DNA of 64,000 nucleotides from Nitrosospira sp. Nsp2 (lineage in GTDB: Bacteria; Pseudomonadota; Gammaproteobacteria; Burkholderiales; Nitrosomonadaceae). Under the pieces are notes generated by a model. That model was not told the origin of the DNA and searched no databases. It saw nothing but the letters and a program-made list of their open reading frames with translations. Made by a program: the position numbers and the translations under genes. The DNA lies in contig NZ_QAOU01000010.1 in the NCBI RefSeq assembly GCF_003050965.1, positions 1-64,000 on the forward strand, written 5' to 3'. Positions 1-64,000 of this stretch are shown in pieces. Every line of letters begins with the position of its first letter. Position 1 is the stretch's first letter.

Positions 1-99
<99 letters not shown>

Positions 100-125
100 T
101 CTGACCGGCTGACAGACTGAAATCA

Positions 126-165
126 ATACGGCCCTGCTCGCACAACCGCGCGAGCGGGGCCGTAT
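126..165 (+). terminator. Strong hairpin, probable terminator
   Basis: A near-perfect stem pairs ATACGGCCC with GGGCCGTAT, continued inward by a second block (GCTCGC with GCGAGC), with an 8-base loop. Only a short T-rich stretch (CATTT) follows. It lies between the 3' ends of the partial gene and of ftsK, which converge, so it may serve both. Confidence 0.7.
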
Positions 166-222
166 CATTTCGTGCGATCACTGTGCTGGTGTTACTGTAC
201 GGGACCGATAACAAGTGATACG

Positions 223-2523
223 TTATTCATTCCCTGCCGGAACAAGGACCTCGCGGTTGCCATTCGTTTGCATCGCTGAGACAAGGCCGGCACGTTCCAT
301 TTCCTCGATCAACCTCGCCGCCCGGTTATATCCGATGCGCAGATGCCGCTGTACGAGCGAAATAGACGCGCGACGGGATTTGAGCACCACCGCGACAGCT
401 TCATCATAAAGCGGGTCGCCCTCGCCGTTTCCTTGTCCGGCCATCCCTCCATTCTCATTTCCGCCGTTCTCTTCTTCAACTGCGCTCAGCACGCCATCCA
501 CATAACGCGGTTCACCATGCTCTTTCAGGTAATTCACGACCCGGTGAACCTCCTGATCGGCGACAAAAGCACCGTGAACACGCTGTGGATATCCGCTTCC
601 GGGGGGGAGATAAAGCATGTCCCCCTGGCCCAGCAGCGCTTCTGCGCCCATCTGATCTAGTATGGTCCGGGAGTCCACCTTGCTGGACACCTGAAACGCC
701 ACCCGCGTTGGAATATTGGCTTTGATAAGCCCGGTGATCACGTCTACCGAAGGGCGCTGTGTGGCAAGCAGTAAATGTACGCCCGCAGCGCGGGCTTTTT
801 GCGCAAGCCGTGCAATCAACTCTTCGACTTTCTTGCCCACCACCATCATCAAGTCGGCAAGTTCGTCAATTACCACCACTATCAATGGCATCTCTTCCAG
901 CGGCTCCGGCGTATCTGGGGTCAAACTGAACGGGTTGGTAAGCGGCTTCTCGTCCCGCATCGCGTCCCTTACTTTTTGATTGTACCCACCAAGATTGCGT
1001 ACCCCCAGCGCTGACATCAGCTTATAACGCCGTTCCATTTCCGCCACGCACCATCGCAGGGCGCTTGCCGCCTGCCGCATATCCGTCACTACCGGCGCCA
1101 ACAGGTGCGGAATGCGCTCATAAACGGACAATTCAAGCATTTTCGGGTCAACGAGAATCAGCCGCACCTGTTCAGGGGTAGCTTTGTAGAGCAGGCTCAG
1201 TAGCATGGCGTTAATTGCGACCGATTTTCCCGAGCCGGTCGTACCCGCGACCAAAACATGAGGCATTTTCGCCAGGTCCGCGCATACCGGGTGGCCTCCT
1301 ATATCCTTACCCAGCGCGATGGTCAACGGAGACCCCATGTCGGCATAAGCCTGCGAACTCAATATTTCCGAAAGCCGCACCACTTGACGCCTGGGATTAG
1401 GAATTTCCAGCCCCATACTGGTTTTGCCGGGGATCGTTTCGACTACGCGTATGCTTACCACCGACAGGGACCGGGCCAGGTCCTTCACGAGATTGAGAAT
1501 CTGGTTACCTTTCACGCCAACAGCAGGCTCGATTTCGTATCGGGTAATGACCGGACCAGGGTATGCGGCCACCACTTTGACCTCTACACCAAAATCGATC
1601 AATTTTCGTTCAATCAGGCGCGACGTAAATTCAAGCGTGTCACTCGATAGCACTTCGACATCCTTCTTCACCGGCTCATCAAGGAGGTGTAACGGCGGCA
1701 GGGGCGAGTCCGGCAAATCAATAAACAGTGGCGTCTGTTTCTCCTTGATCACCCGTGGAGACTTGGCAATGACAGTCGCCGGCTGCTCGATATGCAAAGG
1801 TGGATTTTCCTGAAAACGTTTTTTTCCCATCTCCACCAATTCATCGCGTTTAATCGCCGAAACCGCGCCGGCGCGGCGGTCTTGCCAGTCCTCCCAGTGG
1901 CGCTTGACGAACAGACAACTCCCCTCGACTACGGCACCGAGCTTCTCGACGAAGCGCAACCACGACAAGCCGGTAAACAGGCTGAAACCGATCGCGATCA
2001 GTATTAACAGCGCGAGCGTCGCGCCGGTAAACCCGAGCGTCTGGGACAAATGCTTGCTGATAACAAGGCCCAGTACGCCGCCTGGGGTCTGAGGCAGTGT
2101 CATATTAAGCGTATATAGCCGCAGCGCCGCAAGCCCGCTGCTCGCAGCCAGCAACACAGTAAAACCGGCGACGGAGAGAAATAGCGGGCGGCGATCGAAT
2201 ATCCCCCCGTCGATGCGGTGGTAGATCCACGACACCAGAAAGACAAAAAAAAGCACCACCCACCAGGCCGAGACGCCGAATAGATACAGCAGCAAATCCG
2301 CGAGCCAGGCCCCGGCCAGGCCCCCGGGGTTGCCTGCGGCGGAAGTTTCGCCGCTGTGTGACCACCCCGGATCGGCGCGATCATAACCCTGCAATATCAG
2401 CGCCAGATAAAGGGCCACGCCCAGCAGCGCAAGCCCGGCAGACTCGCGCAGCAGCCTGACGGCCCGGGGTGGCATGGGATTGGAGCCCGTTTTTTTTGCC
2501 ATCGGCTTGTTGACAAAGCTCAT
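223..2523 (-). CDS. ftsK: DNA translocase FtsK
   Basis: This is a 766-residue, septum-anchored, ATP-driven motor that pumps chromosome ends through the closing division septum and activates XerCD. Four hydrophobic segments fill roughly residues 25-190. A short linker follows, which is typical of betaproteobacterial FtsK and far shorter than the E. coli linker. The motor domain has Walker A GTTGSGKS near residue 425 and Walker [13 protein letters not shown] near 550. The C-terminal winged-helix gamma domain (KOPS reader) covers about the last 65 residues. No convincing ribosome site precedes the first ATG; starts at codon 8 (MAKK) or 17 (MPPR) are possible. It lies 121 bases downstream of glcF on the same strand but is probably transcribed separately. 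Confidence 0.95.
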
Positions 2524-2644
2524 GGATAATTACTGGCTAAGGAAAAGCAAACAAGATAGGGCTTGATTATATAGCGTTAAGCCAGACGGGCACGGTTAGC
2601 GGAAAAGCAGCGCCCGTGAATTAAGCTCGACTCCATTCTTTTAC

Positions 2645-3937
2645 TTAGGCGCGGTTATGAGCCTGCTCTTCCATATCCCCAAACTTTTCGTCCAGGATTT
2701 CAATCCAGTGCGCGACCGGCAATTTCGCGCCGCTCCGTATATGCATGAGGCAGCCAATATTGGCTGTCGCTATTCTTTCGGGGTCGTCAGACTGCAATGC
2801 AGTTACCTTATTTTTGAGCAGTTGTTGGGATAACTCCGGCTGCAGAATAGAATAGGTGCCGGCGGAGCCACAGCACAGGTGGGCGTCTGGCACATCAGTC
2901 AATTGAAAGCCCGCACTTACAAGAATTTTTTCCACTACGCCGCGAATACGCATGCCATGTTGCAACGTGCAGGGAGAATGAAAGGCAAGCCTGGCGCCTT
3001 TTTTTCGTTTGGGCAAGTTGTCGAGAAGCAAAGCAAGCTTTTGGGCTTCAGCTTCAAGGACTTCGCTGATGTCCCTGGTCAATTCCGAAATGCGCGCCGC
3101 CTTTTCCGCGTACGCGGTGTCATGCCTCAATAGATGACCGTATTCCTTGACCGTCACGCCGCAACCGCTGGCGGTCATGACGATCGCTTCCACCTGCCCC
3201 CCAGGCTGGACGTACGGCCACCATGCGTCCACATTGCGTCGCATATAATCCATGCCTTCCTGCTGGGCATTAAGGTGGTAAGACAGAGCCCCGCAGCAAC
3301 CCGCATCCGGTGCCTTGATAAGCGAAATGCCCAGCCTGTCGAACACGCGCGCGGCTGAGGCGTTAATCTGGGGCGCCAACGCCGGCTGAACGCAGCCTTC
3401 GAGTACCAGCATCCGGCGGTTATGACGCAAAGGGGGCCAGGCAGCTCCGGATTCTCGGGATGATGTTTCATGCTTGAGCAGAGATACGGAGTTCTTCAGC
3501 CCACCCGGCAGTAGGGGGCGGGTAAACCGTCCCAGTTTCATCAGTGCTCCAACAACGCCCGGCCTGGCTAACGTCTGGCGAAGCGCATATCGCATCGAAC
3601 CGTCAACCAGCCGCCGGCCCACTTTCTTTTCAACAATACCCCGACCAATATCCACCAGCCGCCCGTAGCGAACTCCCGACGGACAAACCGTCTCGCAGGC
3701 GCGACAGGTAAGGCACCGGTCAAGATGCAACTGCGTCTTTTCGGTGACGGGCGCGCCTTCCAATACCTGCTTCATGAGGTAAATCCGCCCGCGCGGACTA
3801 TCCAGTTCATCGCCCAGCAATTGGTATGTGGGGCAGACGGCAAGACAGAATCCGCAATGCACGCAGCTCCGCAGTATCTCGTCTGCTTCCTGTCCTTCCG
3901 CAGTATTCTTGATGAAATCGGCCAGATTGGTTTGCAT
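2645..3937 (-). CDS. glcF: Glycolate oxidase iron-sulfur subunit GlcF
   Basis: GlcF is the electron-transfer subunit of the membrane-associated glycolate dehydrogenase GlcDEF, which oxidises glycolate to glyoxylate. Two ferredoxin-type clusters are visible near the N-terminus: CVHCGFCLAVCP (about residue 25) and CLTCRACETVCP (about 75). Two CCG-domain signatures follow, CCGALSYH and CCGSAGTY. The 430-residue length fits the family. It is the last gene of the garR-glcD-glcE-glcF unit and is separated from glcE by one base, so translational coupling is likely. Confidence 0.95.
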   Translation of the reverse strand: MQTNLADFIKNTAEGQEADEILRSCVHCGFCLAVCPTYQLLGDELDSPRGRIYLMKQVLEGAPVTEKTQLHLDRCLTCRACETVCPSGVRYGRLVDIGRGIVEKKVGRRLVDGSMRYALRQTLARPGVVGALMKLGRFTRPLLPGGLKNSVSLLKHETSSRESGAAWPPLRHNRRMLVLEGCVQPALAPQINASAARVFDRLGISLIKAPDAGCCGALSYHLNAQQEGMDYMRRNVDAWWPYVQPGGQVEAIVMTASGCGVTVKEYGHLLRHDTAYAEKAARISELTRDISEVLEAEAQKLALLLDNLPKRKKGARLAFHSPCTLQHGMRIRGVVEKILVSAGFQLTDVPDAHLCCGSAGTYSILQPELSQQLLKNKVTALQSDDPERIATANIGCLMHIRSGAKLPVAHWIEILDEKFGDMEEQAHNRA

Positions 3938-3938
3938 A

Positions 3939-5027
3939 TTATATTTCCGGATACATTCTGCCCGGATTAAGTATACCTGCGGGATCGAATTTTTCCTTGA
4001 GGCGGCGGGTGATCCTCATCATTTGCGGCGTGAGCAGATGAAATACCGCAGCGGAAGACTCGCCATGGCGAAACAATGTCGCGTGTCCCCCCGCGGTGCT
4101 CGCTGTTTCCCGCACCGCTACTTGCAACGCGTCTCCTTCGTCATCAGCTGAGAGCCAACGTAACGCTCCACCCCACTCAATCAATTGCGCTCCCGGCAGC
4201 GAAAGCGGCGGAGTAGTAGATTTGACCGACAATCGCCACAGCGGTTTTCCGCTCGAAAAAAACGAGTGCTGCTGTTCCCGCACCGAGTCCCAGAAGCCGG
4301 CGCCGTCCCTCAACTCTTCGCCGCCGATTATTGCATGCGCCGCTCTCACAGCGGGTTCAGCGCCGGAGAGCCTCAATATAAGCTGATCATCCCAAAAACA
4401 GGTAGCGGAGACAGGTAGCGGTTTGCCGGCCCAGAGATTCATCCTGCGGATGGCTTCGGCCTCGTCCATCGCCATTAGCAGCGTAACCTCTATTGCCGGC
4501 CGCGGCAGAACTTTCAGGGAAATTTCCAGCAGCAAGCCCAGCGTTCCCAACGATCCCGCCATCAAACGCGAGACATCATAGCCGGCCACATTTTTCATGA
4601 CCCGGCCACCAAAGCTCAGATCGTTTCCTTTGCCGTCGAGCATGCGTACCCCCAGGACGAAGTCCCGTACCGCTCCGGCATTGGCCCGGCGCGGACCGGA
4701 CAACCCGGCAGCGACACATCCGCCGAGGGTTGCGCCGGACCCAAAATGCGGTGGCTCGAAGGCGAGCATTTGCCGGTGCTTCGACAGTTCAGCCTCAAGA
4801 TCAGTCAAGCGCGTTCCACAGCGAGCAGTAATAACCAGTTCGGTCGGTTCGTAATCCACCACGCCGGCATAAGTGGTGGGATCGAGGACGCTGCTGAGGT
4901 CGGCAGGATCGAGAGGCGGGCAATGTCCGTAAAAATCCTTGGTGCCCGCGCCACGTATTCGCAATGGCTTTCTTTCCTCCGCCGCGGCGCGAATCTTATC
5001 GGCAAGCTGATCGATGAGGTATTGCAT
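3939..5027 (-). CDS. glcE: Glycolate oxidase FAD-binding subunit GlcE
   Basis: This is the second flavin subunit of glycolate dehydrogenase. The PCMH-type FAD domain is recognisable from GCGTRLTDLE and the glycine-rich segment GSGATLGGCVAAGLSGPRR (about residues 96-114). It lacks the long substrate-domain cap of GlcD, as expected for this 362-residue subunit. It sits between glcD (28-base gap) and glcF (one-base gap). The start ATG has no obvious Shine-Dalgarno, consistent with coupling to glcD. Confidence 0.93.
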   Translation of the reverse strand: MQYLIDQLADKIRAAAEERKPLRIRGAGTKDFYGHCPPLDPADLSSVLDPTTYAGVVDYEPTELVITARCGTRLTDLEAELSKHRQMLAFEPPHFGSGATLGGCVAAGLSGPRRANAGAVRDFVLGVRMLDGKGNDLSFGGRVMKNVAGYDVSRLMAGSLGTLGLLLEISLKVLPRPAIEVTLLMAMDEAEAIRRMNLWAGKPLPVSATCFWDDQLILRLSGAEPAVRAAHAIIGGEELRDGAGFWDSVREQQHSFFSSGKPLWRLSVKSTTPPLSLPGAQLIEWGGALRWLSADDEGDALQVAVRETASTAGGHATLFRHGESSAAVFHLLTPQMMRITRRLKEKFDPAGILNPGRMYPEI

Positions 5028-5055
5028 ACGATGGAGCGATCAGCCTTTAAAAAAA

Positions 5056-6510
5056 TTAGAATCTCGGCAGTTCGGCAAATTTTTCTTTTCCCTGATGAAC
5101 GTGCATGGCGCCATGCTCGGCACAACGGCGGAGGGTGGGCACGGCCTTTCCGGGATTCAGGAGTCCGGAAGGATCGAATGCTGCTTTTACCGCATGAAAC
5201 ATTTCCAGCTCCCCAGCCTTGAACTGGGAACACATCTGGTCGATTTTTTCGATACCAACCCCATGCTCGCCGGTAATGGTTCCGCCGGCCTCAATACACA
5301 TCTGGAGTATACGTGCGCCAAACTCCTCGGTTAGTTCAAGCTCTCCGGGCCGATTGGCATCATAAAGAATCAGGGGATGCAAGTTGCCATCGCCGGCGTG
5401 GAAAACGTTCATGCAACGTAGACCATATTCGGCAGAAAGCGCTTCGATCCCGGATAATATGTTTGCAAGGTTTTTGCGTGGAATGGTCCCGTCCATGCAA
5501 TAGTAATCGGGTGAAACACGGCCTGCTGCCGGAAAGGCCGCCTTACGCCCAGCCCAGAATCTGAGCCGCTCCGCGTCGTCGCGGGAGGTCCGGATGTCGA
5601 TCGCGCCGCTCATCTTCATGATTTCGTTGATTTGGCGGATTTCGTCTGCCACTTCCTCCGCCCCGCCATCAGATTCACACAACAGGATCGCCGCGGCCTC
5701 GAGGTTGTAGCCTGCGTGGACGAATTCCTCCACGGCGCGCGTTGTAATCTGGTCCATCATCTCCATGCCCGCAGGAATGATGCCCGCCGCGATGACATTG
5801 GCGACCGCATTTGCCGCCGCCCGAATGTCAGCAAACCCGGCAAGAACCACCTGTGCTTTTTCCGGCCTGGGAATGAGTTTGACCGTAGCCTCCGTCACAA
5901 TCCCCAGCATTCCCTCACTGCCGGCCATAAGCGCGAGCAAGTCGTACCCGGGGGCATCCAGACCCTCGCTCCCTATTTCGAGGATCTCGCCCTCAATGGT
6001 TACTACGCGCAATCCGGCAATGTTGTGAACAGTTAGACCGTATTTCAGGCAATGTACGCCCCCTGAGTTCTCCGCCACGTTACCTCCGATGGTGCATGCG
6101 ATCTGCGAGGAGGGATCGGGAGCATAATAGAGGCCGTGGGGCGCCGCCGCCTCGCTGATAGACAAGTTGCGCACCCCTGGCTGCACCCGGGCAGTACGCG
6201 CCAGCGGATCAATTTCAAGTATGCGTTTCAGTTTGGCGAGCGACAACAGAAGCCCCTCTGAATGGGGTAGCGCGCCCCCCGAGAGTCCCGTGCCAGCGCC
6301 GCGCGCGACTACGGGAATCTCAGCAGCGTGACAAACCCGTAAAATTTCGACCACTTCTTCTTCCGTCCGGGGCAGCGCAACAACCATCGGCGCCTGCCGA
6401 TAGGCTGAAAGGCCGTCGCACTCGTAGGGCCTAACGTCCTCGATCTCATGCAGCACGGCTTCAGGTGGCAAAAATGTGCGCAGTCGCGCCGCCAATTCAA
6501 AAGCATTCAT
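5056..6510 (-). CDS. glcD: Glycolate oxidase catalytic subunit GlcD
   Basis: This is the 484-residue FAD-linked catalytic subunit. The FAD-binding PCMH domain shows ARGAGTGLSGGA (about residue 70) and CTIGGNVAENSGG (about 139). The C-terminal FAD-oxidase domain shows HAGDGNLHP and GTITGEHGVG, the usual catalytic-site motifs of the GlcD/lactate dehydrogenase family. It starts one base after the garR stop and so is probably coupled to it. In an autotroph with RuBisCO this enzyme would recycle the glycolate made by oxygenation; that role is inferred. Confidence 0.95.
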   Translation of the reverse strand: MNAFELAARLRTFLPPEAVLHEIEDVRPYECDGLSAYRQAPMVVALPRTEEEVVEILRVCHAAEIPVVARGAGTGLSGGALPHSEGLLLSLAKLKRILEIDPLARTARVQPGVRNLSISEAAAPHGLYYAPDPSSQIACTIGGNVAENSGGVHCLKYGLTVHNIAGLRVVTIEGEILEIGSEGLDAPGYDLLALMAGSEGMLGIVTEATVKLIPRPEKAQVVLAGFADIRAAANAVANVIAAGIIPAGMEMMDQITTRAVEEFVHAGYNLEAAAILLCESDGGAEEVADEIRQINEIMKMSGAIDIRTSRDDAERLRFWAGRKAAFPAAGRVSPDYYCMDGTIPRKNLANILSGIEALSAEYGLRCMNVFHAGDGNLHPLILYDANRPGELELTEEFGARILQMCIEAGGTITGEHGVGIEKIDQMCSQFKAGELEMFHAVKAAFDPSGLLNPGKAVPTLRRCAEHGAMHVHQGKEKFAELPRF

Positions 6511-6511
6511 T

Positions 6512-7444
6512 TCAATTCATTAAATCCGGTTTATCGAAGCCCTGGTCAAGTCCCTTGTTCACATCCCGGATCTCATGATTGGCCAGCCTCTCCAGCACTT
6601 GCACCATTGCCGTGCTGTCCAGTCGGGCGCCGCCGTGAGCGATGCATGAGTTGAATAGCTCCTGAACAGCAGCTGTATTGGGCAAACTGACGCCGAGCGT
6701 GCGCGCGCCAGAGAGGGCGAGACCCAGATCCTTTTGATGCAGTTCGACGCGAAATCCCGGATTGAAGTTACGCTCGATCATTCGCTTGCCGTGGATCTCC
6801 AGCACCCGGGATGAAGCGAATCCACCCATGAGCGCCTGCCGCACCTTGAGAGGGTCTGCCCCCGCCCTGGATGCGAAAAGCAATCCCTCGCCTACCGCCT
6901 CAATTGTAAGCGCGGCGATGATCTGGTTGGCGATTTTGCAGACCTGCCCTGAGCTGTTGGGGCCGATCAACGTTATACTTGAACCGAGCAGTTCGAGAAT
7001 GGGCTTTATTCTAGTAAATACGGCTTCGGTCGCGCCTACCATGATGGTAAGGGTAGCATTCTTCGCGCCTATGTCGCCACCGGAGACGGGCGCGTCGACG
7101 TAGTCGCAACCAAGCTTGTTGATAGCGGCGGCAAATTCCCTGGTTTCGAACGGCGATATCGTGCTCATGTCCATCACCAGCTTCCCCGGGCTCAGTCCAC
7201 CGGTGATACCATTCTCGCCGAAAAGTACCCGTTTTACATCCGGTGTATCAGGCAGCATTGTAATAACCAACTCAGCGTTTCGCGCTACCTCACTGGGCGA
7301 AGAACACGCCCTGCCGCCACGCTTGAGCAATTCCTCAGGCACCCCGCTACGGGAATGCAGAAATAGCTCGTATCCTCCACCGAGAAGATGCCCCGCCATA
7401 GGCCGCCCCATTATGCCGAGGCCGACAAAACCGATTTTCGTCAT
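6512..7444 (-). CDS. garR: 2-hydroxy-3-oxopropionate (tartronate semialdehyde) reductase
   Basis: This is a beta-hydroxyacid dehydrogenase that reduces tartronate semialdehyde to glycerate with NAD(P)H. The N-terminal Rossmann motif GFVGLGIMGRPMAG begins at residue 5 of my chosen start, the substrate motif is DAPVSGGDIGAKN, and the catalytic lysine lies in GQVCKIANQI. I chose the ATG at 7444 rather than an upstream one at 7483 because family members begin directly at the Rossmann strand. As first gene of the glc unit it completes glyoxylate to glycerate salvage, together with a glyoxylate carboligase that is not in this window. The C-terminus after about residue 295 is specific to this homologue. 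Confidence 0.9.
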   Translation of the reverse strand: MTKIGFVGLGIMGRPMAGHLLGGGYELFLHSRSGVPEELLKRGGRACSSPSEVARNAELVITMLPDTPDVKRVLFGENGITGGLSPGKLVMDMSTISPFETREFAAAINKLGCDYVDAPVSGGDIGAKNATLTIMVGATEAVFTRIKPILELLGSSITLIGPNSSGQVCKIANQIIAALTIEAVGEGLLFASRAGADPLKVRQALMGGFASSRVLEIHGKRMIERNFNPGFRVELHQKDLGLALSGARTLGVSLPNTAAVQELFNSCIAHGGARLDSTAMVQVLERLANHEIRDVNKGLDQGFDKPDLMN

Positions 7445-7872
7445 GTTGCACTCATCTATATAATGTGCCGCTGCTTCCAGCATAGCAGCGCGACGTGGAA
7501 GTTTACACCAGCGGAAACCCGCTGCATGAAAAACCCTGGAGCACGTGCTCGACAGGGAAGTGAGTCAGGCTCATTTGAAGCAGGTCCTATCGAGCCCGGA
7601 TGACAGGACAAGTGTTGTTCAACCTTACAGGTGAATCTACAGCTACAGCTGCGGTTATTAATTTCGCGTTCGTCATTAAACTTTTCCAACCCATCCTAAT
7701 CAAACCAATTCATTATTCAGCCCATTTACATGATGCCAAGCGCGAACAACATGTGCCATTTTTTTATTCTTATGCATGACAAAGGCCTCCCCAGCACCAA
7801 AGGCGCCTCGAAAACCGGGCGCATCCAGAACGGGGCAACGGCTGCCGTTTTCGTTAGAGGGGAAGCGTAAGC
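7445..7872. other. Intergenic region between garR and the flavoprotein gene
   Basis: This 428-base stretch separates two divergent genes and should hold both promoters. I see no convincing -35/-10 pair, RNA gene or repeat. The only clear signal is AGGGGAAG just upstream of the ATG at 7873, a good ribosome site. The open frames here lack family resemblance and are taken as chance. Confidence 0.4.
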
Positions 7873-9027
7873 ATGAGTTCTTCACCTGTGACTATCATTG
7901 GTAGCGGCCTTGCCGGATACACCGTGGCGCGGGAATTTCGCAAGCTGGACACAGAAACACCCATACAGATCATTTCAGCGGATCATGGCGGTTTTTACTC
8001 CAAGCCGACCCTTTCCAATGCTCTGGCGACCGGAAAAACGCCTGCGTCGATCGTTACCGCCACGCACGACAAAATGGCCGAGCAGTTGAAGTTGACCGTC
8101 CGTGCCCATAGCCGGGTGACGGCAATCGACGCTGCCACGAAAAGCGTGAGGCTACAGAACGGGGAACAGCTGTCGTACAGTCAGCTCATTCTCGCGTTAG
8201 GGGCTGATCCGATTCGACTGCCTCTGGAAGGCGACGGAACGGAGGCTATTCTGTCAGTCAACGATCTTGACGACTACCGACGGCTGCGTGGCATCCTGGA
8301 AGGGAAAAAGGATGTGACGATCCTGGGCGCTGGCCTGATCGGCTGCGAGTTTGCCAACGATCTGACCATCGCCGGTTACCGCGTGCGGGTCATTGACTTC
8401 AGTGCGCAACCTCTGGGCCGGCTTCTGCCCCAGGCAGGAGGGGCCTTCATGCAGCGTAAGCTGGAAGCAGCCGGAGTGGTTTTTCACCTGGGGACCACGA
8501 CCAGAAGCGTGGAGCGCATCCATGAAAGCTTGCGCGTAACCCTCTCCAACGGGGAAATCATACAAACGGATGTCGTGCTCTCCGCGGTAGGGCTTCGGCC
8601 GCGAACTGCCCTGGCTGAAGCAGCCGGGATCGAGATAAATCGCGGCATTAAGGTCGGGCGCTCGCTGCAAACCCGCCATGAAGGTATCTATGCGCTTGGC
8701 GACTGCGCGGAGATCGAAGGGAGGGTGCTCCCGTTCGTCATGCCAATCATGCATGCCGCCCGCGGCCTTGCGGCGACGCTTGCGCAAAACCCTACGCCAG
8801 TACGGTATCCTGCGATGCCGGTGCTGGTAAAAACACCAGCCTGTCCCACGGTGGTGTCACCGCCCGATGCCAGCGCGCAGGGCGAATGGCTGGTCGAGGA
8901 GGACGCAGACAGCGTCAAGGCATTGTTCAAAAGCATGGACGACAAATTGCTTGGCTTTGCGCTGCTCGGCGCATCAACCAAGGAGAGAAACGCGCTTGCC
9001 GCTCAGTTGCCGGCAGTGATGGAATGA
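7873..9027 (+). CDS. FAD-dependent NAD(P)H oxidoreductase, rubredoxin-reductase-like
   Basis: This 384-residue flavoprotein belongs to the two-dinucleotide-binding pyridine nucleotide-disulfide oxidoreductase fold. Visible are the FAD motif IIGSGLAGYTVAREFRKL at the N-terminus, the NAD motif ILGAGLIGCEFANDL (about residue 155), the flavin motif YALGDCAEI (about 275), and a C-terminal rubredoxin-reductase-like extension. Family members pass electrons from NAD(P)H to rubredoxin, used in alkane oxidation or oxygen and peroxide detoxification. No rubredoxin gene is adjacent, so the partner is unknown. The start follows AGGGGAAGC at suitable spacing. Confidence 0.82.
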   Translation: MSSSPVTIIGSGLAGYTVAREFRKLDTETPIQIISADHGGFYSKPTLSNALATGKTPASIVTATHDKMAEQLKLTVRAHSRVTAIDAATKSVRLQNGEQLSYSQLILALGADPIRLPLEGDGTEAILSVNDLDDYRRLRGILEGKKDVTILGAGLIGCEFANDLTIAGYRVRVIDFSAQPLGRLLPQAGGAFMQRKLEAAGVVFHLGTTTRSVERIHESLRVTLSNGEIIQTDVVLSAVGLRPRTALAEAAGIEINRGIKVGRSLQTRHEGIYALGDCAEIEGRVLPFVMPIMHAARGLAATLAQNPTPVRYPAMPVLVKTPACPTVVSPPDASAQGEWLVEEDADSVKALFKSMDDKLLGFALLGASTKERNALAAQLPAVME

Positions 9028-9068
9028 TGCCAGCTACCCGGACTGCGCTACCAGTTCGGGCATTGCAA

Positions 9069-9115
9069 GGGATTAGATGCCCCGGCGCCGCGAGAGGGTC
9101 CAGGGCATTTATCCC
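9069..9115. terminator. Two-part hairpin between convergent genes
   Basis: GGGAT plus ATGCCC pair with GGGCAT plus ATCCC around a small internal bulge and a GC-rich 20-base loop. It lies exactly between the convergent flavoprotein gene (ends 9027) and the glycine-zipper gene (ends 9122). It has no T tract, so it may only be a 3'-end stabiliser. Confidence 0.4.
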
Positions 9116-9121
9116 GCGTGA

Positions 9122-9670
9122 TCAGTAACCCTTCGAACGCATACACGAGGCGTACGCTTCGCGATACTGTGCATCATGTGATTTGGTTTCATTAAGTCCA
9201 TAAAGCGATCCCCCGGCCGCGCCGGTTACCCCACCAATGGCGGCTCCCTTCCCGGCCCCGCTCCCTCCGCCTGCGATCGCACCGCCGGCAGCGCCAACTG
9301 CAGCGCCTATGGCGGCACCCAGAGCGGCGTTTTTGAGTACTTCTTCGGTTTTGCTGTCTACCCGCTCATTCGCGTACTGGTTGCAAGCCTGCATGACCGA
9401 CTGTGAAGGATGTGCAGGCTGGGCCGCCCGGCCCGGATGTGCAGTTTGTGGCGGAGGAGGGGGCACGCCGGCAGAAGCGGTTCTAGTTGACTGCCCGCCC
9501 TTCTCTCCCACCCCAGGGGCAGGAGTCAACTCGACTTGCGCAGCGGGAGATTCAGGCTGCCCTGTCTTTGAATCCTTTCCGGTGATCATCAAGGTTGCGC
9601 CAACGCTTGCACCCACCAGCAGTATTCCAATGGTTACAAGCTTCCAATAATTAACCGATTCGTTTGACAC
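9122..9670 (-). CDS. Membrane-anchored glycine-zipper protein
   Basis: This 182-residue protein starts at GTG. An AAGGAG site lies five to six bases upstream, which decides the start. Residues about 8-30 form a transmembrane anchor. A Pro/Ala-rich linker follows, then a glycine zipper of GxxxG-type repeats (about residues 115-155, such as AAIGAAVGAAGGAIAGG) able to pack in membranes. The tail YREAYASCMRSKGY is the usual end of this envelope-protein family. The molecular function is not known. It shares the zipper and the Cys-Met tail motif with the broken gene at 11533-12107. Confidence 0.7.
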   Translation of the reverse strand: MSNESVNYWKLVTIGILLVGASVGATLMITGKDSKTGQPESPAAQVELTPAPGVGEKGGQSTRTASAGVPPPPPQTAHPGRAAQPAHPSQSVMQACNQYANERVDSKTEEVLKNAALGAAIGAAVGAAGGAIAGGGSGAGKGAAIGGVTGAAGGSLYGLNETKSHDAQYREAYASCMRSKGY

Positions 9671-9735
9671 TTGATCTCCTTCTTAAGTCTTCTGCCACTA
9701 TTACCTCAACTCCCCGCTACCCCGGTAAGCGTATC

Positions 9736-10095
9736 TCAGTGAGCGCCGTGATCCTTGTGCTGATGGCTTTTATGCTTGCCACCCTTATCCTTATCCTTGC
9801 CCCCGTTTTCATGGCCCTTATGCTTACCTTTTCCATTCGCATGCTCATCCTTCGCTCCGGAATGCCCTGCGTGGTCTTGATGCCTCACCTCGGATCGTTC
9901 CTGACCTTTCGTGGCGCCCGAACTCCACTGAGCATTTGAGTTCGCGCTTCCCTGCTGTCCCATATGCTCGGTTGCCTTACCGCCTGCGCCGCTAGGATGG
10001 TCTCCATGCTGGCCCCCGCCACCGTCGCGCGCCAGCACTGCATTGCCGCCCATGAGAATAAACCCCGCCAATAACACCGTTGCACTTTTACGCAT
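9736..10095 (-). CDS. Exported His/Lys/Gly-rich low-complexity protein
   Basis: The first 22 residues form a good signal peptide (MRKSATVLLAGFILMGGNAVLA). The mature part is about 97 residues with no predicted fold: Gly/His-rich, then a charged tail of Lys, His, Asp and Gly with motifs such as GKHKGHENGGKDKDKGGKHK. GAGGGAG precedes the ATG. Histidine density suggests metal binding in the envelope; this is inference. It is divergent to the His-rich pair at 10610-11523. Confidence 0.65.
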   Translation of the reverse strand: MRKSATVLLAGFILMGGNAVLARDGGGGQHGDHPSGAGGKATEHMGQQGSANSNAQWSSGATKGQERSEVRHQDHAGHSGAKDEHANGKGKHKGHENGGKDKDKGGKHKSHQHKDHGAH

Positions 10096-10609
10096 GACTG
10101 CTCCCTCTTGTAGTTTAAATCCAAAGCCAAGTTAGCCGGCTTCATTACTGCTGAGCCGAGCGCACAGAATACACAACATCATGTTCTTTGCGAACTATCA
10201 CGTTTTTTTTATATTACCTGTACCCGATTAGCGTGACCATTGGACTTAAGTACACTATTGAAACAGAAAGCAGGTATCAAACCATTTTCATATCTCCGAT
10301 AACGCAACGCCTATTCCCCTCGTTTACAAGCTCCTGAACTGCGACTGCTGGGGTGCGGTATATGCGGTATGGGGTGAATTAAACTCGGCCACTTCGCACC
10401 AGTTTTCGACCCGGCCCTTGAACGCCGAATTCTCCGTTTGACACTCTTGAAGAGTTGTGAATTTTTTGTGAAATTTTTGGTTTTGCAAGACAACGGAATC
10501 TTCCACTGATGCGTTATATCCACATGGCCGCAATGAAAACAGGATTTCGGAAAAATCCTACTTCACTCCCGGCATGGAACATACCTACTTCTATGGATTG
10601 GAGACATAA
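10096..10609. other. Divergent intergenic region
   Basis: This 514-base gap separates two divergent genes for His-rich exported proteins and presumably carries their promoters. AT-rich runs occur near 10200-10215 and 10450-10490. I could not fix a promoter with correct spacing, and I see no RNA or repeat. Confidence 0.35.
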
Positions 10610-10960
10610 ATGAGAAAAATAAAATTGATCTGTGTCGCGCTCGTCCTGCTCGGGTCAATGCCCACAAACCATGCGTGGGCAGGCAGAGGCCACGGACACC
10701 ATAATCATGGGCACCATAATCATGGGCACCATCAGCACGGCCACCATCACCGAGGGGGTCACGGAGGAATTGGGCTGGCGCTGGGGCTCGGCCTACTAGG
10801 TTATGGCCTTGGCTACTATGGCAGCCGGGCTCCTTCCTATCCTCCCTCATACGGCTACCCGCCGGCTTCGGGCTACGCACCTGGTTATGGCGGTTATGGT
10901 TATGCGCCGAGTTACGCCCCCCCCGCCCCGCCGGGTTATATACAACAGTGGGGAAGGTAA
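10610..10960 (+). CDS. Small exported His/Gly/Tyr-rich protein, copy 1
   Basis: This 116-residue protein has a signal peptide cleaved near NHAWA (residue 24). A block of HGHHNHG-type repeats (about residues 27-48) follows, then a short Gly-rich hydrophobic stretch LALGLGLLGYGLGYYG, and a Tyr/Pro-rich tail with repeated YxPxYGY units. GGAGACATAA lies just before the ATG. It is paralogous to the next gene, 62 bases downstream. Histidine blocks of this kind can bind Ni, Zn or Cu, but no function is demonstrated. Confidence 0.7.
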   Translation: MRKIKLICVALVLLGSMPTNHAWAGRGHGHHNHGHHNHGHHQHGHHHRGGHGGIGLALGLGLLGYGLGYYGSRAPSYPPSYGYPPASGYAPGYGGYGYAPSYAPPAPPGYIQQWGR

Positions 10961-11022
10961 GCAACTTGAGGCACTGATTGTTTCTTTCGATAAACGCAGC
11001 CATCACGGAATGGAGTTACGGA

Positions 11023-11523
11023 ATGAGAAGAATGAGCTTGCTCTGCGCTGCTTTGGTGCTGCTTGGGTCAGTCCAGGCCAATACTTCATGGGCGCGTGGA
11101 GGTCACGGCCATCACCACCACGGCGGGCACCATCATCACGGCGGCCATCATCACCATGGCCATCACCACGGAGGGGGATGGGGCGGGTTTGGTCTGGGGC
11201 TGGGGATGGGGATGGGAGTATTGGGCTACGGTATAGGTTCGATGGCAAGAGCACCATACTATCCACCTTCATATGGCTATCCGCCTGTAGGGTATGGCGC
11301 CAATTACGGGTATCCGCCAAACTACGGTTACGCGCCGGTCGCCCCCGTCGTTTTGCCGCCGTCTGTACCCCCAGTTTATATTCAGCAGGAGATCGTGCAG
11401 GTGCAGCCGGCCGCACAGGGTGCCAACTATTGGCATTACTGCCGGCAGCCGGAAGGCTACTATCCATACGTTAAAAACTGCCCTGGCGGCTGGCTTCAGG
11501 TTGCTCCTGAGCCGCGTCAATAA
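11023..11523 (+). CDS. Small exported His/Gly/Tyr-rich protein, copy 2
   Basis: This 166-residue paralogue of copy 1 has the same layout: signal peptide (cleavage near NTSWA), a denser HHHHGGHHH block (about residues 26-50), a Gly-rich hydrophobic stretch, and a Tyr/Pro-rich region. It also has a C-terminal domain containing HYCRQPEGYYPYVKNCPGGW, with two cysteines. That tail resembles the end of many small envelope proteins of unknown role. I chose the ATG at 11023 because GGAG lies seven bases upstream and it starts the signal peptide; the open frame begins earlier at 10978. Confidence 0.72.
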   Translation: MRRMSLLCAALVLLGSVQANTSWARGGHGHHHHGGHHHHGGHHHHGHHHGGGWGGFGLGLGMGMGVLGYGIGSMARAPYYPPSYGYPPVGYGANYGYPPNYGYAPVAPVVLPPSVPPVYIQQEIVQVQPAAQGANYWHYCRQPEGYYPYVKNCPGGWLQVAPEPRQ

Positions 11524-11532
11524 GGCGAGGCG

Positions 11533-12107
11533 ATGATGGGAAAAGTTCTCCGATTTTCCGCCCTGGTGGCGATTTCTTCGCTAGCCGCTTGCGCCAGCGT
11601 CCCGACTGGTCCCAGCATGATGGCCCTCCCGGGCTCTGGCAAAAGTTTCGAACAGTTCCGCCACGACGATTACTATTGCCGACAGTTTGCCCACGAACAG
11701 ATTGACGGCACGACGCCGAACTGGGCGTCAATATCCAGCTCTGTCGCGAGCGCTGCCGTTGGCACTGGACTAGGCGCGGCCGCGGGCGCGGCATTGGGAG
11801 GTGGACGAGGCGCGGCTATCGGGGCAGGGACCGGTCTGGTGGTCGGCAGTTTGGCCGGGACGCATACCGCAGGGGCATCCGGATATGCCAGCCAGCAACG
11901 CTACGATAACGGATATGCATGTATGGCAAAGGTCATCGTGTGCCCGTACCCGGGCAGATAGCCAACAACCCTTACATGCGCGGCGTCAACCAGCACATGA
12001 ATCTGTCATACCCATCTTATCCTCCTGCCAGAGGTGTGCAGAGGAACCCCTTCCCGCCACCCCCGCCTCCACCTCCTGGCATCCCCCCACCACCCCCACC
12101 GCGATAG
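11533..12107 (+). pseudogene. Glycine-zipper lipoprotein with Pro-rich tail, frameshifted
   Basis: The first frame (11533-11961, 142 codons) begins with a lipoprotein signal (SSLAAC, Cys at residue 20). It then has a YYCRQFA motif and a glycine zipper (about residues 75-115), and breaks just after RYDNGYACM. The family motif Cys-Met-Tyr-x-Lys-Gly continues in the next frame from about 11917 (CMYGKGHRVPVPGQ) and runs through a poly-Pro tail to the stop at 12107. One indel near 11910-11918 therefore splits a protein of about 190 residues. It may be a real mutation or a sequence error. The truncated product would keep its lipid anchor and zipper. Confidence 0.7.
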
Positions 12108-12201
12108 GGCCCAACGAATTGCCTCAAACGCTTCATTAATTTTCAGGATGACAGGGGTCATTTAGTCCAGCAGCTTGCCACCAATTTGCTTTAATGAAGT
12201 T

Positions 12202-12906
12202 ATGAAATGGCAGTTCGTTCCAGGCGCGCTCTTCGCCCTTTGTTGGGGATTTCCTTCCTATGGAGAGGACTATGCGGCCTTGCGTCAAAAAATGGTGGCG
12301 GAGGTGATCGCTGCATCCGGTAGTGCGCCGCCTTCTTCCGCCGTTACGGCTGCCATGGGAACGGTGGAGCGCCATCGTTTCGTGCCGTCCTGGCTGGCGC
12401 TGTTTGGCTATCGCAACCAGCCCCTTCCCATCGGCTATGGCCAAACCATTTCGCAGCCCATTGTGGTTGCACTGATGACGGATCTGCTCAGGGTCAAGGG
12501 TGGCGACAAGATCCTCGAGATCGGTACGGGCTCAGGTTATCAGGCGGCTGTTCTGGCGGAAATCGCCAAATCGGTCTATAGCATCGAAATTATCGAGCCA
12601 CTGGGACAGCAGGCCACGGAGCGGCTCCAGTCTCTCGGCTACCACAACGTTCAAATCAGGCTCGGCGACGGGTACTATGGCTGGCCGGAGGCGGCACCAT
12701 TCGATGGCATCATCGTAACAGCGGCTGCCAGTCACGTGCCGCCCCCTCTGCTCAAGCAGTTAAAACCGGGCGGGCGCATGGTGATCCCGCTTGGCGCGAG
12801 TTTCATGACTCAATATTTAATGCTGGTGGAAAAAAAACCCGACGGTTCGGTCTCCAGTCGCCAAATTGAGCCGGTGAGGTTTGTCCCGCTGACCGGCGGG
12901 CACTAA
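12202..12906 (+). CDS. pcm: Protein-L-isoaspartate O-methyltransferase with apparent signal peptide
   Basis: This 234-residue PCMT-family methyltransferase repairs isoaspartyl residues using S-adenosylmethionine. The diagnostic motif GYGQTISQP and the SAM motif EIGTGSGYQAAVLAE are clear, followed by GGRMVIPLG. The N-terminus (MKWQFVPGALFALCWGFPS) looks like an export signal, which is odd for an enzyme needing SAM. The ATG at 12202 follows the family layout better than the one at 12175. Its TAA overlaps the ATG of the next gene by one base (TAATG), so the two are translationally coupled. Confidence 0.85.
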   Translation: MKWQFVPGALFALCWGFPSYGEDYAALRQKMVAEVIAASGSAPPSSAVTAAMGTVERHRFVPSWLALFGYRNQPLPIGYGQTISQPIVVALMTDLLRVKGGDKILEIGTGSGYQAAVLAEIAKSVYSIEIIEPLGQQATERLQSLGYHNVQIRLGDGYYGWPEAAPFDGIIVTAAASHVPPPLLKQLKPGGRMVIPLGASFMTQYLMLVEKKPDGSVSSRQIEPVRFVPLTGGH

Positions 12907-15320
12907 TGCCGCGGCCGCCATTTATCGCCATTGCGCTGCTCTCCGCGTGCGTCCTGGCGTATGAGGTCCTGCTGACGCGCTTGTTCAGCATTGTTCTGTG
13001 GCACCACTTCGCCTACATGATCATCAGCGCTGCGATGCTCGGGTACGGCGCAAGCGGGGCAGTACTGACGTTGCTGCAGGACAAGATCGCCCCGCATGTC
13101 GGAATAGCCTATGTGACGGCCACTGTGGGGATGGCTGTTTTGATGCCCACCGCTTTTCTCCTTGCGCAACAGGTTCCTTTTAATCCACTGGAACTGTTAT
13201 GGGATAAAACCCAGCTTACGGGACTGCTCGCGATCTATCTGCTGATGATGGCACCCTTCTTTTGCGGCGGCCTGGGGATCGGCCTGGTGATGTGGCACTT
13301 CGCCCGCCAGGCTGGCCGTATCTATGCTTCCGACATTCTGGGCGCGGGGGTCGGCAGCCTTGGCGTTATTGCTGTGCTGTTTCTCGCACCGCCTCACAAA
13401 ATACTGGCCATTGTTACCGCACTTGCTTTTCTCGCCACCGCCGTCGCCATATTAGAAATGAAGATGAAGCGGAAATGGATGGGCGTTTTTCTTGGACTGG
13501 CTTTTTTGATCGCCATGGTTGTACCCAGCACCTGGCTGAAAGGCGTTCCTTCTACCTATAAGGATTTGAGCCAAACGTTGAATATTGCGGGGACGCGTTT
13601 GCTTGATGAGCGCTCCAGCCCGCTGGGGCAGGTGTCAGTAGTGGGAAGCCCGCGTATTCCGTTCCGCCATGCGCCGGGAATGAGTCTCAACGCGATGGAC
13701 GAGCCTCCGCCCCAGTTAGGCGTGTTCGTAGATGGTGATGGGCCATCTGTGCTCACACAGTTCGATGGCACTTTAGCGCCGCTGGCTTACCTCGACCAGC
13801 TTACCTCAGCGCTGCCCTACCATGTGCTCAAGCCGTCACTTAAACCGCCGCATGTTTTGGTGCTCGGCGCCGGTCCCGGCAGCGATGTTCTGCAGGCGCT
13901 CTACCACGGTGCGTCTGCTGTGGATGCGGTAGAGCTTGATCGCAACGTAATCGATCTGGTGGAGCAGCGCTTCCGGGAGTTTGCAGGTGACCTTTACCAT
14001 CGGCCCGAAGTGCATGTGCACAAAGCAGAGGCACGCGGCTTCGCCAACACGACCACCGACCGCTATGATCTCGTGCAGGTGGCACTGCTGGACTCGTTCG
14101 GCGTCGCCTCGGCGGGGTTGTACGGCCTGAGCGAAAGCTACCTTTATACGGTAGAGGCGTTACGGACCTATCTAAGCCGCTTGGCGCCGGGAGGGATGTT
14201 GGCCATCACCCGGTGGCTTTCCCTTCCACCCCGCGACGCGCTAAAACTGTTCGCCACAGCCGTGATCGCCCTGGAACAAGACGGTGTGTCCAGCCCCGCT
14301 GCACGCCTTGTCATGATAAGGGGATGGAAAACCGTTACCGTGCTGGTGAAGAACAGCGATTTCACGCCAGTGGAAATCGAGGCGGTCAAGGAGTTCTGTC
14401 GCAAACGTTCTTTCGACGTAGCCTATTACCCAGGCATGTCGGCGGATGAGGCAAACCGGTACAACCTCCTGGCGCAACCGTACTTCTTCGAGGGAGCGGT
14501 GGCACTACTGGGCTCGCAGCGGCAGGATTTTATCGACCGGTACAAGTTCTACATCGAGCCAGCCACGGATGACCGGCCTTATTTTTTTCGATTCTTTAAA
14601 TGGAGCGCAGCCGCGGAACTGCTCGCTTTGCGAGAGCAGGGCGGCATGCCGCTACTCGACTGGAGCTATCCCCTGCTGGTCGCGACCTTGGTCCAGGCGT
14701 TTGTCGCCAGCGTTCTTCTGATCCTGGCGCCGCTGGCCGTATCCCGTGCCCGGCGCGCGCTGCCCGCCGCGCCGGTCGCGCTGTACTTTCTCGCCATTGG
14801 TCTGGCGTTCATGTTTATGGAAATCGCCTTCATTCAGAAGTTCGTGCTTTTTCTTGCCCACCCCTTGTACGCAGTCGCAGTTGTTTTGTGCGCGTTTCTG
14901 GTGTTCGCCGCCGCCGGTAGCTGGCTTACCGCACGATTGCAACGCGGAAAGATGGGCAGGAGCTACCTGACAGTGGTAATAGTAATAATGGCGTCGATTT
15001 CCTTAACCTATCTCATGATCCTGCCGGAGGTGTTTAAAGCGCTTATCCACCTGCCCGATCCGACAAAAATCGCTATTTCCATTGCGTTGATCGCCCCACT
15101 CGCGATATGCATGGGAATGCCCTTCCCCACTGGCACAATGCGGCTCGCGAACACCTCGCAAGACAGCGTACCGTGGGCATGGGCGATCAATGGCTTCGCT
15201 TCGGTAGTGGGGGCAGTCCTTGCAACGTTACTCGCAATTCATCTTGGGTTTGCCGCGGTGATCATCCTGGCTGTCCTGATCTATGCTGGGGCGGCTGTTG
15301 CATTGCGTAGGTTCGCATGA
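12906..15320 (+). CDS. Polytopic membrane protein with spermidine-synthase-like domain
   Basis: This 804-residue protein begins with about six transmembrane helices (residues 1-220; motif WHHFAYMIISAAMLGYGASG). It has a central Rossmann methyltransferase/aminopropyltransferase-like domain (VLVLGAGPGSDVLQAL about residue 316, then VDAVELDRN), and ends with six or so helices after residue 590. Fused membrane spermidine-synthase-like proteins are common in proteobacteria. Whether they make polyamines or methylate something is unknown. Coupling to pcm by a one-base overlap suggests a shared pathway. No ribosome site is needed beyond termination-reinitiation. Confidence 0.8.
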   Translation: MPRPPFIAIALLSACVLAYEVLLTRLFSIVLWHHFAYMIISAAMLGYGASGAVLTLLQDKIAPHVGIAYVTATVGMAVLMPTAFLLAQQVPFNPLELLWDKTQLTGLLAIYLLMMAPFFCGGLGIGLVMWHFARQAGRIYASDILGAGVGSLGVIAVLFLAPPHKILAIVTALAFLATAVAILEMKMKRKWMGVFLGLAFLIAMVVPSTWLKGVPSTYKDLSQTLNIAGTRLLDERSSPLGQVSVVGSPRIPFRHAPGMSLNAMDEPPPQLGVFVDGDGPSVLTQFDGTLAPLAYLDQLTSALPYHVLKPSLKPPHVLVLGAGPGSDVLQALYHGASAVDAVELDRNVIDLVEQRFREFAGDLYHRPEVHVHKAEARGFANTTTDRYDLVQVALLDSFGVASAGLYGLSESYLYTVEALRTYLSRLAPGGMLAITRWLSLPPRDALKLFATAVIALEQDGVSSPAARLVMIRGWKTVTVLVKNSDFTPVEIEAVKEFCRKRSFDVAYYPGMSADEANRYNLLAQPYFFEGAVALLGSQRQDFIDRYKFYIEPATDDRPYFFRFFKWSAAAELLALREQGGMPLLDWSYPLLVATLVQAFVASVLLILAPLAVSRARRALPAAPVALYFLAIGLAFMFMEIAFIQKFVLFLAHPLYAVAVVLCAFLVFAAAGSWLTARLQRGKMGRSYLTVVIVIMASISLTYLMILPEVFKALIHLPDPTKIAISIALIAPLAICMGMPFPTGTMRLANTSQDSVPWAWAINGFASVVGAVLATLLAIHLGFAAVIILAVLIYAGAAVALRRFA

Positions 15321-15644
15321 CGACCGTACGCGCAGAGGCTGTCGGAAGAGTCAAAAATGCCTTAGCCGATGAGTGACACGAATGCCAGTCAGGTGATGAT
15401 CGGAGGACATCCCTCATATAATCGGTCCACAACTCGATCACGTACCCGACAGCCCGGTATTAGGTGCCGGCTGACCGTTTTACTGAACCGCATCGTAAGA
15501 TCCGAAACGCGTGCCGGTGCTCGATGTATCTCAGCCTTCGCCCATTGTCGGCCAGATCAGAAAGACTTGGACGGTTGTACTTAAAACATGCTGTTTATCG
15601 GCTATGCTTTAAGTGCCAATTTTTTTGCGCCAAACTGACCTGTC
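15321..15644. other. Intergenic region upstream of the patatin gene
   Basis: This 324-base gap follows the end of the membrane protein. I see no terminator, RNA or repeat. It must contain the patatin gene promoter, but no clear box pair is visible. Confidence 0.3.
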
Positions 15645-15659
15645 ATGGGAGTAACTACC

Positions 15660-16808
15660 GTGCCTGATTCTGTCACTGATCTCGAACTCGCAGTTGCGCC
15701 CGTAAGTGATTTAGGCACTCGTAAGCCAGAGCAAGGAATAGGCTTGTGTCTTTCGGGAGGAGGATACCGAGCGATGATCTTCCACGTCGGGGCACTCATC
15801 CGTCTGAATGAGACCGGATACCTCTCGGAGTTGAAACGGGTTTCCGGTGTCTCCGGGGGATTAATCACTGCCGCATTGCTTGGCCATAAGTGGAAACAAC
15901 TCGATTTTCACAAAGGCCAGGTTTTAAACTTGACTCGGGAAGTCGTTGATCCTATTCGAGCGTTTGCGCACGAAACAGTCGATCTCCGTTCTGTTATTAC
16001 CGGGGCACTGCTACCGGGAACGATCAGCGACAAGATGGCTGCCGCCTACAGGAAATACCTGTTCGGCGATGCTACGCTTCAGGACCTGCCTGACGATCCT
16101 CCTCGTTTTGAAATCAATGCGACCAACGTGCAGAGCGGTTCGCTGGTATGTTTTTCCAAACCATACATGAGAGACTGCAAGGTAGGGGAGATTCACAATC
16201 CAACAATCGCCTTGGCCGAGGCTGTAACTGCTTCGTCCGCGTTTCCGCCCTTTCTTTCGCCCGCGTTCATTGATCTCAACCCCGAAGCATTCAGCCCCCC
16301 GGTCGGCGAATCCCTGGCAGCCGACAGTTATCGTAAGCGAATGGTGCTTACTGACGGCCGGATCTCTGACCAGCTTGGCTTAGAAACAGTGTGGAAGCGT
16401 TTAGATACGGTGCTGGTATCTGATGGGGGCGGGAAGTTTTCTCCAAACGCAGACCCGGGCGAAGACTGGCTTCGCCACACCGAGCGTGTACTTGATGTGA
16501 TTGACGACCAAGTGCACAGGCTACGCAAGCGGCAATTGATCAGTTCATTTGAGGCGGGACTACGAAAAGGCTGTTACTGGGGCATCACGACCAATATTGC
16601 CGACTATAAGCTTGCGACCGCCCTGCCGTGTCCGGTAGACCGCACCTCCAGCCTGGCTGCCGAGCCGACAAGGCTTTCAGACATGTCCGATAGAACCCAG
16701 GAACGCCTGATAAATTGGGGCTACGCAGTCTGCGACGCAGCGCTGCGCCGCCACCTCGATCCGTCTCTTAAAATTCCTGCAGGTTTCCCCTATTCTCGTG
16801 GTGTATGA
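15660..16808 (+). CDS. Patatin-like phospholipase
   Basis: This Ser-Asp dyad lipid acyl hydrolase shows the oxyanion motif LSGGGYRAM (about residue 30), the nucleophile elbow GVSGG with Ser near 62, and the Asp-Gly motif LTDGRISDQLG (about residue 224). It has no signal peptide and is probably cytoplasmic. I favour the GTG at 15660 because GGGAG lies nine bases upstream; the ATG at 15645 overlaps that site and would add five residues. Patatins can act in lipid turnover or, when linked to nucleotide-signal sensors, in phage defence. No such partner is adjacent here. Confidence 0.85.
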   Translation: MPDSVTDLELAVAPVSDLGTRKPEQGIGLCLSGGGYRAMIFHVGALIRLNETGYLSELKRVSGVSGGLITAALLGHKWKQLDFHKGQVLNLTREVVDPIRAFAHETVDLRSVITGALLPGTISDKMAAAYRKYLFGDATLQDLPDDPPRFEINATNVQSGSLVCFSKPYMRDCKVGEIHNPTIALAEAVTASSAFPPFLSPAFIDLNPEAFSPPVGESLAADSYRKRMVLTDGRISDQLGLETVWKRLDTVLVSDGGGKFSPNADPGEDWLRHTERVLDVIDDQVHRLRKRQLISSFEAGLRKGCYWGITTNIADYKLATALPCPVDRTSSLAAEPTRLSDMSDRTQERLINWGYAVCDAALRRHLDPSLKIPAGFPYSRGV

Positions 16809-16959
16809 GCCAGATTCCGTCCGGGATATCGGGCGAGGCAGAATCAGGGACGGTGAGTGTGACGAAAAAGGGTTGTAAATCAGTGTGCAAAGCTGACGGG
16901 GGGTTTCCGTCTAATATCAGGTTGCATATTTTTGACGACAGCCACATCCGCCAAAGCGG

Positions 16960-16990
16960 AACGCCGCGAGATTACAAAACTCGCGGCGTT
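16960..16990. terminator. Perfect 11-bp hairpin between convergent genes
   Basis: AACGCCGCGAG pairs perfectly with CTCGCGGCGTT around a 9-base loop, followed by GCTTAAAT. It lies between the patatin gene and the convergent gene ending at 17114, so a bidirectional terminator is likely although T tracts are short. Confidence 0.65.
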
Positions 16991-17113
16991 GCTTAAATCA
17001 ACATATAACCCCTATCGCGAACCGGAACATTGGGACGCTAAACGCTGATCAGGCTCAGCCTACACCACCGCTTCTGCAGCCCTGGCAACTATTCATGAAG
17101 TAACTCACTAGCG

Positions 17114-18703
17114 TCACTTTAGCGGGGTCGGTACCAGCGTATTCAGTATTGTCCACGAAAAGTCTGATTTGAGTGTCCCGTCGAATACGGGGTCGTTAAT
17201 ACTCATGTAGAAATCAGTGGCGTACGGCATTCCAGTTTTAGGGCTCGGTACGTAGGCCGCCATGTTGTGACAGGTCATGCAGTTGGTCTGAATACCTGTT
17301 GTGTTATTGACCGTACCATTGATCGGGCGACTAATGCCGAATGTGTCAGGCCCGAAACCGGCTTCCAGGTAGGGATTATAGCCGTAAACGGAGCTACCCA
17401 CGTTCTGGCCTCCTGTAATCGGCTGCGGGGGCGCAACCGTGTAGTAGGCAACCGACATCGCATAATGCTTGGCTGCCTCATCAAGGTAGCTTAAAGGGCG
17501 GGCGGTGGCGATAGCTGAGGAACTCGGCTCAAAGGGCCGATCCGCGTTGGCGGACCACCAAAATGTTTGCCACGTCCACACCTTGTCCTCGCGCGTGGTC
17601 ACATGCATCCCCACCAGAATGGCGTAATCGCCCTCGGCGACCTTGATACCGAGTTGGTTGGTCAGATAGGCCGCATCGTCTGCCGAGACTTTATTGTGAA
17701 TGAAATTATTTAGGTAGAAAGTGCTGGCTGCCGTCCTATTCTTGCATCCCGGGTCATTACTATTGCCACCCGCGCCACTTAAGGTGTTGATATCGACATA
17801 TACGCAACTGTTCCAAATGGATTCATCGAAACCTTGTTTTGGATCCGGAGGAGTAGGGCCGGGCCAGCCGGGAAATGTATAAATCCCATTAGGCACGGTT
17901 TTGGAAATAATCTTATATACGGGCTTTATCGTTATAGAGTTATTCGGGAAATTGGGAATTTCGGTGTAGCCATTTTTCATGTATTGCTGCAACGTACTTT
18001 CATAGAACAACCGGTTGGCGATCGCATGCTCCGCACCTGGAGGATTGTAAGCAACCGAGACAAAGATATTGGTGTCGGGAGCACCGGTAGCAGCCGCAGC
18101 CGCAACAGCCTTGACATTCATCGCCTTTGCTTTCGGTTTTTGGCCGTGTCGGAATTGACGTGGCACTGACAACTCCAGGCCAGGCCGTTTTAGCGGAGCG
18201 GCCACTCCTTTCAGGCTGGCGTTGACCGGAGCGCTACGGAAAATGATATTCGACGGCACGGTCCAGGTCTGGAACGCGCGAACGGCAATACCGTCGATAA
18301 GGCCGACTTGTTGCGTCAGTCCTGACCAAATGCCCCAACCGTGTCGATAGATCTGATTTAAATCCCCCGCGTATATCCACTGGTTCAGCAGCGTTTCGGA
18401 TTGGGGGAAAACGAAATTGGGATCCGGTTTCGGCAAGTCGGGCAGACAAATCAAATTTCCGTCGATATTGCCGATGTCGCCATAATGACTGATAGAGTTC
18501 AGGCAAGATCCTAACGTGTTGAGCTTGGTTGCATGAGAAGCCCCATTTAGCTTTTTACAGGTAGCCGCCAAGGCGTCACCGGCGACTGAGACATTGGTAC
18601 AAGAAAGTTGATAGCTGCCATTTGGGATGTTCTGCGAATGGACCGGTAAGGTGATCGCCTGAGCAGTAAGGCCAAACAATAGTGCAAGGTGATGCGTGTT
18701 CAT
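17114..18703 (-). CDS. Exported protein with one c-type haem motif
   Basis: This is a 529-residue protein. The start at 18703 is supported by AAGGATCC upstream and by the signal peptide that follows it (first 24 residues, ending near VHSQ). A single CXXCH motif (NCMTCHNM) lies near residue 473 and could bind one covalent haem in the periplasm. The rest has no motif I recognise; it mentions aromatic-rich segments such as WTWQTFWWSAN. I saw no second haem site or obvious axial Met domain, so it is not a standard small cytochrome c. The neighbouring genes give no clear pathway. Confidence 0.7.
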   Translation of the reverse strand: MNTHHLALLFGLTAQAITLPVHSQNIPNGSYQLSCTNVSVAGDALAATCKKLNGASHATKLNTLGSCLNSISHYGDIGNIDGNLICLPDLPKPDPNFVFPQSETLLNQWIYAGDLNQIYRHGWGIWSGLTQQVGLIDGIAVRAFQTWTVPSNIIFRSAPVNASLKGVAAPLKRPGLELSVPRQFRHGQKPKAKAMNVKAVAAAAATGAPDTNIFVSVAYNPPGAEHAIANRLFYESTLQQYMKNGYTEIPNFPNNSITIKPVYKIISKTVPNGIYTFPGWPGPTPPDPKQGFDESIWNSCVYVDINTLSGAGGNSNDPGCKNRTAASTFYLNNFIHNKVSADDAAYLTNQLGIKVAEGDYAILVGMHVTTREDKVWTWQTFWWSANADRPFEPSSSAIATARPLSYLDEAAKHYAMSVAYYTVAPPQPITGGQNVGSSVYGYNPYLEAGFGPDTFGISRPINGTVNNTTGIQTNCMTCHNMAAYVPSPKTGMPYATDFYMSINDPVFDGTLKSDFSWTILNTLVPTPLK

Positions 18704-19208
18704 TTGGATCCTTTTTCGGTAATCAGTCGTGAAAATGAAAGTTGCCTCTGGTTTTTCATTTAATCGTCTCGTGAGCGCTTTCAGGCAACACTGACGACCG
18801 CCAAGTAATCGCGGATAAGTCCACACTCAATAACAGCGATATTTATAGTATTTGCAGTGCGGCTATATTTACTGTTAAGAAAGAGCTTTAAAGACAGGTC
18901 TTTTCTCAACATGGGTTCAACCACGTTCAGTGGAGCGTTTGAAGAGATGCCGCAATTTTTCTGCGCGGACAGGGAGAGGCGTGAAAGGGTGAGAGGATGG
19001 AAAGCTGCGCCCCGATTTAGGCAGGCGTTCTATGGCATAGCCGCTCTCTAAAAATTTGGGGGCAATTCACAGCGATATGAAATTTTGAATAGTGATGGGT
19101 GGGTCAAGTTATGACCGTCGGACGGAAACCGATTGGTCCGACCGGAGTTGATGGGCGAAACTCAGGGGGGTATAAGTAAGGTAAAAACTCCAGGAAGGTA
19201 AGTAATAA
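18704..19208. other. Intergenic region, no gene seen
   Basis: The 505 bases upstream of the haem-motif gene contain only short chance frames. A 7-bp inverted repeat (GTCGGAC / GTCCGAC) lies near 19118-19143. Nothing else is supportable apart from the PEP-CTERM-like remnant that begins at 19209. Confidence 0.3.
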
Positions 19209-19283
19209 TCAACCCTCCTGACGACGAGGTATGAGGCGGCCCTGGGCCAGAAGCACAAGCCCAATAGTTGCGGGCTTAACGCT
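19209..19283 (-). pseudogene. Possible remnant of a PEP-CTERM tail
   Basis: Read on the minus strand this piece ends in KPATIGLVLLAQGRLIPRR plus three residues and a stop. That is a Pro-x-x, hydrophobic helix, Arg cluster layout like the C-terminal sorting tail of PEP-CTERM proteins. No open upstream part remains, because the TPR gene ends nearby at 19427. It may be a fossil or chance. Confidence 0.35.
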
Positions 19284-19426
19284 CCCATGACCTTATCGGC
19301 ATTTAATTGTTTTGCTCAGTACGTTTAAAATAACGGCGTCGGGGCGACACGAGGACGTTAGCTCATCTTTCCATCCTGTCCCAAACCTGCCCTCTGCGGC
19401 GCGCCAGTGCCCGTCCTATAAAACAC

Positions 19427-21334
19427 CTATTTGAGCAATGAAGCAATCTGCGTGCGGGTGCCCGAATCCACCCCCGAATGCAGTGCGCGGTTGAGATAGG
19501 CTGCGCCTTCCGCATATTTACCTCCCTTCATATAGGCAACGCCGAGGTGATAATAGGCGTTGCCTTCCGCCAGGTTGTTGCTCTCATGGGAGTGATCATC
19601 TGACTCGTCGTGGCTGGAAAGATGCTCACGATGATGCTGTGCGGCTTTAACGGCGGCTTCCAGCAGCGGCGTTCCTTTTTTCAGGTCGCCGGACTGCACT
19701 AGTACCCATCCATAGGTATCTTGAATTGAGGGCTCATTTTGAGCCAGGGCATATGCGCGCTCGGCGAGCTTCTGAGCTTCACTAAGAGTGGATGAATCCG
19801 TCGATAGATTAAGGGCGAGCTTTTGCAGGGCGGGGGCGTGATTGGGCATTTTTTCCACAATGCGGCGATATGCGCTGTTCGCCTGGGCCGTTTTTCCTGA
19901 TTGATCCAGGATCGATGCGAGCTTGAACAGCAGGGTTGGATTGTCCGGGTTGGCCTCCAACGCTTTCTGCAACGTGCTCTCAGCCTTGGGAAGCGCGTTT
20001 GCCGAAATGTAAAGATCTCCCAATTCGACCCACGCATCCACAAAAGCGGGAATCAGTTTCACCGCCTGCAGAAAACCCGCTTCCGCTTCGGAGGGCTTGT
20101 TTTCGTGGATGTACAACATAGCCGCCAAATAATGGGCTCCTGCAAACTGTGGAGACTCTGCGAGCAGTTCATTTACCGTCCTGAGCGCTACGGCATACTG
20201 GTGATTTCGCGCCTGAGCCTCGGCAAGAAGGTACTTCACGGACGGATTTTGGACGGAATGCTCCTTCAAAGTCTTGATGGCGTCGGCTGGGCTTCCGCGA
20301 TCAAATTGCAATGCCGTCAGCCTTGCCAGCAGCGGAGACAAATCCTTTTTTTCCGCCTTCGATACCAGCGACTCCAGAACCCCGATTGCCTGCTTCCGAT
20401 TCCCTTCGAGCACATACACTTCGGATAACTGAAGAGAAGCCAGCCTGCTATAGGCGGGATTTTCCTTGATGATGGCCTGTAACCGCTCGCGCGCCTTCGG
20501 ATAATCCTTCTCCAGCTTGAATAGCGCAGCCTGCGCCAGGCGCAGATCCGGATTTACCGAAGGTAGTGTTTTTTCGAGCGACCGGATGAGCCTCGCTGCA
20601 GCGGCCTTGTCTCCTTGCTCCAGATAGGCAGAAGCCAGCACCAGTTCGCCCCCGCGACCGGTTCGAGAGGAATCTGCTTTTCCAATCAGGGGGGCCAGCA
20701 GTTTAATTGTCTTGTCGTATTGCTGCGTCTGATTAAAGAGCTTCGCTGTCAGGACGTGAAATTCTGACATCATGCCCGCCCCGAAGCGGGGGTCCCCAAT
20801 CGCCTCGGTATAGTGCCCAAGGGCAGCTTTCGTATCGCCCTGAGTTTCCGCCAGCCAACCAAGATAACGCCTCGCCATCCCATCGGCTTTGTTGATTGAT
20901 ACCACTCGCTGTAACTCGGCCGCCCCTTCCTGTCTTTGCCCGTCCATCAGCAGAGAAACGCCAAGCTTGGAACGAGCGGAGGTTTGGGCCGGATTTACGC
21001 TGAGAACGCGGCGAAAGGAGACAATCGCCATTTTCCAATTTTTTTCTTCCATAAATATCAGACCCGCTACTTCCGTGGCGCGCGGGTCTTGCGGATGCCT
21101 GGCAAGAAACCGCGCCAATTGCAATTTAGCTTCCTTGCGCTCGCCCTGTTTCAGCAGCGTCACTACATCCTGCAACTCATTGTTAACGGCGATAGAGGCA
21201 TAAGGGGCGGCAGAGGGTGCGTTGGCCGGATTATCCGGCTGCAACTCGAGCATTACCGCAAAAACGGGAGTCAAACCAAGGGCTGTGGAGAACGCCAGGG
21301 CAACCGATATCGCCTGGCGACGGAATAAGCGCAT
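19427..21334 (-). CDS. Exported TPR-repeat protein (PEP-CTERM/exopolysaccharide type)
   Basis: This 635-residue protein has a signal peptide of about 26 residues (ending near TPVFA) and then a long array of tetratricopeptide repeats to about residue 600. It contains typical helices such as LFKLASILDQSGKTAQANSA and a short His-rich insert (HREHLSSHDESDDHSHE) near residue 590. TPR solenoids assemble protein complexes. The layout recalls the PrsT-type TPR proteins of exosortase systems, though shorter than the usual 900 residues; that link is inference. It is 41 bases downstream of the next TPR gene on the same strand, probably an operon. Confidence 0.8.
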   Translation of the reverse strand: MRLFRRQAISVALAFSTALGLTPVFAVMLELQPDNPANAPSAAPYASIAVNNELQDVVTLLKQGERKEAKLQLARFLARHPQDPRATEVAGLIFMEEKNWKMAIVSFRRVLSVNPAQTSARSKLGVSLLMDGQRQEGAAELQRVVSINKADGMARRYLGWLAETQGDTKAALGHYTEAIGDPRFGAGMMSEFHVLTAKLFNQTQQYDKTIKLLAPLIGKADSSRTGRGGELVLASAYLEQGDKAAAARLIRSLEKTLPSVNPDLRLAQAALFKLEKDYPKARERLQAIIKENPAYSRLASLQLSEVYVLEGNRKQAIGVLESLVSKAEKKDLSPLLARLTALQFDRGSPADAIKTLKEHSVQNPSVKYLLAEAQARNHQYAVALRTVNELLAESPQFAGAHYLAAMLYIHENKPSEAEAGFLQAVKLIPAFVDAWVELGDLYISANALPKAESTLQKALEANPDNPTLLFKLASILDQSGKTAQANSAYRRIVEKMPNHAPALQKLALNLSTDSSTLSEAQKLAERAYALAQNEPSIQDTYGWVLVQSGDLKKGTPLLEAAVKAAQHHREHLSSHDESDDHSHESNNLAEGNAYYHLGVAYMKGGKYAEGAAYLNRALHSGVDSGTRTQIASLLK

Positions 21335-21375
21335 CGAAATCTCCTAAATGTAACGATTTGTAAGTTTGCGGGCTA

Positions 21376-23220
21376 TCACGGGATGACGTAGCCCATGGAA
21401 GCGGCGACGGGCCGCACTGCATCAACCGCTTGGGGCGGCATATGGGAAATGTAATTACGGTAACGTTGGATAGACGAGGAATAGATAGGACGCGAAATCT
21501 GCTCATAGCTTGCCGTTCTGGCTACACGCCTGTTTTCGTGAAACTTCAGGCATGCGGGATGGTAAGCGGCGCCTATGAATTGCAGCAAATCTCGGATGCT
21601 CAATTCGGGCTCATGGATGGTATTTTCATAGCCGACTCTCATATACCGCAACTTATCTATCCGCGGCGCCAGCTGTTCAACATGACGCCACGTGCGCGCG
21701 ATAGCGTGTGCCGTGTCAGCGAGGGTCAGAGACCAGTCATTCCCCCATAAAAAATTCTGTGAAAAGACCGACAGCATGGAATCCAGCGGATGCCGCAGAA
21801 CATGGATAACGGGCGCGGCCGGGAATAACAAATGTATCAGCGGAAGATGAAGCATGTTGAAAAGGGATTTATCCACAATCCAGCGCTTTCCTTGGGTACC
21901 TTCCTGCGCGGTAAGTCGCTCCATATAGGCATCGCGCAGGTCAAGCAAAGGACGCGCGTCTTTATTCGCCAGCAAAGCCTCCAGTGCCGCCGGCAAATCG
22001 GCTCCCGCCCCCAGCCGTGTCGTCTCCAGATGCGAAAGAAAGGCCAGCTCTCCGGCTGCGCCTATCTCGGGATGAGACGCGAGTATCTGCTCGATTAGCG
22101 TTGTACCCGAACGATGAAAACCTACTACGAATATTGGGGTCGAGTGGGAATCGGCTGCGGTTGAACCAATTAACTCCCGGAGCTCTGCAATTTTTTGGGG
22201 AGTAAAGTAGGTTTCGGCAATATCCAGTGCCTGGAACTCGGCGAGAGGGTCGTGCGTAATATTGCGCAGCCGGGCGAGCACTTGTTTAGAAGCGGAAAAA
22301 GCTTCATAAGCTTCCGCATACTGGCCCATTCCATCCAAATTGTGGGCTCGTTCGTTATGGATGGAGATATAGGTGCGCTCACTTGCGGTCGTAGGGTCTA
22401 TCGCATCCAGCGCGCGCAGGGCTTCCGGCCATTGTTTCCTGCGCCGCAAGCACTTCGCTAAAACCACCTGAGCGCTTGCGTTACCGGCTTGTAAATGTAG
22501 AGCCCTATAGGCGGCGGCCGCGGCATCCTCGGGCTGGTTGTTCAGTTCGAGCATCGCTGCCAGGCTGGCATGCGCCTCAGCATAACCGGGACCGTTTAAA
22601 ACGCTTTTCTGAAAAAATTGAACTGCCTCCTCCACGCCTCCTTGATAGTAATAAACGTGTGCGAGGTTGTGATACGCCTTCCAGTTATCGGGATTAAGCT
22701 CGATTACCTGCCTATACTGTTCTCCCGCCTCGGGAAAAGCGCCCAGTTCGAAATATGAATTTGCCAGGTTAACGCGCGCGTCTTCGAAATCATTCTTCTC
22801 GATCAGCGCCCGGGTAAACTGAAAGGCAGCATCCTGATACCGCTGCGTCATGGCTAACGCCGTGCCGTAATGATAGAACGCTGCCGCATCGCGCAAACCG
22901 TTGGCTATTGCCGCTTCCATAAATGAAATCGCTCTCATGGTCTCGCCGGATTGCAAGAGGGCGTAACCCATCAGATAATTTGCTCCCGCATGATGTGGCT
23001 GACCCAAAAGTACTTGCCCACATTTTTCGGCGGCCGTTACATAGCGATGGGCTTGTAATAGCTCAATTACCTGCGAAAGCGACACAACTTTCTGGTAGGA
23101 AGGAATAGGCTGGACCGTGTTGGCACCGCAACATTGCTTATACTTTTTCCCGCTGTTGCATGAGCAAGGACTGTTCCGACCGAGTTTTCCGGTGGTTGAG
23201 GTCATATAACCGGAGTGCAT
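21376..23220 (-). CDS. SEC-C / TPR / sulfotransferase fusion protein
   Basis: This 614-residue protein has three recognisable parts. An N-terminal SEC-C zinc motif (GRNSPCSCNSGKKYKQCCG) lies about residues 14-32. A TPR array covers about residues 45-330. A C-terminal sulfotransferase domain has the PAPS-binding loop VVGFHRSGTTLIEQIL (about residue 365) and a 3'-phosphate region near VIHVLRHPLDSM. Such TPR-sulfotransferases are cytoplasmic and may sulfate a cell-surface or exported substrate. It precedes the exported TPR gene in the same direction, and a PEP-CTERM gene lies upstream. The start could also be codon 6 (23205). Confidence 0.88.
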   Translation of the reverse strand: MHSGYMTSTTGKLGRNSPCSCNSGKKYKQCCGANTVQPIPSYQKVVSLSQVIELLQAHRYVTAAEKCGQVLLGQPHHAGANYLMGYALLQSGETMRAISFMEAAIANGLRDAAAFYHYGTALAMTQRYQDAAFQFTRALIEKNDFEDARVNLANSYFELGAFPEAGEQYRQVIELNPDNWKAYHNLAHVYYYQGGVEEAVQFFQKSVLNGPGYAEAHASLAAMLELNNQPEDAAAAAYRALHLQAGNASAQVVLAKCLRRRKQWPEALRALDAIDPTTASERTYISIHNERAHNLDGMGQYAEAYEAFSASKQVLARLRNITHDPLAEFQALDIAETYFTPQKIAELRELIGSTAADSHSTPIFVVGFHRSGTTLIEQILASHPEIGAAGELAFLSHLETTRLGAGADLPAALEALLANKDARPLLDLRDAYMERLTAQEGTQGKRWIVDKSLFNMLHLPLIHLLFPAAPVIHVLRHPLDSMLSVFSQNFLWGNDWSLTLADTAHAIARTWRHVEQLAPRIDKLRYMRVGYENTIHEPELSIRDLLQFIGAAYHPACLKFHENRRVARTASYEQISRPIYSSSIQRYRNYISHMPPQAVDAVRPVAASMGYVIP

Positions 23221-23394
23221 TGCCCGGGCCCTTCGTGAATCAAGAGCTCGCCAGCTCGTTGCGCCCCGACGAACTTCATCAGGAATGGTTCAGCTAAAAG
23301 CAAGAAGATCTTGTTATAGGAAAGCCGAATAAACATTTGTGTCGTCGATAATATTAAATGTTGCTCGAATGTTGCTTGAGGCACATTTGGGACT

Positions 23395-23425
23395 GAAGGT
23401 GGAGGATTCTGAATCCCCCACCTTC
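23395..23425. terminator. Hairpin downstream of the PEP-CTERM gene
   Basis: GAAGGTGG and GGATT pair with AATCC and CCACCTTC, leaving a three-base loop and one bulge on each side. It starts 17 bases past the stop of the gene at 23442. No T tract follows on the minus strand, so termination strength is uncertain. Confidence 0.55.
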
Positions 23426-23441
23426 TCGCTCAGAGATTGCC

Positions 23442-24575
23442 TTACTTCACGCGTTTACGACGTCCTGCAACGCCCAGCCCCATCAGGCCCAGGCCGACGA
23501 GGGACAGCGTGCCAGGTATGGGAATCTGTCCGCCGGGCCCATTGTCGTTCCCAAGGTTAATAGTCAGCAGCCCGATATCAGTCAACGATCCATCGGAGGC
23601 CTGCACTTGTGCGACGTACGTTCCTACCGCCGAGCCTGTTGAATTCCACACGAACTGCTGAGTAGCGGAATTGAAGGTTGGCGCGTTGATACCTCCCCCC
23701 AGGAAACCAACGAAACTCCAGGTTAAACCTCCGGGAGGATTGGGATTGCCATCATCCGTGGCGGTGAACTGGAAGTTGATGGTGTCGCCTACCAACGCAT
23801 TGATGACCATGTCCGACACAACTGGAGCGAGGTTGCCGCTGCCCGTATTGACCGCGTCAAACAGCCAGTCAAATTCCACGCTACTGCCGTCGCTCGAATT
23901 GATGTGGCCGCTGAAGGCATAATCAGCGCCGATGTTTCCATCGGCGTTGTCCGGATATGTCGCAGTATTGGCTGCAGAGATGAATAACTGACCGGTAACG
24001 GGATCAATGGTGAAACCTGGCGGTTGGGTCGGAATGCCATTCAAAATCTGGTCGTAGCTTAACGTCAAGCCGGGACCTGCGACCGCGCCCAGGTTGCCCG
24101 AATAGTCGCTTCCCCGAACGACCTCAGGCTGAACCGCACTAAAGTTGAAGAGAATGGGCGTGTTCGCGCTGGTACCGTTCCACACAATCGTGGAATTCAT
24201 CGTCCAACTGGTAGAACTGTTGCTGCCGGGCCAGTTAGCAATGCCATCAACACGGCAGCAACTGTTGCCTGTGATGCTAAAAGTCCCGCCGCCGGACAGC
24301 TGGAACGTATCGACATTTGTTACCTTGGTAAAACGAACGTCGGATGTATCGATTACGCTCGATGCGCGACTAACAAGGCTCGCCCCACCTACGTTTGACG
24401 CGACGCTGCTTACTGAAGTCGGCCGCCAAAAGCTCGTGGTTGTAACCGTTAGTTTCCCGTCTGAGTCAACGGAAGGAATCATTGCCGCGCCTCGAAAATG
24501 CGACGCGTCCGCCATCCCACCGCTGAACGCTGCGATGACCCCCGCAGCGATTGCTGTGTGTTTCAAATTTTTCAT
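23442..24575 (-). CDS. PEP-CTERM exported protein with Ig/cadherin-like domain
   Basis: This 377-residue protein has a signal peptide (first 24 residues, ending GGMADA). The middle region resembles putative-Ig/cadherin-like repeats (VGTYVAQVQASDGSLTDIG near residue 320). The C-terminal sorting tail is IPIPGTLSLVGLGLMGLGVA followed by Arg-Arg-Lys-Arg. The tail is a PEP-CTERM variant in which the Pro-Glu-Pro is Pro-Ile-Pro. Exosortase would cleave and transfer it to the surface; no exosortase gene is in the window. GAGGAAAT lies immediately upstream of the ATG. Confidence 0.88.
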   Translation of the reverse strand: MKNLKHTAIAAGVIAAFSGGMADASHFRGAAMIPSVDSDGKLTVTTTSFWRPTSVSSVASNVGGASLVSRASSVIDTSDVRFTKVTNVDTFQLSGGGTFSITGNSCCRVDGIANWPGSNSSTSWTMNSTIVWNGTSANTPILFNFSAVQPEVVRGSDYSGNLGAVAGPGLTLSYDQILNGIPTQPPGFTIDPVTGQLFISAANTATYPDNADGNIGADYAFSGHINSSDGSSVEFDWLFDAVNTGSGNLAPVVSDMVINALVGDTINFQFTATDDGNPNPPGGLTWSFVGFLGGGINAPTFNSATQQFVWNSTGSAVGTYVAQVQASDGSLTDIGLLTINLGNDNGPGGQIPIPGTLSLVGLGLMGLGVAGRRKRVK

Positions 24576-24889
24576 ATTTCCTCTTATTTATTGTTTTAAC
24601 GACAAAGAACATCCAGTATTCCCATCCCCCGAACCACTGAGAAATAGCAACACCCGGTGCTCTAACCAAGGGAAAAGCACAAAGCGTGCCAACCTTTGCG
24701 GATCAAAAGGCCTACCGAGTAACCCGTTGTCTGAGAATGGTTACCTATCTTAATGAATCGGTACTACTGCCGAAAAATGTCAAGGTATCCGACAACGAGG
24801 AGAAAATCTCATGACGGCTTGGGGGCTGGCATGATTGGGATTATGTGGGGACTCGCAACTGTGCCGGGTTGAAGATTTAGCACGGCGGT

Positions 24890-25250
24890 TTAAGCGTTGG
24901 CAAGGTGGACTTCCATTCGATAGAACGCGAGGACACTTGCGAAGGTTACGCTTCGTGGGCGCTACAGGAACGTCGCAACGTCGACCTAGACTGGCGGAAG
25001 ACCTCCGAGCTTTTTGGCCAGCACATGAAGCAACATACGCTTGTTTCGCTCGAGTCGGCGCGCAGCCCCTTGGGCCTGGCATTCTCTTCTTCCAACTGCC
25101 TTAAGGGGCGCAAATCCCGATAGCCCGGGCGCGCCATGCTTCTTCCGGTTTTAGAACGTGCCGTCACCGATGATGGCCACCTTGCCTCCATACCCCTCCA
25201 ACTGGCTTCCAAGCTCGGCCTCTTTCAGGGAAAAAGCATCTGCTGCTCCG
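24890..25250 (-). pseudogene. IS3-family transposase remnant (OrfA end, start of OrfB)
   Basis: On the minus strand three broken frames together reproduce an IS3 OrfA. LKEAELG appears near 25240, then GDGTF followed by a stop. LRQLEEENARPKGLRAD (about 25085) matches the leucine-zipper block, and after a shift KRMLLHVLAKKLGG (about 25015) matches the end of OrfA. Downstream scraps such as SVLAFYR resemble the OrfB start. Several frameshifts and stops make it inactive. I see no terminal inverted repeats. The rest of the gap 24576-25459 has no gene. Confidence 0.7.
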
Positions 25251-25459
25251 TACACTTTCTCTTCTCCACCCCACGACTTCTTTCCACCAATAGTGAAAAT
25301 CATGCAGGAAATGCTACTTTTAATTGGGTACCGTTTATTGGGTGGGGTCACCTATACTTAAATCGATCTTGCCAGTTTTGCCAGAAGCGGGACTTGCCGA
25401 GACGATCTGAAGTACGGCAGCGTCACTAGAGGATTTGGGCGGACCAAAGGAGGTTTCCG

Positions 25460-26659
25460 ATGGAGCTTACCGGAAAGGCACAAGAAGGAACTTGGGTGGC
25501 GGGTGTGAGAAACGTGCTGGCCACACCGCTAGCGGGGGTGGCGACAGTTCTATATGCCATCTGGCAATTGGTGACAGAGCAGCAGTTTTTCTTGCGCACA
25601 TTTTTTTTTGAGCGAATGGGTAAACGCGGTGTAGCTACCCTGCCGCTAGGGTATGGAAATGTTTTGGCACTGAAAAGCATCATGCTGTGCCAGCACCTGT
25701 CTCATAATCCCGACCTTTTGGGGGAGGCTCGTCGGCGTACGGAGCAGCGGATATTGCAGCGATTGCAAAACTACGGCGTGCCCTGCAGGAAAGTTCTGTC
25801 CATTTCTGAATATCAGCCTGGGGAGATCGAACCGGACCGGTTTTACCGGGAGCACGTCAAACTATCCGTTCCATGCGTGTTGCGAGGATTTGCAGGCCAC
25901 GCATCGACAGACTGGACACTCGCAAGATTGGCGGAGCGGTTTCCGGACACCGTGGTGCAGGCGCTGGACAAGCGCAGCAAGAAGATGATCAATGCGAAAC
26001 TCCACCAGATTGCAGAGGATCGACGGCGCGATTTTATCCCCCAACAATTGCTGCTCGACCAAAACCCGGCTTTCTACAAATATTTTAGTATTCCACGCTC
26101 CCACGCATACTTCCCGGTCATGGGCCGGCCATCGAAACCCGTTCTCAGTTACCTGATTCTCGGCCTGGGGGCGGGATTGAACGCCAACTACCATTGCGAG
26201 GAAGGCCCCAACTGGTATCTTGCCGTATCGGGGTCCAAATGCTGGACCTTGATTGAATCTGAATATTCCTGGCTGTTATACCCTGCCGCGCTGGGGAACG
26301 GTATGCGTCGATTCGCAGGGTTCAGCGCCGATGATCAGGGCGAACCGAAGGACCGTGATACGTTTCCGCTGGTGGAATACGCCCCGCGCTATGAGTTCGA
26401 CCTGCACCCGGGTGATGTCTTGTTTTTCCCGGCATGGATGTGGCACAAGACAATCAACCTCAATGAAGAAGGCCTGGGAATTACATGCCGGTACACGGCG
26501 CCAACGAAGATGTCGAACAGGTATTTCCGCGGCCTGCAACTGCTCTCGGGTGGTTTCTGGAAAAGCTGCGTCGAAGTCATCAGCTGCAGCATACGCGGCA
26601 ATATGGGCGATTTGGCCGCCGACACCGATCACAACGAGCAGGAAACCGGCTTGTACTGA
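25460..26659 (+). CDS. JmjC/cupin-8 type putative Fe(II)/2-oxoglutarate hydroxylase
   Basis: This 399-residue protein has a cupin-like JmjC fold in its second half. The iron ligands would be His and Glu of NYHCEEGPNWYLAVSG (about residue 247) and the distal His of FFPAWMWHKTINL (about residue 325). The entry motif PCVLRGFA lies near residue 140. Members hydroxylate proteins or small molecules; the substrate is unknown. The N-terminal 80 residues carry a hydrophobic stretch and may touch the membrane. A consensus AGGAGG lies at ideal spacing before the ATG. It is flanked by gaps and has no operon partner. Confidence 0.82.
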   Translation: MELTGKAQEGTWVAGVRNVLATPLAGVATVLYAIWQLVTEQQFFLRTFFFERMGKRGVATLPLGYGNVLALKSIMLCQHLSHNPDLLGEARRRTEQRILQRLQNYGVPCRKVLSISEYQPGEIEPDRFYREHVKLSVPCVLRGFAGHASTDWTLARLAERFPDTVVQALDKRSKKMINAKLHQIAEDRRRDFIPQQLLLDQNPAFYKYFSIPRSHAYFPVMGRPSKPVLSYLILGLGAGLNANYHCEEGPNWYLAVSGSKCWTLIESEYSWLLYPAALGNGMRRFAGFSADDQGEPKDRDTFPLVEYAPRYEFDLHPGDVLFFPAWMWHKTINLNEEGLGITCRYTAPTKMSNRYFRGLQLLSGGFWKSCVEVISCSIRGNMGDLAADTDHNEQETGLY

Positions 26660-26873
26660 AACAACCCCCGACTGATGTAGGAATAGGATGACTTCGGTTG
26701 GAGGGTTGAAGGCGAGCGTCGGGTGCGTGGGTTACCCCTTAGCGCTGACGCGCTCGATGAGCAAGATCGACGACCTTTGCCAACTTTGCCGAACTCCGTG
26801 ATTCCATCTTCCGCAAACCTAATGTCCGATTAGATCGAATTACCATGAATTAGTCGAGGCCGACTGATCGATT

Positions 26874-29558
26874 ATGTTAACAACACGCCCTTACGCATTG
26901 CTGGGAAACTGGACGCTTGGCCACCCTTTTACGGTGCTGTTGATACTGGTTGCGCTCGGTATTTTGGCCGCTCAGTACACGGCCGACCATTTGCGCATTG
27001 ATACTGACACCGGCAAGCTGATTGCTCCCGATGCGCCTTTTCAGCAATACCGCCGGCTTTATGAGCAAGCCTTTTCACAGGATTTGAGTACGCTTTTGCT
27101 GGTGGTGGAGTCGGAAACACCAGAATTGAGCAGAACTGCAAGCAAAAAAATGCTGGACTTGATCAGCCGCGACAAGGCCAATTTCAATTCCGCATACATC
27201 CCTAACGACAACAGTTTTTTCCGGCAGAACGGCCTGCTTTACCTCGATACTGACGAGTTGCAGGCGTTATCCCACGACCTGTCAGTCGCTCAGCCATTTA
27301 TCGGAAGAATTGCGCAGGAACCCAACCTGACCGGTTTTTTTTCCATTTTCAAGGATGCCCTGGAAGCTACGGACAAGAAGGCAACAGACAAGGCCCAGGT
27401 TGGGCCTATCGATTTAGCTTCGCTAGCGGACAAAATTGCAAATGTTTTGGATAAAACAAACAATGGCGAAAATACCTTGCTCTCTTGGGAATCATTGATT
27501 GCCGAGAACAAAAAGCGTTCCGATAAAGAATTTATTATTGTCTCGCCGAAGCTCGATTACTCGCAAATCCGTCCCGCCGAACATGCAATCGATGCTATCC
27601 GCAAAGCCGCTGCGGAGATCCAGGGCTCGGGTCTCCCCCCGGTCAAAGTCTGGGTAACGGGCGAAGTCGGCCTAGAGGATGAGGAGCTTGCGGGTATCAG
27701 CGCGGGCACTTTTACGGCGAGCGTTTTCTCCGTTGTGCTGGTGTTATGTATTCTATTGATTGCCTACCGATCAGTTTTACTTATGGTCGCCACGTTGCTG
27801 ACCCTGGCCCTGGGCATGGTTTTCTGCGGGGCATTTGCGGCTTTCGCCGTAACGGAACTGAATCTGATCTCGGTTGCTTTTGCGGTATCCAATATCGGTC
27901 TGGGCGTGGAATATGGGATCCACTTTTGCCTGCGCTATCGGGATAATCTGAAGGAAAATGCCAATAAGGAGCTGGCGCTGCGCGCCGCTTTAATGACCGT
28001 AGCGCCCTCGCTTTTGCTGGCTGCGGGTACTACATCCATAGGCCTATATGCTTTTATCCCGACGGATTACAAAGGGGTGTCTGAGCTTGGCCTGCTGGCA
28101 GGGACCAGCCTGTTCATTTGCCTGTCGATCACATTGATCGCCTTACCGGCGCTGCTGAAAATCGCGCCGGCTCCAACAGCTTTCCGGGCGGTGGAGGGTA
28201 CGAACGTATTTTCAAAGCTCGCACAGAAACTGTCGGCCTTGCCGCTGCGGTATGCCCGACCGGTTACCGTAGTCACTGTCTTCATGGGCATCGTTTCAAT
28301 TGTTTTGGCATTTAATTTGAAAACCGATTTTGATCCGATCAATCTTCGCGACCCAAATACCGAATCGGTCATCGCTTTCAAAAAACTGATGCGAGATGAG
28401 GACACTACTCCGCTCACGTTGAATGTCCTGGCAAAGGACGCAAACAGCACCAAAATCCTGCAGCAAAGACTGGCAGCGTTACCTTCAGTCAGTAAAACCG
28501 TCAGCCTTTTTGATTTTCAACCCACGGACCAGGATGAAAAACTGGCCTTGATCGAAGAACTGGTGCTGATACTTGGCCCGCAGTTACAGCATTTCCCCGA
28601 ACTGAAAACCGATGCCGCTCCGGCGCCGGGCATCACTCATCTGATAGAAGCCATCGACACCCTCCTGCTTCAAAAAGACCAAGGCCGCGATCGTGAATCG
28701 TTGACGCGCTTAAAAAAGGAACTGCAGGAAATTTTGATCGAGCTTGATGCACGGCCGGAACCCAGCCGGACGATTTACGTCGAAAAAATCCAGACTGCGC
28801 TGCTCGGCACGTTGCCACAGGTCATGAAAGAATTATCGACCAGCCTGGAAGCCCGAGAAATCACCCTGAATGATCTGCCTTCCGATATCAGGGATGACTG
28901 GCTGAGCAAGGAAGGGTTATATCGCATCCAGATCTTTCCCAAAAAAGACCAGAGCGATTTAACCAACCTGGCAGAATTTATTGCCGAAGTACAATCGATC
29001 GCACCTCTGATAACCGGCCTGCCGGTCATCTATTGGGAATCCATGCGGGAAGTCACTGCCGCTTTTCAGGAGGCTATCGTGATTGCCCTGGTCGCCATCG
29101 CACTGGTTTTGCTCGCTATCCGCCGCAATATCCTGGATACGACACTGATCATGGCGACGCTGATACTGGCCGGGCTCTTTACCATGGCCAGCGCGGCAAT
29201 CACCAACACTCCCATCAATTTTGCCAACATCATTGCCCTGCCACTGTTACTGGGCCTGGGGGTGGACAACGGCATTCACATGCTGGTAAAGCTGCGCGAT
29301 TCGCCCCCTGAAGAGCAGAACATCTACCAGTCCAGCACCGCCAGGGGGATATTTTATGGAGCGCTGACCACCTCCTCCAGCTTTGGTGGATTAGCTTTCT
29401 CGCCGCACGCCGGAATCTCGAGCATGGGCTTGCTTATCACCATAGGCATATTCTGGATCATGGTTTGTACATTTATTATCCTTCCCGCACTAAGTAAATT
29501 AGTGTTGACAAAAAGGAACGAGCTGCTGTATCAACGAGTGGAAGGCCTGCGCGACTAA
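26874..29558 (+). CDS. hpnN: MMPL/RND family transporter, hopanoid type HpnN
   Basis: This 894-residue inner-membrane permease has two repeats: one N-terminal helix, a large periplasmic loop, then five to six helices (about residues 285-450 and 740-880). Motifs such as NIGLGVEYGIHF and GLGVDNGIHM carry the intramembrane Asp/Glu of RND proton relays. The length and the loop sequence fit HpnN, which moves hopanoids to the outer membrane; a general HAE3-type RND exporter is the alternative. No other hpn gene is adjacent. A decayed copy of its 3' end occurs at 33677-33812. Confidence 0.8.
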   Translation: MLTTRPYALLGNWTLGHPFTVLLILVALGILAAQYTADHLRIDTDTGKLIAPDAPFQQYRRLYEQAFSQDLSTLLLVVESETPELSRTASKKMLDLISRDKANFNSAYIPNDNSFFRQNGLLYLDTDELQALSHDLSVAQPFIGRIAQEPNLTGFFSIFKDALEATDKKATDKAQVGPIDLASLADKIANVLDKTNNGENTLLSWESLIAENKKRSDKEFIIVSPKLDYSQIRPAEHAIDAIRKAAAEIQGSGLPPVKVWVTGEVGLEDEELAGISAGTFTASVFSVVLVLCILLIAYRSVLLMVATLLTLALGMVFCGAFAAFAVTELNLISVAFAVSNIGLGVEYGIHFCLRYRDNLKENANKELALRAALMTVAPSLLLAAGTTSIGLYAFIPTDYKGVSELGLLAGTSLFICLSITLIALPALLKIAPAPTAFRAVEGTNVFSKLAQKLSALPLRYARPVTVVTVFMGIVSIVLAFNLKTDFDPINLRDPNTESVIAFKKLMRDEDTTPLTLNVLAKDANSTKILQQRLAALPSVSKTVSLFDFQPTDQDEKLALIEELVLILGPQLQHFPELKTDAAPAPGITHLIEAIDTLLLQKDQGRDRESLTRLKKELQEILIELDARPEPSRTIYVEKIQTALLGTLPQVMKELSTSLEAREITLNDLPSDIRDDWLSKEGLYRIQIFPKKDQSDLTNLAEFIAEVQSIAPLITGLPVIYWESMREVTAAFQEAIVIALVAIALVLLAIRRNILDTTLIMATLILAGLFTMASAAITNTPINFANIIALPLLLGLGVDNGIHMLVKLRDSPPEEQNIYQSSTARGIFYGALTTSSSFGGLAFSPHAGISSMGLLITIGIFWIMVCTFIILPALSKLVLTKRNELLYQRVEGLRD

Positions 29559-29637
29559 AGATCATTTATTCCAACCAAAAAGAACCCGCACTGAACGTCT
29601 CATCCAAACCCCGCCGACGCGGCCTTTTGTTGCGCGG

Positions 29638-29709
29638 TTAGGATGCGACAAAATTAAAACCCACAACAACAATAAGAACAAACGTTCCCCAAATAATGAT
29701 ACGGTCCAT
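29638..29709 (-). CDS. 23-residue single-span membrane peptide
   Basis: An ATG at 29709 is preceded by GAGGAGGATTGAC, a consensus ribosome site at ideal distance. The frame gives MDRIIIWGTFVLIVVVGF followed by five residues and a TAA: a charged start then one hydrophobic helix, as in small membrane regulators. It is antisense to the space after hpnN and is not part of any longer frame. I do not recognise a family. The strong ribosome site is the main evidence. Confidence 0.6.
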   Translation of the reverse strand: MDRIIIWGTFVLIVVVGFNFVAS

Positions 29710-29877
29710 GTCAATCCTCCTCGGATCTGTAATGGTCGAGATCACATTATTCTTAAGGGTTATTACATTTCTTCGTTTCTGAAGCTGCGCTGTCACAAGG
29801 CCGACATACATTTATGAGATTGTGAGCGTGCGTCCCACCCTCTGAGGCGCTATGGTATCTGCCCATGTGGATATCCG

Positions 29878-29911
29878 GTCCGGCGATTATTCCTTATCGC
29901 CGGACTTTTTT
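29878..29911 (+). terminator. Perfect Rho-independent terminator
   Basis: GTCCGGCGAT pairs with ATCGCCGGAC around an 8-base loop, followed by six T. It lies 320 bases past the hpnN stop with no plus-strand gene in between. It therefore either ends a long hpnN 3' untranslated region or an unannotated small RNA. The rest of 29710-30088 shows nothing else. Confidence 0.85.
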
Positions 29912-30088
29912 AATGCCTCTGCCATATTGCGCCTCTCGGATTTTTTTGCTCCCTCCCTACTTAATATCTCTGTCCGCATACTGGGTGTACCTTAATCCAA
30001 TAGGCAAATCAGTCAAAATCCGTAACATACCGGACGGATGCTGCTTTCATGCGCACGACAACACACGGAATTGGGGAGGCATAAGGTC

Positions 30089-30439
30089 ATGCATATCAAA
30101 ATTGCAATCGCCCTGTTGATGAGTTTTTTAGCGGGTGGTTTCGCGCAAGCAGACTTAGGCAAAAATGATGGAGCCTCGGATAAAGCGTGGACTCCGCCCC
30201 CGGGCCTCCTCTCCGATGACGCAATTTCCTCCCTGACTTTTGGCTCTGACAAGCAGAATAATGGCCAGTCAAATTCGAAGGGAGGCCGTGGTCAAGTGCA
30301 TGAGGTTCCTGAGCCTGGCACGATACTGCTTGTCGGTGCCGGGGTTATGGGCCTTATCGTATCAAGGGCGCGGAATAGACGGCAACTCCACGGAGGAGGT
30401 GGCAGCAGGGAGCCTGTGGTAGCCAGAAGATCAGGCTGA
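30089..30439 (+). CDS. Small PEP-CTERM exported protein
   Basis: This 116-residue protein has a signal peptide (first 21 residues, ending GGFAQA), a short Gly/Ser/Asn-rich mature part and the sorting tail VPEPGTILLVGAGVMGLIV followed by an Arg-rich end. The tail after the Arg cluster is about 20 residues longer than usual. GGGGAGG precedes the ATG at 30089, and I prefer this to upstream starts in the same frame. It is probably attached or released at the cell surface by an exosortase encoded elsewhere. Confidence 0.78.
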   Translation: MHIKIAIALLMSFLAGGFAQADLGKNDGASDKAWTPPPGLLSDDAISSLTFGSDKQNNGQSNSKGGRGQVHEVPEPGTILLVGAGVMGLIVSRARNRRQLHGGGGSREPVVARRSG

Positions 30440-30615
30440 AGCTGTCATTCTGCTTGTGGGTGGACGGATTTGTTGGTGAGGTTAACGCGCCTACAGCGAC
30501 GGAGGGTCATGAGCGGAACGAAAAACACTCAAAGATATCCTTCGATCGGGGGAAGTCATCGATGTAGCGCTTCACTTCTTCAACGCCGCCGAGAGAAGAT
30601 GGAAATCCAGCAAGG

Positions 30616-32499
30616 TTAGGACGAAGCCGGGGACCAGTGGGTTTCCCACTCATTAAACCTATCCGCCGGCATCGGCTCGCTGACAAAAAAGCCTTGTGCT
30701 ACGTCGCATCCCCACGTGCCGAGCTGATCCCACAGGACCTGGCTGTCTACGCCTTCCGCGACCACTCGTAGTCCAAGATTATGGCCCAGCTCGATAGTTG
30801 ATCGCACAATCAGCGCAGAATCCCTACTTGTCGCCATCGGCATGACGAAAGATTGATCGATCTTGATCCAGTCGACCGGCAGTTTCTGCAAGTAGCTGAG
30901 GCTGGAATACCCTGTGCCAAAGTCGTCAATGTAAAGCTCCACACCAAGGTCCTTCAGGCGAACCAGCGCATCCCGCGCGCTTGCCGGGTCCTCCATCAAT
31001 GCGCTCTCGGTAATTTCAAATTGAATGAGTTCTGGCGGAAGGCCCCAGGTAGAGAATAGGCCCCGAATACGTTCGATCAGTTTTGGCTCACGCAGATCAT
31101 GCACCGATAGGTTTACCGACAACGGCCTTCGCAGCCCGGCCTCATACCATACATAGCCCTGGCTGAATGCGGCGTTCAATACCCAGTTTGTAAGCGGGGT
31201 GATGAGCGCAGCTTGTTCGGCGAGCTTGATGAATTCGCCGGTGCCGATCGAACCGTGCAAGGGGTGCTCCCAGCGCACGAGCGCCTCAGCGCCACAGGGT
31301 TGGCGGGAAGCGATGGTAACCTTGGGCTGACAATAGAGGCGCAGTTCGTCCCTTTCGATCGCTTGCCGCAATTCACCCATCAGGCGAAGCCGGAGCGCGT
31401 TTTCCTGTTCCTGACCGCTGTAGAAGGCGTAGCCGCCCCTTGCGGGTGTCGCCCTTCGCACCGCGGCGTTGGCCCTTCGCAGCAGGGCTTCGGCATCGCT
31501 TCCATGCCCTGGAAACAGGGCAATTCCAGCAGATAACGGCGCGTCTACCGTCAGCCCCGATATCTCCATTGGGTCATGCAGAACGTCAAGGAACCGCAGG
31601 GCTTCCTTGGCAGCATCATCGGCTCCGACATCCGGTACCAGCAGAGCAAAGCCGGCTTCGCCTACCCGTGCCAGAAGCTCGTCGAGCTTCGCAGCCCTCG
31701 TTAGACGCCCGGCCAGTTGTTGCACTAATTGGTCTCCTGCGCGATGCCCGAGGATCTCGTTGATTTCATGGAATTGCCCGATTTCAAGATAGAGCAATGC
31801 CAAGGGGTGGTGCTGTCTCTTGGCGAACTCTATCGCTTCCCCCAGACGCTCATGCAAGTGGATACGATTTGGCAGACCGGTCAACGGGTCATGGTAAGCA
31901 AGGTGAGCAATAGCCTCTTGAGCTTTGCGGTGCTCGATCCGCATTCGCAAGGTGGCAATCCCATATGCGAGGTCGTCCGCCAGCTCGTTAAGCAGTTCGA
32001 GTTCCTCTTCATCAAATCCCTCGGGTTCGGCCGCGGCCATTAAGAGCGCCCCCAGTATTTCTCCCTCGACCTGAAGTGGAAACGCCGTCGCGGAGGCATA
32101 GCCTCTCTCTATTGCAAGCTCCATTAATTGTGCGTGAGCGGGGGTAGCATAGACCGGATCGGTAAAGACGTGCCTCGCCACGCTGGGTTTGCCCGTGCTA
32201 ATTGCGGTACTGAATGGGGTCTGGCCAACATCTGTACCAGCCCAAGAGGGATAGAGCGCTTGGAGATGTTCCTTGGCCATTCCATCGCACTCCATCCACT
32301 GAATGGTCTTGTTTTCATCATTTCGCGCGTATCCGACACACGCGAGGCGGTAGCCACCCTGCTCAACGATTACCCGGCACATATCGCGCACAAGCTCCTG
32401 CTCGTCCGATGCCCGCAGCAACGTGCGATTGCCGGCGCTCAAGGTTCGCAATGCGCGGCTGACGCTCTCTAACTTGTTTGGCTTTTTGTTCGACGGCAT
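30616..32499 (-). CDS. GAF-GGDEF(degenerate)-EAL cyclic-di-GMP phosphodiesterase
   Basis: The order is GAF sensor (about residues 25-190), GGDEF-like domain (about 205-365) and EAL domain (about 375-620). The GGDEF signature is replaced by GEAGF in LARVGEAGFALL, so cyclase activity is unlikely and a GTP-sensing role is possible. The EAL part keeps AEALVRWEHP, the Glu of EITES, DDFGTGYSSL and KIDQSF, so it should hydrolyse c-di-GMP. There is no signal peptide or helix, so it is cytosolic. I chose the start at codon 23 of the open frame (MPSNKK); upstream starts to 32565 cannot be excluded. Confidence 0.88.
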   Translation of the reverse strand: MPSNKKPNKLESVSRALRTLSAGNRTLLRASDEQELVRDMCRVIVEQGGYRLACVGYARNDENKTIQWMECDGMAKEHLQALYPSWAGTDVGQTPFSTAISTGKPSVARHVFTDPVYATPAHAQLMELAIERGYASATAFPLQVEGEILGALLMAAAEPEGFDEEELELLNELADDLAYGIATLRMRIEHRKAQEAIAHLAYHDPLTGLPNRIHLHERLGEAIEFAKRQHHPLALLYLEIGQFHEINEILGHRAGDQLVQQLAGRLTRAAKLDELLARVGEAGFALLVPDVGADDAAKEALRFLDVLHDPMEISGLTVDAPLSAGIALFPGHGSDAEALLRRANAAVRRATPARGGYAFYSGQEQENALRLRLMGELRQAIERDELRLYCQPKVTIASRQPCGAEALVRWEHPLHGSIGTGEFIKLAEQAALITPLTNWVLNAAFSQGYVWYEAGLRRPLSVNLSVHDLREPKLIERIRGLFSTWGLPPELIQFEITESALMEDPASARDALVRLKDLGVELYIDDFGTGYSSLSYLQKLPVDWIKIDQSFVMPMATSRDSALIVRSTIELGHNLGLRVVAEGVDSQVLWDQLGTWGCDVAQGFFVSEPMPADRFNEWETHWSPASS

Positions 32500-32714
32500 A
32501 AAATCCCAGTCATCTCCATAGCGCGATTGATGTTCCCCAGGTAGCATTATGCGCAACAGCGGCAAGTTGAACGTTTTAACCCGTTGCAGAAGAAATGGCG
32601 AAAATTCACTGTTAGCCAGAGCCGGGCCTTTGACCCACCTGCGGCGCTAAAAGTTAAGCGTTCCCGTCCAGGGACGGCTACATCGCGGCTTCCGTTGCTC
32701 GCCGAGGAATTTAC

Positions 32715-33497
32715 TCAGACCGTCGGTATCGTTCCGCCATCAATAACGTATTCCGCTCCAGTGATAGAAGCAGCGTGCGGCGATACCAGGAAAGCAACGA
32801 GATCCGCGACTTCCGCTGGCTCTGCGGGGCGCCCTAAGGGGATTCCACCGAGGGAGTCCATCAACGTCTTGCGAGCGCCTTCGTAGTCGGCGCCTATTTT
32901 GTCTGCTATCTCGTTGACTAGCCCCAGGGCCGCCTCTGTCTCAACCCAACCGGGGGACACCCGCACCACGCGCACTCCCTTGGGACTGACTTCCTTGGAC
33001 AGGCCCTTGCTGTAATTGCTCAGTGCCGCTTTTGCGGCGGCATAAGCCATCGTTGCATCGGGGAGCGGCATTTGACGCTGTATTGAGGTGATATGGACGA
33101 CCACACCCGCCCCCTGCTCAAGCATTCCGGGCAGCAGGGCGCGGTCGAGTCGGACAGCGGCAAAAAGATTCAGATCGAGTGCAAGCTGCCAGTCATTGTC
33201 ATTCAGCACAGCGAACCCGCCGGCAGGTGCGGAGGATCCGCCAACGACATGGACGATGATGTCCACTCCGCCCAACTGATCATGCACTGCCTCCACGGCT
33301 GTAGCGCAGCCTTCTACCGTCGTGAGATCCGCGGCCACGAACAGCACATCCGGCGAAAGGTCGCCGGGGCGCGAACGCGCCGTGGTGAGTACCTTGGCGC
33401 CTTCCTCCCTTACCCGCGAGACGACTGCTTTACCGATGCCTTTCGTGCCGCCTGTGACCAGCACTCGGCGCCCATGGAGTTCAAGGTTTAATGTCAT
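32715..33497 (-). CDS. SDR family oxidoreductase
   Basis: This classical short-chain dehydrogenase of 260 residues has the cofactor motif [12 protein letters not shown] at residue 14. Ser is in HITSIQ, the catalytic YAAAK lies near residue 155, and the C-terminal stretch [10 protein letters not shown] is typical. The substrate is unknown. It is alone: the EAL gene lies downstream on the same strand but 216 bases away. Confidence 0.88.
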
Positions 33498-33627
33498 CAG
33501 TGAATGTCCAGAGATATGATTTTGTTGCGCGCAACTCCTAATGCATGTTCAAGTGTAGCAGGGCTTTGGGGGGAAATTGCCGGAAACGGTTGCAGTCACG
33601 ATACTGAAGAGGCGACTTGTTCAGTTT

Positions 33628-33676
33628 TCATGGATGGCAATACTTTACAACGGCGAGTTGCAATTGACCGGCGTGA
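33628..33676 (+). pseudogene. Fragment resembling the SRAP gene
   Basis: The frame reads WMAILYNGELQLTGV, which matches WVMMLHKGELQLVGM of the intact SRAP protein at 60022-60738 (9 of 15 positions). The DNA also matches, for example GGCGAG, one change, TGCAATTG. The fragment runs directly into the hpnN-like fossil. It is too short to code for a working protein. Confidence 0.5.
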
Positions 33677-33812
33677 CTAAGGGGATATTTTATCGAGCCC
33701 CAGGCGGATATCTCGAGCATGGCTTGATTATTACCATGAATATATTCTGGATCATGGTTGTACGTTTATTATCCTTCCCACACCAAGTAAATTAGTGTTA
33801 ACGAAAAACGAA
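33677..33812 (+). pseudogene. Decayed copy of the hpnN 3' end
   Basis: Blocks match hpnN 29344-29516 closely: GGGGATATTTTAT, TCTCGAGCATGG, ATATTCTGGATCATGGTT, TTTATTATCCTTCCC and AAGTAAATTAGTGTT. About 45 bases of hpnN are missing in the middle and the frame is lost. This shows a former second copy, or a duplication of an hpnN-like gene. Confidence 0.85.
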
Positions 33813-34423
33813 GATGCAGTAGGTAGCCAACCTCGAATGGGCGGGTAAAACGGAAAAAATCGGAGCGCTTCTTGTCGCCCGCAGAGGAGTGGGTCTCGCG
33901 TAGTATCTTCGCAGTAAAGATAACGTTCAGGCTTGAGGCTCACCATGCGGTGATGTCGGACAAGAAGCGTTCGTGATAAAAGCACAAGTGGATGCGAAAC
34001 GCCGCGCTGCTCTTTTGCGAAGCGTTCCCGAAATCGCGTAGCACGTCTCACACACCTTAACCACGTCCGCACTCTCAGCGAACACTCTCGAGTTAAATCA
34101 TGGCGTTTCAGTAGACAAGGCCACCTTTGGTGTACTTCAGTCCAATATGTCGTCATCTTCAAAAGCCGTAAGATACCAACAGTAAAACGCAAACGGTAGC
34201 GTACAGGCCTTCATGTGGTCTTACTGGACGGATCTCTGAATGCGTAAATTGCCTGAAGTGCTGGTGGCGCTTGGGCCTACTTCTCTTCTTTCCCTTGTTT
34301 CTAATCAGCGGGAGCAAGCAGGGAAAAAAAAGGGACTTTATCAATCTGTCTGCTGACCTTAGGGAGGGAAATTGACCGCGTATTGTTCGTTATGCTTACG
34401 CGCAATGCCGGTTATCGTGAGCC
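33813..34423. other. Intergenic region, no gene seen
   Basis: These 611 bases follow the fossils and contain only chance frames in all six readings. I find no RNA gene, terminator or repeat that I can support. Confidence 0.3.
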
Positions 34424-34696
34424 ATGATAAAAAATACCGAAGCACAACGACGTCACAAACTTTATCTTCGCGCAAAGAATGCGCTCCGCGACCAGCATCA
34501 GGATACCTATACGTTGATGCTTGAGCGCCACGCACAGGAGCTTGATGCTTTATGGGCAAACTATAATCTTGCTGTAAAGAAGCTGGCGAGCGAGCATAAC
34601 AAGAAGACTCGCAAAACCAAGGCTATCAAATCGAAGGCCGTCCCTATGAAAAAGGGAGTGCTATGCGTTCAACCGGAGGAACAAGTTATTCATTAA
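34424..34696 (+). CDS. Small basic hypothetical protein
   Basis: This 90-residue protein is mostly helical and rich in Lys, Arg and His. Heptad-like spacing occurs in the first 60 residues, and a Lys-rich run KKTRKTKAIKSKA near residue 58-70. GTGAG lies upstream of the ATG. No family is recognised. The charge pattern would suit nucleic-acid binding, but that is only a guess. Confidence 0.5.
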   Translation: MIKNTEAQRRHKLYLRAKNALRDQHQDTYTLMLERHAQELDALWANYNLAVKKLASEHNKKTRKTKAIKSKAVPMKKGVLCVQPEEQVIH

Positions 34697-35160
34697 TGCT
34701 GGTTTTCTTCGAATGTTCGGCAACAGTCTCGAGGCCCAATGGTTAGCCATGGTTCAACGGCGCCCACAGTGTTGGGTGTGTGGTTAACAACGGCATTTAA
34801 AACAGCGAATGCCGAGCTTCGCTCAAGGCATTGAGATCTCGCTCGATTTACGGAGCTTGATCCGTTGCCGCCGGTGACGACAGTCCGAAATCGGCATAAT
34901 TCAGGCATTTGAATTTGCCGATAACGGACGAGGAATGTCTCAGTTAGAGATTGAAGATCCAGAGCAGCGCTTTATTGACTACAATTATCAGATCTGTCCG
35001 AACTGGCGAGCCATACGAGTAAAGGCTCGCAGCGATTCAAACACTTTCATTTCAAAGCCGGCCTAGTACTGCCAGTGAATCTCCATAACCCAAAACACCA
35101 GCAAATCGGCGATATCGTTCACCCTTCCCTGTCACTCGATCTGTTCAGCGCAATAGCGAG
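34697..35160. other. Intergenic region with one doubtful small frame
   Basis: At 34935-35066 there is a 43-codon frame starting MSQLEIEDPEQRFIDYNYQI. Its composition looks coding, but its ribosome site (GAGG) is too close to the ATG. I do not recognise it. The rest of the gap holds nothing I can name. Confidence 0.25.
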
Positions 35161-35232
35161 TCAGATAGCAGGTGTCGGTTTCTTTTTAGGTTTCTTTGCT
35201 TCTTTGTTTTTCTTTTGCTGACCTTTTGCCAT
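35161..35232 (-). CDS. 23-residue Lys-rich micro-protein
   Basis: The frame encodes MAKGQQKKNKEAKKPKKKP plus four residues, with AAGGAG at good spacing before the ATG at 35232. Short Lys-rich proteins starting MAKGQ-x-x-x-N-x-E-A-K-K-P-K-K are seen in many proteobacteria, so the family is probably real. Its function is unknown. It lies 280 bases past the 3' end of hflX on the same strand. Confidence 0.7.
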   Translation of the reverse strand: MAKGQQKKNKEAKKPKKKPTPAI

Positions 35233-35440
35233 GATGCTCTCCTTATTGATGATGTTCACATATTAATAAACGCAACTACAGGATACAGGATAGTAGCCGC
35301 CCTTACTTGGATCGTTGTTATGTTCTATCGGTTCCATGATGACAGTCGGGAGCCAGTAAACCATTCCGAATTTGATTAATATTCACCGGCGCCAACGTCT
35401 GGTACATTGATTCAGCGTATTGGGATCAAGGGCGCCGAAT

Positions 35441-36781
35441 TTATCGCACCTGGCTGAACCGCTCGCGAAGATTCTCGATGGCATTGGGCTCGCCGCGAAC
35501 CCGAAAGAAGGCGCCCTCACTGTCTGAGTACTCCTCCAGCACCTGACAGCTTGCGTAGATTCCCCCGCGCAGTTGCTGTGCCGACCAGGGAAGAAAAAGT
35601 TCGGCCTCAACCAGATCCTTCTGGAAAAACGCAACGATCGTCTGGCGGAGCTTCGCGACGTCGCCAGGGCGCCGCGCACTCATCACGACGCAATCGGGGT
35701 ATTGTGTCCGCAAGGTAGCTTCGCGTTCAGCTTGCGCCGCTGCATCGCCGACATGGTCAATCTTGTTGAAGACGCGGATGCGCGGCACGACATTCGCACC
35801 GATCTCCTCAAGCACTCTATCGGTGACCTCAAGTTGGCGCTCAAACCCCGGATCGCTGGCATCGATGACGTGGAGCAGCAGGGATGCATCAAGCGCTTCG
35901 TCTAACGTTGACTTGAACGAGGCGACGAGCCCGTGTGGCAAATTCTTTATGAAGCCGACCGTGTCACTGACGAGCACGCGTGGCACGCTCTCCGGGTGGA
36001 GGGCACGCACTGTGGTATCAAGCGTGGCGAAGAGTTTATTCGCGACCAGCACTTCGCTTCCCGTTAGGGCCCGCATCAAGGTGGACTTTCCGGCGTTTGT
36101 ATAGCCGACGAGCGCAGCACTAGCCAACCCTTGGCGCTCATGCCGCCGCGCACGCTGCGTCTTCCGCTCGACATCCATCGCGGCGATTTCCTGTTGAAGC
36201 TCGGCGATGCGGTCACGAATCTTGCGCCGGTCCAGTTCAGTGTGCGACTCGCCGCCCCCCCGGCCACCGACGCCGCTACGCTGCCGCCCCTGCGGCCCCG
36301 CAAGCTTCGCCGCCTCGCGCAGGCGCGGTGCCATATAACCGAGACGCGCGATCTCCACCTGGGCGCGCGCAGCGCGAGAGCGGGCGTTGCGATGAAAAAT
36401 TTCGAGGATGACCATAGTGCGGTCCATTACCTCGCAGCCGACCTCCTTTTCAAGGTTGCGCGCCTGCGATGGTGAGATCTCGTGGTCGACCAGGATGGTA
36501 TCGATATCCCGGCTCTCGGGATTAGCGACTATTCCCTCGAGCTCGGCGGGTTCGTTGTTCACGAAGCTGCGTATTTCCTGCCGCTTGCCGACACCGAGAT
36601 ATGCTGTCGTGTCGAAGGCTGAGCGCTTCTGCACGAACGTGCGGACGACCTCATACCCCAGCGTTTTTGCGAGTTCGCGCAACTCGGTCAGGGAAGCCTC
36701 GAACTCGTTATCGCTCACGCTCGGCAGTTGCACGGCAGCCACTACGGCATATCTGGATTTCTCTTCAACTTCTCTTTGCAT
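35441..36781 (-). CDS. hflX: Ribosome-associated GTPase HflX
   Basis: This 446-residue GTPase splits or rescues stalled ribosomes under stress. It shows the HflX N-terminal domain with YLGVGKRQEI, the glycine-rich linker GVGGRGGGESHTELDRR (about residue 170), G1 GYTNAGKST (about 222), G3 DTVGFI and G4 NKID. The C-terminal domain is present. In many proteobacteria hflX follows hfq; here it stands alone, so it is a second-locus or relocated copy. A Shine-Dalgarno is not evident. Confidence 0.93.
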   Translation of the reverse strand: MQREVEEKSRYAVVAAVQLPSVSDNEFEASLTELRELAKTLGYEVVRTFVQKRSAFDTTAYLGVGKRQEIRSFVNNEPAELEGIVANPESRDIDTILVDHEISPSQARNLEKEVGCEVMDRTMVILEIFHRNARSRAARAQVEIARLGYMAPRLREAAKLAGPQGRQRSGVGGRGGGESHTELDRRKIRDRIAELQQEIAAMDVERKTQRARRHERQGLASAALVGYTNAGKSTLMRALTGSEVLVANKLFATLDTTVRALHPESVPRVLVSDTVGFIKNLPHGLVASFKSTLDEALDASLLLHVIDASDPGFERQLEVTDRVLEEIGANVVPRIRVFNKIDHVGDAAAQAEREATLRTQYPDCVVMSARRPGDVAKLRQTIVAFFQKDLVEAELFLPWSAQQLRGGIYASCQVLEEYSDSEGAFFRVRGEPNAIENLRERFSQVR

Positions 36782-36878
36782 GAGGGGATTGCATACCTTG
36801 AGTGGGCGAATTTGGATAGTACCTGCAAATGTAATAGCCGCCGGCCTTAAGTATGCAATTTACGGACTGAACATTAAC

Positions 36879-36935
36879 GGAATTCACTTTCCGTGTGATA
36901 TACCGCGGCGGCTTTTTCCCGTTCGCTGCTGTCCA
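36879..36935 (-). pseudogene. Fragment resembling the SRAP gene (second fossil)
   Basis: The minus strand reads WTAANGKKPPRYITRKVNS, aligned with WTVEDGRKQPWYITRKVNK of the intact SRAP protein, about 12 identical residues of 19. The DNA shares GGTATATCACACG and ATGGACAG. Flanking sequence does not continue the match, so only an internal piece survives upstream of hflX. Confidence 0.7.
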
Positions 36936-37513
36936 TCGCGCGCAAACTGGGGGCCCCCTAAGCGCGGATGAACCGATTGCCCCGGATAGTGCTGGCACAA
37001 CCCGGATTCGAAAGTCCGATGGCAAAAAAGTTACGGCGTTGAGCTGTTTCAAGGCAGGCTGGTTTTCGCGCCGACTCAGCCATCCGGGCTTAACTTTTTT
37101 TTAACATTTCACCGAGGCTTTTCTCACACCGGGCGTGCTACCGTAAACCCAACAATTAGCCGACTTCATCTTCGCCGTCAAAATAACGGGCTTTCAAACT
37201 GTCGGCCGGCTCGGGTTCCTATCGCCTGAGCTTACCGGGCGCTGCTGCTCAATAGCTTCATTCGTGATCCATTTTCCGTCACCGCATCTCGCGGCGGACA
37301 ATGAATCTGTCCGCTAAATTCACTCCTGATACATGAGTAACCTCGGATAGGGGATAGAAGGCGGGTTAACTAGGCGTATGACGGGGCATCGGGCTTTCAG
37401 GTGGTATCCATGAGTTGATCAGGTTTACATGACCAAATTCTTTTATTTGGAGGCAATTTCCGGGGATGGTCTATTTTCGCAGTTGCTTCCGCTAGTCGCA
37501 GGGGGAAAATATC
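36936..37513. other. Intergenic region, no gene seen
   Basis: These 578 bases precede the pair of exported proteins. A 7-bp hairpin GCGGACA/TGTCCGC lies at 37294-37314. Several ATG-initiated frames here have no ribosome site or family resemblance. Promoter boxes are not convincing. Confidence 0.3.
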
Positions 37514-37936
37514 ATGAGGGGCTCATCTCCAGGCAGGTTGATGACGCGATACGTCATACTGGGCATAATTTCTTTCATGATAAGCGGTGTCACTTCTGCT
37601 CAGATCATCATAGCGGAACAGCAGAGCGATTCCGCACCATGGCTGCTTGATAAAACCGCCAAGCCAATGCCGGGTGAAAAAGATGAGGCCAAAACCCCGG
37701 AGCGCATGCCGGCAGAAAAGAGTTCTTCTACTAGCGCCGGACAGGAAGTATCTGCCGACTCAAGCTCTTCGTCGGGCTGGCTACCACCAAGCCAAGGCTA
37801 TGGCTCATGCAGGCACTCCGCGCCAGATCAGGAGGATTTTTTTTGCACGCTCGGAAGAATTCTGTTTGGATCGACCCCGTCTGGTCCAAACAGGGACGTG
37901 GACGAAAATATCTCCGCCGGAGGTGCCGGCGGTTGA
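37514..37936 (+). CDS. Exported protein with NISAGG tail, copy 1
   Basis: This 140-residue protein has an N-terminal hydrophobic segment (about residues 11-30, ending GVTSAQ, a signal peptide or anchor). A Ser/Glu/Pro-rich disordered middle follows, then a conserved end: FFCTLGRILFGSTPSGP, then RDVDENISAGGAGG at the very C-terminus. GGGGGAAAATATC precedes the ATG; codon 10 is an alternative start. The same end pattern recurs in the next gene. I recognise no family. The fixed Gly-rich C-terminus on a variable body resembles a sorted or processed peptide, which is inference only. Confidence 0.65.
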   Translation: MRGSSPGRLMTRYVILGIISFMISGVTSAQIIIAEQQSDSAPWLLDKTAKPMPGEKDEAKTPERMPAEKSSSTSAGQEVSADSSSSSGWLPPSQGYGSCRHSAPDQEDFFCTLGRILFGSTPSGPNRDVDENISAGGAGG

Positions 37937-38002
37937 TTTTTTCCTGAGCGACAAATTGATTGCGCCAATCCGCAAACCGTAGGATGAACAGAAAGGGTTA
38001 TT

Positions 38003-38401
38003 TTGGGAAAACCGGCAGCGTGTGTCAGGATACTTGCCCAAATTATATTGTTGGGCCTCGTGAGCGTCCTGCATGCAGGCGTCTCTATCGCCGGACATGA
38101 TACCGCCCAATCGCCCACGCATGCCCCTCAGCTGAATAGTTCCGCCCCGCAGGCGAACGACGAAAATCAACGCAAACATTCACCCTGCTCAGAAAGCGAT
38201 GCTCCTACCGTGGAGGAGTCAGGCGTCCGGGGTTCCCAGGATCGGTCGCCGTCGGCACGGCGTTGTTTGTGCCGGCCCGTAATACCCTCCAAGGAAAGCC
38301 TTCCGGATAAACTTTTCCGGATCTTTTTCGGTCCCGACTGGTGTGGCCCCGACCCTAATGTGGATACAAATATCTCCGCTGGGGGGGCCGCCGGAGGTTG
38401 A
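38003..38401 (+). CDS. Exported protein with NISAGG tail, copy 2
   Basis: This 132-residue paralogue of the gene 66 bases upstream appears to start at TTG, eight bases after AAAGGG. A hydrophobic signal segment (about residues 10-30), a disordered polar middle and the shared end LFRIFFGP-DWCGPDPNVDTN followed by ISAGGAAGG are visible. Copies 1 and 2 agree mainly in the last 30 residues (L-x-R-I-x-F-G ... G-P ... V-D-x-N-I-S-A-G-G-A). Two Cys occur in the RRCLCRP block. The function is unknown. Confidence 0.6.
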   Translation: MGKPAACVRILAQIILLGLVSVLHAGVSIAGHDTAQSPTHAPQLNSSAPQANDENQRKHSPCSESDAPTVEESGVRGSQDRSPSARRCLCRPVIPSKESLPDKLFRIFFGPDWCGPDPNVDTNISAGGAAGG

Positions 38402-38792
38402 AGGTGTTTTAATTAAACCCTCCGCATGTCTCTTCTTCCCCAGCTCTCATACAACGCAAGAACCGTTTCACAAATCAGAAGAAACTCTTCTGCCCTCCCG
38501 GCCCTGCAAGGCCGAGCCTTACCATCGACTCCGCAGTCTATTCCCTTCCCTCACCACCTTCTTGCTTTATCAATAATTGTTCGGCATATATTTATACTTA
38601 TTTAACTTTCCCATGACATTTTTTTACAAAATTCTTCACCGCCCTTTCACCCCCCAATCACGCATTATTGACGAGCTATGTGCTAATTTTATCGCTTAAA
38701 GACAATCTTCTGGAACTTTATAAATAGATAAGAGGTTAAACATTTTATAAATACGATTTATGTATCTTTCATAACAAGACAGGGAGGTAATA
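38402..38792. promoter_or_regulatory. AT-rich leader of the porin gene
   Basis: This 391-base gap becomes strongly AT-rich from about 38560, with several TTATAAAT-like boxes near 38717 and 38744. It ends in GGGAGGTAATA just before the porin ATG. It is the likely promoter and leader for the porin, but I cannot assign exact -35/-10 positions. Confidence 0.45.
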
Positions 38793-40439
38793 ATGAAACG
38801 TAATAAACCGTTAATGATGCTGTCCGGCTGCCTGCTTTCGGCGTCTCTGTGTGCCGAGGATAAACCGGTGCCACCCCCGGCTCCTGAAGCTCGCTCATCC
38901 AGAGCCTCCTATGTCATCGATCTCTACGTTGACACCAAAACAAAGCAGATTTACGCCGAACCGGGTGAAGGCCGCGTGCGCATGAGATCATTTGAAAAGG
39001 TAGCGGATGTACCTGGAAAAACAGCACCCACATCCGATGCAATCGCACCGGCCGATTCCCCGGCGGCCGCGACCGAGGTGGCCACGGCAATCAAGCCAGG
39101 GGAAAAGCCAAAGCAGGTTCCTCCAAACCCCGAAGGAATGGGCTACGCGAACTGGAAATCTCCTGATCCATTTAAATGGAACCTGAATGGCGACGGTAGT
39201 CAATATCTGAAGTTTGGATTTCTGAATCAGGTTTGGCTGCGATATGAGCAAAATAACCCGGGATCAAGCGTGATGGGGGAACCGGTAGACGACACGCAGG
39301 ACATCGGACTCCGTAGGACCCGTTTCGTATTGCAAGGACAGCTTACCGACCGCGTATATTTTTATACTCAATACGGTATGAATAACTTTAACTTTCTGTC
39401 TCAAAACGGAAGCAGTTCCAATAGCGGTATTGATGATCTCGGCAACAGAAAGATCCAGGCCTTCTTTCACGACGCTTTTGGCGAACTGCGACTTACGAAA
39501 GGTCACCAGATGGTCGTAGGAGGCGGTCTGGTCATGGCTAATGGCATGTCCCGCTTCAGCAGCCCAAGCGTTAGCACAATCATGACGATGGACATTCCCC
39601 TGTTTGCACAAGCAACTGCCGATCGCACCGATTTGTTCAACAGAAGCTTAAGCGTGTATCTGAGGGGCCAGATAGGCATGTTCAACTATCGGTTCACCGC
39701 CAGCGATCCTTTCCCGGTAAACACCGATGGGGTGGCGCTTGAGCCAATTTCGCTGGATCATGCCCAATTTGCCCGGACCGGGCATCGCAAACGTTACCAG
39801 GGGTTTTACGTATTGAACTTCTGGGACACGGAACCGATGACAAATCCGTATTGGCAAGGAACCTATCTGGGTAAAAAAAGCATCCTGAATCTCGAGGGTG
39901 GGTTCATTTCGCAAAAAAACGCCACCTGGACGGGCGCAACGGAAGCCACCGCTCAATTTCACGACATGAATCTATGGTCCGTAGCTGCCTATCTCGACGC
40001 GCCGGTGGACAAGGTAAAGGAAACCGCCATCTCTGCCTATATTGGCTATTTCAACACGAACTACGGGCCCAATTATTTGCGCACCAATGGAATCGGCATG
40101 ACGCCGGCTACTGGCGGAAACTCGCTCAATGGCGGGGGCAACGCCTTCCCGATGTTCGGGACGGGCGATATCTGGTACGGACAAATAGGTTATTTAATGT
40201 CCAGGGATTTGCTAGGCAGTAATAACGGACAGTTAATGCCCTACTTTTCGTTCACAAGCGCAAATTTTCAGCGGCTGCGCGACCAGATGAACGTGTTCAA
40301 CGTGGGTGTGAACTGGCTTATAAAAGGACACAATAGTAAGGTTACCTTTGATTATCAAAACCGGCCGGTATTCAACACCGGGGGAAATAAAATCGCTAAT
40401 CGCGGTCAGTTCGTTTTGCAATACCAGATAGCCTTCTAG
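38793..40439 (+). CDS. Outer-membrane porin-like beta-barrel protein
   Basis: This 548-residue protein has a signal peptide of about 21 residues and a Pro/Ala-rich periplasmic segment (about residues 25-115). The barrel is built of alternating aromatic strands such as YLKFGFLNQVWLRYE and DRVYFYTQYGMNNFNF, and it ends in QYQIAF. A terminal Phe is the usual BAM signal. It resembles DcaP/phosphate-selective-porin-like barrels, and the solute is unknown. GGGAGG lies well placed before the ATG. It stands alone, with a long AT-rich leader. Confidence 0.82.
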   Translation: MKRNKPLMMLSGCLLSASLCAEDKPVPPPAPEARSSRASYVIDLYVDTKTKQIYAEPGEGRVRMRSFEKVADVPGKTAPTSDAIAPADSPAAATEVATAIKPGEKPKQVPPNPEGMGYANWKSPDPFKWNLNGDGSQYLKFGFLNQVWLRYEQNNPGSSVMGEPVDDTQDIGLRRTRFVLQGQLTDRVYFYTQYGMNNFNFLSQNGSSSNSGIDDLGNRKIQAFFHDAFGELRLTKGHQMVVGGGLVMANGMSRFSSPSVSTIMTMDIPLFAQATADRTDLFNRSLSVYLRGQIGMFNYRFTASDPFPVNTDGVALEPISLDHAQFARTGHRKRYQGFYVLNFWDTEPMTNPYWQGTYLGKKSILNLEGGFISQKNATWTGATEATAQFHDMNLWSVAAYLDAPVDKVKETAISAYIGYFNTNYGPNYLRTNGIGMTPATGGNSLNGGGNAFPMFGTGDIWYGQIGYLMSRDLLGSNNGQLMPYFSFTSANFQRLRDQMNVFNVGVNWLIKGHNSKVTFDYQNRPVFNTGGNKIANRGQFVLQYQIAF

Positions 40440-41190
40440 CATTAGCTTTTACTAAAGCAGCCGTCTTTGGAGGAGGGTAATCAGCGTCAGAAACAGGGGC
40501 CCGGTCTGCGCACGTGCAAGTCGATCCGTCCGCGTCGTTCTGGTTGCCCGATCCCGCTGCATAATTCTCGCGTCTTGTAGGATTGTTAACGCCCTTTTGC
40601 ACGATGAAGGGAAGTCGGATAGGAAATAAAGCCCGCTAAGCTTAAGATCAGGTCTTGCGCAGGCTGGCAACGTGGCATTCGCTTCCGGGCGATCTAAAGC
40701 AAAGCCCATCACTGCTTAATCCACGAAATCACCCTTTCTACGTCGACGAGGGCCTTAACCAGTTCCACGCTGGTGCGTTCTTCCTACATTTAATTGACCA
40801 ACCAACATCAATACGATGTTCGAGAACAGCTATGGCCGATTCTAATCACTTTTGACACGTTCGGCATCACAAATTGATCACATTTACAGGACCTTTCCTT
40901 GCGTAGCGGCATGTTAACTTACGCCTCACCGTAATTCATGTCCGGCATAACGGTTCCAGCGTTGCCTATCCTAATGCAGTTTCCGGACAGGTAATCGTTG
41001 AGTCGAAGTAGCCACTTTGGGCTTAACGAGACGGAGATCAAAAAGAGCTTTCCGCGTTTTTTGGCCCGTCCTCGGATCTGACGGTATTGGAGAGAACTTA
41101 TGAGATACGTTTGACCCGGAAAAGATCCACTTAACACTCTATTCAGGGGTACGTACTTCTCCCCCATCTTAATTCTCTTATAAGGCATCT
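40440..41190. other. Intergenic region, no gene seen
   Basis: These 751 bases separate the porin and the response regulator. Frames on both strands lack ribosome sites and recognisable motifs. No RNA, repeat or hairpin with a T tract is visible. Confidence 0.35.
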
Positions 41191-41955
41191 ATGCGCTCAC
41201 TTGTTAAAAATAGGCCCCCCGACACGTTTGTCACGGCTAGCCAAAGCCGGATATCTAACGAATTCGCTCCGCTGCATATACTTATCATTGAAGACGATCC
41301 TGCGATCGCCACCAATCTCTATGACTTCCTGGAGGCTCGCGGGCACACCGTAGATGCAGCTGCAGATGGAATCGTAGGCATGCATCTTGCCGTAACGCAA
41401 AAATTTGACGGAATTCTGCTTGATCTTGGTTTGCCGGCCATGGACGGCATCACATTGTGCCGGAAACTCCGCAAGGAAGCTGACATCGATACGCCTGTAC
41501 TGATTCTTACCGCCAGGGACACCCTGGACGATAAGCTTCAAGGGTTCGATGGCGGTGCCGATGATTATCTGGTCAAGCCATTTGCGCTGAAGGAAGTGGA
41601 GGCCCGGCTGGTCGCCATGCACAAGCGTCGCGGCGGCAAAGTTACCAGTCGAAGGCTCGACACTGGTGACCTGTCATTTGATCCAAAAACACTCTCTATC
41701 CAATTTGCCGGCGCGAGCGTTAAGCTGACACCAAAATGCATTCGGCTGCTTACCATTATGATGGGCGAGCCCGGCCGGGTGTTCAGTCGCAGAGTACTGG
41801 AATCGGAAGTCTGGGGGGATGAGCAAGGTACCAGTGATACCTTGCGCAGCCATATGCACGAACTTCGCCGGACGCTGAGCCGGGCTGGAGGGTACGACCC
41901 AATCGAGACGATTCACGGACTTGGTTACCGCCTGATTTCTCCTGCCCGAAGTTAA
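41191..41955 (+). CDS. OmpR-family response regulator
   Basis: This 254-residue protein has a receiver domain (about residues 28-145) with the acidic pair in IIEDD, the phospho-acceptor Asp in ILLDLGLP, and the switch Thr/Lys in LTAR and VKPF. A winged-helix DNA-binding domain (about residues 155-250) follows, with the typical end IETIHGLGYRL. The first 27 residues before the receiver are unusual, so the true start may be further in. No histidine kinase is adjacent, so it is an orphan. Its target could be the porin upstream, but there is no direct evidence. Confidence 0.9.
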   Translation: MRSLVKNRPPDTFVTASQSRISNEFAPLHILIIEDDPAIATNLYDFLEARGHTVDAAADGIVGMHLAVTQKFDGILLDLGLPAMDGITLCRKLRKEADIDTPVLILTARDTLDDKLQGFDGGADDYLVKPFALKEVEARLVAMHKRRGGKVTSRRLDTGDLSFDPKTLSIQFAGASVKLTPKCIRLLTIMMGEPGRVFSRRVLESEVWGDEQGTSDTLRSHMHELRRTLSRAGGYDPIETIHGLGYRLISPARS

Positions 41956-41996
41956 GTGATCTACCGCCTGCGTGTTGGATAAAAGATCCAACTGCG

Positions 41997-42235
41997 TTGC
42001 GCCACGCTGCGAGAAACACCTCCCTCACTGCGTTGCAGTTGGAGATGCTGGCGAAATGGGCGAGGGAGATTTTAGTGCGGACTATGATCCGGCGGGACAC
42101 TGTTTACAAAAATTGCCGCCGTGCCTCTGGCCCAGCGGGGCGATACGCTGACGCAGGCGGCACTCGAATTTTGACTGGCGATGCCTTTCATCCCCCGGCT
42201 GTGAAATGACTTGGCGTGCACGAGGCAAGCCAGGG
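41997..42235 (+). pseudogene. Fossil of the C-terminal end of a LodA-like quinoprotein oxidase
   Basis: Read across three frames, this piece gives SLTALQLEMLAKWARE, GDFSADYDPAG, GDTLTQAALEF, TGDAFHPP and EMTWRARG in order. This matches the C-terminal signature of LodA/GoxA cysteine-tryptophylquinone amino-acid oxidases: W-A-x-G-D-F ... L-D-x-A-A-L-E ... F-x-P-G-x-E-M-T-W. At least four frame changes show decay. The N-terminal 500 or so residues are gone. Confidence 0.65.
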
Positions 42236-42284
42236 AATGAATGCGGCATGCAATGTGTCGAGCTGGGATCTTTTGTATTTCCGG

Positions 42285-42500
42285 ATCAGGGGACAATATC
42301 GATTCGATTTCGGTACGGATAACGTTACACATCCCGCCTATGGCCTGATATTCGTCCAGGCGCAGATCGCTATCGCTGCTGTAATCACGGTACAAACGGG
42401 ATAACGTCAGGCTCAGCAGCGTCAAGGTATCGCTTCCCTGGTCGCAATCGGCCAACAGTTGCTGCACGAGATTCGGCTTGACCTCCAGCGGAGATATTTA
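42285..42500 (-). pseudogene. Fragment of an nSTAND-type NTPase
   Basis: The minus strand reads VQQLLADCDQGSDTLTLLSL, then TLSRLYRDYSSDSDLRLDEY, then QAIGGMCNVIRTEIE. This matches the nSTAND1 segment with the pattern LL-x-D ... LPLL-x-x-x-L-x-x-LY ... LT-x-x-x-Y-x-x-x-GG. The frame is closed by a TAA upstream and the sequence drifts downstream, so only about 60 codons survive. nSTAND proteins often act in antiphage or conflict systems. Confidence 0.65.
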
Positions 42501-42946
42501 CCTAACCTCTTGCTTTGTTGGTCCATATTGTCGCATCGTCCGAGGGCGAAGAAAAATCCAGTTCCGCCAACGGGTTGGTGCCTTTTACTTTGTGGACGGT
42601 TGACCGCCTGCGGACGGTAGCGACCAAGAGGGCAACTTGACCGTCCGTACCAACCCACTGAAAATATTAGAGAAAACGGTTCGGACGATACGGACGCAAT
42701 ATCCCTAAATCTGGACCCGCAAAACCGGTATTAGGGGCTGGTTACCCGTTTATGAGTGCGGCCGAGGCTCTGAGGGTGGCACAGGCAGCCGGAATACAAG
42801 TCACTGCAAAGCTATAACTAACCACCTATTATATTTATAAGCAGTCTGCGCAACTCAATAGCCAATCTGGCCTTAGGGCGCGTTCCCCCAAACTAAAATA
42901 CCTCCCTGTCTCTTGTTTCGAACCGGGAAAATTACGGAGAAAAAGG
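42501..42946. other. Degraded accessory DNA upstream of the amine oxidase gene
   Basis: A 21-codon frame at 42752-42817 (MSAAEALRVAQAAGIQVTA...) resembles the N-terminus of small proteins often found in integrated elements. It ends prematurely. The remainder has no open reading frame with family resemblance. GGAG near 42934 serves the next gene. Confidence 0.3.
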
Positions 42947-44578
42947 ATGGTCACAAGCGCCGCATCCCGACCGGACGGTACCATGGATAACGATCCGATT
43001 ACGCCCCTGACGACTATCTCGCAAGACTGTAGGAACCGATTGAAAAACACGCGCGTGGCGGTAATTGGGGCCGGGCTGGGCGGGCTCATGGCCGCCCTGC
43101 GGCTCAGCCAGCATGGCGTCAAAGTGACGTTATACGAGGCACATCCTCAGGTGGGCGGCCGCGTTCGCAGCAATGCACGGTTTGCCAACGGGCGCATTAT
43201 CGAGGAGGGCGCCGAATTGATCGGCTCGTTTCACACCGCGTGGCTGAAACTGGCCCAGAAGTATGGCATCGCGATGATCAACCGGATGGGGGACCTTGAG
43301 TACGAGCGAGAACGCCTGAATTTGAAACTACGGCTGGATAATACGAAGGACCTGACCTGGGCAGAAATCCATCAGCTCAATAAAGATGTTGATCAGGTGT
43401 TAAAGTCGATTGCCGATAACGCGGCAAAGTGGATCGTCCAAGAGACCTGCCCCTGGAACGAAACCAACCCAGTCGTGCTGAATATCCTGAAGAATTACGA
43501 CAACACGACGGTAAGAGACGCGCTGATTAACCTGCACAAGGTCAACCCGAATAATCCAAAACAGCAGCGCCTATGGAAGATGTTGGAGTTAAGACTTGTC
43601 AACGATGAAGTCTCTCAGCTGGAAGAAATGAACTACCTGGGTCTGCTGTTAAAGGTGAAGGGTGGGCAGAGCGAGCGGTTCGAAATCGATGATCCCGGGC
43701 GGATGGGGTATTGGGACGAGCTGGAGATTTTTCGCTGCGCGGATGGTTGCCAGCGTTTGGCGGATGAGATGGCCAGTGAGATCCGGAAAAACCGAGGCGC
43801 TTTGATGCTGAAAACAGCGGTAACGCAGATCGAAATTCATCCGCAGGATGTGCAGCTGACGACACGATCGGTGGCTTGGCCGAGTGGGAAATTGAGCAGC
43901 GCAGGCAAAACGGCGCGTTTTCAATACGTAGTGCTGGCGGTCCCGCCTAGCGTCTGGAGCGACGTAACGATCCAGGACAACGGTAGCGCAGTTGATCTCA
44001 AGGCGGAGATTGGCGTAATGGGACGAGGCCCGGCGGTGAAGTTCTTCAGCAGCTTTAAGAGACGGTTCTGGATTACGGAAAAGATCCCCTCCGCCCCGAG
44101 CGGGGGGACACTGAAGCTGGGTCAGATTTGGGAAGGCACCGACAACCAAATGCAGACCGGCCGCCAGGGCATCGTGCTGAACATCTTTGCCGGGCCCACG
44201 CTGCCCGGCTCAGGGAAAGGTGGGCCCCGTCCGCCCACCGAGCTGGAAATGCAGAAAGAGCTGAAAGATCTCTATCCCAGCTATTCTAGAAATCTGAACA
44301 AGACGTACTACAGCGACTGGCCGAACGAGCCCTTCATTAAGACCGGTTACTGGGCGCCAAAGGCAAACGGCGAGATCTTCAAGGTCGGCCCGAAACTCAA
44401 CGTTGCGTTCCATAAGCGGCTGTACTTCGCTGGGGAACACACATATGTTTCCTTTTTTGGCTACATGGAAGGTGCGCTGCGGTCGGGCATCCGCGCGGCG
44501 AACCTGCTGATGCGCGAATCATGTGGGATGACCGTAGATCCTTGTCCGCCGCCTCCGCCTGAGGAGAAGATAGCATAG
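42947..44578 (+). CDS. FAD-dependent amine oxidase
   Basis: This 543-residue flavoprotein belongs to the monoamine/L-amino-acid oxidase superfamily. An unusual 25-residue lead precedes the Rossmann motif VAVIGAGLGGLMAALRL (about residue 36), followed by VGGRVRS (about residue 66) and EEGAELIGSFH. The C-terminal FAD motif is LYFAGEHTYVSFFGYMEGA. It has no signal peptide. Members oxidise amines or amino acids with O2, giving H2O2. It lies 285 bases upstream of the 1045-residue gene in the same direction and downstream of a LodA-like fossil, so this locus has been associated with amino-acid oxidases more than once. Confidence 0.88.
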   Translation: MVTSAASRPDGTMDNDPITPLTTISQDCRNRLKNTRVAVIGAGLGGLMAALRLSQHGVKVTLYEAHPQVGGRVRSNARFANGRIIEEGAELIGSFHTAWLKLAQKYGIAMINRMGDLEYERERLNLKLRLDNTKDLTWAEIHQLNKDVDQVLKSIADNAAKWIVQETCPWNETNPVVLNILKNYDNTTVRDALINLHKVNPNNPKQQRLWKMLELRLVNDEVSQLEEMNYLGLLLKVKGGQSERFEIDDPGRMGYWDELEIFRCADGCQRLADEMASEIRKNRGALMLKTAVTQIEIHPQDVQLTTRSVAWPSGKLSSAGKTARFQYVVLAVPPSVWSDVTIQDNGSAVDLKAEIGVMGRGPAVKFFSSFKRRFWITEKIPSAPSGGTLKLGQIWEGTDNQMQTGRQGIVLNIFAGPTLPGSGKGGPRPPTELEMQKELKDLYPSYSRNLNKTYYSDWPNEPFIKTGYWAPKANGEIFKVGPKLNVAFHKRLYFAGEHTYVSFFGYMEGALRSGIRAANLLMRESCGMTVDPCPPPPPEEKIA

Positions 44579-44863
44579 GAAGAAGAGATCACCGCGCGTG
44601 TATAAGCGCGCAGCTAAGAATTTAACCGTCGAGGCGAACAAGGAATTGGTGATTACACAGGATAGCGGGGATGAAAACGGGCGGGAGCGGATGTCCCGCG
44701 GGGATCGGTGGAAGAGGTCTTTTACCTGCCTAGCTGGCTCATTGCCAGATTTAACCCCGATTCTTACTTCGGCCGCCGCAAATTCGGCACTTGTTTTTTC
44801 TATATTGCGATCTACAAAGAAGATTGGACTATCAAGCTTTGTTTGTCTTTGGAGCTAACTTAA

Positions 44864-47800
44864 ATGAGTCTGGAATCGTTGTTTCGGTTTACACTGATAC
44901 GGCCTGCGGTTGCACAAGATCCAGCCAATCCCAGCATTGACCTAACCCAGGATTCACCATTTCAAAAATCCCTCGCTGATGCGGCCAAGGCCGAGCAACC
45001 CCGTCAATCGCTCTTGCGCGTCGCGCGCGCCTTCGTAACGGGGGAGGACTTCATCGGCAATCCCAACACAAATGCACTAGCCAAGCAGTTGACCGGATTT
45101 GCTGTAGCACTCGACCAATTCGAAGATGATCAGACTGTGTCTCACGAGAACGTGGTGGATGCCGTAGAGGAGGCGTTCGGGGCAAGGCCGGAGTCTTTGG
45201 TGCAGGGTCCGGAGTTCAACGCGTCCATGCAGAATTTGCGAGATAGTCTTCTCGCGATCAAGCAGTTGCAAGAGGAGCATGGGCGCCCGATTGAATCGCT
45301 CACCAACCAGCTCAGGGATATCGAATTGATATTGAAGGTAGCTGAAGATGAGACTTTTCCAGCTACGCCAGACGAACTCCGCCGGTACCGGCGGCGCTCC
45401 CTTAAGCTACCGGTGGTGTTCAATCTCGAATCCGTCCTATCAACATCCCTATTGGAAGAGGAACGACGGAAAAAAAAGGCGGAGGCGGAGGCTGAACGCC
45501 AGAAGTATGCCAAAGGCCTCTTTGATCAGTACCGGGGACTGAAGCAGGCGATAAGCGAACTGACAGGTCTGGGTGGACAACATTTTCAGGTCATGCCCCA
45601 GCAGCCGCATGCTGGAGTCACCATTCCTGAAGAACTCAATCCGACAAGTGTATTAACCCGTCGGATAGAATACCTTGGAAAATTATCCGACGCGAACCTC
45701 AGGCAGTTCCAGTCAATGCTGGAACAAGGCGAGGAAATCCGTCCTCTGCGCGCCGAGAGCGCTGCGGTTGCGAATTCGGCAGCAGAACTGGCGAAAAACC
45801 TCTTGGTCGTCGGTCCCCAGCTGCTAAACGGAAGCCCGCCGTCCCGTCCGGCTGCACTAAGCGAGGTCAGCTTCCGTCTCAAGGCCAGCGCCGTAGAGGT
45901 GCTATCTGAACCCACCAGGAAACTGCTGAATGAGCGGAATGTCGGTCTATCGGATCAATCGTTGGATCGCATCGTCGAATTGCTCGAAGCCGAAACTGAC
46001 ACTACCGGAAAGAAACTCGATGCCCTTTATAGCCATTCCATAAGGCGCAGTATCAAGCGTATCGGCGATACCCTGGTAACCATTAACGAGCCGCTGACTT
46101 CCGAATGGCCGAGCGCGGCTGACGAGCCGGCGCTTCCCTCTCTCCCGCCTTTGCCGTCGGCGGAGCAGATTCCCCACACCCGCGGTACCGTTGCCCCAGC
46201 AGGCGTTGCGGACCTGCTTATAGTAAAGCAACAGCTTACGGGGTACGAAGCTGCTGATGTTGCGCACATCGAAAATGTACTGAAGGGGGAACTGAAGCAT
46301 CGCGAGCATACTCGCCGACGGGAGACTGAAGAGTTTACGTTTCGCGAGACGGAGGTAATTTCTTCGGAGGAGCGTGAGCTCGAGTCAACTGATCGCTTCG
46401 AGATGACGAGGGAGACCAATACCACTATTCAGGAAGACGCGTCGCTGAAGGCCGGCCTAAACATATCGGGCAAATATGGTCCGTTTGTCGAGTTCTCAGC
46501 CAGCGTGGAGGGATCTACCTCACGCTCGAAAGAGGAGGCGACGAGGACTGCGTCCACATTCTCGAAGGAGGTCACGCAGCGGAGTGCCAGCAAAATCACC
46601 GAAAGAGTTCTTGAGCGAGCCTCCCTTCGGGTGACAAATGAAGTGATAGAGAAGAACCTGCACGAGCTAACCAACGTGGATGGGTCAGGTCATATTTCGG
46701 GAGTCTACCAGTGGGTGAACAAGGTATACCAGGCCCAGGTATTTAACTATGGCCTGCGAACAATATTCGATTTCATGGTACCTGAGCCAGCTGCTTTTCT
46801 TATCGATGCGCTGAACTCAGCCAACGAGAGCGCGAACGAGCTCCAGAAGCCGCCGGAATTTACTTTGAAGCCCAACCAGGTTACGGACAACGTTGCGTCA
46901 CAGGGTTACTATGGCAGATGGGTGCAAGTATATGGTGCGACGGACGTGACACCGCCTCCAGAGATGTACAAGACGAAATCACTCGACTTTCACGCGGGAG
47001 GTGGCGATGCCGCGACGAACTATCACCACTCCGCACAGATCATGATCGAGGACGGTTACAAGGCCGTTCACGGCTCGGTTGGAGCCGTGAATATGATGTG
47101 GAATAACACTTGCATCATCGATGTTGTGTTGGGGAAGAAATTTCACCGCTTTGCCAATATTAGCGGGGAGGTCTTCTCTACTCCCTTGGACGAGGAAAGA
47201 GACTCCATCCCATTCGCGCTCGTTACATTCAGTATTCCCCACCTTGCCGTAGCTGTAGAAGTAAAGTGTCAGCGAACCGATCGGGCCATGGAGAATTGGC
47301 GAATCGAGACGCACGCTAAACTGACCGCTGCCTACAAGGCCCGCCTGGCCGAGTACGAGGAAAAGCTCGCCGCTTTGGAGCTTCAGCAGGGGGTCGCGAT
47401 TCGGGGCAAAAATCCTGCCCTCAATCTTCAGACCATGAACAATGAACTGAAGAAGAATTGCATCAGCATCCTGACCGATCAGCATTACGACTTGTTCAAC
47501 GCAATTGATCTTTCAGCGAGTAATAGCTTACCTCAGATTGATGTGCCCGAAGCGGAGGCCGAAGGTCCCTACGTGCGCTTCTTTGAACAGGCATTCGAGT
47601 GGGAGCAGATGACGTGGGTTACCTACCCATATTTCTGGGGCAGAAAAAGCCGGTGGAACGAACGGCTGGCCTTCGAGGATCCGGACCCCCTATTCAACCA
47701 GTTCTTGACGGCTGGGTTCTGCCGGGTGTCCGTTCCTGCTCGGCCAGGTTTCGAAGGAGCAATCGATCATTTTATAACTTACGGGGAGATATGGAATGGC

Positions 47801-48001
47801 GGGCCGCTTCCCCCTATTAGTAGTCCGCTCTATCTACCCATTGCAGATGAAATTGCTGAGCGACTAGACAAACCTGGGGATGAGGTTCCGCAAGGGGACC
47901 CGTGGCTGGTTCGGATTCCAACCACACTCGTACATTTACGCGCAGATGACCAACTGCCAAAGTGGCAGCAGGATTCGAATGGCAACTGGGTGGAGGCGTA
48001 A
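44864..48001 (+). CDS. 1045-residue protein of unknown function
   Basis: GGAG at nine bases before the ATG supports the start. Residues 1-200 are helical. A charged coiled-coil run EEERRKKKAEAEAERQKYAK is near residue 200-220. A Pro-rich linker (about 420-440) leads to a core with ADLLIVKQQLTGYEAADVAH, a dense Glu/Arg/Thr helix (EEFTFRETEVISSEERELES), then KAGLNISGKYGPFVEF and a Ser/Thr/Glu-rich helix. The C-terminal quarter is aromatic (WVTYPYFWGRKSRW) and ends SSPLYLPIADEI. There is no signal peptide or membrane helix. I have the impression that the core motifs recur in uncharacterised large proteins of other bacteria, but I cannot confirm this. It may be a structural or assembly protein; the function is unknown. 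Confidence 0.85.
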   Translation: MSLESLFRFTLIRPAVAQDPANPSIDLTQDSPFQKSLADAAKAEQPRQSLLRVARAFVTGEDFIGNPNTNALAKQLTGFAVALDQFEDDQTVSHENVVDAVEEAFGARPESLVQGPEFNASMQNLRDSLLAIKQLQEEHGRPIESLTNQLRDIELILKVAEDETFPATPDELRRYRRRSLKLPVVFNLESVLSTSLLEEERRKKKAEAEAERQKYAKGLFDQYRGLKQAISELTGLGGQHFQVMPQQPHAGVTIPEELNPTSVLTRRIEYLGKLSDANLRQFQSMLEQGEEIRPLRAESAAVANSAAELAKNLLVVGPQLLNGSPPSRPAALSEVSFRLKASAVEVLSEPTRKLLNERNVGLSDQSLDRIVELLEAETDTTGKKLDALYSHSIRRSIKRIGDTLVTINEPLTSEWPSAADEPALPSLPPLPSAEQIPHTRGTVAPAGVADLLIVKQQLTGYEAADVAHIENVLKGELKHREHTRRRETEEFTFRETEVISSEERELESTDRFEMTRETNTTIQEDASLKAGLNISGKYGPFVEFSASVEGSTSRSKEEATRTASTFSKEVTQRSASKITERVLERASLRVTNEVIEKNLHELTNVDGSGHISGVYQWVNKVYQAQVFNYGLRTIFDFMVPEPAAFLIDALNSANESANELQKPPEFTLKPNQVTDNVASQGYYGRWVQVYGATDVTPPPEMYKTKSLDFHAGGGDAATNYHHSAQIMIEDGYKAVHGSVGAVNMMWNNTCIIDVVLGKKFHRFANISGEVFSTPLDEERDSIPFALVTFSIPHLAVAVEVKCQRTDRAMENWRIETHAKLTAAYKARLAEYEEKLAALELQQGVAIRGKNPALNLQTMNNELKKNCISILTDQHYDLFNAIDLSASNSLPQIDVPEAEAEGPYVRFFEQAFEWEQMTWVTYPYFWGRKSRWNERLAFEDPDPLFNQFLTAGFCRVSVPARPGFEGAIDHFITYGEIWNGGPLPPISSPLYLPIADEIAERLDKPGDEVPQGDPWLVRIPTTLVHLRADDQLPKWQQDSNGNWVEA

Positions 48002-48128
48002 GCTCTGTGGGCGATATCGCTCGGCAGCGGGATAAATACAAAAGAGGCGATACCAGCGGAGATGCTAAGCAGGGCAACACTCACCCTCGATGATCTTACT
48101 TGTCTGGAATTGGGAAACTATCTGACAG

Positions 48129-48581
48129 ATGTTTCTCAGTTTCGAGATCCCGTTTTTTATATATTCGCTAAACAGGGGATCTGGCGCGAGTTTACTTGCC
48201 GCTGGTAGATTAGAACGACTTGTAAAAGTAATTTGCGCTTTGACGGTGCTGGGAGGAAACGCTGCAGCAGCCTGGCCTCTTACCCTGGGAAGACCGAAGA
48301 ACGCCGCAATTCCCGCTGTGATAGGTGCAATACCGGGATTTATCTGGAACCAGAATGCCGGGCAAGTGGTGGGATGGTTCGATGGATATATCGAAGATAT
48401 TAATCCCCGCGGCAGATACTTCATGCACGCTTTTATCACTGGCCCTAACGGAGAAGGTATGCGGGATCTCGAAGTAGGGTTGCTTTTCAGGTCAGTAAAT
48501 AAGCCTGGAGGGGAAAGGGGCACGCCTGACGCAATATGGAGGCAGGACTTGCGACAGTGCAACGATGGAAAGCTCATCTGA
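48129..48581 (+). pseudogene. Truncated or decayed HAF-repeat protein
   Basis: The 150-codon frame contains NQNAGQVVGWFDGYIEDINP and HAFITGPNGEGMRDLE. These are two halves of the HAF repeat found six times in the gene at 50633-51763. The N-terminal part and the tail do not resemble repeats, and no sorting tail is present. No ribosome site precedes the ATG. It is probably the remnant of a second HAF gene. Confidence 0.55.
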
Positions 48582-49029
48582 GGAAAGCGACAATGAGCGT
48601 ACCGCCGAGATGGGTATGCTTCTTCGAAGGACCCGGATGAGCAGGTAAAGCGCCTGCCTCCGGGTCACGGGATGATCGCCGTTCGAAAGCGCTCGAATTT
48701 GGCGTAATCCTCGCTTATAGCGCCGCGATCTTCTCTTTTCACTCGCCAGAGGGGCCTCAGCATATCGCCGACCGGCGACCAGCGACCTTCGACTTGTTTT
48801 CCTGCTCGCCGCTGCTGCATTCACCCCAATAATCTTCACCGTCTCGGGTCGTCGACGATCACTCCAACTGCAACGTGTACTACGCATAGTTCAAGGGAAT
48901 CATAGAATGATCGTCGAGTAGGCTATATTAAGTTGCTGAATTAACCGGGACAATCTGTTAGTCGGGAAAATAAAGTCCATGCGCACACCTGCAATAGATA
49001 TTGTTCTTGAATCTTTTTTGGAGCAACAA
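48582..49029. other. Intergenic region, no gene seen
   Basis: These 448 bases contain chance frames only. GGAG at about 49019 serves the next small frame. No repeat or RNA is recognised. Confidence 0.3.
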
Positions 49030-49236
49030 ATGAACATAAAAACAAAATTCCTTATCGCCGCCCTAATCTTTGGTGGATCGATATCCGCGGCATCGGCGTC
49101 AGCTGTAATAACGGACATTACCGCAAGCGGGCCGGGCATGAGATCGTTTTCGGTCCTTGCCAGTTCCACTGTGAAGAAAGATCTTCCGATTAGGAACACT
49201 GCAGACCAAACCCGCGCCGAGCTTATCAATGGCTGA
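49030..49236 (+). CDS. Signal-peptide ORF upstream of and overlapping a deacetylase-like gene
   Basis: This 68-residue product starts MNIKTKFLIAALIFGGSISA with cleavage near ASASA and has GGAG eight bases upstream. It stops at TGA 49234-49236, overlapping the next frame by eight bases (ATGGCTGA). Its mature part has no family of its own. It is best read as the missing N-terminus of the next protein, separated by a single-base frame change, or as a coupled leader. Confidence 0.55.
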   Translation: MNIKTKFLIAALIFGGSISAASASAVITDITASGPGMRSFSVLASSTVKKDLPIRNTADQTRAELING

Positions 49237-50518
49237 CGCATCGCGTGCGGCGTATGGAAACGTTCTCATCGAGCCGCCAGTATCTGGAATCACCGTAACA
49301 ACCGGAACGAATGTCAGCGTCAGCTCATCAGGACAGGGTACGGTAGCGGGCGAGACGCTATGGATGGTTACTGCAACCGGAACCGGAGCGGGGCCGACAA
49401 ATAACTTTGAGATAAATCTCCCAGTGGCAAGTGAGGCATTCTCGGCGAAAGACGTGGCGATCGAGATATACACCCCGAATATTTCCAAAATGGAAAGAAT
49501 GGTAATTTATGTCGGCACTACCGGTTATGCCAAGTTCGCCAGCCACAGTATATCCACCGCCATTGTTCCGACTACGCAAAGTCCGTTCGCGATTAACGGA
49601 CTGACTGCGTACTTCGTGCACGAGATACTGTGGACCAAGAGCGGATTTACTCATCCCCTGGGGGATTTGGATTGCACGCAGTGCAAGCTACGGGTCTATG
49701 TAAGCAACGGCAATACATTGACCATTGGGTTGCGCTCGATCCGCGCCGGCGCGATGCGAAAAAAAGCAAGGCTCGCCATTACGGCAGACGACGGCTACTC
49801 ATCATTTGTGCGAATGGGGATGCCAATACTTCAGGAGTATGGCCTGAAAAGCACGATGAGCATCATCTATATAACAGTTGGAACGCCAGGTTATGCCTCT
49901 CTGAGCCAACTCGGGGCATACGTCGCGGCCGGCAATGAATGCATCCCGCATGGTCCGAACCATCCAACCACACTTGGAACCGGCAACCTGTTTACAGCCT
50001 GGGCAACGAATACTGAGCGGTTGGCGGACGTCATCGCATGCAGGGATTATCTCCTGGAAAATGGCCTTACCTCAGAGTGGGGCGCTAAGTGCTACATCTG
50101 GCCGCAAGGAAAATATGCGGAAACGGTAACGGACTTATCATTCCTGGAACTGATGCTTGATAACGGCTTTAGCGTAGGACGTACCTCAGACGGCCCCAAC
50201 GCAACGTATCACATGCAGAAAAATAACGGCCTCAGTACGAGGAATTTGCAGCTTCTTTGTGGTCCAGTCATCGGGCATACATGGACCAGTTCTGGCACCG
50301 AGGCCGCAAACATAGCAAACATCAGTTCCTACATAAACGACGTGGCGGCAGCTGGCGGTGACGGGACACTAACACTGCATCGGGTTGTCGGCCCGGACGC
50401 GGCGGCGCAACAAACCCAAATATCATCGAATAGGCTTCGTGAGCTGTGCGTTGCAATCAAAGCACAAGTCGACGCCGGCAATCTCGACGTGGTTCTGTAT
50501 AGCGAGTTCGCGCGATAG
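49229..50518 (+). CDS. Polysaccharide-deacetylase-like (NodB-type) protein
   Basis: This 429-residue protein has an N-terminal beta-rich domain (about residues 1-185). A NodB-like domain then begins KKARLAITADDGYSSF, where the Asp-Asp pair is the metal/catalytic Asp site. The usual His-x-x-x-His metal site may be represented by the HGPNHP motif near residue 243. It would deacetylate a surface or extracellular polysaccharide. As read it has no signal peptide; the overlapping upstream frame supplies one if a one-base shift is corrected. The overlap ATGGCTGA could also allow translational coupling. Confidence 0.68.
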   Translation: MADASRAAYGNVLIEPPVSGITVTTGTNVSVSSSGQGTVAGETLWMVTATGTGAGPTNNFEINLPVASEAFSAKDVAIEIYTPNISKMERMVIYVGTTGYAKFASHSISTAIVPTTQSPFAINGLTAYFVHEILWTKSGFTHPLGDLDCTQCKLRVYVSNGNTLTIGLRSIRAGAMRKKARLAITADDGYSSFVRMGMPILQEYGLKSTMSIIYITVGTPGYASLSQLGAYVAAGNECIPHGPNHPTTLGTGNLFTAWATNTERLADVIACRDYLLENGLTSEWGAKCYIWPQGKYAETVTDLSFLELMLDNGFSVGRTSDGPNATYHMQKNNGLSTRNLQLLCGPVIGHTWTSSGTEAANIANISSYINDVAAAGGDGTLTLHRVVGPDAAAQQTQISSNRLRELCVAIKAQVDAGNLDVVLYSEFAR

Positions 50519-50632
50519 ACAGGTTAGTCTTGGGCAACACCCAGAAGTAAAGTTGCTTAGCCTTCCGCAAAAACCGTCTTCTTTTAGTCCATGATCAGCT
50601 GCGGTCAGGATGCATCGCTCGCGATAACGCGA

Positions 50633-51763
50633 TCACAGCAGGGGACGCTGCTCCAAGCTGAAGGCACTCATCTTCTTTCGTCGTACCATAAATCCCATCA
50701 GGCCCAGCCCAGCAAGAAATAGCGCATAGATCTCCGGCTCAGGAACAACCCCCAGGGCAAGCACTTGCCCCGCGTTATTGATGTCTAGGGCCAAAGTTAA
50801 AAAAACGCCCTGGGGCAGGCTAACCATAGCATTTAGGTCCATAATGTTCGAGCCATCAGGACCAGTGATAAAAGCACGGGCATGTTCCCCGGACAGGGAT
50901 GACTCTCCCACGACTTGCCCGGCGTCGTTGATGCCATATGCTCGACTGTAATTACCGCCTAAAGTGCCAAGGTCTCTCATATCCATCCCATTTGCACCGG
51001 TGATAAAAGCATGCAAAGCGCCGCCTGACGTTAGCGACTCTCCCACGACTTGGCCGACATCGTTGATGCCACGGGCAAAGCCGTAGTCGTCACCTAAAGT
51101 CCCAAGATCCCTCATGCCCCCACCACCGGGGTCAGTGATGAAAGGATGCTCATGGCTCCCGGGGAGGGGAGACACGCCGACGGCTTGGCCAGCATTGTTT
51201 ATGCCATACGCTTGGCTGTAACTACCGCCTAAAGTGCCAAGGTCCTTAATACCCTCCCCATTATTGCCAGTGATGAAAGCATGCTGAGCGCGCGCCGATG
51301 TTGACCCCCACCCGACTACCTGCCCCGCGTTATTGATGCCGGTAGCGCCACCAGAGCCCCCCCCCAAATCAGCCAAGTCCCTCATGCCTGCGCCATCGGG
51401 ACCAGTGATGAAGCCGCGGACATCACCTGAAGCTGTCTCAGACCATCCTGTCACTTGCCCCACGTTGTTGATCCCAATTGCTGTACTGCTATTCCCTCCC
51501 AAGGTGCCCAAGTCCCTCATCCCCGCGCCATGGGGGCCAGTAATGAAAGCATGACTATAGCTCCCGGCGAAGGGCGACGCTCCCACCACTTGGCTGGCAT
51601 CGTTGATGCCATTGGCCCCTTCTATCTGGGTTACAACCTTGCTGTTGAGGTCAACCAAAAACGACCGCTCTTGTGCAGCAGCATGAGTTGTAAAACTGAG
51701 CCCGGCGATCAGGATTGCACCGGTGATAAAGTTGCGAAGTTTGGAGCTTTGGATTATTTTCAT
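50633..51763 (-). CDS. PEP-CTERM protein with HAF repeats
   Basis: This 376-residue protein has a signal peptide (first 30 residues, ending THAAA). About six tandem HAF repeats of 45-50 residues follow, with consensus GINNAGQVVG...HAFITGP-G-GMRDLGTLGG. The sorting tail VPEPEIYALFLAGLGLMGFM plus Arg-Arg-Lys-Lys is followed by a further 12 residues. HAF repeats are thought to form extracellular beta-propeller-like folds. Exosortase sorting to the surface is inferred. It converges with the deacetylase gene. A related fragment lies at 48129-48581. Confidence 0.88.
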   Translation of the reverse strand: MKIIQSSKLRNFITGAILIAGLSFTTHAAAQERSFLVDLNSKVVTQIEGANGINDASQVVGASPFAGSYSHAFITGPHGAGMRDLGTLGGNSSTAIGINNVGQVTGWSETASGDVRGFITGPDGAGMRDLADLGGGSGGATGINNAGQVVGWGSTSARAQHAFITGNNGEGIKDLGTLGGSYSQAYGINNAGQAVGVSPLPGSHEHPFITDPGGGGMRDLGTLGDDYGFARGINDVGQVVGESLTSGGALHAFITGANGMDMRDLGTLGGNYSRAYGINDAGQVVGESSLSGEHARAFITGPDGSNIMDLNAMVSLPQGVFLTLALDINNAGQVLALGVVPEPEIYALFLAGLGLMGFMVRRKKMSAFSLEQRPLL

Positions 51764-52226
51764 GATGAAGCCCTATTTGGTTTTCCAAGGGATCGGACTC
51801 GCAAAAAGCACCCGCCATCTTCTAAAGTTAGATGAAGGGTTTGTAAAGTCAAGGCCGGCGAAAGCTGGAAATCGACGGGAACGAACCCTGTTCTTTGCAG
51901 CGAGGATATGCTGGTTCTACGCGTGCACCGAAGTTCATTCAGCTCAACGCATCCTGCGCGGCTCCAACACGACCTTCTGCTGAACATCTATGGGTTCTGA
52001 AACGATTCCCTAATGGCCGATGGGGACATCGCTCCTCCATCTTGAGGACGCGATGCTGCGCCAGGGCGGGGCTGAAGCCTTCGATCATTACCTCTTGCCC
52101 AGAAACCCCGCCAACCATTATGAGTAATCTCGGGGTACCGTTAAAATCGGCAGATGGCGAGAGAACGGCTCTAGCGGAGACTGGAAAACGTGATGAAGGT
52201 TAACCGTAATCGCCGCTTGGCAACGA
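51764..52226. other. Intergenic region, no gene seen
   Basis: These 463 bases separate two minus-strand genes. I see chance frames only and no hairpin with a T tract. Confidence 0.3.
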
Positions 52227-52556
52227 TCAAAACCCCGGTAACGGCTGAATCCCCAGTCCTGGAGGTGTCGGCGCGACAATTGCAGGAGGATTAGTCGCGT
52301 AGGGATTATTGGGGGAGTCGCTAGAATAGCGCGAACCGTATTTACCGTAGGGATTGTTGACGGAATCGGCTGAGTATTCACTCCCGTATCGGCCATACGG
52401 ATTGCTCGTGCTGTTCAGATCATGTGGATTATTGCTTAGGTTACCAAGATATTTTCCCGTCTGACGATCGACGAGAATTGGTGGCCCTGCTAAAGACATT
52501 TCAAATGCCAGGGCAAGAAGTAAGCCGACCAGAAATGAAGTGCCACCCTTGTTCAT
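52227..52556 (-). CDS. Small exported protein with Asn-Pro-Tyr-Gly repeats
   Basis: This 109-residue protein has a signal peptide (ending MSLAG). The mature part carries short tandem units, SNPYGRYGSEYSADSVNNPY and relatives, and ends in a Pro-rich tail. This YLGNL...NPYGRYGS family is common in proteobacteria but has no known role. I chose the second of two adjacent ATGs because GGGAGGA lies at the better distance from it. Confidence 0.7.
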   Translation of the reverse strand: MNKGGTSFLVGLLLALAFEMSLAGPPILVDRQTGKYLGNLSNNPHDLNSTSNPYGRYGSEYSADSVNNPYGKYGSRYSSDSPNNPYATNPPAIVAPTPPGLGIQPLPGF

Positions 52557-52843
52557 CATGCTCCTCCCATTGGTTGTCCTACCACTATCTAAGAGCCCAA
52601 CTCCTTGCATAGAGATCCTACGGACTTTTGGGTGGATAACCAGTGGACCTTGGTACAAGCTCTAAGTGGAGCATAATGGACGATACATGCGCTGTCCGCA
52701 GTGCAGCACCGATTGAGTGTCAACTGTACGAGACTTGCAATGGTTAACTCATTCTGAGAGATGACAGCAGAACGCAAGGCGAGCGTATCTTTAGCTTTCA
52801 AGACCGCCAAAACTGAAACGTAGCGCAGCTTTATTAAGCTCCG

Positions 52844-53341
52844 TTAATGTGCGTGCCGCGAATTTCCGGAGGCTTCCTGATCGTAGGTTGTCAACCTCGC
52901 TCCGGTGGGAGCGATAATGGTTGCGATCAAGCGGGCCGGAATCGTCTTGCTGGGATTTTCCATGTACGAATGGATGCTTCCGGGCGGCTCATTCCAGCTT
53001 TCTCCGGCGCGATACTCGATCACTTCCCCATTGTTGAGCTGAGAGCGGACCGTGCCTTCGAGCACATGCACGAACACGACGCCTGCATGGCGATGGCTGG
53101 TGGTGCTGGCTTGAGGTGTCAGGTACACCATGAAAGCGGTCAGGGTCTGCTTTGGATCGTCCGGCAGGACCTGCGCGGTGACGGGCATGAGCGTGATTCC
53201 CACCGATTTTACATCGTTTGCACCGGAACGCGCTTCGTCTGCCTCCGCTATTCCCGCAACCGACAGTAAACCCGCCGTTATCGATGCTGCAAGCAGCCTG
53301 ACATACAATATGATTTTGGATTTGACCAACTTGAATTTCAT
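52844..53341 (-). CDS. Exported cupin-domain protein
   Basis: This 165-residue protein has a signal peptide or anchor (about residues 12-34, ending GIAEA) and a single cupin domain with the motif HRHAGVVFVHVLEG (metal His pair) and EPPGSIHSY (second cupin motif His). It is probably a periplasmic metal-binding cupin of unknown substrate. GGGGGAGGG precedes the ATG. It is isolated on its strand. Confidence 0.8.
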   Translation of the reverse strand: MKFKLVKSKIILYVRLLAASITAGLLSVAGIAEADEARSGANDVKSVGITLMPVTAQVLPDDPKQTLTAFMVYLTPQASTTSHRHAGVVFVHVLEGTVRSQLNNGEVIEYRAGESWNEPPGSIHSYMENPSKTIPARLIATIIAPTGARLTTYDQEASGNSRHAH

Positions 53342-53659
53342 CGACCCTCCCCCTCGACAGTTTTCATATTAACGAAGCCGCAAGCCAGGCTAAAGCGTCG
53401 CCTCAAGCGTGAATAACTCGGCGGTTAAAGCATTTTTCAGTTTATCATGACTGAAAGAACCTCTGAACAAGACTATAACGCGTATATGCCGGAAAAATAA
53501 TCGATAGAATGGGACAAAGGCGCCAGGAGACAGCCTGGCACGGCTGCTCGATGAAGCGCCCGATAGCCCTAGGTCGGTCCTCGCATAAGCTTCCCTGCTA
53601 GAAAGGGAATCATTTCCGATGAATTCCTTGATCTGCCATCGTCGACCACTATCGAGAGG
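53342..53659. other. Intergenic region, no gene seen
   Basis: These 318 bases lie between the cupin gene start and a decayed gene. No feature can be supported beyond the likely cupin promoter. Confidence 0.3.
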
Positions 53660-54215
53660 CTGTACCCACTACCGGTGTTTCTATGATGGTATGCCTATTA
53701 CTTTTGAAAGCGCGCGCTCTCACTGCTGCAAACCGACTCCAATTTCCGTGAAAAATTAACTCAATGCTTCATTGACAGCGAATACGAAACCTTCCGATGG
53801 GAGACTCCGCCCATTACACGGAATCGACTTGAGCGGCCATTCGAATTCGTTCTGACTAATAGCCGGTCCCTCAAAGGCAAGGGCGGAACCAGAGGTGTTT
53901 GCTTCCTTCTTTGTAGGCATTGATCCACCACCTAGCGTTCTTGCCTTTCCTAACCTGGGCAAGACTGCGATGCTCGTGGTTCCCCGGCAGATTTCCCCCC
54001 TGCTGTGTATTCTCATCTTGCAGCGTTTTTAAGGAATGCGCCACCGGCACAGATTCACGAGCTCTGGCAATGCGTGGCCACAACCGCCAGGCAGAGTCTC
54101 TCGGACCGCCCCCTATGGGTAAGCACGGCGGGAGGGGTGGTGGCATGGTTGCACGTTCGGATCGAAGGCTCGCCGAAGTATTATTCATACGAGCCGTACA
54201 CGGAAGGAGCCAAGA
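53660..54215 (+). pseudogene. DUF6940-like gene with at least three frameshifts
   Basis: Pieces in successive frames give YDGMPITFESA, then SLLQTDSNFREKL and RWETPPITRNRLERPFEFVL, then AEPEVFASFF and AFPNLGKTAMLVVP, then YSHLAAFLRNAPPAQIHELW and WVSTAGGVVAWLHVRIEG, ending in PKYYSYEPY. This is the order and sequence expected for a DUF6940-family protein. The shifts lie near 53710 (GC repeat), near 53870 and in a six-C run at 53995-54000. The function of the family is not known to me. The gene is not expressible as one protein. Confidence 0.7.
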
Positions 54216-54321
54216 CGTTTACGCGGCCGCGTTCTTTGTGGAAAGAGGACGCTGCCCTGAACTCCGACTTTGAAGACCCGATGGTCGAAGACGACTATCC
54301 GGCCATGACTATAAAACCGCG

Positions 54322-54639
54322 ATGTCTGTTGCCAACTTCGAAGAGCGTATCGATATTTGCCCGAATGATCCGCGAGCCTACTACCATATGGGTTGGTGGT
54401 GGCACGCGATGAAACAGTATGCGAAAGCGATGGTGCACTATGATCACGCAATCTCCCTGCAACCCGCGTATTCCGAGGCGCTACGGGACCGCGCCAGTCT
54501 GCAGGCTGCGTGTCCCGATGCGGAGTTCAGGAATGGCACTGCCGCATTGAAGGACGCGCGCATGGTTGACGTCAAGTGTCAGACCCATAGCAAGTCAACT
54601 TTGGGACAGAACATGAAATCTGGCCAAATGCAGTGCTGA
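54322..54639 (+). CDS. Short TPR-like frame, probably a fragment
   Basis: This 105-codon frame has RAYYHMGWWWHAMKQYAKAM and a Sel1/TPR-like run followed by ACPDAEFRNGTAALKDAR, a motif known from TPR proteins. The last 25 residues are unrelated. It may be the remnant of a longer TPR gene. It overlaps the start of the GNAT gene by seven bases. Confidence 0.45.
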   Translation: MSVANFEERIDICPNDPRAYYHMGWWWHAMKQYAKAMVHYDHAISLQPAYSEALRDRASLQAACPDAEFRNGTAALKDARMVDVKCQTHSKSTLGQNMKSGQMQC

Positions 54640-55244
54640 GCCTTCCATCTGAAGCGGTGATCCGACGAGCTCGGGGCTCCGATCATACGACGGTCACGCT
54701 CACCCTTGCGGCAGCATTTGATAAAGATCCCGTCACGAGCTTCTGCGTTCGCGCCGATGCGCGCCACTGGTGGGCCATGCATGTCGCTTTCAAGCGAGCG
54801 CTGGATTTATTTCAACCGTACGATCTGACCTTTGTCGCAAATGATGGGCAGGGCGCCGCTCTCTGGGCTCGTCATGACCAATGGCAACTCACGTTTTGGC
54901 AAGAATGGTGGCTCATCCCACTTTATTTGCGGGTTTGTGGCATCGATCGCTTCATGCGTCTTGATCGCGGATTCGACTCAATGAAATCACACCACCCAAC
55001 TGAGCCACATTATTATCTCTACTTGCTCGGTGTGCATCCCGACCACCAGTTACAAGGCTTGGGATCTGCTCTGCTTTGCACCATGCTCGAGCGGTGTGAT
55101 CGCGAGCACATGCCGGCCTACCTTGAAGCATCCAGCCCCCGGAATATTCCCTTCTACCGGAGGCATGGATTTCAGGTAATTGAGGAATTTACGTTCGGAC
55201 CGGGCGGCCCCCCTCTTGCAGCCATGTGGCGGAGCCCCAGCTGA
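54633..55244 (+). CDS. GNAT family N-acetyltransferase
   Basis: This 203-residue enzyme starts at GTG and overlaps the end of the preceding frame. The acetyl-CoA site is YLLGVHPDHQLQGLGSALL (about residue 127), followed by the typical AYLEASSPRNIPFYRRHGF. The acceptor is unknown. The region between 30 and 110 is Trp- and His-rich and specific to this subfamily. Confidence 0.82.
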   Translation: MLSLPSEAVIRRARGSDHTTVTLTLAAAFDKDPVTSFCVRADARHWWAMHVAFKRALDLFQPYDLTFVANDGQGAALWARHDQWQLTFWQEWWLIPLYLRVCGIDRFMRLDRGFDSMKSHHPTEPHYYLYLLGVHPDHQLQGLGSALLCTMLERCDREHMPAYLEASSPRNIPFYRRHGFQVIEEFTFGPGGPPLAAMWRSPS

Positions 55245-55704
55245 GCGGCTAAGATGCTCACCGGCCTAACCCGTCGCGGCTTGAGCGCGCAACTGAGCAA
55301 TTCTCTCCGCACTCAGTGTTGACTTCCTGTCCTTGTAGACTGTTCTTTTCACTATCGCAATGCCTTCCCGCTGCCCTTATTTATCATGAGAGACCACTCC
55401 ACACAGCCAATCCGCGTTCGGCATCGTAAACATCAACGTAGAGCTAGCGTATTATCATCGAGCTGGCACTCATCACCCAAATGTACCGCATTCTTTGACT
55501 GGTCATGGCTCTTTCCATGAATAACTGTCCGGAAGCGTTTGTAACTGTGCCTATGACCGTCAACTAATAATAGTATTGAGCCTAAATATACATAAACGGG
55601 GCTGGAAAGTGTCAGATAGATTGTAAGGATGGTGTGTACCCTAATTTGACTCCAGGCTCGACGAATTTCATGGCCTGCCGCAAGAAATTGCTTAGTCAGG
55701 TATA
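55245..55704. other. Intergenic region, no gene seen
   Basis: These 460 bases lie between the GNAT stop and the hairpin that ends the next minus-strand gene. I find no supportable feature. Confidence 0.3.
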
Positions 55705-55737
55705 GAAAAGCGCCGGAAATTCCTTCCGACGCTTTTC
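55705..55737 (-). terminator. Terminator of the PEP-CTERM gene at 55847
   Basis: GAAAAGCG and CGGAA pair with TTCCG and CGCTTTTC around a five-base loop, with one mismatch. On the minus strand it lies 110 bases past the stop. The A/T ends of the stem resemble a short T tract. Confidence 0.65.
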
Positions 55738-55846
55738 ATCTTCAAAGCCTAAATCCGAAGCGCGTCCGCCTCGTTTTACCCCGAGGCTCACGCAATATCT
55801 TCCCCCTCTCCGTACCAAATGTGTTGGGAACGGACCTGCCAGTGGG

Positions 55847-56641
55847 TCAGACTGCGCCCATCTTCTTCCGGCGCTGGACGACCGCACCCATGAGCCCCAG
55901 CCCGGCCAAGAGCATTGCATATGACTCGGGCTCGGGCACTGCTACAACAGCCCCATGGGCGGACGCGTTGAAACCGACGCTGAGTGACCCCGTTCCGGCA
56001 TCGCTGGCGACGATACCGAATACCAGATTTCCGGCTCGCGAGGTTGAAGACAAGTCTCCATAACTATCTATGGAGAATGAAGCACTGGAACTGGAGTTTG
56101 AGGACCCCCCGTTTGTAGAACTGTAGAAGTTTGCACTTCCGTTTACGAAGGCAGTATCAGAATAGCAGCAAACAGAAGTGATTCCTGTCAGGCTGATGGT
56201 GTAAGGAACGCTGAAAGTTAACATGCCGGGACCGTCAAAAGAGAATCCCACCGACCGAGTCCCCGAGGAGCTTACGACACTTCCTGTTTCCACAGCACTG
56301 GCCGTTCCGGAAAAGATCTCAGAAGAGGCAAGGCCATTTGCAAGCGAAGCTCCCGCACTAGTATTTGTATGCGCAGTGCTCGTCCAGTCATTTCGCGTGA
56401 CCGAGTGGCTCTCGTTTCCCCCTGCAGAGGTGCTGGAAGAGCTAAGCGAGGTGTTGTAATTGGAAAAAACAACCGTTCGCACCGTAGCGGTAACGCCCGT
56501 AACCGAAAGTTGCAGTTTGCTCCAATCAATCGTGGCGGTGGCAGTAACCGGGGTTAGGTTCTCTACAGCTTGCGCGGCCTGGCTTAACCCTAACCCGATT
56601 GAGCCCAGAGCTACTACCAAACCTTGACTAAACTTATTCAT
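55847..56641 (-). CDS. Ser-rich PEP-CTERM exported protein
   Basis: This 264-residue protein has a signal peptide (ending AAQAV), a long Ser/Thr/Gly-rich, probably beta-rich body, and the sorting tail VPEPESYAMLLAGLGLMGAV followed by Arg-Arg-Lys-Lys. Two adjacent Cys occur in SVCCYS. I chose the ATG two codons in, because GAGGAAG lies about eight bases before it and only two bases before the first ATG. Sorting by an exosortase is inferred. Confidence 0.85.
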   Translation of the reverse strand: MNKFSQGLVVALGSIGLGLSQAAQAVENLTPVTATATIDWSKLQLSVTGVTATVRTVVFSNYNTSLSSSSTSAGGNESHSVTRNDWTSTAHTNTSAGASLANGLASSEIFSGTASAVETGSVVSSSGTRSVGFSFDGPGMLTFSVPYTISLTGITSVCCYSDTAFVNGSANFYSSTNGGSSNSSSSASFSIDSYGDLSSTSRAGNLVFGIVASDAGTGSLSVGFNASAHGAVVAVPEPESYAMLLAGLGLMGAVVQRRKKMGAV

Positions 56642-57401
56642 ATACATCTTCCTCTATTTGTATTGTTGTCTCAGCACATGCTGAGCCGCCACACTAGAGG
56701 ATTATTTGGGGAGAGAACCCAAGTAGAGACGGGGTTTTGCTATGTTGTTTTAGGTAAACAAATAGGAGTCGAAGTCTTATATTTTTTGTTTTTACTTTGA
56801 AGCCGGGGATTAGTCCTTATGCCGGACGTGTCTGTAGCTCGGTCCCGTAAGATCAGATATTCACCAAGGGGTCCCGATGACTTAGGTACCCTCCCCTCTT
56901 ACCTTTCCCAAATTTTGCAAAAAAATTTTTGTGCGATGTTAGGCAGAGGGACTAGGCGATCTGAAGATACGTCGTCAGACATTGCTTCATTCTCGCGGCA
57001 ATAGTCTCCAGGGTAACGCTGGAGTGACGGATACTACTGGACGATTAGTGGGGATTCTTTGCGCAGGAATGCCTCTAGAAAGGGCTCACGGAAGGTTCGG
57101 AGCGCATAAACCAGTGAGGGTATATCCTAGGTAGGGTACGAGTCATTTACGGGCTCTGAGTTGGGCAGTTCCGGTACAGGAATGCCTCAAATCGTGGCGC
57201 TGCATCGTTATCAACGCACGATCTCTTCACGGCAATATCCCAGGTAGGGTGGAAAGATTTTATTGGCTTAATAAAGCCTTCGGGGGTGGGGTTCTGACCG
57301 GGGGGGTTATTTGTCGGCAGGCGGGGGGTGCCGTTTGGGGACCCAACGCCTAGCCTTTCGTAAGTACTCCGAATTCCAATCGGAATTCATGGAGTGCCGC
57401 G
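56642..57401. repeat. Degenerate repeat field, left part
   Basis: No gene is visible in these 760 bases. Two imperfect units of about 85-90 bases lie at about 57068-57155 and 57180-57262. They share AATGCCTC near the start and TATCC(C/T)AGGTAGGGT near the end. The block TTAATAAAGCC...GGGGGTGGGG near 57268-57300 has a counterpart on the other side of the next gene. Confidence 0.6.
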
Positions 57402-57845
57402 TTAGGTACAAAAATTATTTCGCTCGAACTGTACCGTTCCGTTTGCAAAGTGGTAAGTATAGCTGATCGTGCACGTTGTATTTCCTGTGATCAGCGTCGT
57501 TTTGAACTTCTGGCCATACTCAGCCATCACATCCTGCATGTTCAAACCTTGGGTATGATAGCGCAAGGTATCCTGATAAACGATCTTGCCGCTGGGATCG
57601 ATCTCAGTATACGAAGTTGTTCCATTGCCCATGTACGCGGTCCTTCCGGACGGCGTCGTCGTTTCTTGGAAAACCCCTTGGTTTGCATAGCAAATGTTGT
57701 ACCCCTCGTTTTAAAAACAATAGGAATCGTGGAAGGGATAGGCGCGGTCCGCCGCCACTACGCCAGCGTAGAACGCAAATAGCGTCGAGATGAGTAAAGT
57801 GTGCGTCCAGTTGGGTGTTGCCGAATTTTTTATTGAGCGCTTCAT
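57402..57845 (-). pseudogene. Small exported protein interrupted by an in-frame TAA
   Basis: From an ATG at 57845 with AAGGAG well placed upstream, the frame encodes a signal segment (MKRSIKNSATPNWTHTLLIS) and then PFHDSYCF, and meets TAA at 57711-57713. The same frame stays open for another 102 codons (NEGYNICYANQGVFQETTTP ... TYHFANGTVQFERNNFCT). Both halves together would make a 147-residue secreted Cys-containing protein. It is a nonsense mutation, a recoding event or a sequence error. No family is recognised. Confidence 0.6.
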
Positions 57846-58938
57846 GAGCTGTTTCTCCTTAAGATAAAAACTTTTACCGTGATGTGAGCATAGGGAGCGT
57901 AAGAAGCGGTGACCCAACGTTGGCCAATTGGACGGGGAAGCCGCTAATTAGTATTAATAGGCTCAAAGCCGTCCTTCGAAAACTGCTTCTAGTTATGCAT
58001 AGGAGAAAGTTGGGATACACGCAAGGTCGTCATTACTTTTTTAGTCGATTTCAACCGTTTCTAGCAGTTTGGTGGTAGCCCCTTCTCTCCTTGTTAGAGC
58101 CCCGTTCCGTTCGTTCTTTGAAAATCTAGGGTTCGAAATGGTGCTAAACATGGCACTGCAAGGGGTATTTACGCTCGATCTATTTCTGGCAATACCCTAG
58201 GTAGGGTAGAAACATTACAGCTTCTGAGAGCGGGTCCTTTCCGGCGTAAAATCATGCCCCTAGAAACACTCTAACGGGCCCTCAGAGCGACGACAGACAG
58301 TGGGGGTATAGCCTGTGTGCAAGGTGGAAAAATTCTGCTGACTCTGTATTTAAAGCCTAGTTGGGGTGGAGGGTCCGACGGGGGTGTTCATCGACAGGCC
58401 GGTGCACTCGTAAGGTATTCCCGCCTAGGCACTCTATACACAAATATCCCTAACATACGCTCTCTCCTATACTCTCCAAATACCTCTAACTGAAAAAGGG
58501 CGCTTCGTTACTTATGGCAAAAACAGTGACGGGGGTACACGCGTAGGCGCTATACACACGACTACCTAATACGCTCTCTCATCGCTCCCATACCTCGAAC
58601 TGCGAAAGGTGGCTACGTTACTTCTGGCAATGCCTCTAGGGCTAGCTGTACGGAGGCTCAGACGCGCTTTTGACGTTTGGGAATACCCTAGCCAAGATGG
58701 AGAATCAAATCGCTTCGACAGTGACTTATTGATTAGTTTTTAAGCACCCTCTCCCCTTGCTTCACCCTCGTCGACAGGGGGGTATTGTTGGGCAGGACCG
58801 GTAGGCACTAAGGTATCCATTGCTAGGCGTCCAGTCTGCAAGGGGGAAAGGGAGTGTCTCCGGTTTCGATTCACACTCCCCCCGTTAAATTAAGCACCCC
58901 TACCCTTGTACTTCAATTAAAACTAGGTTGGGTTCGGA
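57846..58938. repeat. Degenerate repeat field, right part
   Basis: These 1093 bases have no gene. Repeat-like units occur at about 58150-58214, 58250-58335 and 58630-58715, related to those at 57068-57262. The clearest is a 16-base palindrome at 58193-58208 (TACCCTAGGTAGGGTA). A second tandem pair at 58425-58520 and 58542-58630 shares ATACGCTCTCTC, CATACCTC-like and CGTTACTT blocks. The pattern looks like decayed tandem repeats. Confidence 0.6.
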
Positions 58939-59814
58939 TTACGCACATTTCCTTGCGCGGCGCGCCCTCCAACCAAGAAGACTTAGTCCTGCCAGCATCA
59001 TAGCCCAAGTTTCCGGCTCTGGAACGGCCGGAAGCACCGGAAGAAAGGTTCCAGCTTCTTGCGTGTAGTATCGAAATTGGACACTGCCTTGGTCTATAAA
59101 TGCCGTATCCGCCCCATTAAATGTGAAGCTGCCACTATAAGGCTGTCCGTCGAAGGTAACCACGTTTGGGAGGCTAACAGACGAGGCGGGATTACTACTG
59201 ATGCTAACCGTTGCGTCTTCTTGCGAGAACGGGAAGACATTTGGAGGCGTAGGCAGGTTCGTACTTTTATCTACCGTAAGAAAGGTGCTGCTGTCGCCGC
59301 CATACAAAGTGTAGTTTAGGGTCCAGGCGGAAATTTGACCGCTCGCATCGGTTGTCACTTGCCCGTCAACTGCGCTGTAGTGATCGTACTTCACGGCATC
59401 TGCAGAAGACCCTGCCACGTAGTTGTTTATATCATTCGATATAGGGACTATAGAACCGCCAGCCCAATAGCCCTCCACTCCCCCCTTAGTTGCGCCGAGG
59501 AGATTAAACCCACCGCTTTCCAAATGGATTGGAGTGGTGGAATTTGGCGCAAGAGGCGACGTGAAGCTTAGGTAAGCAGTTATCGGTGACCCGATATAGA
59601 TCGGGGGGCTAGTCAAAGGGCTATTAGGGGATTGCAGCAAGCCGGGTGTGGTTTGGACCTCATTTTTCCCCGAATTTTGTAACTCCCCTAGGTAAACGGG
59701 GGCGCTTGTAAAATTGTAGGTAGTGCTGGCCTGCGCGGAAAGAGAACCGATCAATGTTCCAACTATCACCAAGAACGTCCGACAGGTATTATTAGAAATA
59801 TTAGTCAAGCTCAT
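58939..59814 (-). CDS. PEP-CTERM exported protein
   Basis: This 291-residue protein has a signal peptide (cleavage near LSAQA, residue 29), a beta-rich body with no recognised domain, and the sorting tail VPEPETWAMMLAGLSLLGW followed by Arg-Ala-Arg-Arg-Ala-Arg-Lys. AGGAGTAGGTGAT precedes the ATG. It is probably an exosortase substrate of unknown role, facing away from the SRAP gene. Confidence 0.87.
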   Translation of the reverse strand: MSLTNISNNTCRTFLVIVGTLIGSLSAQASTTYNFTSAPVYLGELQNSGKNEVQTTPGLLQSPNSPLTSPPIYIGSPITAYLSFTSPLAPNSTTPIHLESGGFNLLGATKGGVEGYWAGGSIVPISNDINNYVAGSSADAVKYDHYSAVDGQVTTDASGQISAWTLNYTLYGGDSSTFLTVDKSTNLPTPPNVFPFSQEDATVSISSNPASSVSLPNVVTFDGQPYSGSFTFNGADTAFIDQGSVQFRYYTQEAGTFLPVLPAVPEPETWAMMLAGLSLLGWRARRARKCA

Positions 59815-60021
59815 ATCACCTACTCCTGAAAAGGAACAACGTTGTTATTGTGTGGGCAATTACTCAAATACCCGTCCCGTTTCCGGACGTTAACCTCGTC
59901 CTCAACTATTTATAGTACATTTTTTAAAAAGGGGAATATGGAAACAGGGGCGAAAGTAGAAAAGCGAGGACTAGGGGCAGATTCTTCCCCTACTCCCCTT
60001 GGAAATGGCGAAAAAATAGCA

Positions 60022-60738
60022 ATGTGCGGCAGATTTGAACAATCCGAAACGAAGCGCTATTACGCTAGCGCTTTCGGGGCTGATACAAGCGACGACCTAG
60101 AGTGGTTGGGCGAACGAATTCCCTCCTACAATACCGGTCCCGGTTTATGCCCCTGGGTGATGATGCTGCACAAGGGCGAGCTGCAATTGGTTGGAATGAG
60201 ATGGGGCTATCGAACTCCTAAGGAAGCGGCAGAGAAGAAGAAACCTTGGATATGTGCGCGGGTGGAGAAGTCCTTAACTGGGCGCTACTTTCGGCACATG
60301 TTTCGTGAAGGAAGAGTGATTATTCCTTCCGGCGGATGGTATGAATGGACAGTAGAGGATGGGAGGAAACAGCCCTGGTATATCACACGTAAAGTTAATA
60401 AACCTATTTTCATGGCTGGGCTGACTAACTTCCGGCCATATGTTCATCAGACCGTTGAAGTCGGGTTTGTAATTGTTACGGAAGATTCGGGGGCGGGAAT
60501 GGTAGACGTGCATGACCGTAGGCCGGTTGTGCTACAACCCGCAGACGCATGGCTTTGGCTGAATCCTCAAACACCAGTTGAGGAAGCAGCGCATATAGCG
60601 CAGACAAGATCAATACCCACGGAAGAGTTCATGTGGTGGAGGGTAGCCAGGGCAGTAAACCGACCTGATCCTAGCAACAATGGGAGGCACTTGTTAACCC
60701 CGTTTCCAGGTGAAGATTATCTAAGTGAGAAGGTCTAA
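60022..60738 (+). CDS. SRAP (HMCES/YedK) abasic-site DNA-crosslinking protein
   Basis: SRAP proteins use Cys2 to form a thiazolidine crosslink with abasic sites in single-stranded DNA and shield them. The start must be the ATG at 60022, because it puts Cys at position 2 (MCGRF), although the open frame begins at 59842. YNTGPG, IIPSGGWYEW (catalytic Glu) and VHDRRPVVL (active-site His) are all present. The 238-residue length is normal. The next gene starts directly after the stop, so they form an operon. SRAP pieces also occur as fossils at 33628 and 36879. Confidence 0.9.
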   Translation: MCGRFEQSETKRYYASAFGADTSDDLEWLGERIPSYNTGPGLCPWVMMLHKGELQLVGMRWGYRTPKEAAEKKKPWICARVEKSLTGRYFRHMFREGRVIIPSGGWYEWTVEDGRKQPWYITRKVNKPIFMAGLTNFRPYVHQTVEVGFVIVTEDSGAGMVDVHDRRPVVLQPADAWLWLNPQTPVEEAAHIAQTRSIPTEEFMWWRVARAVNRPDPSNNGRHLLTPFPGEDYLSEKV

Positions 60739-61422
60739 ATGACCAGCCAATCAATAACAAACGATGAGAAAGGGCAGGAAGATTTAGGGGCAAGCTTCGT
60801 CGATTCAATTTCGTCCCGAGAGGTTATAGAGCTTGCTGCAACCCTTCCCGATGCGGCTCTCAGCTATCTGACAAGCGACACCGTCCTAGCTAGCATCCCG
60901 ATATTCGGAACTCTTTACACCCTCACCAAGGGCGGCTTATCGCTAGCGGATCATTTGTCTTTAAGGCGGATTGCATATTTCTTGGCTGGATGCAAGCAAA
61001 AAGACCGGTACGAAAGGACAAAACTTGAACAGCAGTTGGCAATAGATCACAAGCTCCGCGCTAAAGTCGGGGAGGAACTTCTTTTAATTCTGGAAAGCCT
61101 CGACAATTATGAAAAGGCGACAGTCCTTGGGAAAATTTTTCGGGCAAGGTTGCGAGAGGATATAGATGAGAATACGTTTTTCAAGCTAGCTACTGCTATC
61201 AAGAATGCATCAATCGCCGATCTTAGAGCGCTGGAACGCTCTTATAAGAGAATCGCAACCTATGACGTGACTACGGGGAAACCGTTTTCCGATACTTTAG
61301 AAGATACGACAGCCCAAGCTCTATTCAACGTTGGCTTAGTTAGGGCAGACGGGGCTTTCGAAACTCTTTATCTTCATAATGAGCTGGGTATCCAGCTACT
61401 AACACTCCTAAATGCCGACTAG
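60739..61422 (+). CDS. Unknown 227-residue protein coupled to SRAP
   Basis: The ATG directly follows the SRAP TAA. A possibly amphipathic or membrane-touching segment (SIPIFGTLYTLTKGGLSLAD, about residues 51-70) leads into a helical body with LEQQLAIDHKLRAKVGEEL and the segment LESLDNYEKATVLGKIFRAR. I cannot name the family; similar proteins with a hydrophobic stretch followed by a helical domain seem to occur in accessory and phage-related regions, which is only an impression. The two-gene unit, placed between a PEP-CTERM gene and a tRNA, looks like transferred cargo. Confidence 0.75.
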   Translation: MTSQSITNDEKGQEDLGASFVDSISSREVIELAATLPDAALSYLTSDTVLASIPIFGTLYTLTKGGLSLADHLSLRRIAYFLAGCKQKDRYERTKLEQQLAIDHKLRAKVGEELLLILESLDNYEKATVLGKIFRARLREDIDENTFFKLATAIKNASIADLRALERSYKRIATYDVTTGKPFSDTLEDTTAQALFNVGLVRADGAFETLYLHNELGIQLLTLLNAD

Positions 61423-61498
61423 GGTGAGATTCCAGCTTGCATCAAAACTGGGATATATTCGGATCAATTGTCCCAACAGTGTCCCATGAAAGACGAAA

Positions 61499-61532
61499 GG
61501 CTTACGCATTTAGACGTAAGCCCTTGTTTTTT
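61499..61532 (+). terminator. Rho-independent terminator before tRNA-Lys
   Basis: GGCTTACG pairs with CGTAAGCC around an 8-base loop, followed by CTTG and six T. It ends the SRAP operon about 77 bases after the stop and lies just outside the tRNA on the opposite strand. Confidence 0.85.
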
Positions 61533-61533
61533 A

Positions 61534-61609
61534 TGGTGGGTCGTGAGCGATTCGAACGCTCGACCTACGGATTAAGAGTCCGCTGCTCTACCAGCTGAGC
61601 TAACGACCC
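61534..61609 (-). tRNA. tRNA-Lys(CTT)
   Basis: The minus strand gives a 76-base cloverleaf: acceptor GGGTCGT/ACGACCC, D arm AGCTCAGCTGGTAGAGC, anticodon loop CTCTTAA with anticodon CTT, T arm with TTCGAAT, and an encoded 3' CCA (61534-61536). Its 3' end faces the SRAP operon, the usual side for integration by mobile elements. Confidence 0.96.
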
Positions 61610-61786
61610 GATTTGAAAGAAACCGGAAGTTTTTACTGGACAACAAAACAAAGGTCAAATCCCTGCCTCTGCGTTTCGCCCTTGGTTTAAATGCTACCAC
61701 ATCTGGGCCGAAATTCGAATGGAAAGCTGGTGCAAATGAGCGCCCATTCGTAATGGTTCACCTTGCTCATCAGAGCTGTTCTGCCT

Positions 61787-62557
61787 TCACTGACTATCGC
61801 CTGTATTTTGACCGGATGTTTGATCGATACATGTGGCCAGCATCGCCCGCATGCGGTGCCAATGCGACCCTTCCCAGAAAACGCGCTGACAGAGGTCGCA
61901 AGTGCTGAAGTGATCGAAGCGCTCGCGTACGGAAGGAGGTAAACGACTCAGCGCTTGCGCCTTCTCAATCGGGCGCAACGGAGCGTTGCAATGCAGGCAT
62001 AAGGTGAAAGGCCGGACACTGCGCGCGAGATCCAGCCGGTCGAATATTTCGCATAGCTGTTGGGGGGGCTTTAATGTATGGACGAAGCAGCCGTGGGTGA
62101 TCGAGCGTCGTTTGAGCAATTCCCGGTCGCGCGTGAGTACGATGCGACTGTCGCGCGCCGCGATTATTTCGATCTCGCTATCCTGAAAGTTGTTGTCGTA
62201 GAGGGTGTCAAAGCCGGCCATGCGCAACAGGTGTGCAAGCCCGCCCAGGTGAGCGTCGGCGAGAAAATGCGTTACCCGCAAGGGGTGTTCACGCACCCTC
62301 AACACGGGGGAAACGTCGATCATCTCGAACCTGGGAAAGACGGCCACGCGGTCGCCATGCTCCACTAAGCGGTCAAACCCTACCGACTCGCCATTGACCA
62401 GCACCAATTCAACCTCGGTATGAGGCACGCCCAGTGCCTCGATCATGTGCTTTGTTGTCGCTGCGCGAGCACAAGAGCAGGCGAACTCGTGCCTGCGCCG
62501 TTCTGGCGCCAGGAACTCGTTCAGCTCCTCGTAAAAACGGAACGTTGCGGTGACCAT
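61787..62557 (-). CDS. Mut7-C RNase-domain protein with ubiquitin-like N-terminus
   Basis: This 256-residue protein has an N-terminal ubiquitin-like (ThiS-like) Mut7-C_ub domain (about residues 1-90, starting MVTATFRFYEELN). A Mut7-C PIN-like nuclease domain follows, with FLADAHLGGLAHLLRMAGFD (first acidic site) and TRDRELLKRR. A C-terminal four-Cys zinc site is formed by CLHCNAP and CDLCQRVFW. It probably acts on RNA; the target is unknown. I use the ATG at 62557 because homologues begin near this point. Confidence 0.85.
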   Translation of the reverse strand: MVTATFRFYEELNEFLAPERRRHEFACSCARAATTKHMIEALGVPHTEVELVLVNGESVGFDRLVEHGDRVAVFPRFEMIDVSPVLRVREHPLRVTHFLADAHLGGLAHLLRMAGFDTLYDNNFQDSEIEIIAARDSRIVLTRDRELLKRRSITHGCFVHTLKPPQQLCEIFDRLDLARSVRPFTLCLHCNAPLRPIEKAQALSRLPPSVRERFDHFSTCDLCQRVFWEGSHWHRMRAMLATCIDQTSGQNTGDSQ

Positions 62558-62656
62558 CGCAAAATATCGCACTTTTTGGCAAAGGTGCACTTTGGAGCGC
62601 TAAAGCGGGCAATTTATAAACTGCTCTTTCCGCGAACGGGTTAAGGTTGGTATTTT

Positions 62657-63130
62657 TTAAAGCGGATACTTGCCCGTGATAACCCATGCTTCGGTTGCAA
62701 GCCGTAGCGAAGTGCTCAAGTATTCCATACGTATACCCATCTTATCAGGGGCGGTGATGACAGCCGTCGGCGGTTTACCACACGCCGGTCGTATTAGCGC
62801 ATCTATGCCGGTCCCTTGCTCCTTCAGTTTTTTGATCCTGCCTTCCAGGTCCGACTCCCAAATCCCGAAGTAGAGAATCTGCCCGGCATTTTTTTCCGAA
62901 AATATGCCGTTTCCCCCTGCCTGAATCAATTCCAGATAAGGCGGACGGGTCCTTGAATACGCAGCGACCACCTTGAGGTTTTCATTTTGTTGCGTTAACG
63001 GATTTTCGATGCACAATACGGTATCCGTTGGCTCCGTAAATGTGACATCCAGCAAATTCGCGTAGTGCTCGATAGCTTCTTCATGATTAAGGACGAGTAT
63101 TCCAATATGGTAGTAGGGGGGCTTTATCAT
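62657..63130 (-). CDS. VOC-superfamily (glyoxalase-like) protein
   Basis: This 157-residue protein has two beta-alpha-beta-beta-beta modules: HIGILVLNHEEAIEHYANLL at residue 8 (first metal His) and YLELIQAGG near residue 65 (Glu ligand), with the second module at MGIRMEYLS. This suits glyoxalase/epimerase-type enzymes or binding proteins. The substrate is unknown. It is close to the Mut7-C gene on the same strand but 66 bases past the open frame, so linkage is weak. Confidence 0.75.
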   Translation of the reverse strand: MIKPPYYHIGILVLNHEEAIEHYANLLDVTFTEPTDTVLCIENPLTQQNENLKVVAAYSRTRPPYLELIQAGGNGIFSEKNAGQILYFGIWESDLEGRIKKLKEQGTGIDALIRPACGKPPTAVITAPDKMGIRMEYLSTSLRLATEAWVITGKYPL

Positions 63131-63279
63131 TCCGGACTCATCGTTATGGGAATGTTGGCGGGCTCACTCACGAGGTAATGAGCGGCTGAGGTGCGGGACT
63201 CATTCCCTTCTGTTCCAAGAAATACAATCAAAGCGTAACGCTCCTTGATTAGTTGATCAGTCGGCAAGAGACTCTGAAC

Positions 63280-64000
63280 TCAGCATTGACCCGCCGAAAC
63301 TTCGTTCGCGCTTGGCCCGCCAACCCATGGGTTGTAATAAGTGTAGGCATGTTTTTCGAATGGATTGCCGCATCCACGGTTGTCGAGGGCGTTCCATTCG
63401 CCGCCTGTAGCCCAGGCAAAAACGGAGCCGAAGGTAATATACGTCACATAAAATCCCCATTCCCCCAGGGCCGCGACCTCGCGCGTGTGATAAGCCTCGT
63501 GCCTTGCCACATCGTCGCGCACGTTTCCATTCGAGTCGAAGTTGCCGCTTTGGGTATAAACGATCGCACCCAGCGTCAATCCCCCGGTGCCCGCGCCGAC
63601 TTCCACGAACAGCGCGCCGCGGCGGAAATCGACCCTCTTGCCGGAAATAGCAAGGCCCGCCACCACGAACAGACCGATGATAGTGAATACCGGCGATTTG
63701 ATCAGCTTGATGGCCCAACTGAATGCCCAAGCCACCCCACTGTCGGATTCGTCCATCAGTGGGGTGAACAAGCCCAGAATCGAAACGCCAAGGGTAATTA
63801 CCGCCGCCGCGATTGCAGCCGTGGCAGCGGCAACGCCTGCCCAGATCAGGATTCCATACCAGAACAGGACCGTCAGTACCCCGCCTATCGCTCCCCCGAC
63901 AATCCAAAGCAACCATTCATCCCAGGTGCGCGCACCATTGACCCCAGCCCCTATCGCGCCGATTATGGCGCCGACGATTGCCGCGACAATGATGGCGATG
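63280..64000 (-). CDS. Multi-span membrane protein with HExxH motif (partial)
   Basis: The frame continues past the window end, so the N-terminus is missing. The visible 240 residues start with Gly/Ala/Ile-rich helices (GxxxG-type), have about four membrane spans, then the motif RHEAYHTREVAALGEW, which holds HExxH. Further on FEKHAYTYY offers a possible third ligand. HExxH followed by a Gly and aromatic block resembles a group of membrane-linked, putative zinc-dependent domains seen in some polymorphic toxins. I do not assign a function. Confidence 0.65.
   Translation of the reverse strand, partial: IAIIVAAIVGAIIGAIGAGVNGARTWDEWLLWIVGGAIGGVLTVLFWYGILIWAGVAAATAAIAAAVITLGVSILGLFTPLMDESDSGVAWAFSWAIKLIKSPVFTIIGLFVVAGLAISGKRVDFRRGALFVEVGAGTGGLTLGAIVYTQSGNFDSNGNVRDDVARHEAYHTREVAALGEWGFYVTYITFGSVFAWATGGEWNALDNRGCGNPFEKHAYTYYNPWVGGPSANEVSAGQC

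Follow-up and report, generated by a model that had tools for sequence, protein, structure and literature searches.

GlyGly-CTERM, PEP-CTERM and LPXTG signals combine a motif with a membrane helix and a basic end, and the proteins that carry them are usually homologous in the tail region alone; GlyGly-CTERM is paired with rhombosortase and PEP-CTERM with exosortase (Haft and Varghese 2011, PMC3237569). In Caulobacter, the secreted outer-membrane regulator YjbI needs its C-terminal tail to function at that membrane (PMC12864828). Here we describe two adjacent genes, A and B, in a window of 64,000 nucleotides (the whole stretch of Nitrosospira sp. Nsp2 DNA that was analysed), which encode exported proteins ending in a conserved glycine-rich tail and are followed by a gene for a porin.

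A and B resemble GlyGly-CTERM and PEP-CTERM proteins in having a conserved C-terminal region (glycine-containing in GlyGly-CTERM), signal peptides, divergent bodies, and a co-distributed partner gene of the kind that adjoins its targets when these are few. They differ in that i) GlyGly-CTERM and PEP-CTERM tails have three parts, a motif, a transmembrane helix and a basic cluster, whereas the A/B motif is the very end of the protein; ii) GlyGly-CTERM and PEP-CTERM carriers are otherwise non-homologous, whereas the A/B carriers are two paralogues; and iii) the partner is a protease in the known systems but a porin here. No co-distributed intramembrane protease or transpeptidase could be found in the conserved neighborhood of A and B. 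Class IIb microcins and similar short secreted peptides combine a conserved Gly/Ser-rich C-terminus with double-glycine leaders; A and B have instead Sec-type signal peptides, and no immunity or modification genes nearby. YjbI is like A and B in being exported, in its cysteine pairs, and in a C-terminal tail that is functional in YjbI and conserved in A and B, but it is a folded pentapeptide-repeat beta-helix with a charged membrane-crossing tail, whereas A and B are disordered and their tail is glycine-rich (PMC12864828); we claim no homology, the two being unrelated by the tests made.

The A/B gene pair

The features of the pair, all on the forward strand, are as follows.

37514..37936, +, gene A, exported protein of 140 residues (ATG start; sequence)
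37514..37600, +, signal peptide of A (MRGSS...SGVTSA, with predicted cleavage before the following Q; hydrophobic core)
37805..37933, +, C-terminal homology region of A (SC...DQEDFFC..GRILFG...GPNRDVDENISAGGAGG), with a short helix at residues 109-118 (profile match, pN/pS, alignment, low-confidence AlphaFold)
37886..37933, +, the 16 residues at the end of A, under stronger constraint than any other window in the protein (pN/pS 0.13, rank 1 of 120 windows)
37914..37943, +, terminator-like G+C hairpin CCGCCGG-AGGTG-CCGGCGG with T run, overlapping the last codons and stop of A (sequence, folding)
38003..38401, +, gene B, exported protein of 132 residues with a TTG start (intact orthologues in 20 Nitrosospira genomes)
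38003..38092, +, signal peptide of B, of predicted extent (hydrophobic core)
38270..38398, +, C-terminal homology region of B (...RIFFGPDWCGPDPNVDTNISAGGAAGG; profile match; last 16 residues pN/pS 0.07)

The first-pass annotation, made from the letters of the window, had described two adjacent exported reading frames with disordered bodies and the same tail, and both are indeed found there (37514-37936 and 38003-38401, +). The bodies are rich in A/S/P/G/Q, and both proteins stop exactly at the glycine-rich tail, whose common pattern FG..GP..VDxNISAGGAxGG ends at the stop codon in A and in B. Judged by sequence, both are exported by signal peptides: all A orthologues have a hydrophobic core (at least 9 of 12 residues) followed by a conserved A-Q/HAQ site, and the AlphaFold model of A places a helix at residues 7-25, coincident with the signal peptide, the protein being otherwise disordered except for helix 109-118 (low confidence). 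A purine-rich ribosome-binding site lies immediately 5′ of the TTG start of B. Possible non-canonical start codons were also seen elsewhere, in three orthologues of A or B (L040:6515-6898 (+), L044:6129-6512 (+) and L053:6381-6815 (-)) which have ATA or ATT where other species have ATG, and good ribosome-binding sites.

Neither A nor B has a Pfam match, and a search of NCBIfam yields LpqS alone (E 0.05, below its cut-off). The two proteins are 32% identical to each other and follow the same plan of signal peptide, disordered linker, helix and tail; in a tree they form two separate groups divided by one branch with support of 96/94. We conclude from these comparisons that A and B are ancient paralogues rather than unrelated proteins, and the split into two supported groups implies that the duplication predates the radiation of the genus Nitrosospira. 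The earlier impression of different bodies sharing only a tail calls for a minor correction: identities are densest over the last 30 residues, but the bodies are paralogous and built to a common plan, and they look different because the linker diverges fast.

Distribution of the pair

Protein searches recovered A and B in tandem from most genomes of the same genus and from no other genus. Close relatives of the host genome include Nitrosospira sp. Nsp14 and Nitrosovibrio sp. Nv4. Within the genus, a tail profile of 45 positions recovers the pair at E values of 1e-17 to 1e-28, a conservation well above anything expected by chance, and is positive in 21 of 23 Nitrosospira genomes, one decayed copy included; A orthologues are present in 20 (counting one decayed and one cut by a contig end), and intact B orthologues likewise in 20 of the 23. 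The tail proposed from the letters of the window is therefore not unique to this pair, having orthologues across Nitrosospira, nor does it occur inside longer folded proteins. With the same profile we were unable to find it in any other genus of the family (125 family genomes searched, Nitrosospira included), in the rest of the order (399 genomes), or in the rest of the class (369 genomes). Weak matches in Nitrosomonas were rejected because they overlap a stretch whose peptide resembles a translated tRNA, as was a weak match in the host genome itself, which is antisense to a RimM-like reading frame. Phages, plasmids and viral contigs gave no tail match at all, and an origin of A and B from any of these was rejected accordingly. 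Nor could any description of the pair be found in the literature on Nitrosospira porins, proteomes or PEP-CTERM. We conclude that A and B are a new, undescribed family of two paralogues restricted to Nitrosospira.

Conservation of the tail

An alignment of 36 tails (17 A and 19 B) gives the consensus SC....PxQExFLCKxxRIxYGPDxxxGPNRDMDENISAGGAGG for A and ..KIxRxFxGPDxPPGPNPDVDTNISAGGA(G/A)GG for B; copies end in GGAGG, GGAGGG or GGAAGG, and the decayed copy in GGAGD. The only strongly conserved part of either protein is the last 16 residues or so, where pN/pS is 0.13 in A and 0.07 in B, compared with medians of 0.65 (A) and 0.76 (B), values of 0.65-0.77 elsewhere in the proteins, and 0.235 (A) and 0.435 (B) for the lowest window clear of the tail. 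Synonymous sites in the tail diverge as much as those elsewhere (pS about 0.70), and since they are free to change, selection must act on the peptide and not on the DNA. Constraint rises gradually through the helix, with no sharp border at the tail. A back-translated NISAGG-like motif has 2 matches in the 3.46 Mb host genome, namely A and B, and a reversed-pattern control has none. The proposal that a fixed C-terminus is a functional signature is borne out to the extent that constraint is confirmed at the protein level; its further reading as a sorting tag or processing signal is unsupported, for reasons given below.

Co-inheritance with a porin

Inspection of the neighbors, which had been recommended in the expectation of a shared processing enzyme, turned up a porin as the conserved and co-lost gene.

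38793..40439, +, module porin of 548 residues, the co-inherited partner gene (weak match to porin ExtI; co-occurrence with B)
38910..39002, +, conserved N-terminal segment of the porin (YVIDLYVDTKTKQIYAEPGEGRVRM..FEKV), a candidate docking site (invariant columns)

Specifically, i) intact B and a full-length porin occur together in exactly the same 20 of 23 Nitrosospira genomes, a count made inside one genus, so that the carriers are not phylogenetically independent; ii) both are missing from 2 of the 23 (G016 and G018), and the empty site in G018 reads pgm-gnd-zwf-carbonic anhydrase ... leuA, without the three module genes; iii) in the remaining genome (G001) A, B and porin are all broken, A by an in-frame stop and a change of the terminal Gly to Asp, B by a deletion that removes the tail and extends into the porin, which is a remnant; and iv) nearly all carriers retain A, B and porin in this order on one strand, and the flanking genes vary. 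B and porin are retained without A in one genome (G017), and in another (G015) about 10 kb separate B from the porin downstream. Five genomes have porin paralogues elsewhere, with no further A/B copy by the tail profile. Decayed A, B and porin were noted in Nitrosospira sp. Nsp14 (L035:5500-6500). We conclude that A, B and porin form a real, new, genus-restricted three-gene module.

The porin is laid out as a conserved N-terminal segment (IDLYVDTKTKQIYAEPGEGRVRMGSFEKV), a P/A-rich linker and a strand-rich barrel region. It resembles Porin_O_P (PF07396) and ExtI-type (NF040900) proteins in its strand-rich layout of about 550 residues and in its weak profile matches (Porin_O_P is weakly matched by 2 of 14 porin orthologues, and the porin of the host genome has no Pfam match), but its score against ExtI, 47.6 bits, is far below the curated cut-off of 150, and it carries an N-terminal segment that is common to other porin-length reading frames across the family Nitrosomonadaceae. 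The plasmid matches of the barrel are reading frames of Bacteroidota (Haliscomenobacter and Persicobacter) at about 30% identity, and the porin looks composite, a Nitrosomonadaceae-type N-terminal segment joined to a barrel that matches Bacteroidota. We could find no solved relative of the porin, and its AlphaFold model (mean pLDDT 37.7) is too poor for a binding groove to be sought.

The other conserved neighbors of the pair are PEP-CTERM carbonic anhydrases, a TPR protein, sugar-phosphate enzymes and cox2. An alpha carbonic anhydrase is the upstream neighbor of the module in most relatives, sometimes with a second one 3′ of the porin; all 3 of those tested have a PEP-CTERM signal (L037:4334-5248, L037:8945-9892 and L038:7144-8067; one stretch with pgm, gnd and zwf) and are probably processed by exosortase. 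As a partner of the pair the carbonic anhydrase was rejected: it is not module-specific, since both module-less genomes carry one and the two copies of the host genome are on other contigs. Elsewhere in the window we noted, by eye, PEP-CTERM-like C-terminal ends in the reading frames at 23442-24575, 50633-51763, 55847-56647 and 58939-59814, and, following the gene of a flavin amine oxidase (42947-44578), a reading frame of 1045 residues (44864-48001) that matches nothing in Pfam or NCBIfam.

That the pair is inherited and lost with one porin suggests docking to this porin, and not general sorting, as the role of the tail. Our leading reading, which we hold tentatively, is that A and B may well be secreted accessory partners of the downstream porin, docked to it by the C-terminal tail. 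A and B would be Sec-exported, intrinsically disordered proteins. Once their signal peptides are cleaved off, they would stay behind as flexible tethers, either periplasmic or at the outer membrane, with the disordered body as tether or spacer. The C-terminal unit, comprising a short amphipathic helix, a GPD..P.GPN turn and a free end DxDxNISAGGAGG, could then act as a linear docking motif that binds the porin, whether inside the lumen or at the N-terminal segment; docking would gate the porin, anchor something to it or aid its assembly. A narrower and doubtful version is that of a gated or plugged porin, in which the free glycine tail of this dedicated, disordered secreted pair would enter or cap the channel; as an exported carbonic anhydrase is usually encoded alongside, such gating might be tied to inorganic-carbon or ion supply.

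Alternative explanations

A and B could be precursors of secreted peptides, in which the body is a spacer, the C-terminal 15-45 residues are cut off as a signal, coat or antagonistic peptide, and the porin is the passage or receptor. Many precursors likewise join a signal peptide to a variable spacer and a conserved C-terminus, the two cysteines of A (before and in the helix) are kept in 17 of 17 sequences, and the porin could serve as a route through the outer membrane; but no cleavage site is conserved ahead of the tail, constraint increases gradually along the helix instead of setting off a peptide by a sharp border, and the conserved neighborhood, as inspected, contains no protease, modifying enzyme, transporter or immunity gene beside the pair, nor the modification or leader-cleavage enzyme by which a RiPP precursor would be recognized. 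We regard a precursor peptide, which the first-pass annotation had also considered, as unlikely. Somewhat less probable still, the tail could be structural or metal-binding, the D-x-D-x-N loop and glycine arm mediating for example a self-assembly of A with B that depends on Ca2+, and the porin being no more than co-regulated. Loop positions 1, 3 and 5 are kept as D/E/N, D/E and N in 36 of 36 sequences, and A and B are retained as a pair in almost all carriers. EF-hand and dockerin loops have Gly at position 6 and an acidic residue at position 12, however, and the A/B loop has neither; metal binding would also leave unexplained both the conserved last Gly residues and the loss of the porin with the pair.

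A C-terminal sorting or processing tag read by an envelope enzyme yet to be named, as originally proposed, would account for the strongly conserved, glycine-rich extreme C-terminus of exported proteins, but it is improbable given that the carriers in any genome are two paralogous bodies only, that the tail has neither a hydrophobic helix nor a basic end, and that no such enzyme is encoded in the conserved neighborhood of the pair. We think it very improbable that the tail is an N-glycosylation site (D/E-x-N-x-S/T) read by a PglB/STT3 oligosaccharyltransferase. Although the extended bacterial sequon fits 35 of 36 tails and is the sole such sequon in each protein, it is disrupted in one A copy (DDNVA), STT3 (PF02516) matches none of the 23 Nitrosospira genomes in a search where archaeal controls were positive, and conservation of AGGAGG would be left unexplained. 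Least credible of all is that the tail is conserved through DNA or RNA, as a terminator hairpin or repeat element with the peptide as a by-product: the end of A in the host genome does form a perfect CCGCCGG/CCGGCGG hairpin with a T run, but folding of all orthologous gene ends showed this terminator-like structure to be absent or different in relatives, no Rfam match was obtained, and synonymous tail positions vary freely. We reject this explanation, which the free synonymous change and the unshared hairpin contradict.

Implications

The hosts of the A-B-porin module are soil ammonia-oxidising bacteria, which carry out the first step of nitrification. The protein family found in them is undescribed; a single element of it is sharply conserved, and its partner gene can be named. 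The tail of A and B is short enough to be used in tests as a synthetic peptide. Should it dock as we suggest, this porin would have secreted partner proteins of its own, which is rare.
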